From Sitta carolinensis (taxonomy: Eukaryota > Chordata > Aves > Passeriformes > Sittidae), in the NCBI GenBank assembly GCA_032173965.1, contig CM063284.1, positions 129,293,625 through 129,357,624 on the forward strand: a stretch of 64,000 bases of DNA, given 5' to 3'. The position numbers and the translations under genes were made by a program. Positions 1 through 64,000 of this stretch are shown here, piece after piece. Positions within the stretch are counted from its first letter, which is position 1. The number at the start of each line of letters is the position of its first letter. Under the pieces are notes generated by a model. It ran no database searches. It had not been told where the DNA came from and saw nothing but the letters and a program-made list of their open reading frames with translations.

Positions 1-3000
1 AGAGCTTCTGATCAGAAGTAAAGCAACATGTGAAATATGGCTGCTTTATTTCAAGCGGGTACATACCAGTTCTAACTAGTCTCCTTCCCTCAGTACTTCA
101 GGCTTGTTACTCCTGCAAAGATGAATTAATAGTGCCACTGATTCAGGTTGCATTTGTGTTAAAATGCATAAGAATCTGCTTTGATACATTTCTCACTGAA
201 TGCTGCTCTGGCAGCTCCATGATACCCCACCTACCAATTACTTTTCCTTTGAGATCTTCATGAGTAGTGAGATTGAGGCTGCTGAGAAGTATTGGGGCAT
301 TTACTGAAGATCTATTCCCTAGTGCTTGAATTGGTAGCAGAGAGACACCTGTCAAGGGAGATATGACTGGCAAATGTCTTTAAAAAGTATATTTATAATG
401 TGTGTCTAAGTGTGTTTGCATTTACACATTAATTAGCAGAAATATGCTTTAAAAATAATTATGTATGGTTAGATTACTTCATCAATTAAAACATTGTCCT
501 TTACTTCACCTTATAATTGAAGCAGTGCCTCTAGCACCCTGTCTCCTACATCCTCTTGGAGAGACAGAAAGGAGAGCTGAACTCAGATGGATTCATTGGC
601 ACTGTTACCCCATCCAGTGAAATTCCCTAACCCGGGAACTGGTGCTGCAGCTAACACTGATTGAATCACTAAACACTATTGATTTTGGCTTTCTAGAGAA
701 GCCATTCATACAGCCTAGAGTGTATAAAAGAGCTTCTATTCCCCTGAAAATGATTTAGTATAAATAACTGAAATAAATGTCAGTGGGAGATCTGTGAACT
801 TATTAAGCACAGGTAGACCTCTTGAAGTGTTGCACATAGACTGAATTTGTATATGTATAGATTTAAATAATGATACATGTATTTTCAGTCCCAAGTTTGG
901 CACAGGACCAGAATGGACCTCAGAGTGAGTGCAATACCCCAGACAAATTACATAATATGCATCTGCATAGGGAAACCCAGAGCTGAGAAACACCATGTCT
1001 GTTAATCCTACCCTAGAGGGTAGTAAAGGCTGGAGAATGCATACTTATAAATACAGACTGTGGCCTCTGGTCACTGAGGTGGTCCCTGGAGACTCTTTTG
1101 TACCCACTTTGGCAAGGTGTTTTTGTGTCTTTGAGGGTGACCAGAGCTGGGGAAAAAATGCTGCCCTGTGGTTAGAAAGCACTGTCTTGTTTATGTGCTG
1201 CATGGACACATTGCTTTCTTTGGCTGTTTAATTTGGTTGCAGGTTCCTCACAATCCAGGCAGGTTTCCAATGCACCCAGGAGATTTGTTACCTCTCACTC
1301 CTGTCTCGCTGAAGCAGGAGCATGTTTGTGGATGCTGGAAAGTAGGGACCATGTGCCTTCCCCATACTCCATCTCTGCCCACCACAGGGCACCTGAGCAT
1401 CTCCTGGTCTTTAAAAGAATGTCTTGTTTAGGCTTTTTGGAGGTGAAGCACAGAAAAATACCATGCCAGACACAGGCATTCCAAGTTAACTCTGATTCAT
1501 AGTCAGCTGCAGGCAGTAAAAATCTCTCTGTCCTCTCTGGTAGACTCTGGATCAGGCAGATACTGAGGCTCTAACAAAGTATTAAATTCTACATACGTGT
1601 GCACACACAAACACACAGTGCTTATAAAGTATATACATCATGCATTGCTTTAAATTTTTATACTAATATAGCATAATGCCAATTTATAGAGTGGATCCAT
1701 TGCTCTGTTGGATTTTGAAAAATAAAAACAAAATAAATCTTCCCTAAAAATGGACAAGATTTTTTTATGTTACATGTTCTTACGGCATGACAACCATTGA
1801 AAGAGCTATTTAGTATGTTACATGGTTTAATAAAAATAACTTGTCTGGCAACATCTGAAAGCTTTTGCAGCTGCAGGGGCACTTCTTGGAAATAAATTTG
1901 TGTTTACACAGGTGCAGCCATATTTAACAAAATTTTTTATATGCAATGCAAACAGCTGCCTGTATGTTTTCTTTGGCAGAACTCTTTCCAACTGAAACAA
2001 TTTGTATCAAACATATCTCTCTGTGATACCTATATAAACAATAGACAAAATTTCTGTGAAAGAAGGGTTTCAATAATGCACTTTTTAGATAAACTGGAAA
2101 TCAGAAGCACCTTGATTAGAAAATCCTGTCCTTTCACAAAATATTTTGCATTTGAGAAGGGCTCAGGAGTCCACCAGGGAAGTATTAAACACTCTGTAGG
2201 AAAACTCAGAGTTTTATCGAGTTAAAGTCAAGCTAAAGGATTCTATGTTCAATAAAAGACACTTGGCAAATTGAATATTTTCCTTAACAAGAGCACTGCC
2301 AGTAGTTATGTACATTATTTTATTCAACTTTTGTAATATTTTTATATAGAATGAAGTATTTCCCAAAATATTTAGTCATAACTCAATTTTCTTTTTTTTT
2401 TTTTACTATACTTTAAGTATTTAATTATAATTTTTTTCCATTGTATGAAATTCTTGTTCATTCAGAAAACTGTTATCTACTACAGTCTTAGTAACCCTGC
2501 ACTTTTCACTTCTTTGCAAATAGTCATGCTTTTGAAGGGCTGCCCTATTGCTAGCTTGCTTTCTTTTGGTCAAAATTCCATAGATTAGAAGTCTGTGGAA
2601 TTTAAATTGTGGTAAATTTAAATTAAATTAAAAGCCTTCCCTTTTCCCAATCAAAACAGTGAGTAGAAAAGAAAGATTTCTTCACTTAATTCATCTTGAG
2701 GTTCACAATTTCTTCCACTATTTGTTCACATAAAAATGTTTTCTGTTTAATTTGCAGCAAAAAAAAAGTTAATGTTAATATATGCTGCTATTGATTCAAA
2801 TTATATTAAAATATTTTTGAACACATACACAAAATACTGTTCTAACATTAAATATCGGTTTAATTATTTCATCAGTGATGAGGAAGAATTTTCTGTTCAC
2901 AGATGAAGAGCGAACTCACCAACAACACTGTCTTCTCATGAATATTTTTTTGTTCTTTTGTAACCATGCAGTATAGCAGGTGAACCCAAGCATGTGATAT

Positions 3001-3811
3001 ACTTGATCAGTCCTTTTACTTTATCAAAGAGTGAAGTGGAGAAGCTAACAATGCTTCTGGCAGCCTCACTACAACAGAAACCTTGTGTCTAGATAAAAAT
3101 TTTAATAAATTATATATTTGTGTAACTCCACTGAATTCCGCAGTGGGCTTTGTGCTGTAGTTGCATTTGTGTGCAGCTGACACAGCTTCTGAGTGCTCAG
3201 AATGACAAATCTTTGTTAGCATTGCTGCAGCTTCGCAGAAAGCCCTTTATGAAATGCAGTTTAGCCTCCCAGCACCATGGGGGTTTGTCACACTCGCTCC
3301 CAGGCAGTGTGCTGGAAACATGTTTTCAGTGAGGTCACTTGTTTGTTCTTTCCCTGTGAATTTTCCCCTCAGTATAAATACAGTCCAACAAATGACCTTT
3401 TCTTAAGCCTATTCCACACACAATATGCTCACATATCTCCACAAGATGTATTTACATATACCTATATCCCCATATAGAATGAGGCACTGCTTCACCACTG
3501 CTTGGAATTATTGCCACAGAAGAAGATTCTGTGATTGTACATTTGCTACACTTTCTGAACTGTTCTGGCCTTCTGTTTGAACTTCAATCTGATGAGAAGA
3601 GAACCCAGAAGACATATTAAAGAAAGTTGTGCTCTGTTTTTTTTATATGACTACATTAGGTGTGAGAACCAGCTAGAAAAAAAAATTCTTTTGGGATATT
3701 TAACTTCTCTTTCCATCTAAATAGCATTTAAATCATTAACTACAGTGTGATTATTTGTTTCTAGGCTTAAGAAACTCTATCATCAGACATGCCTGCACAC
3801 TGGTAATTGTG
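1..3811. other. Non-coding flank left of the provirus
   Basis: AT-rich sequence with short stop-limited frames only, none above about 95 codons and none with recognisable protein similarity. I see no exon-like structure, tRNA, CR1 tail or LTR. It could be intron or intergenic DNA. The last five bases before the provirus (3812-3816) are one copy of its target duplication. Confidence 0.6.
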
Positions 3812-3816
3812 CAAGC
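3812..3816. repeat. Target site duplication, left copy
   Basis: CAAGC directly precedes the first TG of the 5' LTR and recurs exactly after the last CA of the 3' LTR at 10543-10547. A 5-bp duplication is usual for ERVL-type integrases. The intact match shows the two LTRs belong to one insertion that has not recombined with another copy. Confidence 0.93.
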
Positions 3817-4449
3817 TGTCCTAGGGTGATGTTTGTATCCCCATTTATGTGTGTTCTGCTATGTTGGATGTTATGTTCTGTGCCTGTGAGACGGGCTCTG
3901 AAGGACAAATGTTTTGTTTTGGTTCTGTTATCAGCCTGCTTCCCCCCCACGACTGACGGGACACAGAGACGGGGCAGTACATAGTGTGGCTGTTGTTTTT
4001 TGCTGCTCTCTTTTCTCCTTAACTCTAGCTCTGACTGCTGCTTTTGCTCCTGCTCCTGCTTCGCTTCGCTCTTGCTTTGTTTTTTTCCTTTTTTTTTTCT
4101 TTTTTCTTGTAACTACTGAGACCTGCTCCGGACTAAGACCTAAGAACACCTTGTGGCCGGCAACAGCCATCCCCAGCGCCGGAGGGAGTGACAACAAGGC
4201 GACCACCCCCAAGAAAAACTCGCTACATTTGTCATCTCTTTTTCAGAGCTGTGAAAAAGTGTTGTCATCTGGTATTGTTCATTTTGTGTACTGGAGGGGG
4301 GAGGCTGTGCCTGTTAAATAAACAAGTTCTTTCCACTTCTCTCCGAAGAATCATTCCCGAACCGGCTGGGAAGAGAGGCCGTGTAAGTTTGATCTCCAGA
4401 GGGAGCTTCCTTTAGAAGTTTTCTCCCAAATTTGCCCTAAACTAGGACA
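3817..4449 (+). repeat. 5' LTR (unedited copy)
   Basis: 633 bp, beginning TGTCCTAG and ending CTAGGACA, an 8-bp perfect inverted repeat. It carries a polyadenylation signal AATAAA at 4317-4322. A pyrimidine-rich stretch with T and C runs lies at about 4008-4107. I see no clear TATA box, so the U3/R boundary is not assigned. Where this LTR differs from the 3' copy it always has G against A, so it is taken as the near-ancestral version. Confidence 0.95.
4317..4322 (+). promoter_or_regulatory. LTR polyadenylation signal
   Basis: AATAAA, 127 bp before the end of the 5' LTR. The same hexamer is present unchanged in the 3' LTR at 10410-10415, where it would serve transcript 3' end formation. Confidence 0.7.
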
Positions 4450-4454
4450 AAATT

Positions 4455-4472
4455 TGGCGCCCAACGTGGGGC
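4455..4472 (+). other. Primer-binding site, tRNA-Lys1,2
   Basis: TGGCGCCCAACGTGGGGC starts five bases after the 5' LTR end (spacer AAATT). It is the exact 18-base sequence used by retroviruses primed by tRNA-Lys1,2, such as Mason-Pfizer monkey virus and foamy viruses (recalled, not looked up). No base in it looks edited. A frame that opens here at 4454 with TTG is not a real start. Confidence 0.93.
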
Positions 4473-4552
4473 TCGAGAGAGAGTGGAAAAACCCTGTTTT
4501 GAGTATATTTTGGTTGTTACTACTTGGTGGTGGTATAAAGCATTTAATAGTC

Positions 4553-6619
4553 ATGTGCTTTCAATTTATAATGTCTCTTGGGGTGAAGGCTTGCCTGTAT
4601 TTCTGGTCCCTAGGGTTTTTTGAGATCATAATACTTCTATGGTCCCTAGGTTTATTTGCTTATCCTCAAATAGTTCTACTATTGTCCCTAATACGTAGTT
4701 TTTACAGCAGAGGGGCAGTGACCAGAATAGCCATACTGCTGGGCTTGGTGGTGGTGATTTGTAAGAAGTTTATAAATCTGCTGGGGGCTGTTCCAGGTAT
4801 GGATGGTTCATGGCTATGGTTATTTACCCAGATTGTTATGGGAGGAGTAGGGGATGAGGCTTTTCAGTCTTTGCTTTCCTTCTTCTCCTCTGAGTTTGTC
4901 ACATCACTGTTTGAGAATATTCAGTTTCCCCTGAATGTTAAAGAGACTATCTTTCTGGTCTTTAATCTAGTAAACTTCCATTATACAGTCCACAGCTTCT
5001 CTAGAATGAGGGCTGAGATTTCTAGACGGGCTGATGAGACCCCTGACCCAAGAGTAGACCCAGGTGTGGAAAATCCTGAGTGGTGTGGGAAATGGGAGGA
5101 TATGGGCCAAATCCTGAAGGAATTCTCTGACCCTATAGCCTGGGACTTTCCCCATGAACAAATTCAGAACCCAGCTGAGGTAGGGAAATACCTAAAAGAG
5201 AAGTACCATGATGATCCTAAGGAGAAAAAGATCATTGCAGTGAGCTGGGCCCTGGCATATGCTTATCGCACACTGCTAGATACTGTAGAACAGCAGACAG
5301 AAGAAGAGGGGCAGGGAGATACATCAACAGTTATCCCGGTCACTCAGGCTACAGCAAACACCCTGGGCTCAAAGCCAACAGCCAAACCAGATAGTGAGCC
5401 TAAGGCAACAGCTACAGCAGATAATAAGCCTCAACCAATGGCTGTTGCTACTAGCACTCGAAGTAGGAAGTGCACAGACAAGACCGATCGACCAGTGGAT
5501 GATGATGATGATGATGCAGGAGAAGGACCCTCAACACCTCCTGACATAAAATCAGGAGTCAAAACAACAAGTACCAGATCAAAAGCCAATATTGAGTCCT
5601 TTTCCCTGAAGGACCTTCGTGGCCTACGGAAGGACTACACTCGACGACCTGATGAATCTATAATTAGTTGGTTAGTCCATCTTTGGGATGCTACAGGTGA
5701 GGCTACAATTCTGGATGGCACTGAAGCGAGGCATTTGGGATCCCTGTCACATGATCCTGTCATCGACCAAGGAATGATGAGAGGGATTAACCCTCACAGC
5801 CTCTGGGCACGGGTCTTAGAAAGTGTAGCACAAAGATACCTCTGTACAGACAATCTTTATATGCAACAAACACAGTAGAAAACCATAGAACAAGGAATAC
5901 AACACCTGAGAGAAATGGCAGTGGCAGAGATTATCTTCTCAGATGACATAACAACTAAGAATCCAGACATAGTACCATGCACGTCTGTGATGTGGCGAAA
6001 ACTGGTACGACTTGGGCCACAAGAATATGCCTCTGCTTTAGCCATAATGAAGAGGGATGACAAGAATGAGACTGTGCTGGATATGGCAAAGAAGCTCCGA
6101 GCTTACGCAGATACTGTGCATGGCCCAACACATGCCAGAATTGCAGCGGTAGAAACACGTCTGCAAAAATTAGAGGACAAAATAGAAGAAAATCATAAAA
6201 AGCTCAGAGAAGAGATTAAAGAAGACCTTCTCCAAATCTCAACAGTACAGATCAGAAGCTCTGGTACCCAACGCAGACGTTCCCCATATGGAGAGAGAAA
6301 ATACACCCCACGAACTGAACTGTGGTTCTTCCTGCGTGATTGTGGAGAAAACATGAGGAAATGGGATGGAAAACCAACTGCTGCTCTGGCCCAACGGGTG
6401 CGTGAATTGAAAGAAGACAAGGATCAGAGAGGAAGTTCCACCAAAAGGAAAACAGCTCCAGTTGCCCGTAGCCAAACTGCCAAGTATGATGATAATGATG
6501 ACATGTCCGATCCCCTTGAAGGAACCTCCAAAACATATACCCAAGGAAAGAAGGATAACCAGGCTTAGAGGGGCCCTGCCTCTAGCCAGATAGAAGCTAG
6601 GGAAAACCGTGTTTTCTAG
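4553..6619 (+). pseudogene. gag: gag (structural polyprotein) of the ERVL provirus, broken by in-frame stops
   Basis: Gag forms the particle shell. The first in-frame ATG is at 4553, with a second at 4571; either could be the start. The product is unusual at its N terminus: strongly hydrophobic segments at about 4589-4660, 4664-4693, 4724-4765 and 4811-4855 look like several membrane spans, followed by charged sequence, a proline/threonine-rich linker and a run of six Asp codons (5498-5515). The capsid-like part runs from about 5600 through 6115. A heptad-like charged helix at about 6145-6240 looks like a coiled coil. I find no CCHC zinc knuckle. The frame is cut by TAG at 5876-5878; the same frame continues with clear Gag-like sequence, so this is probably a former Trp codon. 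TAG at 6566-6568 and 6617-6619 end the region. One of these may be the natural Gag stop, and I cannot tell which. Confidence 0.85.
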
Positions 6620-6955
6620 ACCGTGTGGATTCGTTGGCCTGGCACATCAGAACCACGAGAGTATACAGCTTTAGTTGACACTAGTGCACAGTGCACATTA
6701 ATCCCATCAAGACATGTGGGGACAGAATCTGTTTCTATTGCTGGTGTGACAGGGGAATCACAGGATTTCACTTTGGTGGAAACTGATGTGAGCCTGACTG
6801 GAAATGAGTGGAAGAAACACCCTATTGTGACTGGCCCAGAGGCCCCATGTATTTTGGGCATAGATTATCTTCGAAGTGGGTATTTCAAAGACCCAAAAGG
6901 ACTCAGGTGGGCATTTGAGATAGCGACTGTAGTGACAGAGAGCATCCAGCAACTG
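6620..6955 (+). pseudogene. pro: Retroviral aspartic protease region of pol, catalytic motif altered
   Basis: This is the N-terminal part of the pol frame and encodes the aspartic protease that cuts Gag and Pol. The motif LVDTSAQCTL sits at 6671-6700, where the family has DTG. The third residue is Ser from AGT at 6683-6685, which a single G-to-A change from GGT would give. The second conserved block, with an ILGIDYL segment, lies near 6850-6870 and looks normal. The frame is open from 6620 to 7300 and is the same frame as gag. Losing the catalytic Gly would be expected to impair the enzyme. Confidence 0.85.
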
Positions 6956-8410
6956 AACACTTTGCCTGGACTGTCCGAAAATCCATCTACAGTAGAACTT
7001 CTGAAGAGAGAAGAGCAACAAGTACCAATTGCTACTTCCATAGTGCATCGTCGACAGTACAGAACAACTCAAGATACTGTGATTCCCATCCATAAAATGA
7101 TCCGAGAACTGAAGAGCCAAGAGGTAGTCAGTAAAACCCACTCACCCTTCAACAGCCCCATCTGGCCTGTGCGCAAATCTGAAGGAGAATGGAGATTGAC
7201 GGTGGACTACCGTGCATTAAATGAAGTGACTCCACCACTGAGTACTGCTGTGCCAGACATATTAGAGCTCCAGTACGAGCTGGAGTCCAAGGCAACGAAG
7301 TGATATGCCACTATTGACATTGCAAATGCATTTTTCTCCATTCCTCTGGCAACAGAATACAGGCCTCAGTTTGCTTTCACGTGAAAGAGAGTACAGTATA
7401 CTTGGAATCGACTGCCCCAAAGGTGGAAGCACAGTCCCACCATCTGCCATAGACTGATCCAGACTGCACTAGAAAAGGGTGAGGCTCCAAAACATCTACA
7501 GTATATTGATGACATCATTGTGTGGGGGAACACGACAGTAGAAGTGTTTGAGAAAGGAGAGAAAATTATCCAAATCCTCCTGAAAGCTGGTTTCGCCATC
7601 AAAAAGAGTAAAGTCAAGGGACCAGCTCGTGAGATTCAGTTCCTAGGAGTAAAGTGGCAAGATGGACGGCGTCAGATTCCTACGGATGTCATCAATAAGA
7701 TTACAGCTATATCTCCACCAACCAATAAGAAGGAAACACAAGCTTTCCTAGGCGCCATAAGTTTTTGGAGAATGCACATTCCTGAATACAGTCAAATCGT
7801 AAGCCCTCTTTACCTAGTCACCCACAAGAAGAACGATTTCCACTAGGGCCCTAAGCAACAACAAACTTTTGCCCAGATTAAACAGGAGATCGCTCATGCG
7901 GTGGCCCTTGGCCCAGTCAGGACAAGACCAGAGGTAAAGAATGTGCTCTACTCTACAACCGGGAGCCATAGTCTGTCCTAGAACCTTTGGCAAAAGGTGC
8001 CTGGGAAGACTCGGGGTCGACCATTGGGATTTTAGAGTCGAGGCTACAAGGGGTCTGAATCCAACTACACTCCAACAGAAAAAGAAATCTTAACTACTTA
8101 CGAAGGAGTCCAAGCTGCCTCAGAAGTGATTGGTACAGAAGTGCAACTCCTTCTGGCACCCCGACTACCGGTACTGGGGTGGATGTTCAAAGACAAGATT
8201 CCTTCTACCCACCATGCCACCAGTGCTACATGGAGCAAGTGGATTGCTCTTCTCACACAGCGCGCCCGTATAGGTAAACTAAATCGCCCTGGGATTCTGG
8301 AGGCAATTACAAATTGGCCCGAAGGTGAGAATTTTGATGTCAGAGATGAAGAAGAAGAGCCAGTGACACGGGCTCAAGAAGCTCCTCCATATAACCAACT
8401 GCCCCCAGAG
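6956..8410 (+). pseudogene. pol: Reverse transcriptase region of pol, multiple in-frame stops
   Basis: RNA-directed DNA polymerase. The fingers motif with NSPIWPVRKS is at about 7150-7180, the first catalytic Asp codon at 7316-7318, and YIDD at 7502-7513, so the catalytic aspartates remain. The LPQG motif reads LPQR (AGG at 7421-7423), another G-to-A class change. In-frame stops are TGA 7301, TGA 7382, TAG 7844, TAG 7979 and TAG 8033. No frameshift occurs: every block between stops resumes in the same frame with recognisable RT sequence, such as FLGAISFWRMHIPEY after 7740. The thumb and connection region runs to about 8410. Confidence 0.9.
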
Positions 8411-8800
8411 GAAACACGCTATGCTCTTTTCACTGACGGTTCCTGTCGTATTGTAAGGATGAACCGGAAGTGGAAAGCAACTGTCTAAAGCCCCACACGA
8501 CAGGTCGCAGAAGCCATTGAGGGAGAAAGTGGGTCAAACCAACTTACAGAGCTCAAAACCGTTCAACTGACCCTAGACATTGCTGAAAGAGAAAGGTGGC
8601 CAAAGCTCTACCTCTACACTAATTCATGGATGGTAGCCAATGCTCTGTGGGGATGGCTGGAGAGGTAAAAAAAAGCTCACTGGCAACGTAGAGGAAAACC
8701 AATTTGAGCTACTGAAGAGTAGAAAGACATCGCTACCAGAGTAAAGAGGCTACCTATGAAAGTCCACCATGTAGATGCCCATGTCCCCAAAAGTAGAGCT
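8411..8800 (+). pseudogene. pol: RNase H domain of pol, catalytic Asp changed and stops present
   Basis: RNase H degrades the RNA strand during reverse transcription. The first catalytic Asp is in FTDGSC (GAC at 8435-8437). The Glu is GAG at 8549-8551. The third acidic position, in an LYTNSW context, reads Asn (AAT at 8621-8623), where the family has Asp; GAT to AAT is a G-to-A change. The last Asp is in HVDAH (8774-8776). Stops are TAA 8486, TAA 8666, TGA 8705 and TAG 8720, all in one frame and all reachable from TGG by G-to-A. Confidence 0.88.
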
Positions 8801-9748
8801 AATGAGGAGCACCAAAACAACAATCAGGTAAATCAGGCTGCAAAGATAAAGGTGTCCAAAATAGATCTAGACTAGAAACACAAAGGAGAGTTATTCCTAG
8901 CTCGATAGGCCCATGATACCTCAGGCCATCAGGGTAGAGATGCCACCTATAAGTAGACTCGAGACCGAAGGGTGGATTTAACCATAGATAGCATTTCTCA
9001 AGTTATCCACGACTGTGAGACATGTACTGCCATCAAGCAAGCCAAAAAGGTGAAGCCCCTCTAGTATGGGGGGCGATAGTCCAAATACAAGTATAGAGAG
9101 ACCTAACAGGTTAACTACATCACACTACCCCAAACACGTCAAGACAAACACTACATACTCACAATAGTAGAAGCCACCACAGGATAGTTAGAGACCTACC
9201 CTACATCTCATGCCACTGCCCAGAACACCATCCTAGACCTTAAAAAACAAGTCCTTTAAAGGCATAGTACCCCTGAGAGAATTGAGTCAGACAATGGGAC
9301 TCATTTTAAGAACAGTCTTATCAACACCTGGGCTAGGGAACATGGCATCGAGTGGGTGTATCATATTCCCTACCATACACCAGCTACAGGTAAAGTAGAA
9401 AAGTACAACAGATTACTAAAAACCCAGCTGAAGGCCTTGGGTGGGGGATCTTTCAAAAATTAGGAACAACATCTAGCAAAAGCCACTTAGTTAGTTAACA
9501 CTCGGGGTTCCACCAACCAAACAAGTCCTACCCAGTCTGAGTCCTTAAATACAACAGACAGAGATAAAGTCCCAGTAGTGCATGTCAGAGGTTTGTTAGG
9601 GAAGACGGTGTAGATCAAGTCTGCCTCGAGTACAGACAAACCCATCCGCGGGGTTGTCTTTGCTCAGGGACCAGGTTGCACCTGGTAGGTAATGCAAAGA
9701 GATGAATCAACACGATATGTACCTCAGGAAGATCTGATTGTAGGGTGA
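8801..9748 (+). pseudogene. pol: Integrase domain of pol, dense stops and altered first catalytic Asp
   Basis: Integrase inserts the cDNA into host DNA. The zinc finger His codons are at 8912 and 8927 and the Cys codons at 9014 and 9023. The catalytic triad is spaced as usual: position one at 9113-9115 (now AAC, Asn), Asp at 9290-9292 in SDNGTHF, and Glu at 9398-9400, 35 residues later. The first Asp has become Asn by a GAC-to-AAC change. In-frame stops occur at 8873, 8906, 8954, 9062, 9077, 9104, 9185, 9257, 9461, 9488, 9611 and 9686, all TAG or TAA. The frame ends at TGA 9746-9748, which may be the natural end of pol or another altered codon. No env follows. Confidence 0.9.
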
Positions 9749-9774
9749 AGATAATCAATATTTGTTGGAAAATG

Positions 9775-9849
9775 TGTAAGTGTCGAAGGTCTGGGCAAGT
9801 GAAAAAATGGAGAAGGAAACATGTAAGTGTCGAAGGTCTAAGCAAGTGA
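9775..9849 (+). repeat. Pair of 28-bp direct repeats between pol and the 3' LTR
   Basis: Copies at 9775-9802 and 9822-9849, 47 bp apart start to start. They are identical except for two adjacent positions, where the first copy has GG and the second AA (9840-9841). The repeat lies in the short untranslated stretch before the polypurine tract. Its role is unknown. Confidence 0.85.
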
Positions 9850-9892
9850 CAGATAGAAGTTTTAAAATGTATGATGTGTGGTAGTATAATAT

Positions 9893-9909
9893 GGGGATAA
9901 GGGGTGGAA
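9893..9909 (+). other. Polypurine tract
   Basis: A purine-rich run (GGGGATAAGGGGTGGAA) directly abuts the first base of the 3' LTR, the position where plus-strand DNA synthesis is primed. It has two T interruptions. The G runs here are not edited, as expected if this segment stays annealed to RNA. Confidence 0.75.
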
Positions 9910-10542
9910 TGTCCTAGGGTGATGTTTGTATCCCCATTTATGTGTGTTCTGCTATGTTGGATGTTATGTTCTGTGCCTGTGAGACGGGCTCTGAAGGACA
10001 AATGTTTTGTTTTGGTTCTGTTATCAGCCTACTTCCCCCCCCACGACTAACGGGACACAGAGACGGGGCAGTACATAGTGTGGCTGTTGTTTTTTGCTGC
10101 TCTCTTTTCTCCTTAACTCTAGCTCTGACTACTACTTTTACTCCTACTCCTGCTTCGCTTCGCTCTTGCTTTGTTTTTTTCCTTTTTTTTTCTTTTTTCT
10201 TGTAACTACTGAGACCTACTCCGGACTAAGACCTAAGAACACCTTGTAGCCGGCAACAGCCATCCCCAGCGCCGGAGGGAGTAACAACAAGGCGACCACC
10301 CCCAAAAAAAACTCACTACATTTGTCATCTCTTTTTCAGAACTGTAAAAAAGTGTTGTCATCTGGTATTGTTCATTTTGTGTACTGGAGAGGGGAGGCTG
10401 TACCTATTAAATAAACAAATTCTTTCCACTTCTCTCCGAAGAATCATTCCCGAACCGGCTGGGAAGAGAGGCCGTGTAAGTTTGATCTCCAGAGAGAACT
10501 TCCTTTAGAAATTTTCTCCCAAATTTGCCCTAAACTAGGACA
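9910..10542 (+). repeat. 3' LTR (G-to-A edited copy)
   Basis: 633 bp, aligned end to end with the 5' LTR. There are 20 substitutions, all G in the 5' copy and A here: 10031, 10049, 10131, 10134, 10140, 10146, 10218, 10248, 10283, 10306, 10315, 10341, 10346, 10390, 10402, 10406, 10419, 10495, 10498 and 10511. One C-run is a base longer and one T-run a base shorter. The first 121 bases carry no change. AATAAA is intact at 10410-10415. Confidence 0.95.
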
Positions 10543-10547
10543 CAAGC
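10543..10547. repeat. Target site duplication, right copy
   Basis: CAAGC, an exact match to 3812-3816. Confidence 0.93.
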
Positions 10548-13500
10548 TTTGTGGGTTTTTGAGCAATAGATTTACTAAGTGAATGAGGATTCCACATATC
10601 CCTTAAGCTCTTAAATTTTCACCCTGAAAGATTTTACTCCAGTGTTTCTAGCTGAGCTAGACTGTAGTCTAAATAAGGAACACTGCTCACTAGCAACCAA
10701 GGAGTTAAAAAACCCAGTGTATGTAAGTTCATGTTAACAATCTTTTTCCTAATAAATGAACAATTAAATAGAAGAGGGTACTACATTCAACTGAAATAAA
10801 AAAAAAAAAAAAAAATAGAAAAGAGATGGAGCAAATTTCATCTTGATGGAGAAATTTTTTTTCCACATTAACTTGGGATCATATGCTCAAGAACAATGAT
10901 TTCACCAGAAACAGAGATGAGTCTGGGGCAGCTAACCAGAAGAGTTAAAAATTACAGTCCTTTGCTTCATTAAGTACAAACCAATGTTCTTTCTGCTGCT
11001 GAAGATTCTTAGCAAGTTGCCTGACAGCTGGACCCTTCATAAAAATCCATTCCTGTATCTCTGTAAAACCATAGCTTGCTTTCCACCAAAATTCCCTCTC
11101 CAAATGCATGACCACCACCTCTGCTCAACCTCAGCTTAAGAAAGTATTTACATGAGCAAGTAATTGTATTAAGTATATGAAGAATGGTATTATGTCTGTG
11201 GAGAGGCCTCCTAAATTTATTTAGAACTTCCTAGACAAAAAAAGATCTTTACAGAAGTAATTATTATTTATTTCAGTCATTTCTTCATTTAAGTTACTTT
11301 AGATATACCTTATCTAAGCCACTCATAAGACTTGTGTTATTTCCTATATGGGCTGTTATTTCTCTATGTTGTCTCTATGGGATATAGCCCAGGTCTGAAG
11401 GGACCGTGAAGGATGAAGCGAAATGCTACAGAAGCCAAATTCTTAGCCTTGGCTCTGACTGTGAGCAAGTACAAAGAAGCTGAAGATGTACTTTAAAGGG
11501 AGAGCCACACTCTTAAAGTTTTAGTCTTACAGGGTCCCTGAGAAAATAATTTATTTTACATAGATCATCTAATGAGGATTTGTTACTGGGATCCTTCCCT
11601 TGAAAGGAATTCTGGGCAACAACCCTGAAAATAAAGAATAAAACCTGTAATCGGTAGCTCTGATTTCAGTATTGAGGATGCAGTAAATCAGGCAATAATA
11701 TTAAAAAGATAATAATAAAAGCTATCTGAAACCAATCAGATAACTATGCTAACTAAGCTCAACTATGAGGATGAACTGCATTATTTGATATAAATTCTAT
11801 CTTGAGTTACTTCTCCAGAACAAAGACCTGTACTGTCTTGTAGTGGGCAATGGATGAGGAAGCCTCATTCATTCCTTTATCATTAGCTTATAAATCACCC
11901 CTCCTCCCTTTCCTGCTTTCATCTTACTTCCTCTCCTTGAAGATTTGACCTCAATTTAGGTAGTGCTGCGGTGTGACTGCCCCAAGAAACTCCATCTATA
12001 TCTGTGCTTGGACATACTGGTGGAGCAGCCTGGACAGGACTCCTGGAACACACACTTCCTTGGCAGGCAGAGGACAGTTCGCCCTGCTCTGTACTGATGG
12101 GGTCAGTAATGCTGTCGTTCCTTCACAAACACGAGCTAGTGTCCTTACCCCGGGTGCATAAACACGAAGTTGCTGGGAATTAATCCTGCCAAGATAATGT
12201 GGGGGAGAAATGGGGCAAATATACTATTGTATCATTCAGTTTCATCAAATACACCGTAAAATTCTCTTGCTTGTGATAATGCTAGTTGCAGTAAGTTGTC
12301 ATACAGATACTAGGAAATAAAAGTGGCCAAGGACTATTTGCTAACTTTTAAGTAAGTGGCACATCTCCATTATCCATATAATGAAATTTAATTCACTTTG
12401 CCTTCTATTTCCCAAAATAAAAATTGAAACAGTTTTGTCCAACATAATCCATCTGGGAGCAATCCTAGTTCCTTTCAGTCTCCCTCAGTACTTCTGCATA
12501 CTAGCGGCTGACTGACACGTGCCAAAACTGGATGGGAGAATGTGCTAACAAAAAACACTACAGCCAGCCTTGGCCATAATTATGCCATGGCTACATTTTT
12601 CCATGATCCCCTGCACAGCTTCCTGGCACTGTGCTCCATCGGTTCAAAGTTATTTTGAAGACAATGCAATATTTTAATTTCACTGGAGCTAAGGATTTAT
12701 ATAAATCCCAGATTTATATCAAAATCTAAGTTTTGTATCAATCCCTGCTTGATATCAAAAGTGTTTAGGTCTCAGCAGTCTCCAAAGGACTTCAGTGATT
12801 TTCAGAAGAATGTTATATCACAAAGACAATTAAGGAATAATATACTTTTTTCTCTTTTAATAAGTTGGTTTATAAAAGAGTACTGACCAGGAAGATACTG
12901 GAGTTTCTTGCTTCATTCTTGGTTGCATCTCAGAAGAGTAAAAAGCAAAGCAATCTAGTACCTTTTATTTAATTGTCTCTGTATTTTTAAGAGTGAAAAT
13001 AAAGATTAGTATTCAGCACATGGCAATATCTCAAGTTCATGTTAGTGATAAGGAAAGATCTTTATCCTAGGACTTAAATCGGAAGTCCTGCAAAGCAAAA
13101 GCCCTTCAATAGCAAGGACAAAATCTTTTTGTTAAACAATATAATCTTATTGGTCAGGTACTTCTTGGTTGTTCAAAGCTCTTGAGAAATCTGGCATCTT
13201 TCATTCTTGAAGGTGTTCAAAGCTGTTCTCCTGAGCACAGATTTGGCTTTATAATCAGCAGGTGTTTTAGCAAAAGCAGACTTTTTAAGGAGCATTTGAC
13301 CATATTTTGTCCTTACTTTGGATAGAGTCACATAGTTTGATGACAGGCTCTACCTTCTCAGCATTCCAGTCAATTGACTTTAGAACACAAGCTGGTGACT
13401 GGAGTTACAAGCCTCTGTTGCCATCACCTTTTATTATGTAACTCAAGTTATATTATCGCATCCCTGGTCTGCCTGTGATCACTCTACCACTTCATTGTTC

Positions 13501-14880
13501 TGGCCTTTCTGTTTGAAACAGATGTTTAAAAACATTTGAATAAGATATTTTAGTTTGTGGACTTCTTGTCATCATCCTGCAAATTTACAACAGTCAGCAA
13601 TGTAAACATGTACTTGACAAACTCCAGCAGCTTGTAGACTTCAGAGTTCATCCAGTCATTTCAGCAAGGCAGATGTTTCATTTTAATACTCTTCATACTA
13701 TAGATTAGGATTATGCTTTTTCTTTCTTTTGCTTTCTTTATTTCTCTCTTTGAAAAGGGAATAAACCTGACATGCTACTAATGTCATTTCACACTGCGGG
13801 CCAGATGGCGAAAAATGCAAAGGCTGCAACTCTGTTTATGTATGGGAAAAAAAAGGAATTTTGTTTCTGAAAGACTTTCAGCTCAATCATTTGTTACTTT
13901 AAACTAAACACTAGATGATGAATAAAGTAGGACTATCTGAACTTCAAAAAGGTCCTTGAGATTAAGTGCTTAACAATGTAATGCATCTGGAGGAAGAGTA
14001 TTACATTATTCCTGCTTGCTGCATTGGAAAGATGTTGGGAATGTTTTCACTGTAGTGGCTGCCTGCAAGCAGAGTGCTTGAAGACAACATTTGGCAGTGC
14101 TTTGGAAATTTCTGGAGATATAAATCATATTTCCATCACTTTTTATTATTATTAGTGAAAGATGGTACTTGAACAGACTCTCTGTGCTAAAATAGCTTGT
14201 TTTATCTGCCATTTCAAAGCAGCAAAATTGTGCATTTACCAAGAATTGTGTAAAAATGTTTGCACAGAAATTCAGCATTATTTCAGGTAACTTAAGACTC
14301 TGAAACTTAGGGATGGGAAAGCTTTCACCCATTAGGTTTCCCTTGATGTGCAGATCATCACAGAATTAATCTAAAATTTGTGATTCTACATGATTTTTAG
14401 GGAAAGGTTGAGAAAACTAACTATGTTTTGATTTGTTTGCTTTAAAGAAAATGTCTCAGAAGAGATCTCAATTTGGGGATCAAACTGTTTTGGTTTGTTT
14501 CCTTGCCTCATGTCTCTGGTACAATTTTAGCACATTCTGAATGCTGCAGTCCAGTTGCCTCATTCTGGTGTTTGGATGGACAGGGTGGTATTTTCCATTA
14601 AATACAATTACTCTTCAAAAATAAAAGTTGTTAGCATGCATCACTGAATGCTGCAGTTTGCCAGAGATAGTCAACCCTCAGAAAATAGTGGGAACAGGAA
14701 GGAAGCAAATCTCAGGTGCAGAATCATATTCCATTTTAAATCTTTGCATTTAGGACAGAGTATTTAAGTTCTTGAGTTTTGTTTTGGTTTATTTTTTAAT
14801 TCAAATAATGGGGAAAATTTATTGTTTAAGGGGTTTTTTCCCTTTGTTTTCTTTTTTTGCTTGGATGGGTGGGTGGTTGT

Positions 14881-14905
14881 ATTTGTTTGTTTGTTTGTTT
14901 GTTTT
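14881..14905. repeat. (GTTT)n microsatellite
   Basis: About six tandem GTTT units followed by a T-rich tail. Simple sequence. Confidence 0.9.
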
Positions 14906-17078
14906 TCTATTGGGAATTTTCCTTCCCTAGCTATCCTCAGTAATTTCCAAACAAACATGAGTGTTGGACTAAGCAGGAAGAAATATTTTGTTCCTCTGTT
15001 TCATGAGAGTTTTTAAAATTATTTTCCTGTTACTGTGTCATCATGGTCTCTCTATGACACCAGGTTATGTCTGGAAGAATAAATGCTTATGTAGCTTTCT
15101 TGAAATGAGTTATGTCAGATTTTTAGAGGAAGGAATTAACTATGTAAAGGGGAACAACCTTTTGAGATTAAAATTGCCTGTATGAACCCAAGAAAAACTC
15201 AAATAGAAGAGCATTGACCATCCTGTGACCTCACAAAATTGCTTCCTTCACTCTTGGCTGAACACAGTGATGATATATCACAGTATGTATGAGAATCTGC
15301 TGGGATGTGTTAGTATATTAGACCCTGGTTAAGAATGAAAGGCAAAGATAGGGTAGGCATCTCTCCCTGTAACATTTTCCTGTGCTGTGCACACGAATAT
15401 TCTCCAGCACTGAAGAGATCAGGAATAAAGGCAAAATACAACAGAACTCTAAAAATAAGTTGTCAGCAGTATTTTTGACAGTTCCACTGATTACAGTTAA
15501 GAAGGAAGCATCAAAGGAAATTAGTATAAGTCTTTGGTTAAGCCAGGTAAATACATGCATTAAAAATGTAACTTCAGGTGTGTCTTGACAAGATGAGACT
15601 TGAATTTAGGATATTATCATATAAAACAATTTAGTGGATGTAGTCCTAAAGGTCATGGTCATAATAACAAAACACTCCTCCTACTTAAGAAATCTATTCT
15701 GTCCAGATATTACTATGTAAGATATAAAAAAAAAACCCTCTTATTTTAATTCTGTTTATATATTTGTCATTCAAAATGCAGAATATAATTTTTAAGTATG
15801 ATGTAGATCAGAAATAGATGAGAACTGAAAGCTCCAACTGAACTTCATCAAATGCCTCCGCTGTTTGAATGGGCCTGAATCTAATCCTTCCCAATACTTC
15901 TTTGATTTTTGGCCAAATCCACATTAAAAGAGAGTCTTACTTAGATACAACTGAACTTTTAATGTGAGTGACTGGCCTCACAATTTTCCCAGCATTCACA
16001 CTGCTAGAAATTTCTGAAGAATAATTTATCATAAAAGTTTTCCCCTATTGCAAACTACCATATCATATTGTAGACTCTAACATTGTTAGTCTCCAGTTTA
16101 CACACAAACTCCAGTCTACATCCAAACAAGATTCAAGTGTGTGCTGAACTAAGCATGGCTAGAATTTTTGAAATGTCTGAAATACATTTTTGAATAAATC
16201 TACTGTCAGTCTTCTTTCGGTCTTTTCATTAAGTCTATCTAAATCGAAAGGGAAGTATTTTGATACAGAAAGGCTCCCTTACAGAAACAATACACTGCAG
16301 TGTGAGTAGAAAAGTCTTATAAAATTTTTTTGTGTTACTTAATTAAAAGATGATGGGCAGAAGGGATAATAGGTTGTTTCTCAAATTCTAATGAATTTTA
16401 TCACCATAATGATGATTACCAAATGTCTGTATTTGCAAAAGAACAGCAGTTCATAAATATCAAATTTGTGCTATTATTAATGTGCAGAATGTGCCAGTTT
16501 TTATCAATATAGGAATCTGGTAATTATCACTAAAGCCATTAATTAAAATTAAAAAGTAACTAAATAAGGAATAGGAATGCCACTTACTTCTTAACATCTA
16601 AAGAGCAGAAATATCTACCTATTATCCTTTTCAGGCATCTGACACTGTGACAATGGAATAGAAGGTTGTCACGGCATAATAGTCCCCAGCTGCTGGGTGG
16701 ATGTGAGCCGAAACTGAGGCATTTATCAAAAACAAATACCGGGGGAAGCTGGGAGACATTCATCCTGGGACAGCACTCTGTTAAATCAATGGTATTTCTG
16801 TTCCAGCGGGTGACTGATGGGTGTGCTGTGTCTAGTGGGTGTCAGTGGGGCACAACGGCCGTGGTCCCACACTTCAGGGAGCCCTGTGGTGATTTTCCAG
16901 GGAAGGCAGGCACCCTCACACCCTCCGTGGGGGATATGTGAGGTGCCACAGCACGTCACCCCTCCATCACCCTCTGCCTCACAGGGCACTTGGAGGACTG
17001 TGCACAGCAGGGCCGACAGCCATGAGTGTAAGGGTATGACCCACCACCAGGCATCCCTGGTTTCTCCACCACTGCATT

Positions 17079-17111
17079 GGTAAAATCGGCTGATTTTACC
17101 AAAATCAGCCG
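17079..17111. repeat. Overlapping quasi-palindromes (two mutually exclusive hairpins)
   Basis: Arm GGTAAAATC (17079-17087) pairs with GATTTTACC (17092-17100) around a 4-base loop. CGGCTGATTTT (17087-17097) pairs with AAAATCAGCCG (17101-17111) around a 3-base loop. The middle arm can therefore pair left or right. A template-switch mutation could create such a triple. Confidence 0.85.
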
Positions 17112-17584
17112 GCGAGGCAGGCAGGAGGAGGGCTGACGCTGCAGGGCACGAGGGTGGGAGCCGGTCAGAGAACAGTGGAGGCTTGGGGAAGAAAAAGAGA
17201 CCGTGTTTTCCTTTGCCACAGTGAACCTGTGGTGCAGCTGGAGCCTGGCAGAAGAGCCAGAGGCTCTGCATGGAATCACACCCACACAGCCAGGGCCGTG
17301 GTTAGTGCACACCTCCATGAAAGCAGACATCAAACCCCCACGGAGCACTCACTGCAAGCCAAATGAAGTCTGTGGGAAGGGGTGTTTTCTGGAAAGGACT
17401 ATACTCATGCTTATCAAGACATTAGTACTCACTTGCAATCTTCATTTGCACTGGACACGAAAGACTTTGAAGCAGTGCCAGTCTTCCAAGGCAGTGAAGG
17501 AGGAGGTGCAAAGGGTACATCTTTTTGAGGCAAAACCCAGTTACCTCTGTTTCATAAGAGGCTTTCTCCTCTCCTGGCATTGTG

Positions 17585-17604
17585 TTATATATATATATAT
17601 ATAT
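17585..17604. repeat. (TA)n microsatellite
   Basis: About ten tandem TA units. Confidence 0.9.
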
Positions 17605-20600
17605 CTTCAGCCTCACTCGCTGCCCCCTCCTGTGTAAAATTTACACAAGCATTGAAAGATTGTGGAATACCCAAGGAAATAATTTTTCAGTCGATTGAGT
17701 TCTTAATGGAAAAACCTCCCTGAATGCTATCTTACAAATTAGAAGATCCCCTGCTTTCTAAATAGTTCAATTGAAATCAGCTTTTGTATTTATCCTTCAG
17801 GTCATTCAGGCTCAAATGTTGTTAGCTCTGAGTCAAAAAGTCAGATTTTTAAAGGGAAAATGTCAAGTCCTTTTAGGCTTCAACTGACCTTTTAAACCAG
17901 ATTAGGGATTTGAAGCATTACACATGGATTTCTACATTTTATATCACAGTATTTAACAAATGATCAAATACAACTCCCAAGAATACTATTTTTACAAGCT
18001 TGACATTTCAGGCCTTAAAGGATGTTGCTGGTCTTTCTTTTACATAAAATTACCCTGGAGAAATTCAGCCTGTTTTCTGTTTCTTCATTTCTCTTTCATA
18101 AGAGGAGAAGTTCTGTGCATTTCATTCCATGCTGTTGTTCTCTCTCTGGCATTGCAAGCAAGAAAATATCACGATGAAATCCTTGAGATATGCTCAAAGT
18201 GATTGCTACAATAAATTCACTCAGTGGGTGTCACATATGGTTAGAGCACAAATCAGGCAGTTATAGATGCCAACAGGGCCCTAGGAATAGCTCTGACCTT
18301 ACTTTTGTGCCTGGACTGACAGATAATGCCACTAAAAATGCACTAAATCTCCCAAGGTGGAAATAATAGAAACCCTCATGTGATTCCAAGTGCTTCCCTC
18401 ACACATGTAGGACAAAGGAAATGGATGCTAGAGTGGGATCATGGATGTGTGAGAAGACACTCATAAACTGAAGGAGCAAGCTGGGTTGAGTGCTCAGAGA
18501 TTTCAGACACGGTGGGAACAAGAGGAGCAGTCCCATTCTCAGCTACTGTGGTCTGTAATGAGTCTGTGCATCTTACATCCCATGAGCTGATCAGCTGGTA
18601 CTGCACAATGGTGATACCTGGGAGAGAGGATGGAGACAGGGTGAATTCCTTCCTGTTCTTGGTCAAGGGAAGGAGATCCTACTTCAGAGGTATCACTTCA
18701 GAGGACTCAGCTCTGCCCTGCTGGTTGTTCGGCCCTTCTCCTTTTTTTCTGAGGATGGCTCATTAAGTGCTAATTATGGTACTGGAATTTTTAGATGGAC
18801 GATTTCTCTGATCATAGTTGGAAAGAGACCAGAAAATGTTATCACATGGACCAACTAGGCATCAGACAGCAGTAGGCTTCAGGTTTAAAATGCTTTGCAT
18901 ATAAATCACCAGCTCTTTCTATGTTTATAGTGGAGATAAGGTTTGTCATTTAGGCACATGGGTTTTGGTTGTTTGGGTATTTTTTTCCAGACCAGACCAG
19001 GACCTGCAGATTCCCTTTAGAATCTTTTAGATTTTAGAATCTTTTAGAAGCTTTACTGATAGTTTCAGAAGTTTCAAAATCTCTGAAGTCAATATTAATA
19101 TGGAATGTAGAGGACATCTCAAGTATTTTCATGTAGTCCTATTTTTGTTCCAGCTCTCTCCCTGGTAACTTGGCTCCAACCCAGACAAACACGATGCAAC
19201 ATTCTGCTGCACGCTGCACTCCAAAGGGGTTAAACCACAAGAGTTTGTTGCCAGTCAAGCATTCTTCATTCCTTGATAAACAAAAGGTGTTAAAAGGGTA
19301 GATTTGTAGAAAAAGAGCAGAGACTGCCTTCAAGTTTCAGCCCTGTGCTGGTGGCGTTTAGCGCAAGTGGGTTTGTATTTTATTTGCCTAATAGGCAGTT
19401 ACTGTGCACACCACAGGACCTGTGTGGGTGTGGATAAATAGAGGCTTGCAATATCTACGCATTTTAAATAAGTGCAGAGCTTACCTTCTGAAACAGAATG
19501 CCAAAGTTTCAGTTGCACAAGTTCTTGTTGTGTTGGAATGGACTGAATAGGTAAGTCCTGTTATAGCCAAAAATAGTGCTGACTTTGAATCTGTTCTGGT
19601 AACATCTAACTATAAAATAAACATCATACAAGTGTGTACCTCTGTATGCTTTGATACTTTCTGCACTGTGACATTAGTACCATCCTTACAGGATCAGAAT
19701 TACTCTCTTTCCCCACATCCTACATCTGAAGGGGAAAACATAAAAGAAGTAATCAGCACCTCTGTGTCTGCAAATACAAAATTATTGTAGTCGGAAGCTA
19801 ACCTATTATAATTGGTTAGAGAAATTATTTACAGTCCTTAATGTTAGTTTTGCTGGTAATTTCATTATTTTCATCTCTTCTTACTGATTGGTTTAGAATT
19901 CTAAGATATTCAAAAATATGTTCGTAACAGAAAAGAAGCATTTGTAGCTTATAGCCAGATGTAGAAAGTCATGACAACACCTAATGATAAAATTACCAAA
20001 GACATCTGTCAGATGCCATTTTGTGATGCTTTTGTTTTTTTCTAAAATAAAATAAGCAGCTATGCAACTGTTTTAAAATATTTGTCAGATTTTATCAAAA
20101 TCATTTACCTATCACCATATATTTGTTTCTTATAATGGAAAATACCTGTAATATGACAAGAAGATGAGGTTAATCTGAAGCGAATCAACATGATAGTTTT
20201 CCATTAGTGGAACTCAAACAGGCTCGTCGACAAGGGATGACACAGAATAACTGTGCTGCTGAATAGCTGTTACGCTGCAGAATAACAGAATGCTGCTGCT
20301 GTTACACAAACATGCATTCACAGAACAAAGAGTATTTCGAGATACGTTTTTCTTCTAATTTGGCTACATTTTATAATGAAAACTAGGCTATTCTGTTAAA
20401 CCTCAGGAAGGCAAGCCGTTTTGAAAAAACACATTCTCCTTGGAGCATCTGCTTTGCTCAAGTTTGTCTCCTTTCCTTCCACCAAAGGATGCTTTCATCA
20501 CTTTAGCCTTTATTAGAAAGACAGAATTAAGAAAAGCTTGCCAGAAAGATTTGGGTTTGTCATGTTCTTCCAGTGTTAATGGGGAGTCCTTGGTCTCTGA

Positions 20601-23600
20601 TACAAAAGTTGTACTCACTTAATTTATAAATCTTATAGGACAGATCTTCTGGTCATCTGTTTTTGCTTTGGAAGCAATTATACATGGAGCCTTGTTGGAC
20701 CCTCCATCTGACTACAAGCACTTTAGTTTATGCCAATCAGCTCTGCATTAACAATTAGATGTTTGCTTGAGTTACACTGAATTTTTTGCAAGAAAATGCT
20801 GCTAAAAGAGAGGGATATTGCACCCCTAGCTCCCATTCAGAGTGTTCAAGACCTCCTTTCTCCATTAACCAGATGTGGCAAGAAAGCAACACCACAAAAC
20901 TGAAATGGCTAGTTACTAATGATTGCATAATGGTTATTGCATCGCACTTCATCTTTAATTTGGGTAACATCCTGTCACAATAGAGCTCGATAGTAGGTGA
21001 CATGAGCCTGTGAATTTTGCAAAGCCTAAAGGGCATCATTTTTTCAGAGTTACCAAGTAGGAACAGTCAATTCAAAACACAAAGTCAAAGTCAGAGAAGG
21101 AAGTTTGATAATTTTAAAACCCCTTCAGTTTTGAAAATTATTTTTGCTTGGTTTTAAAATATTCAAAATTCAGCTCTTCCTTCAGAGAATCTCTCTTAAG
21201 TGTGCTGTGGGAATAGTTTTCAGCAAGTTGCTCCAGGAACAACCTGACTAAAGAGGAACTCAAGTGAGTTTTTAAAGCAAATGTATCACTGAACTGTACT
21301 GGTGGAGCTCCTGGCAGATCTCTTGGTAACCAGTCAGCCATAGTCCTGTCTTTACATGCAACAAGGTGTGATGCAGAGCTTCCCAAATTAGTGCCAGATA
21401 CAGTAGCAGTCCTGAGACCATGTCAGTGCTGAAGCCATCTATAGGGTTTCTGATTTGTTACCCCAACTGCTGTCTGTGCTCAGTAGCAGCATGGACCAGG
21501 CTGGGAGGGTGTCTCTGAACCCCTTGCACTCTCTCACTTACTGATATCTAACAGTATAGTTCAACAGTTCACAGCTGGTCTTTCACCTCATTCTTCCCCT
21601 TTTTTCTGATTGCTCCAGTCTGAGAAGAAGTTAGTCTCAATTTCAAGAGCATCATCAGAAGCATCCCCAGTGCTGTGTTCTGCGTCCATCCTGCCCTTTG
21701 TTTGGAAACACATGAATAACAGATGGGGCTCGAGGAGCTGGTAAATGCTCACGACTTTCGGGCAGCCAAGACAAAAACAGATGAGGTGCATATAAAATTA
21801 GAACTGTTTCCTTTTCTAATGCAGAGGGTGTTCCTATGTTCTTGTATCAGCACAAAGACAGATACCATACTTCAGAAGCACATGGTTGCCTTACTCCCAT
21901 TTTTCATCTGCCTATTTTAAATTAGCGAGAACAGGAAAATCTAGCACCGGTTCTCTGGGGTTCAGTCTGGTTTACCACCACATGGACTCAGTTTTCTCAT
22001 CTCTTTGGACACTCTCCCTTCTAAGTCACTTCATCTTTCTGGTCTCTCTCTTTTCCTCTGCTTTGTGCTGAAGCAGCCTTTTTCCTTTACTCAAAGCCCT
22101 GCTCAGTCCACACACTCCAGTCAGCAGCTCAGTGCTTCACTTCTGTGTCTCAGGTTTGTGTCAAGTTTCCCTCACCATACGTGGGTTTGGACATGAAACT
22201 CTTTTTTTTTTTGCCTGAGAATACTTTCCCTTGCCCTTCACTTCCAGGCAAAAATGCTTTTCTTTGCTAACTGTTACTTTACATTTATATTGTGTCTATC
22301 TCCTCAGAGCACCCCAAAGCACTTTACATACTCTGTGCAGGAATCACTGGAGGGTGAATACATTGGGGCTCTCTTGCTATTTCTGTATTCTTAGTTACAG
22401 TACTCTGTGTCATAGAAACTGACTTGGTGACTGACAAGGTTAATTCTGCTTTGCCTAATTCATTCCAGTAGAAAAGCCCAAAAAAAATACAGTTTAAGTG
22501 CATAGAGTTTTAGAGGGAATATCAAGCACACTTCCTTCACTGTTTTAATCTTACTCTAAGGGAATATATGAGAAGCATAGTTGATAGGAAAGAGTATTTA
22601 CACAATTTAGATTACTCCAGAGCACTTCATTATAATACCTAGAAAGAGTAGAAAACAAGCATTGTGGAGATGGTTGTCTGGGCAGCAGAACCATCCTTAT
22701 CCAATGATGCAAATCAATTCTTTCAACAGCCAAGGAAACCAGGATTTGGGTGTTGTTCATCAGAAAAGTATGACATATATGAGAAAGGAAGTATGATTTT
22801 TTATTTCCAAGTACAGGACTCTATTATATTTCAGCCTTTCATTAAAAAGCTACAAACAAGGTATGCAAAATAAGATGCTGTTCACATTACTTAATCAAAA
22901 ACACATATTGGTATAACTGTCATCTTACAAGATCAAAATATAATCTCATCTTTGAAGGATTTGCAACCTTGGAACAACAGTTGTTTCCATGCTTATATCA
23001 AAATAGAGGAGGAAGTATGATCATACCCAATCTTAAGAGATCAATACTTCACAGCAGTCAAGGAATAAATAAATACCAAAGTCAATTCAACAACCAATAT
23101 GGTATAGTAACACTTATTTTGAAGGCAACTTTTGGAAGGGTAGCACACACCTGATAGGAGGGAGATTCCGTGTGGAAAGTGAGGGCAGAGCATTCACAGG
23201 CTATGAATGGTGAATGTTTGAATTGCCCATGTGCTTCCAGTGGACTGACCCACTGACTTAAAACGACTTCGTAAAAGGACTCAGGTCTTGACCAATGCAC
23301 TGCATTTTCCTTGTCAGTCCCTATCATGCAGCACATCAGCACATCCATCTGCCCTGCTCTGGGGACTCACAAATGTACAGCAGACATGGGTGGGTCCCTG
23401 TTTATCACAGTCTGTGCCGCTGTCCTCAAGCTCCGCCCTGCCTGGCCAGCACGCGAGACACATCCTTCACAGAGGATCTCAGAACGGGTCAGATTGAAAA
23501 TGCAAGCCGTGCCACTGACAGTGGAAGCAATACTGCTTACAGCATGGGATTAAAGAAATTTTTATTTCATCTATTCAAAGTGTGGTGAATAAAAACCTGT

Positions 23601-26600
23601 TCATTCTCCAGAGGAAAGGGCATTAGGAAATTCACACTCCTGGCATGAGCATTTCAGTCAAAGGTCCTCTTCTTCCAAAATGCCTCTTGTTAATGCCTTG
23701 CTGAATCCATGAAAATTCCTCTTTTAGCTGGAGCTGCTGTAAAATAAGTTCTACATTTACACTGAATGACATGGCCTTATTGACTCAGCAATTCAGAGTA
23801 TACTCAGTTTGACAAAGTTTGTTCCTAGCAGGTCCCTGGATTTGTGAAGATTGCTATCTCCAGATAGCTGGTTCTGCCATCTAAAAAGCAGAGCTGCCAT
23901 GCCACAGAAACTAAGATTGGCAAGGAATCATGCAGTTCAATGCATCATACTTTGTTACAACAAAAGATATTCCAGGAGGTACATTGCATGATGATGATAT
24001 TTTGTGGAAAATGACCGAGTTTGGCCTAACAGTTTCTGCCTAGAGTTACACACGGTTAACCCCATTGCTGCTGATGGTGATTGCAAGTTCGCTGAGCTCT
24101 GCACCTCAGATGCCTGAGAAATTCAAGAGGTAACCAAGAGTGACTTTGGGAGGAAAAACAGTGACCAATTCTTCCCTCTTGGCTAAAAATCTTTTCACCA
24201 GAATAAACCTGAAATCCCTTTTTGAAAGTCTTATTCCACGTACAACCAGAAATAAAGGCTTGTACTATCTATAGAGACCTCTGACCATCTATCATGGTCT
24301 TCTGATAGTATCCCAGTTGTGCTTGCTCAGAAGAGAATCTAGTTCTTACTGCATCCCAAAACATATCATCATAAAAAAAAAAAAAGAGTATTATTGTTTT
24401 TAGCTAGCAATAGCAATAGAATGAAAATTAATTGAAGATCTGTATTTGTAAGGGGATTATTAAACACAGTTCATGTGGCCTAGAATAAGAACTATTTATT
24501 TCCAGTTTATCCAACGATCCTGAATACTCCAGCATTTCATGAATAACACCACCAGGGATAGATAAAAGTATGATCATTCATTTTGATAACTTTATTTTTC
24601 TGAATGTAAGATTCTTTCTGACTAACATACCCTGATACTGATAAAGCATTTCAGGAAAAAAAAAAGTCCAAATTCTTGATAAGAATACAGTGGAGCTCCT
24701 CTTCTAAGTCATCCTCTTCAATGATTACGATATATAGAGAAAAAAAACTTCATGCCATCATGTCATGGGCAGCTTTTTAAATATTTACAAGTATATTGAT
24801 TTTGATTTCACTAAGGTTCCTCAAGGCATTTCAGCAAAGTTTTTTTCAAAGTGGTATTTCACTATTCTTAAAACAACAAAATTATCTGGATAAATGAGTC
24901 CATGTCTTCCTTTGACCAGTTTAAAGAGCTTTCATTATCTTTCTGTGTCCAGACTGAACACAACACTTCTTTGTAAAGATGAATACATAGAATTATAGAA
25001 GTGGACCTGACCTTTTGCAACACAAGAGTACCAAAATGAACACTGTTTGTTCACATTCAATTCCCACAGAGAAAAGTAAAGTGAAAATGGCAAGGAACTT
25101 CAAGCAACAAGGAGGCCTTCAGGCAATGGCATAGTAATTTGGAAGGTGAACAATGTCTGATTCACATTTTCATAAGGCTTAAGAGTCTCAAAAACATCCA
25201 AACAGCCTTGATCTAATACCACATTCAAGGATTGTTTTTCTGCTCTAGGTTCAGTTTCACATTAAGCGTAACCATGGCCCAAGAGCATTAGCCCAAGTGC
25301 ATTATTCTATGAGTACCAGTATATCCACCCAAGTAGTCAACACCTTGTAATTATTGTACAATCCTCCCACTGCATGATCTGTGATGTACTGTCCGATATT
25401 AAGGCCAGATCATGCCAAAATCCTTTCCATTGAGACAAAATATGTCAAGGAGAAATATAGTTTTAATTCAATAGTTCGGATCAGAATACACTTACATTTT
25501 TCAAAACCTAGCTTTACACTTGGAGCAACTAATCCCGCTGGGCTACTCAGACCACTCCATAATCCTCCCAGGAGCAATCAGCTTGGAGAATTTGTACATG
25601 CAAGCACTTATCTTTGTAGGTCACATTTTACAAACCATGAGCCAGTGGTGTTGGTGATTAGGGATCTCACGTGGCATCTTATTTTTGTCACGTAAAAATG
25701 GAGGTGGGTCCACCCACTGCCCCAGCCCCACCTGGCACCCTGTTTCCTGTTATGTGGAAAGTGCACATCTGTTAAATGAGCTGGGAGAGGCTGAAGGACC
25801 CCATGGGACACAGAACAACTGGGAATGGATTGCCACTACAGGAATAATTTCTCCAGCCAGCAACCTACACTCCTGTGTTGAGGAGCCCTTGGGAAAGTAG
25901 AAAATAAAAGCAAAATATCACATGTCCTCTTCATGGGTTGGACACCTGGTCCTTCCCAGGGGATGTGTCATGATGTACTGCTCCTCATTGCAACTGGAGG
26001 GAGCTGTGTGCCCCGCCCAGTGGGGAAGGTTAGGGACCCCTGTTCGGGAGAAGTCGTTTTAAATAGCAGTTAGGGAGACATTTGGCTTTCAAGTGCTCAG
26101 AACACTTGCCCTGGCAACACAGCTTCAGACCTTTTCCTCTCACCTTCAATGACTTTCACAGAGCTTTGTACACACAGAGTTGTGTCCTTGCATCAGCAGA
26201 GCAGCTCCTCTGCCTTTACCGCCTGCCCATGGGGGCTGCCCCTTGGAGCCACAGTTCCATCCCAGCACGAACCTCTTCCAGCCTGGGTCTGATTCCTGGA
26301 TGCAGAGGAATCCCGCTCCACATTGGCTTGAGGAAGCTTTGTTATTCAGCTGTCTTTGGCTAATTTGCTCCCTGAGACCTGAGAGTCTCCAGGACTTTTT
26401 GCACAAACAGCCAGAATGACTGAGGGGGACATAAGGGGCCTCAGGGTGAAATACTTGCTCTATTGAAGTAAGATGCAAAATTCCCTTTGACTTCAACAGG
26501 GTCAGAGTTTTACCCTGTAGCTTTAATTAGCTCACATTGTTGTAAGTGCCCTGTGCTTCGACATGAGGAATGTAAAGTATGGTATGTTCAATAGGGATGT

Positions 26601-27800
26601 GTACATAAATGATTTAAGAGGATATAAAAGAGGAGTAATGTGTTTTAAAGGCATGAAATTACAGGAACTGGGCTTGTTTAAACCCTACCTATTCTATGCT
26701 TCATAATACCACTGAAATCTATATGAAGGCCCTGTAATTTAGCAAAACTGTTTCCCCCCAAAACAAGTATCTGTGAACCACTGGGAAAAGTGTCAGAGGA
26801 AAATGATCTTACAAAAATATTCCATAAGGGGAGTCCACTTTCAAATCACTCAATGTGTCCCTTGTAATACAGACTTGAAGTTTTCATACAGATTTACTGA
26901 TTTTAAGCAGGGTAAGATGTCTGCCAGGAAGAGGAAGGAAGATTAATCTTAATCATCCTGCAAAGGGGAAGAGGATGCATGGTATAGGATGTTTAGCTTG
27001 CTGGAGTGTAGTGGACATAGGAAACATGTCAAGGTGTCACAAGTAGTACATAGGGGCAGAGAGATGATGTGGCAGAGCAAGGGATATTTGACAAGAGCCA
27101 CAGTATGAAAAGTGTTCTATGCAAATGCTGTGCCCGGAGTAATGAATAGTGTAATTTTTCCTCTTCTGAGAATTTCGATGGAAAGGACACCTGGATTTCA
27201 CAGAAAAGCCCCCACAGAGGAATTAAAAACAATGTTTTATTCATTTATGAAGCAGACTTTGTCTTGTGTGCAAATTTCATCATTTCATTGTCTCTGGTAT
27301 CTCAGAGAAGAACAAACAGCTGGTTCCTCACTGGATGCTTCCACAGAGGATTTAATTTTTTTCCCCAGGAAATTATCAGTCCATTTGTACAGGAAAGAAC
27401 CAGACAATGCTTCCATATTTCTGATTTCTAACCCATGCTGAGTGAAGAGGGGCAGTCCAGTTTGGGAGGGTAGAACAGGGAATGCCACATAATTTTGTGG
27501 TGTATGTATGGTGTATTCCTTCCTCACTCACAGGCCTTCCAAGTGGTGGAACAAGGGACACTGAGACCAGGTAGTACCATTGACCTGGAAAGACTGGCCA
27601 GGAGGTGCACAGGGCTTCAGCTTAATAGAAAGCCTACAGTCCAGGATTCAACTCGTGCATATGACTGCTATGTGTTCAGCCATGGCTTTTGCATCACAAC
27701 TACTTTCAAGACATCTAAAGCAAAGCATTTCATGTGCTTTTCTTTAGTCTTGCCCAGATTTTAAGTCTTTGGAAATTTGCCTTTTGATATTCTTTCAAAG

Positions 27801-28112
27801 TAGAATTATAGAATAATTTAGGTTGTAAAAGACTTATAAAGTCATCAAGTCCTTAACTTAGTCCATTAAGTTAGCACTGCCAAGTCCATCAATAAACCAT
27901 GTCCCTAAGCATGACATCTACACATCTTTTAAATATCTCCACTGGTGGTGACCTTACCATTTCCCTGGATAGATGTCCCAATGTTTAACAACACTTTCAG
28001 TCAAGAAATCTTTCCTAATATTCTGTCTAAACCTCCTCTGGCACAACTGGACGCCATTTCCTGTCATCATATCACTTGTTACTTGGGTGCATAGAATGAT
28101 ACCAGATATTTG
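27801..28112 (-). mobile_element. CR1 LINE 3' fragment
   Basis: Read on the + strand it has the familiar reverse-complement avian CR1 tail: a TAGAATTATAGAATAATTTA start, a segment about the fate of a Pro/Leu-rich CR1 reading frame with CACTGCCAAGTCCATCA, and AAACCATGTCCCTAAGCA. It then has CTTTCCTAATATTCTGTCTA and ACCTCCTCTGGCACAACTGG. The element therefore runs on the - strand, 5'-truncated as is usual for CR1, and considerably diverged. No frame is intact. This is one of the best signs that the window is avian. Confidence 0.88.
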
Positions 28113-31100
28113 CTTGTTGGGGTAGAAAGGTCATTCTGCTCTGTATTTCAGTTGCAGAGGTATGCTCCAGTTCTTATGTACACTAAGAGATTTCAGGGTC
28201 CTAATGTGCTATGTATTATAAATATAATACTAGCAATTCTTGTATTTGCATTGTGTTTTTAATTGCTTACATGATAGCTCTGAGAACACACAATAGAACT
28301 CAGTGTGTTTTCTTAAGGGAAGAAAAAGTTTCTTTCCATCTCCTTTGTTATTGCTATAACATTATTCTTTGCTAATGCTATTTAAAATTGAAATTTAATG
28401 TTTTATTCCACAATTTTCTCTCATTTCTATACAGCAACCCTTCTTCCTTTTAGGAAACTCTGGGGAGACAGAATGTCTCTATCATGAGAATCCTTGCATA
28501 AGGGAATTAAAAAAACAACTTGTAATGAAATATGCTAGCAACTGTATAAAAATACATTGTGTGGGACTTTTGCCTGTGGCAGTATGTACGCACATGAATG
28601 ACAGTATTGTGTGAGACAGAGAATTGTGTTGTTCAGTGCCAGTGTATAAAGCTACACTCATTTTGCATAAATATTTGACTGCTTTCTGGGATGTCTTGGT
28701 TTGTTTTTTTTTAAAGTAATGTTCCATTTCTCTTTCTCCGGAACCACTCCTTGAATTTGCATCTTTTAACCGTGGTTGTCATAATGTGGAAATGTTCATG
28801 TATCACTTCAATAAATTTTATCAAACTGGGGAGGGAGAAAAGGGGGAAGAAAATGTATAGCTTGAAAACCAGCAAAACTGTACCTATTTTTTATCCATAA
28901 ACTCTGCATTAAATACAAGAGGTTATGGTTTTAGTCAGACTTTTAAATTTCTATTTGGGCTTTGCAGTGTTCCACATTCTTATGAATCACCTCCACACCT
29001 CCTAGGAAATCCAGGGATAAGATGACAATGTATGAACATCTTCAAATGTTTTCATTTCAGTTTTTCAATCCCAAGTGCACTTATGCAATGAAGACTTTTC
29101 TCTAATGCTTCAAAGAAGACATTTTTTGCATAGTTCATTTGATGATGAGAAAAAGACACTCAAAATTGTCTGGACTGCTTACTTATTTGGATCCACTCTT
29201 TTGCATCTTCTTTACATTTAAGAAGCAGGAAGGATACATCTGCAGGATGAGATGACACCTTGGAAGCTAGGGGCTCAGAAGAAGATTCAAGGGTAGAAAA
29301 TGAAGAGAAGTTAAGCTAGAGCTTTCAGTACAATGCCATGAGGAATCTAGTTTCAGCTTTGTAACATGATGGGCCAAAGAGGTGACATGTCCCAGAACAC
29401 TGAAAAGACTAATGATGGGAAATGAGTTCAGGTCCTGTGTACACAGTTTTAAACTGGAAATTTAAAGCTTGAAAAAAGTCTTAAGCTTCGTGTGAAGCCT
29501 AGAGAAGATATGCTAGAAAATACTTTGACTCATGAAGGTTCTTTAATAAGGCACAAACTGACGAATAGCATGGAGACTAGAGCGATCAAACATTGTGATG
29601 ACAAATCACAAAAAAAAATTTAAAGTCCCCATTTAGTCTAACAGAAAATAATGTTTGAAGTCAGGTATATTGACAATATAAATAATGTAATGTTTAACAC
29701 TGTGAATGATCAAGCCACCGAGGCAAAGCCTCTGTCTCTTGGAGACAACTCAACACTGGTTGCCTGGAAGGTGCTGGATTGGCCACCCTTCCATAAATGG
29801 TAGTCCACCCTCCAACCCTCAGTGTAAGGGTTACTGGGTAAAAAAGCAATACTGAATTAATAGACCATTTGAACTGGGAGAGCCAGTAAGATAATCTAAC
29901 GTCCCTTCAGGCTGTACACCTGATCAGGTCAAAGCAAGCTCTTAGAAGGCTGTTTCAGGACACAGAGTCCTCTCCTTGCTCCCATTTTGCGGCTGCTTCA
30001 GACTGGTTTGTTCACTCAGCACTTTCAGTTGTCAGCTGTGACACTTCCCATAGATGTCAGAGTAACCAAAACTGAGGGAAGGCCAAAATCCAGAGCAGCT
30101 TGAAGCTTTGCCCGGTAACAAGTTGGCAAACTCAGTTATCATGTATATCCTGCTATCACTCCAGGGCAACAGCACAATCGTAAATGCATTTTCTGCCCAG
30201 GGTGTCTCATGGAGAGCATTCCCAGGAGTTACACTGACTCACTAAACACCCAGTAGGTCTTGCTCTAACCCATCTCATTTGGTCCAGTTAATTTTCATAT
30301 GTGCTAGTGGGCACATGGAAACACTGCAGAGGACATGCCTCACTGTGCAGCTGATTGTTTTTATCATTCCATCATTACTATCTACCTGTGCCTGGAGCCT
30401 GAGTTACAGGCCTGAAAGAGGGATACCCAAGTTCTCTGGCTGCACAGATTTGTTGCAAATATACTCAGAGTATTGACATTGAATTGAAATTATTCCTTTT
30501 TTAATAAACAGTGTTTGAATTTCTCATATATTTAGGATTGAGAAAGTCATAATTCAAAATCAAATACAAACCCACTTCCCAGCAGGTCCAATTGAAAAAA
30601 AGAAAATTGAACAAAAACTTTATTCCATTATAATGTGATGTGCAGTAGAAAGGGGTGCTAAAAATGCCTTTCAGATGGGAGAAGGAATGAGATCAGGAAC
30701 AAGCCACAGAACATGGAGGCAATTTATTCTGTGTGCAGTGTGAGGAAGCAGGACTGACAGAAGGCTCAAGGAGTCAGTCTTTAGTTTGTGTCTGTGAGCA
30801 TGAGACTGGCAAAACTTGAGCCAAGCTCTGCAAAGTCTGTGGCCACAGTAGGAGGAGTTCCTGATCTCTACAGATGCTGCACTGCAGTTCTCCAATCTGT
30901 AAAAATTTGATACGTCAAGTTTTCAAACATGCATCTCACCAAGCCTCTCATCACTCAAAATGACCACTCCTCAATCAAACCTAGGATTTCCGTGCTCTGC
31001 TGGTCACCTCTGAAAAGAATCATGCTCTAGCAATCACTGGGCCTCCACCAAAATTGCTGCTATCAGTCAATCAGTTTATCTTAAACGAAGAATGATTCAC

Positions 31101-34100
31101 ACAGGCAAAATGTAGTAAAAGTGAGAGGCAGTGATTGCCTCTTTGATCAGGCAGAGCTGATCAAGATGAGCTCCTTGACACTGGTCCATTCTTCCAAGGC
31201 ACTAAAGTAACCTCTTTGACAGCAGATACAGAGGGAAAGGAAGAAATGCGCTCCACAGCCTGTGCTGATCTCCAGTGGGAGATGGCAGTGAGCAGCCCAC
31301 ACCTCACTGAAGGCAGAAAGAAGCCTGGTGCCTGTGTGCTCTGCCTTGCCTTGACCCCTGAGAGGTAGGAGGCACCCATTTGTCTTCCCTAGACTGCTCG
31401 GTAGAAACTGGAAAAGTAGCCAAAGGAACCTTGCAATGAGCCTCAGCATCCAGCCAACTCTGACTCACTATCCCATTCAAACACATCACAGCACAGTGGT
31501 GAACCACATCTCCTCAGGCTCTCCTTCTGTAAAGGACTGACGACTTTGGACTTCAGGAGGTCAGTTATGTGCATGGAAGGTGAATTAGGAGGCAAAGCTA
31601 GATTCATAGCAGGGCAAAATCCATACCACATAGCATACCAACAAGGTAGAATGTCTGTAGACTTCAGAGCAATTCCCACAGATTTATTTCTCCTTTGCAC
31701 TGTTTCCCAAGCAAGAAGAGGACTAATGTTTTAATAATGACAATTTTGATTTTTAAGGTTCTATATTTTTGGTATTTCTGCAGAACTACTCTTGCCCTGA
31801 TTGAGTATAGATTGATTTCACCAGTTTGCTCTGACTGTGAGCAGAACTTGACAGTGTAAAAGATGCTACACAAACACCTAAGACAGAACGTGAATTATTT
31901 TAACAAGCCAAGCAGACATAGAATAGCAGGAGAAATCATTGTGAAGAGACGGCAAGACACCTTATTCAAGGTTGTTCCTTGGGTCAGTGGTAAATTCTGG
32001 GCAGACATTTGACTTACATAGTCTCTCCAAACAGATATAGTGTGAGAGTCTGTTGCCACCCAATAGAATCATTATATTTGCATTGAATTTTCCTTGGCAG
32101 GGGTTCTTAATATTACTAAGTTCTTTGAAAGAGTGATTTAGCTGATGTAGGTTAATAAATGGGGATTTTACTGTCACAGGGAAAAGCCACTATTTTCAGT
32201 CCTTTAAAAAAACGTATTCTGGAGAAGGAGCTGGAACAGCTGAAAAAACTTACTGCACATGGTCAATGGAAAAAGCAACAAATGACAAAAGTTAAAGCAT
32301 GTTGCAATAAATGAAATCAGCTTCACTTTATCGTAGAGATTCGTTCATATGGTCTTAACCCTATGTAAAGGGAAACCTGATATATTTTCCCTACTGCAAA
32401 ATACTTAACAGCAAACTTTGTGAGCTACGTCCTGTTAGTCCCTCATTTACACATTACTACACAGAACAATTCTGAGCACTTATTTTGACAGACTGTTTGC
32501 TTTTAAAAAGAAACTATATTATTAAAGTTGAAACAAATAAATACTATTAAGAAAAAGAGGATTAGATTATTTTCAAATTCGATGCAAAGAAATATATACC
32601 CTTGAAAGCAAATTGTTATGTTCTTGAAAAATAATCTAAGGTTTTCTGTCCATTCATGTGAGACACTTAAGTAGATACATATTCTCTTCCTTACTTTTAT
32701 GTGAACACCCAGAGCAGTTTAAGTGCTTTTTCAGTACAATTTTTTGTGACAGAAAAGCAGTTTCTGCAAAATCAAATTTCCACAGGGAAAATTTATTGAG
32801 TTTCTTTCTTTTTCTCTAGGGAAAAGGGAATTTAAATATTTAGTTCTGAAACATGCTTTGAAGTGTAAGAATTACCTCCAAGCTTAAAATTCTGCTTTCT
32901 GACATCTATAAATAACCTGTGTGTTTCTCAGTCATACACATGGGCAATGTTAGCAATCAGTCTAGATCCCAGGCACTTACTCCTGAAGGACACAGAAAGG
33001 CATCCTTAACACTTAACAGTTAACCTGTGTTTCAAACTTGACTAAATACAATTATCAGTCTTTTGAGAGTCTTTGCAGACCGGAAAGCGTTGTGCATTTT
33101 ATATTTTAATGTGGAATTAGTAATAGCTGGGAGTGTGAAAGAGTTTGGCAGCATTTAATCACGTGGCACTCCCCTATTGATGAGGTTCCTTGTTATTTTG
33201 CTCCCCTACTTTGTCCAGAAAGGGGTGACTGGTTCAATACTGCACAACGCTGCCTGTGGTTCACAGCAAGGACAAAACCAAATTGCAACCCAATACATTC
33301 CTGATTTTCCATTGTGATCACTGGCAATTAAAGTTACTGAACTATCAAAGAGAAACTCAAAGTTTTTTGACTCTAAAAGTGAGTTTCCTCTACATAGGCT
33401 TTGGGCTAATAATTTATTGGGTTGTTTTATTAGTTGTTATCAGCTATTGTATATTTACTGCATGTTGCAGTGATTATAAGCTATATTCCTTATTTTGCCT
33501 GCTACTACTGGCTGTTTTGTATTCTGAATAGTCTGAACCAAGGCTTAGAAGATGAGAATAGCATAAGCAATAATAGAAACAAAAAGACATGTTAAGTTAA
33601 AATGATAAATTATTAAAACTAAATAATCCAAATATTCTTAAATTAATAAAATTAAATAAAAGTATCAGGTAATAAAATAAAAATAAATTTAAAAATAAAT
33701 AAAAAATAAAATAAATAAAATAAAAAATAAATAAAAATAAAATAAATAAAAAATAAAGGTTTGCAAATCAGTAGATATGTGGAAATAACACTATTAGTAA
33801 AGGCTTGCAAATCAAAGGTTAAGCTAGTATTCCTTGTGATCATCTGGTATGCTGTCTGTTTATTTCTTCTGTCCTGAAAACCATTATTCTCCTGTTAACA
33901 AAGACCAAAAAGCAGTACACATCTATCTCTGGAAATGAGATTTCAGCCAGTGTCAAGAAGTATGGAATCAAGTGTACAATTGTGTTGTGTGTCAGTATCC
34001 CACATGCAGCAATGCAGGTGAAACAATATCTGCAAAGGGTGAACGCAAAACTCTCTTCTGCAGACGGCTTGTCTGACACCTTAAAACCAGTGCCTGAGGT

Positions 34101-36327
34101 CATATAAAGTTTCAGAAGTGCAGTGTAACAAAACAACTGGACAGCTATTAACACTGGAGATTGATCTAGCTATAGTGTCCCTATTGTCTGTGTTTCCTAT
34201 GTCTATGCTAGCCTTGTTGCACCCCATATAGGAAAAGGAAGTTCATATGTAGGGAAGAATTCTGAGGAAACATTGGTGTGTACTTCAGTATATTATCCAT
34301 ATAATTCTCCCTCCTGTTTTGGACATTGTAATTACTGCATGTGAAATTGAAATCTTCATTGTGTTTTACTTGATTTTTACTTATCACAAAGTACAGTTAG
34401 TCTACAAATCTTGTACCAGAAGAAAAACAAAACCAGAAGTATATAGTAGCATTGTTTTTTTCCTTTTTAGAAGAGAACTGGAAATATTTATTAATAATGA
34501 GAACATTTAAAATCGTATCAGCTTATGATATTGGTCATATTTGAAATCAGGAATTGATTTCCAAGGAGTATCTTGCAAAAATCAGCTGTAAGGCACAACA
34601 AGGAGAGGCAGATTGGATAGGGTGCAGCTGCCACATGGCACAGGACAGGGTCTGATAGTCCTGGGCTGAGCTGAAATGAGGTCCTGGGCCATGGTCAGGT
34701 TCAGGGAAATGCTTCAGGACAGGCAGGGCCAGAAAGGGCTGTGGGTGCTCAGGTGCCTTTACTAGGTACCCCCAGAGCCCAGGGACCTTTACTAGCATAG
34801 TCACCCTTATTCTCTTAAAAGTCTACAAATGATACTGACAGAGAAGAAACGGCTCACAGAATGTGAGGGAACAGCAAAGCTTTCAGAAAACTTGAAATCC
34901 TTAATTAGATGCAATTATTGGAAAAGAAACTGTCTTTTCATGGCACTCTTTATACTTGTAAAACCCACCTCCTGCCAAAGGTAGCAGGAACTTTAATGGT
35001 AGACCCTCTGTAAGAATTTCATGAAGGGAATATTTTAAAATAAGTAAATAAATTTCCCCACTGAAATTAAAAAGAAATAAAAAAAGGCAACTCCAGATGT
35101 GTTAGTTTTACAGGAAATCCTGTCTCACTTGGATGGATATAGAGAGCCTGAAAAACAGCAGAACCATTAGGTAGCAGAGGTGAGAGAAAGAAAGTCACAG
35201 AAATACTTTACAAAGGAACACTATTCGCCCTCTGTATATATGGACTGCACGTACAGAAGGTTGCACTCTTTACCAGAGATGTATAAAATCCCTGTACAAG
35301 GTACTCTTTCTAAGGCTGCCCTTGAGATATGTCACAGAGCATCCCTGTTGCTAGACAGCTGCTAATGCTGTGTTAGCCGGTGTAGCCAAACCAGCTTCAT
35401 CAATGCAAGAAAGCCTCTGCCTGTCAAAAAAACCTCGTCTGAAAAAAATTAAAAATGTCACCTGAGAAAGAAAACAAGCCTTAAAACAGATCTTGAGAAA
35501 AAACAGAACTGGCCTATGTTGAGCAGAGGGTTAGAAAGTAGTTCTAGAAAATGAAACTATTTTTCTTGAAGTTGTCCTGTCCTGAGACACAGGTGCAAAT
35601 TTCCAGAGGACCTGGCAAGGAGGGTGCACTTTGACATCACCCTCCCTTGCAGATCATACCAGATGGTGAGCTGGCAGTTGCTCAGTTGCAAGCCCATCCC
35701 GTGTGCATTTACCCCAGCCAGATGCACACTTCAAGTCTTGTCTCTTCAAATACTTTATCTGTCAAGTTGAAATTCAATGATCTTATTAATATATACGGGA
35801 TTCAAAGTGGGGTGGGCCTTGTAGGTCAAAATTAGCCCAGAATTAATGAGGTGCCAAATAGCAAAGCTTTTCAGAAGCATGACTTATGCCCTGTTCTAGA
35901 AGCTCTGTAGACACTGGTTCACACCTAGTGAGTGCCAGGGTAAAGGACAAAGAACTTTACCTATTTAACTTCAGTTCAAACTAAAACAAATCCCAAGCTT
36001 GAACAGAGACAATCCAAGCTTAATCTGACACAGTGTTTTGCTCAGTGTAGGGCATCTATGGTTTAAAATGCAAGGAAATAACACAGAGTAGCTGTGACCC
36101 AGAGCACTTCTTTCGTTTCATATTCCCCTTTGCTTGTTATTTTGGATTAAAACCTGTATGATGCAAGGCAGAACTTTATTATTATATGTTCACTGACTTT
36201 TCTGTAGGCAGACAGATGAGTTTTTGGGGGCAACTTTTATCTGTCATCAATCAGTATGCCATGCTTAGTGGTGGAGTGTAATAAAGCAGATCATCAGTGT
36301 GATTTGCAATAGAGTGAAAGTATTAAC
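28113..36327. other. Non-coding stretch without recognisable genes
   Basis: AT-rich sequence with short frames only, up to about 104 codons. It holds an AAATA-type simple repeat at 33671-33758. I see no exon, RNA gene or LTR. Confidence 0.55.
33671..33758. repeat. (AAATA)n / (AAAT)n simple repeat
   Basis: An imperfect array of AAAT, AAATA and AAAAAT units. Two near-copies of a GCAAATCA-containing segment follow at about 33757-33772 and 33800-33818, suggesting a local duplication at its edge. Confidence 0.9.
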
Positions 36328-36472
36328 CACAGAATCATAGAATACTCTGAGTTAGAAGGGACTTATTCAGATCAGCTCCAGGCCCTGCACAAGACACCCC
36401 AAGAATCACACCATGTACCTGAGAGCATTGTCAAAACACTTCTTGAACTTGGACATGCTTGGTGTTGTGACC
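36328..36472 (-). mobile_element. CR1 LINE 3' fragment (short)
   Basis: The + strand shows CACAGAATCATAGAATACTC, a diverged GTTAGAAGGGAC block, CAAGACACCCCAAGAATCAC, ACCATGTACCTGAGAGCATT and CTTCTTGAACTTGGACATGC. This is the reverse complement of a typical avian CR1 3' end. It is about 145 bp, 5'-truncated, and non-coding. Confidence 0.9.
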
Positions 36473-39400
36473 TCTGTTTGAGCATGTGTGATGTTTCTGT
36501 CTATTGTCTATAAGGAAACCCAAATGCAATAGTGAAGCATCCATTTATGCCCTAAATATTCAAGAGGCTAGAGCTATCTTATCCTCAAAATTTACTGCAT
36601 GTATACTTCCAATAACTGCTTTCTGGTTTTTTTTGCACAAAAGTATTTTTTTTCTTTTTGGTTTCATAACCAGAATCCTAAAAGAATTTTCCACAGTTAA
36701 AATACTATTTGTGCCTGGCTTTCTGCTGCATGGATAAGCTGCATATTCCGCATTGCAATAAGTTATTCTTGCTGCAGACACTGTCATTATTCTAGAAAAT
36801 TAAGGCACTGGACCATATCCAAGCGCTCAGAAACCTCAGTGATAACAAAGAATTTATATGTAGGGAAGGTGAAGTACAGTTCTGTGCCATCTGTATATCA
36901 CTGGCTTTTAAATCCAGTTCACTTTGTAGCTAGATTCATGTAGACATTGAAAGGGACTAGAGAAAGAATAGGTCTTTGTCTGCTTGAAGACTTACTTTGG
37001 ATTCATGCCACCTGTCAGACTTGACATAAGGTCAACAGTGCCAAATACTGCAAAGATATTAAGGAGAATAAGAATGGATTTCTCCCTTGTATCCATTGAC
37101 AGCAACAGACCTTCTGTGCCAGTCATCCATCAGTGCCAGTGAGACAGATTCAGCATCCTGCCCTGGTCTGTGTCTCTGCCACCTCTGACCCTGGATTAAC
37201 ATGAATAAACTTGTAAGTGGATTCTGTATGAGGTTGCCTTAGAATACCAGGTTTGATGGTAGGTGGCAGATGAACTGAAATGATGTATTCAGGACAGATT
37301 GTGGATAAAACCTCCTGTGTTTAGGTACTGCTAGAAATACTGAGATTCCTTCCCTGAATTAAGCATTAGATATTTCTGCCTAAATGATAAAGCAGCGATA
37401 TAGTATTAATATGAATCCTCAGATCCTTGACTCCTTGTCATATGGGTGTAATGTTAGTATAAATTAGCTAGCTGTCCAATTTGCTAGAGCCCAGGAATTG
37501 CCTCAATTGCTCTGGGACCACCAACTTAGGGCACAGCGAGGAAAATCTCCACTGAGTGCTACTGCACAGACATATGGGCACAGAAGACCTCTGTAACACA
37601 TGTTAGCAAAATTTTAAAAATCAACAGAATCTTGTTATGTGTTGCAATTCAGAGTGAGTCCCAAAGAAGCGCACAGGAGATGGTTACAGGGTTACTCCCA
37701 AGTCACCACTTGTATTGGTTGTCACTCTGGTTCTTTTGCACCTTAGTGCTCGCTCAAAGCTCATTTTGTCACCATTGACAATAAAAAAGAAACATTTTAA
37801 CAAAGCCTATAAATCTCTGGTGGAGATGAAGCCTGCTATTCCCAAAGAAAGAGCTTTCCCTGAATGAAAACATGTCTCTCCCATGTAGGAGGTTGGATAG
37901 CACAAGTAGAAGAAACAGGAAGGTGACCATCTTGTCCTGGTTACAGAAAATTCAATAAGTCAGCCTCATTTTTGTTTCGATGTTAGGCTATTAGAGATGC
38001 CCCATTCTTCAGAAAAATTGTTAAGAAATGGCTACAAAAAGTGTTCTATCATCTATGATTCAATGAATGGATAACAAAAATAATCCAGATAAGCATCAGC
38101 GAAACTTTGGAGAGCTGCAAAACTAGGCCTCTAGTTGTGATTGATAGGAGAACCTTAAGTTCAGCAGAGGGGACATTTTAATGAATAGAAGGTTTGCTAT
38201 GATTTCAAGTGCAATTTTTCTTGTGCTCTGTTTGACATATGCAGGATCTAACAACATTGATTTGAACTCATCTAGTGAAGTGCCTGCATTTCTTGCAATT
38301 ACAGTGAGAGTTATGGAAATGGGAATACATTAAAATGACCAGATATTAATATATTGTTTTGGAGACCGAGTGGACTTGCAACAAGCATGACAGTTTTTAT
38401 CTGAATTTGACTCAACTGAAGAAATCATTCCCATCATAAAATTAAATATTCACATCCATTATTATTATTGGACTAGAGACAATAATTTAAACTAATATCA
38501 AGATGCATTTTTAAAAATCATCAATCTGCCATCTTAACTACATTATATTCTACCTTCAGGCTCATGTTGTAGTTTTTATGAACATGATTCAAATAAATTG
38601 GCTCTTTTTCCTCGGTGGCTTCTTTAATTACTTTGTTATTATCCAAGGAACTGGTTTAATTTAAATGAACACAGTGTTCTTGCTACTACTACCCGAGAAA
38701 ACACAGACTCAGAACATGCTGTTTTGTAGTTACAGTGTGTTCTTCTGCATGTGGATGCCAAACTGGTTTGGTTTACCTGTTTACCTACCTTCATGTGATA
38801 CAGAAGACTCCTAACGAGCCCAACACAGTCACTTGTCCTGAAGACCTCCCGTCTCCAGATAAAAAACAAAGGTAATTAGGCAATTAGGTTAAAGGACACT
38901 GTTACCGAACATTCATTATATACCTAGATAACACAATGACTTCATTTTATGCAAGGCAATGTTCCCTTACCAACTATTTTTATATTTTTAATCAAAGAAA
39001 TGTGTATAACAAATAAAGACAATAAATTAACAGTATTTGTTGTTGTGTCCTTATATTTCTCTTATAATCATATGGGTTGGTGACTCAGTTCTGTACATAG
39101 GTGTAAAACTCTTTCTCCCCCTCCTTTTGGTGTCTTTCCAACTAAAGTACATAATAAAATACATAAGAGGGTGTTTAAAAAAAAATACAAGCAAACATTG
39201 GTACTTCATAAAATATTTAAAGACCTTACAAAAACGCAAAACTGTATTTCATTTCCTGAAACAGTTATAGTTTCAAACTCCATCTATTTCTTTTAAACCA
39301 AACCCATATGTGTTTGAGGCAGTTTTAATCTGTGGAAATACTTTATTTTTGGCCGGACTGCATGAGTGAACATTAAGTACGCAGCAAGAAGTATGGCAAG

Positions 39401-41916
39401 TCAGGATATTGAGAAGAAATTGTACTATCTCAAGGAACAAATTGTTAAAATTTTGAGCAATTTCAGCTTGTTTGTCTTTTTCTGTGATTAAATATGACCA
39501 TATTTTATACATGACAAATTTTACAGCAATGGACTAGTAGATAGAATATTTTGCTTTGTATGTGTTTTAATAGGGAGAAGTCGTCCATCTGCTACAAAGC
39601 TGGGATGTTGTGTCACTTCTCTCTACAGAGCACCCATGCACTATGCATTTTCAGAGCTGTGTTCTCATGTATGGTCATATGGGGGCCAAATCATCACACA
39701 GATGACTTGCTATTGTTCTTCCTTTAACACTTCCCTAATACTGAAGGGAGTTCTCAGAGGCAAGCTGCTCGGGACACGGGTGCTGGGAGGAGCAGGCAGG
39801 GAGGAGCAGCTCCCTGTCGCTGGTCCCACAGCACAGACTCCTTGGGAAGTCACTGCAGAGCACGTGTAATGCAGCTCCTTCATGTGAGGGCATTTCACAC
39901 CATCCTTGTACAGACAAGAACGACTATTCAGAATACCAGCCAGAGGAGAGTCAGGCTGGGCATCTCACTGTACTTCATCTGTGCTTGTTGTAGACAGCAA
40001 CCCTGGTTGGCCCTGATGCATCTCCAACATTGGATCTAATTTCTGTTGCTGTTAGTCAATTAATACTGTCATCATGAAATCAGAGGGAGAGTATAATACA
40101 AGAGAGGGTCTGTGGTTATTTTCTTTTTTAATGTGATCTCTGCTGAGCATAAGGTTTATATTTGCTTAATTAGAACTTTACTATAAGTGTTAATGACTCT
40201 AAGGCCAACCTGATTTGTTTGAAAAAGGTAATAAGTTATCTGACAGAAGTTTGATCTCTGTATAGAAATCTTAGTCCAGCTGGAGCCTGACTGCATCCTC
40301 AAGCTTCCCGTCCATTCATCTCACACATATTTTACTGCACCACAATTCCTCTTGCAGCAGCCTCAGACAAGTCAGTAAAAAAAAAATAAAATAAAAAGGC
40401 TCATCTTTCCCTTTCAGATGGATGCTCTGCTGCCCACCACAGTGCTACATCCTGAACAATCATTGCTTCTTGTGACTACTAGGAACGTGTCAGGATCTTG
40501 AAAGAAATAATTAGATGCCAACTTTGGATAATAGAGTATTTAAAAATCAATTAGCCTTAATGGGAATACTTCACAAGTTTTCTCATGATTCTGCTGTTTG
40601 ACATGACGTGTTGAAGTGTGTCTCACAGACAAGTAATAGCCCAGTATCTCACGGGAAAGTGAAGCCTCCACTGTGATGTACTAAGAGTGCATTTTGCTGC
40701 TTCTGGAGTCCATTCATTTCTTGCCATACCAGCATCAATGAACTTCCTAGCTGCTGTCAGCATGTTTAGTGCACATGTCAAGCCAGCACTGCACTGGTCC
40801 TGACATCAAACAAACTGGTGGCAATCAAGATATTACCTCGAGCTGGCAAGAAAGAAAAATAACACATAAGCATATAAGGAGGAGCGTATAAGGAACAATA
40901 ACTGAAATACTTCATCAGCCTCCCCAAGTTTCCTATATGTTGTGGTCATAGAATAATTAATCTGAAAATGGCATGAAGAGTGTCGAATAGGAACAAATTT
41001 TATCAGTCCATGGAAAAGTAATTTTAAAGGAGAATTTTTTGGGAGCGTGTTCTGCTTTTTCATTTCTTGGGGTCTGTCTGGAGAATGGTCTGGTCCAACT
41101 TGCTCCCTTGCTGTAAGTGCATCCTTAAATATCTCTTACCCACAGAAGGCAGATTATAGACAAAGCACTGCTGGTCAGCTTGGAAATTTGAACACTTTTT
41201 GGATTTGTTTTTTCCCTTTCTGTTTTTTCTCTGATATTACGATGGGGCTGATTACTGACGATCCTTGATTCGTATGTCTTTCTGAATACAACTCCCCCAA
41301 AATCACATTGACTTGAGTGTAAGATTTACTTCTAGGTACATTAAAAATGCACATTTTGTTTTTCTACCTCTAAGGAAAGGAAATCAAGGAACTACAGAAA
41401 TACCAGTTCCTCCCCAGTTACATCTCTGAGATCCAAGAATATAAGTAGCAGATTCAGGATCTATCCCCTTCTTTCCTGGGCACATTTTTTCCAGGGAATG
41501 ACCAGCACCAACAGTCTACCAAGTTCACTTAGGCAGAATTTTGATGCACCCTTCCTGTTGATGCTATATGCACCTTCTACTCCAAATAGACTTCTACTCC
41601 CTGCTAACCCACCCCACAGAGAAGGTCCTTGAGAAACAGCAGAGAGATGAGATATCTGAGCTTCGGAGCCCAGTATAGCAAATATTTTGTCCCTAATCCC
41701 CAGCAGCAACGTGTCAGCAGGACAGATCAAGCAATCCCCACACTTTGAGCAGCTCTTTGCCTAGGAGAAAATCCAGGGTCCAGTGCCTCCTAACAGCAAT
41801 TGCCCTCCAATGTCCCAGATATGCGCTGTAAATCCTGGGCCAGGGAGAGAAGGGAATAATGAACCTCAGCCCTCCTTTGTCCCCACTATTTCTCAACTAA
41901 AACACCCCGTCCTATT

Positions 41917-41918
<2 letters not shown>

Positions 41919-41954
<36 letters not shown>

Positions 41955-41969
41955 CACACACACACACAC
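41919..41969. repeat. (CA)n microsatellite
   Basis: About 25 CA units with one interruption, followed by a C-rich stretch. It accounts for the His/Thr repeat in the overlapping frame, which is not a gene. Confidence 0.93.
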
Positions 41970-44900
41970 CCCACCACCCCCAAAAATCAAAGCAAAACAA
42001 ATCCAAAGTGAACAAACAGCTGCTACTGAATTATTGGCCAAACCAACTTGCTGTTTTGCTGATGCTGCTTTTCAAAATGCTTTTGGTGTTGAACTGGTTT
42101 GATATATTTTAAATGTTTCAGGAATTCAACAAAATGGCTGCTCATGTAGTAGATAAATATTTGTCTGCTATACACACTAACAGCACAAAGATACTGCATG
42201 TGTAAGGGAATAGCAAAGATATTAAAAAATGCTACATAAGTTAAGTAAACAAAAACACATATATAAATCAAAAATAGCATAAATCAAATTTTGTCTGTGG
42301 GGTGCCCTTTCGAGCATTAGAGCGTGGGAAGAGACTGCTGTGAAACATTAAAAAAAATAGCTCTATTTGCATCATTTCAGTGGTTCCAAACAAAACAGCC
42401 ATCATTGCATGAGATGAATAAGGGATGCATTTTCCCCTGTCATTTTGCCTGGCACATTCTGACATCAGCTTAAACTTTAGGCAGCATTCAGCCAATCCTG
42501 CAGCATTTTCTTATCACTTTGGCCATAAAATAAATAAATAAGCAAACCCACCCAGATGCAGCAGCATATCTGCGTAAATGGATTGTTCAGAGATCTCTCC
42601 TTGGAGTTAAGTTTCTCAGGCTTTTTAAATGGGTAGCCTTGGGCTCATATATCTTTTTAAGTACCAACACTATGAATCACCTTGAAGAACTTCTTTAGGA
42701 AAAAAACCCAAAAAACATGAGAAAAAGGAAAAAACCCTCTACTGTTGTAATAAAAATGAAAAATGGAGTTCCTTCTGTCTTCCACTATCTAAGAACTGTG
42801 TCATCGCTTTCTTTTCCTTCTTATTCTAGTTTATAAACTTAAGGAATAAACATTTCCCAGGATTTGGCTGACAAATATTTGTATACGAAAGCACCTGCAC
42901 AATTAAACAGAACAACATGCTTATAGCTTGTCCTTTACTCTGCTTAGCAATCAATTCTTTTGCAGATTTGCACAGTTATGATGCCACAGTAGCAAGGAGC
43001 TCTAAGCACTTGTTTCATCTACCTCCTTTTTTCAAGTGCTTATCTTTCAAGTATGTTAAAAAATATTGCTTTGAGCTGTGCAAGCTGATAGCTGGGACCC
43101 TGAGAAAAGATACAGGGACCATTGCTTCCCACTGCTCCTGGAAGCAGATGGGAATGTAGGGTATGGCAGCACCATGTCCCCTTTTCCCAAGCAGAAGCAG
43201 ATAACTCAGTTGGAGTAGATGGACAAGATTCCTTCTTAGCTGCCCCCATCATGCTGTTGGCTGTTTGGTTAATGCTGCTGTTGCCAGTAAAGGCAGCCTG
43301 CAGCAGGAAGGAGGTTCCTGTGTGCCTGTCCCATTCCCTTGGACATGGAGACAATCCTTGTTCTCTTGTCTTTTCATCTCTCTTTTACAAAAGACAGAGT
43401 AATGATGAAGGATTCATTTTCAGTCATGAGTAATCTATTAAATTTAAAAAGCAAAATTTAGAATTGGGGATTGGTTATTTTTCTGAAGTGACTATCTTAA
43501 GAATTTAAACAAACTAACAAGACTGAATTTCACAATTTTCAAAAATTCATTGCAAGGCAAAAAAGATAAAAGGAGAGCAGTAAAAAAACGCAACAGGGCT
43601 GTATTTAGCATCAGAATATGTACAAGCATGGAAGTATTTTCTGTTCTCTAGTCAACAAGGAATTACTTTCAGATTTGATTTCCTCTTTTTCATAGCAAGC
43701 ACAGCAAGAATCAAGGAACTATCAAGGAGACAAAGGATGGGAATGCAGGGAGGGAAGGCATCCCATTAGTGATCCTGTTTGTAACTGTCTGGTTTCCTGT
43801 TCTAATTTGTTTTTATAGAGATTTTCCCTTCATCAGCAAACCACTGCCTGCTTTGCTCTTGCTTTTGAGCCCTTCCAGGTCTGAGAGCAGCTGTGCTAGC
43901 CTTGAACATTGCTGCATAGCTGGGCAGAGCCAGTGATGACCCCATGGGATACTGAGAGACTGCAATATCCCCCGGGGTGCTTTGAAATAGATTAGGGTCT
44001 GGAGGTACTGAAGACAAGTGCCTTTTCTCCTCTGATCTTGCCATGAGGAAGCGCAGAGGAGGAGGGGGACCATTTCACCTGCAGTGTGGGATCTGGCATT
44101 GAATCACCTTCTGGGGATGGGATGCAGAACATGAACAGAATAAATTCATCTGAAAGGAGCTCTTGTGCCCAGAGAACAGTCCTATAGTCGGGAGAGCAAA
44201 GCTGTGCATTTATATGCAGTGTGGAGGGTTGGCGAGGCTGCTCTCTGTGCTCCAAGCACTCTCTTGGTTAGACTTCAACATGACAGACAGCCATCAGGTG
44301 CAGACACAGATGGGAGATGTAGGAATTCTTCCTAGAGAGGACTGAAATAGCTCCTGACATTCAGAGAGCTGCACTGGAGATGGACACTTCACAGAGATGT
44401 GGGTAAAAACTGCCGTGGCTCAACGTGAGGGGGTGGGTAATGTGGAAGAAACTCTCTCTCCTTCAGAAAATATCTTAGCACATCCTGAAAAGAGGTGTCT
44501 TCTCCAGGCTGGGAGCACCTGAAGCTGCTTAGCCAGCTCCTCTGCTCTCATGGAGCAGCTGAAGCAGTTGGAAATTTGATATTCTTTTCCCATATCCAGA
44601 TTTGGGTGGTCTTCACTGCTGCTTCAGGGAATCCCCGGTGCTGCTCCCTGCCCACTGTGAAGGGGTCACTTCAACACTCCTTGAAATGCAGGAGCACACC
44701 AAATGCATTCCCTGAACTATGCACAAATCAGTTATTGAAATGTATGCTCAGGGCTGACTTAATAACAGCCTTGAAGGATTGAGCACCAGAGTGGCACTCT
44801 GTACAAATGGATGAGGAATTTTCTTTCCATTCAATTGTCCCTTTCTGTTTCCAGTGTGGGCCTTTCTTTCCCCACATACAAAGATTTGCAGCTCCAGGTT

Positions 44901-45540
44901 TTAGGCTGCCACTGCTTTTGTGCTTCTGGTTTGGCCTTTTTTTATGTGCTCATGGAAGCAAAGAGCAAGCAGAGTAATCTTAGGTGGAATAGAGACACTG
45001 CAGATAGGAGCTTGTTAGAACCATCACCTCTGCATGCAGGCTGGTGAGAAAAATGGCATCCAGTGTTGTACTTTTCCAAAAGAAAAGGAAGAACATGGCA
45101 AATTAGCAGCTAGGAATTAAAGATAGGTAAAATTCCACATTGTCTTACTTGGACAGGTTTGGTATTATTTAATCAGTGCTTCAGCAGCTAAGCTGTGAAG
45201 GGATGACACATACTTCAAACCTGTGGTGATTCACAAGCAGCATATACCAGCAAGGGCAGCCATGGGATTCCACATGAACAATGCTCTTTCATTCAGATAG
45301 GTTTCAGCAAGCCCTGACTCAGTCTCTCACGAATTCTCTATCAGAGAAATTCTTTGTCCTGCTTCACCTATATCTAGTCCAGGGCTGGAATGAAGAAAAT
45401 ATTTAACAGTGTTCATTCAGAAGCACTACAAATAAGGAGTGTATTGAAAACACAGAGGGATTTACACATAGAAAGAGTGTAAAACCTTAGAATGAACAGC
45501 ATTAGATCAAGGTGCAAACCAGCAGTGCCTGCATTTTTAT

Positions 45541-45586
45541 TACACATACAGACACAGACACAGACACACAGACACACAGACACACA

Positions 45587-45624
<38 letters not shown>

Positions 45625-45642
45625 CACGCACACACACACAGA
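45541..45642. repeat. Compound (ACAGAC)n-(CA)n microsatellite
   Basis: Starts with ACAGAC-type units, shifts to an eight-base CAGACACA unit, then pure CA. It explains three overlapping low-complexity frames on both strands. Confidence 0.93.
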
Positions 45643-48600
45643 GAAATCCCAAATTGCCCAGTTAGCACTTATCCTTGCTTTCATTTCTGAAGAATATTAT
45701 TGAAATGAACCTTGGATATTGTGTTCTGAAATGGGTATAACACAACGCCTCAACCTGCCCCCTTACTGCAATCTTTCTTTCCAACCCCAGCCCCAACCCC
45801 AATGGACTTGTCAGCAGTTTCTATCATTAGCAACATAATCCCTCCTCTCTCTTGCTCTTTCTTTTTTATGTTTTCCCAGGGCTGCACCAATAATGAATAA
45901 TTTACCAGTGTGGAGAAAGAAAAGTGTCACTACTGGAGTCTCAAGGCTCATCACTCACAAACCTGTCACATGGTCAAGAGTCATCAGTGCCATTATTTGT
46001 GTGAAGAGAAATTAGCACTAATCTACTGCTGAGTCTCTTGCTCCAGCCACTGTAAATGGTGCCAGATTCTTAACAGAGCAGATTGTCTGTGCCACTGTAA
46101 ATTGCTTATCTCAGTAAGGTTAAAAAAAGGAAAAAAGCCTCCTCACTTTGCAGAGGACATCCCACATGTGTTTAGAATTAGAGGAGAGGCACTGTAATGC
46201 AAAGGGCTGTTACCTTTCCCACACTGGAGAAGTGCTAGTGATTTGATTTGCCTCTCCTTTATTAATAAGTACCATTGAATTCAGAGAAGGGGATCCAAGC
46301 AGGACTTTCAAAGGCACACATTTCCCGTGCAAAAAGGAGATATAGCTTTCCATGTCACAGAATAAGCATGTGAGTGCTAAGATTTTAATTTTAGGGAGGA
46401 AAGTAAATGCCCTGTACTGAACTATGAAACATAAACAAGGCACAAAAAGGAACAAAATGGTGTCTTGAGTAAATAACCAGGGTGACAATGAGAACTGTTG
46501 TGTGAGGGGCTTCCTCCTGTGAAAAAGAGAAGAGATGGGTAATGGGCTCAGTTTGCTTCAGCAGTCATTTCCATCCATCAGTCCAGGGATTTTAAACCTG
46601 CTACCATTGAAGACATCACCATCAGCAGGTTTTTGGAACACCCACTGCACAAAATCCACAGCAAAAGCAAAGCTGCCGTTGGCCCAGCTCATTCCAGTAG
46701 CAGAAGAAGTGACAGCTGTGGCTCAGAGGCAGAAAATCCCACAGTCCCTCCTTGAGGCCTCAGTGGATCCCATCAAAGGGCAAGGTTTTTTCCCCACTGG
46801 GGACTAGCCCCCACATCTGGTGAAGTCCAAGCTGAGTTTCTGGCAGAAAAAAATATTTTAAAAATCCATCTCTAAAGATTTGAAATGGTTTCATTTTCTC
46901 TCTCTGTGCTTCCCTTTGTTTAAAATAATTTTCCAATATTATTTCTAGCAAAATAAACCTGTCTAAATAAATGAATTATGAGTGCAAAATGTGGTTCTTT
47001 GGATCATGAGGGATGCTGGCTTAAAGTCAGAAACATGGCTTTATTAAACAAGATTTGGAAGCATGAACTTTTTTTGATTTTGATCATAAAAGTACTTAAT
47101 TTGTTAAAAAGTCTTTCCTTTTCTCACATTTGGAGGATATGCAGGGAGCCAGGTCTCCAGCCTGGCTCTGTGCCCAGCAGCCAGCCTTTAGGACTGCCCT
47201 CACACTTCTTGGCAGCACAGCTTTGGCAAAACACACTCTGGGGCACCCCCCAGCTACGGCAGCCAGCGTAATCTCCAAAGTGGGAGACTACATGAGAAAC
47301 ATGCCTTGAGCTGCATTATGCTGTGCACCTATGATCCTCCAAGGACACTGAGCATCCCAACTGCCAAAAATTCACCTCCTCATTGCCCTTGGAGGTCACC
47401 GTGTCTCCACGTGAACCTGCAAGGAACTGAGTTTGCTGTGGAGGAAAACAAGGATGGATAGTGCAGCTTGGAGATCTGAGTGTCACAATTCTTTTAGATG
47501 GCAAAATAAGTCTTCAAAGTCCAAAGATCTTTGAGGTTTTAATTTTTTTTCCCCAAGATTTATCTCTTTTCTTTAACTGAAAAAAGGCAGAATCTCACAC
47601 AAGTTTTTCTGGCACTTGTGCAAATTAATAGTCCTAAAGATTCTGACTGAATTTACTGAGTGCCTTTCCAAAACTTATCCTTCCCACTATCCATCTTGTC
47701 TTGATTTTGATTGTATTGCCACTGAAGATTGGGAAGTGGCCATTCTTTAAAAAAACTTAGAAGACAAGCAGCCCAAAAAACATCCAGTTTCTCTTTCCTT
47801 CTCCACTTTTTCCTGCTCAAAGTCATTTATTCCAGTGTAGTTGAGTGTCCCAAATCAACACACCACTGCCAATGAATCTCCACCTCACTGCACTCGCTGC
47901 ATCGCCAGTGCCCAAGGCTGACTCCCTTCCCCATGGTCAAAGATTCTATTGCTCATCACATCCTTGACAAGAGAAATTACCTACTTTATAAAAAACTAAG
48001 GCATTACAAATATGTTCTGTGACTGTGGGACCAGGAATCATGGGAGGGGACTGACCCTCATTCCAGTTACTGTAGAGAAGGATGAGATTTATGAAAGAGC
48101 TGCTTGACTGAAGAGGTGGTGCTGGGGATCCGGTTGCTATATCTTGCCTCTATTCCTCTTTATCTCTGCACAGCAATTCACTGTTGCTGTTCCAGCTCAC
48201 AAGAGCAAATAGGCAAAAACTTCAATTAATGTGTTTGAAGGGACCCTGCAGAAAGAAAGTGAATGTGGCTGAGATAGACCCTATTCAGACATGGATTTTA
48301 CTGTGATTTTGCTCATGAACCCCTGATGCTTTCTAGCTCCCTGAGCACTTCTGTTGCTGGAAACATAACAGCATTTACCTTGTTAAAAGCAACTCGTGTC
48401 AAAAAGCATCAAGAAGGAACAGAGTGGCTGTGGAGGCTCCTGGGAGAGATTTCCTCCATGTGCTGCTCCCAGCAGCTTGCGAGGTGAAGGAGAGGGCACC
48501 CTCAGCCCTTGCCTTGACTCGCTACAAAGGCAGTCTTGGAAAATCATGGCCCCTTGATTAACCACGGGAGGATTGGTCTCCACCTTCCACAGGGAGGGCA

Positions 48601-51600
48601 AGAAATTCAGCTGTTATATTGCCTTACATCATTCCACTGGCAAACAAGGGCTTTCTTCATCTGGCAAGGCATATGTCAAAGCCATGAAACCTGCAACTGC
48701 AGATCTGCAAGGCAGGTCTTGGCTTCCCCTGTGATTTTCCAGTGTCTCCACCCCCAGCATGGTATTATCTGGCTAGGTGGTGAGACCCCGGTGCTGTTAG
48801 GCTAGATGGGGACCTCATATATGACAGAGCAGCTCCCACAAAAGGCATTTTGGGTTCCCGCAGCTCCATCTATCCTGCCCAGCATTTTGTTTTTTTCAGT
48901 CACATTTATTTTGCCTTCAAAAAAGAAGTTTGTTATAACCTTTGCTCAGAGCAACTGGAACCAGCCTGAAATGTGAAATCTGCAACATATCTGATGATGT
49001 CAGCTCATGCTTTTCTGCAAGCCTCCCCCAGACTGAGTCAGAGCAAGAGGGTTCAAAGTCAATACTCAATAGCATGAGCTTAAAGATATACTGCCAGTAG
49101 GCTAATTTATTGATAATTCTCAGTGGAGTGGATTTTTCCTGGCTTGTTTCTGATCCCTTGTCTATCTCCCAGCTCAAATAAAGAAGGATGCCCTTCCCCT
49201 ATCTCTGATTAGTAACAAGCTTGACACAATTCAATGATTTTCATTTACAAATACAGCTGAAGTACTTGTTTAGTTATTTCTTAGCACACACTTTATGCCC
49301 TTGTACCTTGCCAAGTATCGAACTTTAAAAAAAACAATATTCAGAATTTAAAAGTATTATAGAAAGACTGACCATGTTTAACATGTTCATGGCAAACAGT
49401 CTTCTGTCAAATGTACATCCCAAAGCCTTGTTCAGCAGTTGTGAATGCTTCAAAATCATGCTAAAACAAATCAGAGTAACAGTCTGCCTCAGAACAGCAA
49501 AGCTCAGGTCACTCACCACGTGTATGACCTCCTGAAAAAGCTCTTTGGCTGGCAAACATGAAGTCCATTAGAACCTGCAGAACGGATGTGATGCACAAGC
49601 ATTGAAACTTCTGAGCACATTGCTCTCTTGCACCAAAGTGCCAGGTATTAATGACTGGATATCAAATGTATTGATCTACCAGCACTTCACTATACAAACC
49701 ACTATTTAGACTGGCTGCTCTTACAAGCAGCAAGCACTCCCTAAGCAGGGGAATGTCATTTTTGCTCTCTGCAGAGCTGTTGACTCAGGATGTCTTGTGA
49801 TACATTTCTTGCTCTGCCATGGCTCTGAGCAGAGCGGTCTCACAGACCTCTGCAAAACAGCTCCTACTGCAAGGCCACTGTGAAATTTGTGAAATCTCCC
49901 AGTGACTTGACAAGCCTCTCTGAAAATAAAATTATTTTTTTTTGTCCAAAGAACTCTCTGATTGATGTAGTCTGCAGCATTTGTCTTTTGTCAACCCATG
50001 CTTGCCTCGTGATGCTGTGATAAATCACAAATGCTATGGGGCACTAGTTGATTTCATTGCACTCCAAACCCATTGCAAATATAGATGTAAACAGTTGCTT
50101 TGAAACTTAACCTTTTTTATTTTTTTTTCAGCTTTCTTTACAGAGGCATGTTTTACAACTACTCATGTCTGCTTTCTCTCACACTTTATTATTATAAATT
50201 AGCAGGGTCAAAGAGCTCCCCTTAGAAAGGTTTAAAACAACACTTTTCTCCTTTGGTTTTAATGGGCTACACCAGTTTCTCTCCCATCTACTGTGTAGCA
50301 GCATACCTCCCACTTGCCTTTGTGATCCTAAATATCTATGCCCTGATTCATTGTTGGGGCATGCAGTGGGAGCCAGATCACAGCACTTTCATGCAGACCT
50401 TTTTGTAAGAGCACAACAGTACCCATTAAAAGAAAAGAAATCCCTTGCTTGAGGGAAAACAAAAACACGCATGCACAAAAATACCCCACAGCAACCTTAT
50501 ATTATAGTCTGCAGCTCAATCTGGAACTGTGGGCCTTAAGTCAGAACATAACCACAGTTTAGGGAAAGTGGCATAATATATATTGTAATTAAAAGGTTCC
50601 ACTACAATAACAGACCACAGAACTGGCCAAAAAGTCAGTTTATTTTCTTTGTTGGCAATGGGAATATGGGTAGATTTCTTTGGCTGAAATTTTTTATTTC
50701 CTTTAAAAGGGAGAAACAGAACATTCTCCTTCCCCCATCACTCTCCACCCAAATGGCAGCTCCTACATGCTCTGTCAGCTGAGGTTAGCTCCATAACACA
50801 GATCTCTTTTCACTGAGCTATTATTTTACTAGTAGCTGTAATGGGCTATTATCTGTGTGACACAGCCTCTGGAGTGGCAGAAGACACCTCTTTCTCCTCC
50901 TCTGACAGATTGAAGAGCTAAATTATAATTTAAGGAACCAGGTGCCCAATTCTGTCAAAACATCTCATGTGATGGTTTCTTATTCAAGAGAAAACTATAC
51001 ATAATCAAGTAAAAGTGTATGAGGGTTCCAGGTCTAAAAAGAGTTATCAGAGACAATATCAAGTAAGTGATGTTAATGCAAAGATGACCTTCTAGCTCTT
51101 GTGTGCTTAGGGTTTAACAGTTTAAGAAAAGCTCAGTAAGGAAAACAGATATTGCTAGCTTTGCTAAAATCAAAACGTGAAAATAATTCCAAATCACAGT
51201 TAAACTGACTGCCTGAATTTCACAGAATAAACAAGAGAATACAAAAATTAGTTAATTCCATAGGTGAGACAAAATATCTGACAGTTTTAAATTCTTTCAT
51301 TTTGAAGACTTTATGGTTTTAAAGCTTATGAGCTAACACATGATATACTGTTATGTTAAAAATTTAGTGAGTATTCTTCCACTTAAATGAACAGAAGTTG
51401 AATTTAAAAACATTAAATAATATTACTTGAAGGGTTATGTGTAACATTCCCAGTGCAAATTTAAACAAATGTCAAGGTGCCCTGCTCTTGGCATCCCAAG
51501 TCTTTGATTTGTAAGGCAGCTTTTAGATAATTTAACAGTCAGAAATGGTTTAAAAGAAAGGGAATTTGTTGGTATATGTAATGATTTGTATTGTCTGTCT

Positions 51601-51744
51601 CAGACCTCATAACTTCTCTTTCCTGTGTGGCAAGTGTTGATGGGAATGCTCGTGAGGTGTTTTCACACTATGTTGAAACAAAACCTTTGATAGTATTTTT
51701 CTCCCAACTCTAAGTTATTTATGTAACACCAATTACTTTTCCTA

Positions 51745-52323
51745 TGTGCTGATTTTGGCTGGGGTAGAGTTAGTTGTCTTCATAGCAGCTAATGTAGGGC
51801 TGTGTTTTGGATTCATGCTGGAAATAGTGTTGATAATCCCAGGGATGCTTTTGCTGTTTCTGAGCAGGGCTTACACAGAGCCAAGGCCTTTTCTGCTGTT
51901 CACCCCAAGCCTGCAACCAGCAGGCTGGGGGTGCACAAGGGAGGGGACACAGCTTGGACAGCTGACCCCAGCTGACCAAACAGGTAGCTCATAACCTATG
52001 GAACCATGCTCAGCATTTAAAGCTGGGAGAAGAAGTAGGAATGGGAGGATGTTTGAAATGACAGTTTGTCTTCCCAGGTAACTTGTCCTGATGGAGCTCT
52101 GCTGAGCACCTGCCTGCCCATGGGAAATGGTGGACAAATTAATTCTTTAGCTTTGTTTGTGCATGGGGCTTTTACTTGACCTATCTTTATTAAACTATTG
52201 TTATTTCAACCCACGAGTTTTCTCACTTTTGCTCTTCTGAATCTTTCCCCCATCTCCCTGGGGAGACTGAGCAAGCAGGTGGCTGTGTGGTGCTTGGTTG
52301 CCAGCAGGGATTATACTCCAACA
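51745..52323 (+). mobile_element. Solo LTR of an avian ERVL-type retrovirus
   Basis: It begins TGTGCTG and ends CCAACA, about 579 bp. The flanks TCCTA (51740-51744) and CCCTA (52324-52328) form a 5-bp target duplication with one mismatch. I recognise the style of a common bird ERVL LTR: an early GATTTTGGCTGGGGTAGAGT block, ACACAGAGCCAAGGCCTTTT, a TTTAAA box near 52016, an ATTAAA signal near 52189, and TTTCAACCCACGAGTTTTCT late. No internal retroviral sequence adjoins it, so it is a product of LTR-LTR recombination. The family name would need a repeat-library search. Confidence 0.88.
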
Positions 52324-53002
52324 CCCTATGAAATATATTTTGAAATTTCAGGAATAAAACCAAGAGGAGACTATGGTAGTGATCTTAGGGACAAGGCCAC
52401 TTCTAACCCAAAATTTTTACATTGATAGCACCAGCTGAAGGTGACTGGTACACTTTACAAATCCACCTCATGAGAGTTCTAATACAGCACTCCTGCTTCA
52501 GTTCAAGCAGGGACATTTTTGATCTCTCTCCTGAACTCAGCTTTGAGGTGGTTCCAGAGACACACAGCATGTAGGAATACAAGGAGAGCTTTACCACTGG
52601 GATTTCTTTTGACAGTCACAATCACACATCAAAAGAAGTGAGACAAGCTAATTTAAACTTAAAATAAAGGAAACATGACACAGTGTTTGCTGAATGCTGG
52701 CTGTTCTCTTTGGATCGAGTGATGCCCCTCCCCAACACATCTGGACAGGTCCTATGGGAGTGCATTACAGACTCGTAACAAAATTCATGCTCAACTGTCT
52801 GAAATTTGACTTTAGAACTAGTCCTCTATGAGTCTCCTCTTGCCTCCTCTCTGACTGTAGGATTCCCTGCCCTTACAGGCAGTATTCTCCAATGCCAAGA
52901 TCTGTTCAAATGAACTGTCTTCTCATAGCTGGGGAGGACCAAATAGAAAGTAGCTCCTCTTCACCCACATGTATTTAGGGGCTAAGGCGCCAAGCCTCCC
53001 TG

Positions 53003-53047
53003 TTTCAATCCAGTTGTTTTAATCCAGTTGTTTTAATCCAGTTGTTT
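53003..53047. repeat. 15-bp tandem repeat, three copies
   Basis: The unit TTTTAATCCAGTTGT is repeated three times, with one base changed in the first copy. Confidence 0.9.
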
Positions 53048-55325
53048 AAGTATCGATGACTGGAAACCTTCCCATCCTCCTCTTTATGAACTCTGTTTCC
53101 ATTCTCAACTGGGTTAGTGGAGCCAGATCCAGTGGCACAAAACTGGAGGCTCTGCAGTCACAGCTACACACACTGAATTTATCCATGTTAATGGTGGTAA
53201 CAGACTACTTGTTCCCTCTTTTTGTCGTTCCTCTGTAGTCCCACACTTTACCCCAAAGGAAGAAGTAACTGCTGTTGCACTTAACTCATCTGCAACAGAC
53301 TCTGCTGAGAGCCTTCCTTTACTTAATCCAGGTACTGCTATCCTGATTTCAATAATTTACCTGGAATCACAGCAGGAAATCACTTTGCTTTCATGCTTTC
53401 CTGCAAACAGTGGTAATGATCAAAAATATGTCGAGACATAGAAAAGTCACAATTTTCAGTTTATTCCAGTGATAACTTTTTATCCCTTACTTTTGTCTTG
53501 AAACTTAGAAATCTCAGATTCCTTCCTGAAGAGTCCGTTAGCACCCAACATGTTGTCAACCTGAAGGTGAAGCTAAAGCACTTGTGTAATCTTTCAGTCT
53601 CTTTCTCAACAGAATAATTTAGATCTATTGAAGTTTGCAAATGCAAAGCTTTTGTTGTCTGGCTTGGGAAACATGTATGTACATCTCTATATACACACGC
53701 ATACAAATGTGTTTAATTTCCATTTGAATCTTCAAACTTCTTTTTTGAAATGTGTCCATCATAAAGCCAGTGCTGTAGTTGTAACTACTTCCTACTTTGT
53801 GATTCAATGGTTACATTAACTGTTTTGCAACAGCTTGAGATTTGGAGCTCACTTTGAACCGTTTATGCCTAAGACCACTACTTTTGGAGGAACTGCTTGC
53901 CAGATCCACTGCTGTGAAAGTCTGCCACCACTCTTATCCCTGCTTGTCTCTTCACATTTGTCTTTATTGAAATGCAGTTTCTTTGTCTTGGCCAGTTTTC
54001 CAAGCATCGTGTATCACTCTGTCTGACTTTGTCACCCTCGCAAGTATTTCTTTTTCTGTCTACTTTTCCATTATCTGGAAAAGTTGCCAATTGTCATTTC
54101 ACAAGTATAAAATGAGCATTGAACTTCAATAAATATACTTACAGATTAGAAGCAATTTTATACATATTTGTACTCATTTTGTTCTTACACCCAGATTACT
54201 TATGAATGCTCTGAACACAGGATGACTCAAAATGGCTTGTAACATTACAACTTCTCTCTATATGACTTCTCAAGACTGCTGAGGCCCTTGCAATTGCTCT
54301 CTCAGGGTCTCATTTTTCAATTACAACACTGCTCAATATTAAGACAAAATCTCTGTAAAATTTCTGTATATTGTCAAATAAACTCACAGCCCCAAATCAT
54401 AAGAGCTGCAGTGATGAAAATTGGTTCTGGGCAGAGACCTGCTGGCCATAAGTACGCAGTCTTGGGGGCTATATGATCCCAGTCCTGTAATATTACTGAT
54501 TTAAATCTTCTATCAGTCTTTACATCAGGTGCTCTGCATTGTTCATATTCTATCATGACACCAGCCACTTAAAAATTATTCTCCTAGTGTTCTTAGCCTT
54601 GCTAAACAGATTTTTTCCCATCCTTGGGTTGCTTTAATAAATTTGTAGACTTCAAGACTTCTACCTATAGTATCCTTTCTACTTTTCAAATATTGGTGGT
54701 TTGAGGGTTTTTTAATCTCTAATTCCTGCAGTGGGATCCAATTTTAACAAGAGGCAACCAGGCAATACTACAAAGAGCCGAGATCTCCAGCATTATGCTA
54801 CTCACATATTCAGCAGCTCATTCTTGGCTTTCTCTGCCTTTCTGTCCCATAAGAGCTCTCTCCCTGTGACCAGTGCCTTTCTACATGTCCTCACATATTT
54901 CCATTGAGGACTGCCACCACCAGGACAGGATTCCCAGAGAACACATGATCGTGCCAGCCTCTGCAACCTCACTTTCCTCCCACCCTGGCTGTGCAGCTGA
55001 ACCAAAGCCAGAGCCTCCCAAACCATGCAGAGATCTGTGCCAGCAGCTGGGCTTTGGTCACCACAAGAAGTAGTTGTCTTCCTTCAGGCCATGCAGGTGA
55101 CACAACTTCGGAGGATCTGTGATGCCCTTAGGGGAGTTTTTATGACCCCATTAATCGCTTTGAGATACATAGGTATTAACTATTAACTGTAGCAGACATC
55201 AGAACAGTGGCTCCCCTTTTGGTGGTGTTTTATTTACATCACTATTTCTAACATCTTGAACAATTTATTCTCAAATGAACATAGACTTTTCCAGGAACAG
55301 CAGAATAGAATGAGACTGAATTTCA

Positions 55326-55343
55326 AAATAATAATAATAATAA
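55326..55343. repeat. (AAT)n microsatellite
   Basis: About five or six AAT units grading into an A-rich run. Confidence 0.85.
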
Positions 55344-57000
55344 AAAAAGATAAAACTTTGCAGATTTTTTTTTAACAACATAAAAGAAGGAAGAAGGGCA
55401 ACAAGCCAATTCCCTCACCTCTTGCAGATCTTTTTTAAGAAAACACAGCTTATTCAGGCAACTGAACACACACACGATGAATATTATTTCTCTTAGACCA
55501 GGGCCTCTAATAAAAGTGAGCAGGAGAGCTTCAGCTTGTCCTGTGTAGCTGGCAAAAATGGAATAAAAACACATTCAGCAAGCTGATCTCTTGGTATTCT
55601 TCCATCTCCTGCTCCAGCTGAGGCAGCTGCATTCTGTACATGTCCCTGGGACTACAACAGGCACCTACACTGATATTTATTGCTTATTACCCAGTTATGA
55701 GGAGAATGGGTGGCTTTTACTTGAGAAAATAATTTATTTAACATATAACAAGTAGAAATACTTCCAAATGGGATAGAAATAAAGTTGAACATAAACGCAG
55801 ACTTCAGAAAACAAGAGGTTTGGCTGGCTTTGGTCAACAACAACAACAAAAATGTGATAACTTCTTCTTGCCCATATATTTAAGAGAAAAGGACTTTTTA
55901 GCCTATTTCTGGAATTTTTCCAAGTCCTCCCACTTAAGCAGCTCACCTGAAAGTAGTACACAGCAGCTACAAAAATGCCCCAATGATGCCATGCTATTCT
56001 CTCCCCCATTTGATGAATATTATTTAATTTCCTACATCTCCAGTATGATGTTCTCTCTCTCTTCCTCTCAAACACCTGTGCTTGTGGGCTAAGAATAGGG
56101 TCCATATTCAAAGCTGTCACAAAAGCAAAGAAGAATATCTGGGCTTTTATGTACCCACTACATTCTGACAAACATAGTTCCACACATGTGTTTTCCACAC
56201 TTGTCTTCCCAGCATGTGGGGAGTAGGTTGTTCTGGGGACTTTTCGCTGTCTTGCTCAGGGGTAGCAGGGACAGCATGTTTGTCCCTAGGCCCTGGAGGG
56301 ACAATTCTTACAGGCTGATAAGTAGACTGACCAGCTTTCCTGAGAGTGGTTCATTCATCCCTGGTATAACTCTGCTGATTCTAATGGCTTTTTACCAGGG
56401 ATAGACTTGGCCCCATGTTGTTAGATGTCTGCATATTAGAAACAGAGTCATTTGCTACAAGGGAAACAGTCAACATCTTATTTGCATCCATGCATATCAA
56501 CAATGCAATTAGGGCAAACTTCTTTGAGAATTGGATTCAGATGGTAATTAAAGTATTGTGTTATGAATTTTAATTTGGCATTAGTGAAGTAAATTATTCT
56601 GTATTGCTCTGTTCTCACAGTTTGGGCAGAATACATTATGCCTTGCTTACTGAGACCTTTGAATTAAAAAAAAAAAAAAAAAAGCCTAGTCCCTGTGTCC
56701 TTAGAATCTAATTGTGTGGAAGAAAATGAGTTACATAAAACCTTTTACCAGTGATTCAAAGTCAAACAGCAGTGAACATCATTTCTTTGATACCCTCCCA
56801 CAATTTGGGGACTCAGTTGGAAGGGCTGGGGAGGAAACTCTTCTAAGCAGCAATAATTTGTAAGATTCAATTAAAAAAAGAAAGCACATAAAAACTACTT
56901 TGAAAAGACAGGTGAAATACAAACATTTAAAAAACCCCAATATTACATCTATATCACTGATAATTATATATGGCCAGCAGACGTTGAGGTTTCAATTCGA

Positions 57001-57018
57001 AACTGGGTGGAAACACCA
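57001..57018 (-). other. Primer-binding site, tRNA-Val type (diverged)
   Basis: On the - strand this reads TGGTGTTTCCACCCAGTT. The expected complement of a vertebrate tRNA-Val 3' end is TGGTGTTTCCGCCCGGTT (recalled from tRNA-Val-AAC/CAC). The match is 16 of 18, and both mismatches are G expected, A found. It sits five bases from an LTR-like end, the same spacing as at the first provirus. The similarity to the tRNA T arm goes on for about five more bases. Confidence 0.7.
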
Positions 57019-57099
57019 ATTTTTGTTTTGGTTTAATTTTGCCAATTTCAAAGGTTCTAATCAAGAGCAAAGCAGGCTTAAGTTTAAAAGTAATAAGAC

Positions 57100-57105
57100 T
57101 TTATT
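57100..57105 (-). promoter_or_regulatory. Polyadenylation signal of the minus-strand LTR
   Basis: TTTATT on the + strand, AATAAA on the - strand, about 76 bp before the LTR end and about 410 bp downstream of the TATA-like box. Confidence 0.6.
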
Positions 57106-57514
57106 AACTAACACTAAAAGAAAGAAAAACAACAAGAATGAGTATGGAACCTTCAAAACACTCTTCCTCCCTCCCCACACCTTCTTTTCTCTTAACTAAC
57201 AATGTAAAGACAACAACACTCAGAAATCTCAGTCAGTTTTTCATCTCTACAAATAGTCTTTCTTTAGTTCATTTAGACAGAAAAGTATTCTTTGCTAATG
57301 CTATGGAAAGCTTCTTACAAGAAAAGAACTCTTGTGGCTTCATTTTCTCACAAACCACAGGTGCCCGAGATCTGCCTTTGTGAAGTCTTTCCCATCTTTT
57401 ACAGTTTTTCTTCACAACTGTGCTCTCAGTCCATATCAGCTTATTAGGGTGCATTTTTTTTAAGGATGAGCCGTTCCAGCATCCTTTCACTCATCTCTGG
57501 AACAGAGGTCTTCC

Positions 57515-57524
57515 CCTTTTATCC
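57515..57524 (-). promoter_or_regulatory. TATA-like box of the minus-strand LTR
   Basis: GGATAAAAGG on the - strand in a locally GC-rich context. Its spacing to the polyadenylation signal and LTR end fits an R-U5 region of a few hundred bases. Confidence 0.5.
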
Positions 57525-58054
57525 CTGGGGCCGAGGTTTCTCATCAAACTTCTAACACTGGTGCCTCTGCTCATGATTGTGGATAGAATGCTACCAACCC
57601 CCTCCAAATCATTCCATGAACTTACTGGGGAGAACCCAAAGTCTGATATATCAAGTATATTTTTACCATAGCCTCACAGAAGAATTTTACTGCCTAAGCT
57701 TATGACAAACTTTTCAAAATCCCTTCAATCTAAAATCTAACTCTTTTCTTACTGACTTCAATTTCATGTGGTTGTTCTTACAAAGTTTCACCTCCCTTTT
57801 GTCTTAGCCTTAGAGAGAATTAGTGCTCTTCCAGTATGAAGTTTTGTAATGCTGAGAAAAAAAAAGTCAGTTTCGTCCAAGTCTTGTATCAGAAACAAGC
57901 TCTCTTTCTCTTTGCGTCTTTTTGATGGCCACTGCTCTTTTGCCAACTCCATGTGAGCTGTGCTGGCTGCTCCCAGTCTGGAACAGGGCTCAGGGCTGCT
58001 TGTGGCTTCAGGGCCACCTTTAGCACGAACTATGGGAGGCCACTGGTGCTGGTG

Positions 58055-58345
58055 CCCATGCTCAGCTCCTTTGGTGCCCATCCAGGTGCTGTCCCCATGC
58101 TCAGTTCCTTTGGTGCCCATACAGGTGCTGTCCCCATGCTCAGCTCCTTTGGTGCCCATCCAGGTGCTGTCCCCATGCTCAGCTCCTCTGGTGCCCATCC
58201 AGGTGCTGTCCCCATGCTCAGCTCCTTTGGTGCCCACACAGGTGCTGTCCCCATGCTCAGCTCCTTTGGTGCCCATCCAGGTGCTGTCCCCATGCTCAGC
58301 TCCTTTGGTGTCCATACAGGTGCTGTCCCCATGCTCAGCCGCTCC
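58055..58345. repeat. 39-bp minisatellite, about 7.5 copies
   Basis: A tandem array with unit length 39. Each unit contains GGTGCCCATCCAGGTGCTGT followed by CCCCATGCTCAGCTCCTTT, with a few point variants (CATCCAGG against CATACAGG or CACACAGG; TCCTTT against TCCTCT). Variants alternate along the array in a pattern close to a two-unit, 78-bp higher-order period. The final unit diverges into the GC-rich sequence. Confidence 0.95.
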
Positions 58346-58384
58346 GATGCGCACAGCCTCAGGCCAGCGTGGTTTGGGGTTCCA

Positions 58385-58610
58385 CTGGCACAAAAGCTCT
58401 GCAGGCTCTGCCGCTCCTTTGCCCCTCCCGGCCGGGCCCGGTGGGTTCCCGGGGAGGCTCGGCAGCCGCTCCCGCCCCTCCAGGAGCGGAGAATCCCGGC
58501 GGGCCCGAGCGGCCGCCGCCCGCACCCGCCCCGCCGCGCGCTCCCCCCAATGGGCCAGGGCCGAAGAGAGGGCAGAGGGTGTGCTGCTGACAGCCGGGAG
58601 GGAAGAGACC
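58385..58610. promoter_or_regulatory. CpG island
   Basis: A very GC-rich stretch with many CpG dinucleotides, including GCGGCCGCCGCCCGCACCCG near 58510-58530 and a CCGCCGCGCGC run. It stands out sharply from the AT-rich surroundings. CCAAT-type boxes flank it on the right (CCCCAATGGG at about 58547, ATTGG/CCAAT at about 58659-58668). It most likely is the promoter-proximal U3 of the minus-strand LTR; a host promoter cannot be excluded. Confidence 0.75.
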
Positions 58611-58740
58611 TTCCCGGGCTTCTTTCAAGGGGAATAAGAACTAGAAAATGCTTTCCCATTGGTCCAATAAAATGCCAATCTCAAACCTAGCCAGCTCACT
58701 TCCCTGGGCTGGTCAAACTAGGACCAGCTTAGATGTGAGC

Positions 58741-59405
58741 TTAGAAACTAGATGTGAGCTTAGAAAATCAGAGTGAACTTACAAAATCATATTGGACTCT
58801 AATATGCATATATGTATAATGTAATATGCATATATATATAATGTTTGTGTATGTGCTTTCATGTCTGTAGTTTGAAGGTATAACCTACTAAGTAGCACAA
58901 ACTCTAAGTTTTAGGTACTAATGTTTTGCACTGATACTGCGTTCGGGAACAGGGTGCTGTTCCTCATGTCCCAGACTCCATGTTAGTAGCTGTCAGAGGG
59001 TTTTAAAGGAAGACTAGTAAAGACAACACAATGTTCAGATATAACTTTTTGAGCATAAGAAATCTAGGTGCATGTATGTGGAGAGGAAAGGTTTTCAGTA
59101 GCTGTTTGAGGAGTGTTTAATGGCAAGTGAACCTCATCATGCAAGATGCTCCTCCACATGTTCGCAGTAAAGACGATCATTGTCTGCCGAATTTGCCCTC
59201 CAAATTGACAAGACACCATGGAAAGGATAGAATGCTATTCCATCCGTATTATATGGCACACTAATCTTCTTTCTTCATCAATGCTTTCCTTTGATCTAGC
59301 CTTCCTTCCAGCTCCTGCATCAACATCCAGGCATTCTTAGGGCTTGGCCCAGCAAAATGATTTAGAAAATGCAAGAGATAAAACCCAATTATGTTAAACC
59401 CTTTT
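58741..59405. other. Non-coding, possible outer part of the minus-strand LTR
   Basis: It holds a short direct repeat of TAGATGTGAGCTTAGAAA around 58730-58766 and two near-copies of TAATATGCATATAT at about 58800-58845. No frame or RNA gene is recognisable. The outer boundary of the Val-primed LTR may lie here. Confidence 0.45.
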
Positions 59406-59690
59406 TGGATGTGTTGGCCCTGCCTGGACACCAGGTGCCCACCAAAGCTTCTGTATCATTGCCCTCAGGTGAACAAGTCCTGGTGGGAGTCTGTGCCAGT
59501 GTTGGCTTCCCATGGGGTTACATCCTCCTTTGGGCACCCTTCTGCTCCAGCTTGGGATCCTCCAGGGTCTGCAGGTGGATATCCTCTCCACCATAGACTT
59601 CCATGGATTACCTCTCCATAGTCTTCTCCACAGGCTGCAGCAAAATCTCAGGTCTGGCTCCTGGAGCATCTCCTCCCCAGCTTCCGTATC
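59406..59690 (-). mobile_element. Degraded, internally deleted avian ERVL-type LTR fragment
   Basis: On the - strand the 3' end resembles a familiar bird LTR: GCTTTGGTGGGCACCTGGTG followed by TCCAGGCAGGGCCAACAC. The upstream part carries the Trp/Pro-rich repeat style CTCCAGGAGCCAGACCTGAG and GAGAAGACTATGGAGAGG. The two parts are joined at about 59470 with most of the expected middle missing, so there is an internal deletion. No target duplication was found. The identification rests on recall of the avian repeat. Confidence 0.6.
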
Positions 59691-62600
59691 CTTTCAGTCC
59701 AGGAAATAAGTGAAGAGCCAAACTCCCCCTAGAGAGTGGGAGACATTGCTTCTGTTCCCAGCCACAGAACTGCTCCCAGCAGGATCCCCAAGAGGGTTTG
59801 CATTATGGGGTTGGCGAGGGAGCTCCCTCATCCAATCTCCACGTTGTGACCCCTCAGTACTGTCTGTGTCCTTTGTAAGACGCACTTGCCAGACCTACTC
59901 TTGAGGACTTCTGGTGACAGAGATGCTGTATTTTCTCTAGGCAGCCCTCCCAGTATTTCACAGTCTTACTGTTAAAGTCAAGTATGTGCTCATATTTAAC
60001 TGGAATCTTCCTTACAGCAATTTAAGTCAATCAGGCCTTGTTCTTTGACTAGTGAGAAAAATCTTCAAGTCTATTTCAAGTCAATGAAGCCATGACAGTT
60101 TCTACTCCCTAAAGGTATAAAACTTGGAGGTGTTTGAGTTTTTTGCTACATGGCAGAAGTGCAAGTCCATTTGTGGTCTGCATTTTTTAATAGAAAAAAT
60201 TGCAGCTAAAATTCCAGAGCATCAAACTGCCATGCAAAAAGGTTATGCTTTTAGTATTTCTCATTTAGAGAACTAAAGAGCCAAATGTTTCACAAAGACC
60301 AGATGCTCTCATGAGAATTAATTTCTCCATTATTTTCATAGTAGATTAAAATGTTTAAGATTTAAATAATCTTTGGATGAGGTCCTGACCTCATGTTTGT
60401 ATAAATATGGGCTTGTTCAGCTGAAGTCTATAGAGCTATATAAAAATAGAGCCAGAGAGGATTCAGCCCAGAATATGTCAGTATATCCTCAGCCCCATGA
60501 TATTGCCCAGCATCATACTGCCTGGCCCCATATGCTTCCAAGTGTCCTGACAGAGGTGTTTGCAACTGCTGTTGGAGCGCTCAGATATGTGCTACAGTAT
60601 GAAACAGATGGTAGCTCCATGTAAAATAATATATCCGAAGGTACCACTGCAAGAAACCTCACAGTATTTGTGTCTTTGAGGTAAGTTTGTTACAGATGTT
60701 AGCCAGAGGACATACTAAGCTTATTCACCAGATGTCTTTAGGGAAGGTAGATGCTTCACCACCTTAGGAAATCAAAAATATATTACATTTTCTTCTTGCT
60801 GAAATTAGTATTTATATTCAGCTGCTATGCCTCAATTCCCCATGCTCCGTGTGTGCACATGTGGGTGTTCCCTGTTGCTGGTGAGGCACGGGGAGGTGTG
60901 TGCAGGTGTCACGGCAGAGCCCACAGGGGAAAACCTCTTCTGCAGCGCAATAAAAACCACGGCAGTGGCACTCGGCATCCAGCACGCCCAGCTGCCCAGT
61001 CCTAAATGCTTCAGAACATTAAAAAGTAACAACAACAAGAACGACAACAACCCTATGATGTCCCTCCTCATTAACTTTTTAAAGCTTCTGCTCACTTTGT
61101 GGAATCACCATTCTATCGCATGGTCAATAATGTATGAAATGAAAAACTCCTGTCCACTCTGCAATGCAGATAGAGATTTACAGTTACTGCTTAGTGCTAT
61201 TTTTGGTAGACCTGAATTCAGGGCCAATAAATTAAAAAGTCCCACAAACACAAAAAAAGATCAGACGCAAGAAAATTAGATTAAACAAACAATCAAAAAA
61301 AAAAAGCTGAGACATTTTTAAAAGTGTTGTGTGAGGAAGATACATTTTTTCTTTCTAAATCTCTTTTTGTCACCTGCTCACAAGAGAGTCAGTCTAGAGA
61401 AAAAGAAATGCCATTTTTTCCTTAATTTTCTCTTTAAAATGAACTTATTGCTCATGGAAGACCCTTGTCTCTCCTAGCCCCCAAGACCCACAATTAAGAG
61501 TAAATGCACATCTTCAATCTATCTTCCCATCACTAGCAATCTCCTTGACCTATTAACCATCTCACTGTTAGGCTCAGCTGAAGCATCTGTCCAGAGGTAG
61601 AATATGGCAGGATTTTTCTGGCTGTGTACAGCCCTCCAAGGCTGGAGAATGCTTTGTCTTCTGCAATTAATGCACTCGTGTAGAGAATAAAGAACAATGA
61701 CAAAATATATTCCTAGCCCTTTCTTCTTAAAATTAGAAAGCACTTACTGTTTGGAAGAATGGACTAACTGAAAGAGGTCAAGTAGCATTTTCAGAAGTAT
61801 ATTTATAAAAATAATATGCTTAGCCATCATGGTATGCTGTCTGTGTCCAGTGTGACTCTTCCTGCTGCCACTGCTACTGAATTCTCTTGCAGAGGGACCA
61901 GCACTGACAGACCTACATACACAGCATTGGCAAACCCTATTTTGGGTACAACCTGCTAGGGAAGCTTCCAGAAATGGTGCTGAACCCTGAACCTATCCTT
62001 ACTCCTGCTAATGTGACCTGCTTCATTGCTAGAGTTGCTGCCCCAGCCTCCTCTAACTTTAGCACGCGAGTCAGAAAATTCACTGTCCAATGGCAGCAAT
62101 GAATAGCTTCTTCATCTTGCAACAGCTCACAGCAAATTGTTGTAATCTGCATTTCCAGCTACAGGAGTTTTGGAGCAGAATTAATTGTAAATGACTTCTA
62201 GCCTAGTTATAATCTAAAATACTGTTTCATTTTGGCAGTAGAAAGGAACTGCACTTTCTGCACAAAGCCAATGCCTATAAAACAGAAGAAAGCAAAGCAT
62301 GATCAGTGTGGTGAGCAGGAGATAAAACAAGCTCCTTGGCACTGGGCAATGGCAGAGGAAGTCTGTTTCCTCCCTGATAGCTAGTCGAACATTGTTACCC
62401 TAAGCTGGGCTGGTTCTCCTCCCACCAGGCTGTTCATATACCATCTGCCCGTGCTGAAAATTATCAGGAGCATTATGTTGCGTCTTTACTTATTAAAAGG
62501 CTGAATGCAAACTTTCCAGAGCATACAGAGTGTTACAGCTTACTGCACTGGAAACTTTATACCATTATGTCTAGTGAGGCCCCTGAGTCTCCATTTTAAT

Positions 62601-64000
62601 GCCTTGGAAATGCAACAAAGTAGAGCCAAGAAAGGGCAAAGTAAAACCTGAAACTTGAAAATCAGGATGCACGCTCCTCTCCCATTTCCCTTCTTCGCTC
62701 ACATAAAACTAGAAACAAGCCAAATTTGTACTTATATTGTATTTTTAAAACAAGGACAGAGTAAATTCTTTCCTACAATCATTTTGTCTGTTCTGGCTTG
62801 AGAGACAGAAAATCCTTTTGGAAAAAAAACACTAGGGCTGCCACTTTTTCTTTTCCCTCAGTTCCCCCATCAAAACTCGCTTTCACTGAAATGTGAACAG
62901 ATAACTATCTTCAGATACCACCTAGATAAAAGGTGAAATGCAGTTCTTGATATAAATATTTAAGAATCACATATATCTCCACATGTTAAAACACTCTATT
63001 ACCGCCACCTGTGCCCACTTTCCTTTGATGAGCAACTTGATATTTCCTGTAGCAATAAGATGATGATATGCTGACTTGACCTGTATCTTAGATATTCAGT
63101 CAATGAAATTAGAAAATACGTCACATTAGAATAATGCATCTGTGAGTTTAAATTTTTATTTCCAAGTGTATCTCAGGGGTAGACAGAGGAATAGAGAAAG
63201 AGAACAGAAATTGCTTAATTTCACTCACTGAACAGATAGATAGTAAATCCTGGGCATGGGGTTGTGCATCCTGGTATTCAGATCACTGCTTCAGGAATTG
63301 ACTTATTAGTATTTTGAGAAATATATTTTATAATTCCAGAATTAAATGCTCTCACTGCTGATCAGTTTCATGTAATTGAAAACAAGATACAAATTTAGCA
63401 GAATGCCTTTAGTAACTCTTGAGCAACTTCAACAAGTAGGAATGCGTATCAATTTGTTGAAATCTATCATTGAACACTGTATTTTTACATATATAAAATA
63501 ACAGATCTTGCCTCCATTAAGCAATCCTTTGAAATATTCTGCTCTATGCGAAAAAGTAATTTTATTTATTTTTACAGATCCTATTTATCTGTTTCACACA
63601 CACTTAGAAAAAGCATATTTTAAAAGCCTTATGTAGCATGGGAGAAATCTTGTTCTGTAACTCTTGCTATGGACTTCATGGATAGCTGATTCTCCTTGAT
63701 AAACTTCCTGATGGCTTCTGCTAAGGGTGAGAATTTAGAAGCCATCCAGGCAGTGTTAAGACAGTGCCTTTGAGGAACCCTATACATGTGCAATAGCCTT
63801 GCTGGCCAAGCATGGCCCACAAGAGGCTCATCTTCCCTAAAGCCTTCATTGCTCAGATCACCCTTCTCTGTTTATTCAGTCTTTGCTTCTCACCCAGATC
63901 TGTCACAAAATACACAAGCATATGTCTTTCTAAGCCAATCTCTATTATTTTATAAAACCCAGTGAAAAACATACAGGAATTGATTGTGGTAGCTGTCAAG
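59691..64000. other. Non-coding stretch without recognisable genes
   Basis: AT-rich sequence with short frames only, the longest about 150 codons at 60827-61279, with no recognisable domain. I see no RNA gene, LTR or CR1 tail. Confidence 0.5.

What the first reader, a model, noticed from the sequence alone, without database searches (positions are those of the whole stretch)
3817..10542. All 20 LTR-LTR substitutions are G (5') to A (3')
Aligning the two 633-bp LTRs base by base gives 20 substitutions, and every one is G in the 5' copy and A in the 3' copy. There is no C-to-T, no A-to-G and no transversion. Only one of the 20 is a CpG site, so methylation decay does not explain it. With zero other substitutions the insertion must be young, so the 3% divergence would give a badly wrong LTR-based age. 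This is the signature of cytidine deamination of retroviral minus-strand cDNA.
Basis: partly seen in the sequence, partly recalled or inferred. Interest (0 to 1): 0.88.

Follow-up and report, generated by a model that had tools for sequence, protein, structure and literature searches.

The report
Retrovirus copy caught mid-editing
A retrovirus copy in what is likely a songbird genome differs from its relatives almost only by G-to-A changes, 20 of them confined to its right-hand repeat, which were likely made by a host DNA-editing enzyme while the virus was being copied into DNA, so dating it by its two repeats would likely give a far too old age.

Summary
Confirmed: the two 633-bp LTRs differ at 20 sites, all G (5') to A (3'), plus two 1-base indels. 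But the 5' LTR is edited too: against 35 related LTR sequences it has 23 G-to-A changes, all shared with the 3' LTR. Internally 186 of 1447 G read A, from 2/147 at the 5' end to 45/156 near the 3' end; 3 of 6556 compared positions differ otherwise. Best reading: a deaminase edited minus-strand cDNA in two phases, before and after the 5' LTR was copied off it. The bias recurs: 27 other LTR pairs give G>A 569, A>G 11. Five of these pairs carry a mirror mark, C-to-T in the 5' LTR in the same CC/GC context; in the three rich in both marks, C-to-T lies upstream of G-to-A, as if two displacement fronts had met. The context fits AID poorly; three APOBEC1-like genes nearby are the predicted source. 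3'-LTR-only G-to-A was reported in mouse in 2025; my searches listed no report of the mirror mark or switch.

The parts
3812..3816 (.). target-site duplication CAAGC, left
   Evidence: direct sequence
3817..4449 (+). 5' LTR; 23 of 169 family G positions read A, all 23 shared with the 3' LTR
4450..5050 (+). lowest G>A density of the element, 2 of 147 G, directly beside the edited 5' LTR
4455..4472 (+). primer-binding site, Lys-type (name recalled); one of two main PBS variants in the family
5051..9909 (+). internal coding region, G>A rising unevenly to 45 of 156 G at 8801-9350; 22 stops within 6569-9746 that the commonest letters of relatives lack (7451-7619 not scored)
7385..7843 (+). reverse transcriptase domain piece (RVT_1)
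9260..9460 (+). integrase core piece (rve, E = 2.9e-5, below Pfam's cut-off score)
9910..10542 (+). 3' LTR; 43 of 169 G positions read A: 23 shared with the 5' LTR, 20 only here
10543..10547 (.). target-site duplication CAAGC, right

Best explanation
This is a provirus whose G-to-A changes were likely made by a host cytidine deaminase acting on the single-stranded cDNA during the one round of reverse transcription that made this copy, first on the minus strand before the plus-strand strong-stop DNA was copied from it (23 changes seen in both LTRs) and again on the 3'-LTR minus strand once it was re-exposed (20 changes seen only in the 3' LTR). Shown: the changes, their polarity against relatives, their context (minus-strand CC and GC), the gradient, the drop from 23/169 to 2/147 across the LTR-PBS border, and the same one-sidedness in other copies. 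Inferred: the order of events. In the model the 5' LTR is a copy of the 3'-LTR minus strand taken midway, so it inherits early changes only. Two displacement fronts then open the LTRs: the extending minus strand frees the U5 side of the 3'-LTR minus strand (G-to-A there), the extending plus strand frees the U3 end of the strong-stop strand (C-to-T in the 5' LTR); five other copies show the latter. The enzyme is predicted to be one of three APOBEC1-like proteins encoded beside AID; its identity is untested.
For:: 252 G>A site-copies (229 sites if one event each: 186 internal, 23 shared, 20 3'-only) against 3 other differences in 6556 positions; internal gradient Spearman p = 1.3e-10; 5' LTR 23/169 versus 4450-5050 2/147, p = 3e-5; in 13 of the 14 other pairs of the window's LTR family, polarised by relatives: both 123, 3'-only 198, 5'-only 3; 3'-only rate along the LTR goes unevenly from 0.13 in the first tenth to 0.36 in the last; 27 pairs, G>A 569, A>G 11; 24 of 27 pairs in the predicted direction, 1 reverse, 2 ties. 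C-to-T in the 5' LTR of the five rich pairs has context CC 22/174, GC 17/134, TC 6/174, AC 0/148 (p = 8e-8), the same preference as on the minus strand (plus-strand GG 115/543, GC 77/359, GA 46/513, GT 14/364). C-to-T lies upstream of G-to-A in the three pairs with at least five of each, order index 0.99, 1.00, 0.91, permutation p 5e-5, 5e-5, 1e-3; at one U3 site of the second LTR family, T in 3 of 13 5' LTRs and 0 of 13 3' LTRs; three genes with HAE and PCxxC motifs beside AID, nearest solved or named relatives APOBEC1.
Against: The C-to-T mark rests on five of 27 pairs; in the rest T>C and C>T are equal, 11 and 11. The window itself shows no C-to-T mark and so no switch. L080/L081 is the least clean switch case (one G>A far upstream), and eight pairs with only one or two T/C sites show no order (index 0.19-0.76). 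Of 37 copies examined 8 gave no pair and 2 aligned outside either LTR family. Five of the 23 shared A states also occur in some relative, so part of them could be inherited. The 3' third is compared with only 3-6 copies. WRC sites show a weak excess (p = 0.04; internal region alone 0.007), which AID would give. No deaminase was assayed.
Confidence: 0.9

Rival explanations
1. The changes came after integration, by ordinary mutation or methyl-CpG decay.
For: Old insertions do accumulate G>A and C>T (general knowledge).
Against: No C>T partner changes between the LTRs, 1 of 20 sites at a CpG, strand-specific gradient, 3 other differences in 6556 positions.
Confidence: 0.01
2. The 23 shared changes were inherited from an already edited parent copy, and only the 20 3'-only ones are from this round.
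For: Such a parent-daughter case is described in mouse (Mtv17/Mtv23, PMC12548423, passages). Five of the 23 shared A states occur in at least one of 35 related sequences.
Against: 18 of 23 are in none of the 35; inheritance does not by itself predict the drop to 2/147 right after the 5' LTR. The relatives held are the best-scoring ones, so an edited parent could have been missed.
Confidence: 0.07
3. Gene conversion by a clean copy erased part of the edits from the 5' LTR.
For: Would also give G in the 5' copy.
Against: It would have to favour the 5' LTR in 24 of 27 pairs; in the window shared and 3'-only sites alternate in 22 runs over 43 sites, not in blocks.
Confidence: 0.02
4. The deaminase was AID rather than an APOBEC1-like enzyme.
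For: An AID-like gene is present (name by my reading of the sequence). The 20 3'-only sites of the window alone are rich in minus-strand AGC, and WRC sites have a weak excess over the element, 69/395 versus 183/1384, p = 0.04, internal region alone p = 0.007.
Against: Minus-strand AC sites are the least edited (14/364) though WRC (motif recalled) includes them, and CC, outside WRC, is among the two most edited (115/543).
Confidence: 0.1

Closest known systems
3'-LTR-specific G>A in endogenous mouse mammary tumor viruses (PMC12548423, 2025; passages and part 1 of 2 of the Discussion read)
   Same: Shared changes in both LTRs of four Mtvs plus 13, 16, 2 and 9 LTR differences, all but one G>A unique to the 3' LTR; same explanation by a second single-stranded phase; same warning on LTR dating.
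   Different: Mouse APOBEC3, LTRs over 1300 bp, four Mtvs plus a few MLVs. Here a likely songbird in which my one family search showed no APOBEC3-like gene, LTRs of about 633-680 bp, 27 pairs, and a C-to-T mirror mark that the parts I read do not mention.
APOBEC editing of LTR retrotransposons in zebra finch (Knisbacher and Levanon 2016; not held; seen only as cited in PMC6523648 and PMC12548423)
   Same: G>A edited LTR elements in a songbird.
   Different: I could not read whether LTR pairs, strand order or the enzyme were treated.
G-to-A gradient in endogenous MLVs (PMC2041998; passages, some from the abstract)
   Same: 5'-to-3' rising G-to-A between PBS and PPT, strand bias, pre-integration; several PBS types in one family.
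   Different: Mouse APOBEC3, context TTC; the term LTR occurs 0 times in its held main text.
Lizard APOBEC1 as DNA mutator and retroelement inhibitor (PMC3880073; passages)
   Same: An APOBEC1 of a non-mammal that mutates DNA; the paper notes a zebra finch A1.
   Different: LINE elements; it found no LTR editing in lizard.

Membership tests
APOBEC-type retroviral hypermutation | large excess of plus-strand G>A over all other changes against relatives | tested here: met
   252 versus 3
APOBEC-type retroviral hypermutation | preferred sequence context of the deaminated C | tested here: met
   minus-strand CC 0.212, GC 0.214, TC 0.090, AC 0.038
APOBEC-type retroviral hypermutation | gradient following single-strand exposure | tested here: met
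APOBEC-type retroviral hypermutation | changes stop at the provirus border | not tested
   no second allele of the flanks was available
mouse-type 3'-LTR-specific editing | LTR differences are G>A unique to the 3' LTR, with further shared edits | tested here: met
   window 23 shared, 20 3'-only, 0 5'-only; 13 other pairs 123, 198, 3
AID-type editing | WRC hotspot preference (motif recalled) | tested here: not met
   AC least edited, 14/364, and CC among the most, 115/543; a weak WRC excess exists, p = 0.04
mammalian APOBEC3 editing | an APOBEC3 gene in the host | tested here: inconclusive
   one family search (PF08210, exon by exon) found AID-like, three APOBEC1-like and one APOBEC2-like gene; for the four exons scanned the APOBEC3 model was never the best
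APOBEC1-like DNA editing | the host's APOBEC1-like enzyme deaminates ssDNA at CC/GC | not testable with these tools
   needs an enzyme assay

The most novel reading that the evidence does not exclude
LTR pairs of hypermutated proviruses are freeze-frames of the last step of reverse transcription: the point in the LTR where 5'-LTR C-to-T gives way to 3'-LTR G-to-A marks where the plus-strand and minus-strand displacement fronts met while a songbird APOBEC1-like enzyme was at work, so the position of the fronts can be read, copy by copy, from a genome.
Probability: 0.5. Interest if true: 0.8.

Novelty: new variant of a known kind. Interest (0 to 1): 0.62.

Why it matters
It shows in a natural sample of 27 pairs that LTR-LTR differences can be made before integration and point one way, so LTR dating fails for edited copies and direction alone flags them. 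It extends a mouse APOBEC3 observation to a likely songbird, which points at APOBEC1-like proteins as a possible retroelement defence there. The C-to-T mirror and the single switch, if they hold in more copies, give a way to read strand-displacement intermediates of reverse transcription from genomes.

Tried and rejected
Two enzymes for the two phases: in the window shared sites favour GG (15 GG, 3 GC) and 3'-only sites GC (4 GG, 10 GC), p = 0.003, but 13 other pairs show no such difference (p = 0.55); dropped. AID as the enzyme from the AGC look of the 20 sites: not upheld over the element. Ranking copies by similarity did not bring up clearly edited relatives; a degenerate pattern did. Polarity of L070/L071 against a control LTR of the window's family could not be set, as the two did not align. 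The U3 C-to-T pattern found 5 LTRs, but three of them (L050, L070, L072) are those it was typed from; of the two new ones L141 is a 5' LTR with a PBS and a partner carrying 2 T/C sites, and the one on C15 has no PBS and no partner at about 6 kb on either side, so it is taken as solo. So that search adds one independent case only. Pairs L084/L085 and L108/L109 align outside both LTR families and are left out of the 27; with them the sums are 29 pairs, G>A 570, A>G 17, T>C 61, C>T 14, transversions 62. Eight of 37 copies gave no alignment (L052, L062, L064, L068, L100, L104, L122, L128). Of 48 copies other than the window that I saw with at least one A at the pattern, I fetched 37; the 11 left out have one A, one of them two. 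Paper look-ups and searches that failed: not held; terms not accepted.
Full report
What was checked. The LTRs 3817-4449 and 9910-10542 differ at 20 sites, all G in the 5' copy and A in the 3' copy, with two further 1-base indels in homopolymers; the element is bordered by CAAGC on both sides. The window lies on contig C4 of an assembly of 1.03 Gb. Of 38 protein relatives of the APOBEC1-like exon L048, 32 carry an organism name, all passerine birds by my recall, and 6 carry none, so a songbird is likely.

The 5' LTR is edited too. Against 35 related LTR sequences the 5' LTR has 23 G-to-A changes and no other change from the commonest letter; the 3' LTR has 43. Per site: 23 in both LTRs, 20 in the 3' LTR only, 0 in the 5' LTR only; with a single natural LTR (L003) as yardstick the count is the same and the two kinds alternate in 22 runs. 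Eighteen of the 23 are in none of the 35. Over 6556 compared positions there are 252 G-to-A site-copies and three other differences. Two of these three are in the primer-binding site, which has two main variants in the family (24 loci have one; 7 loci and the window have the other; 1 has a third); copying of different tRNA primers would give this (inference).

Gradient and border. G-to-A per G runs 2/147, 10/159, 18/158, 15/171, 24/158, 23/158, 23/169, 45/156, 26/171 from 4450 to 9909 (7451-7619 not scored), with the 5' LTR at 23/169 and the 3' LTR at 43/169. Internal Spearman p = 1.3e-10; 5' LTR against its neighbour p = 3e-5. The 5' LTR thus has the level of the far half of the element, not of its neighbour. 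Reverse transcription predicts this, since the 5' LTR plus strand is copied from the 3'-end minus strand (established knowledge of retroviral strand transfer). The number of related sequences is 28-35 in the LTRs and up to 7450, and 3-6 between 7620 and 9909.

Context. On the plus strand GG 115/543, GC 77/359, GA 46/513, GT 14/364. So the deaminated minus-strand C is preceded mostly by C or G. AID's WRC (recalled) fits poorly, as AC is the least used and CC among the most; a weak WRC excess exists (p = 0.04).

Other copies. A degenerate 35-base pattern at 9091-9125 finds 243 copies in the genome; of the 100 listed, 27 (the window among them) have at least one A at its R places and 73 none. Of 48 other copies that I saw with an A there I took 37, without regard to their LTRs, and compared their LTR pairs: 29 aligned, 27 of them LTRs, 14 of the window's family and 13 of a second family attached to the same internal region. 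In the 27: G>A 569, A>G 11, T>C 56, C>T 12, transversions 53; 24 pairs in the predicted direction, 1 reverse, 2 ties. Eight control pairs: G>A 2, A>G 1. In 13 of the 14 pairs of the window's LTR family (L116, aligned over 302 bp only, left out), polarised by relatives: both 123, 3'-only 198, 5'-only 3.

The mirror mark. Five of the 27 pairs have 5-20 sites with T in the 5' LTR and C in the 3' LTR (45 of the 56); the remaining pairs are balanced, 11 to 11. Their context is CC 22/174, GC 17/134, TC 6/174, AC 0/148, the same preference on the other strand. At one U3 site of the second family T stands in 3 of 13 5' LTRs and in 0 of 13 3' LTRs, so C is the likely older state. In the three pairs with at least five of each mark the C-to-T sites lie upstream: L050 32-210 against 201-699, L072 4-97 against 182-667, L080 4-555 against 164 and then 582-615 (alignment positions); permutation p 5e-5, 5e-5, 1e-3. 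Eight pairs with one or two such sites show no order. A genome search for the U3 change found five LTRs, three of them those the pattern came from; the one new paired copy has it in its 5' LTR, the other new one is likely solo. The 3'-only G-to-A rate rises unevenly towards U5, 29/219 in the first tenth to 75/210 in the last.

Mechanism. Early deamination of minus-strand DNA gives the gradient and the shared LTR changes. After the second strand transfer the minus strand, copying the strong-stop DNA from the PBS side, displaces the 3'-LTR minus strand from its U5 end; the plus strand, arriving from the PPT side, displaces the U3 end of the strong-stop strand. Each freed strand can be deaminated, giving 3'-LTR G-to-A on the U5 side and 5'-LTR C-to-T on the U3 side, with one switch between. 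The strand-transfer steps are established; their application here is inference from the patterns above. In the window only the G-to-A mark is seen.

Enzyme. A Pfam APOBEC_N search of the genome finds an AID-like gene (three exon matches), three more genes within about 50 kb on C1, and one gene on C31; the names AID and APOBEC2 are my reading of the translations. The three keep HAE and PCxxC. Several AID/APOBEC Pfam models match them: L046 best APOBEC4_like, then APOBEC1; L047 and L048 best SNAD4, with APOBEC1 lower. The best solved relative of the two tested, L046 and L048, is human APOBEC1, and named relatives of L048 are called APOBEC-1-like or ABEC1. That one of them is the editor is predicted, not tested.

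Age. No LTR substitution other than G-to-A means a likely young insertion; 20/633 taken at face value would be 3.2% divergence. No rate was measured here and no age is given.

Consequence. By the commonest letters of relatives the frame is open over 6569-9746 (unscored gap aside) and the window has 22 stops in it; over 4451-6566 it has one. Whether any single copy is open throughout was not checked.

Prior work. PMC12548423 (passages; Discussion part 1) reports G>A unique to the 3' LTR in four Mtvs, explains it by a second single-stranded phase and calls it a first. PMC2041998 (passages) reports the gradient in MLVs. PMC6523648 (passages) cites strong APOBEC editing in zebra finch by Knisbacher and Levanon 2016, a paper not held. 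Plus-strand C-to-T in HIV is recalled, not seen. For the 5'-LTR C-to-T mark and the switch in endogenous copies my ten searches (49 and 76 nearest to the point; read as listings) showed no report; most subscription papers are outside that library.

Noticed in passing
L047 and L048 (genome C1:73006300-73007200 and C1:73021900-73022800): Two APOBEC1-like genes differ by 21 of 130 residues, with 35 nucleotide differences in changed codons and 5 in silent ones; the changes cluster just before HAE and at residues 100-106 after ARLYYP (the loop that sets DNA context in relatives, recalled). Likely diversifying selection on the recognition loops.
   Followed up: partly
4455-4472: The family's primer-binding site has two main variants, differing at two positions, spread over near-identical copies; likely priming by two tRNA-Lys types.
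   Followed up: partly
4451-9746: By the commonest letters of relatives two long open stretches lie in one frame with a stop between them, which would fit stop read-through rather than frameshift; there is no room for an envelope gene between 9746 and the 3' LTR, so the element likely spreads inside cells.
   Followed up: no
L050-L118, second LTR family: The same internal stretch is attached to a little-similar LTR of about 670 bp in 13 of the 27 pairs, so LTRs were likely swapped in this lineage.
   Followed up: partly
58045-58339: 39-bp tandem repeat, 7.5 copies, 94% matches.
   Followed up: no
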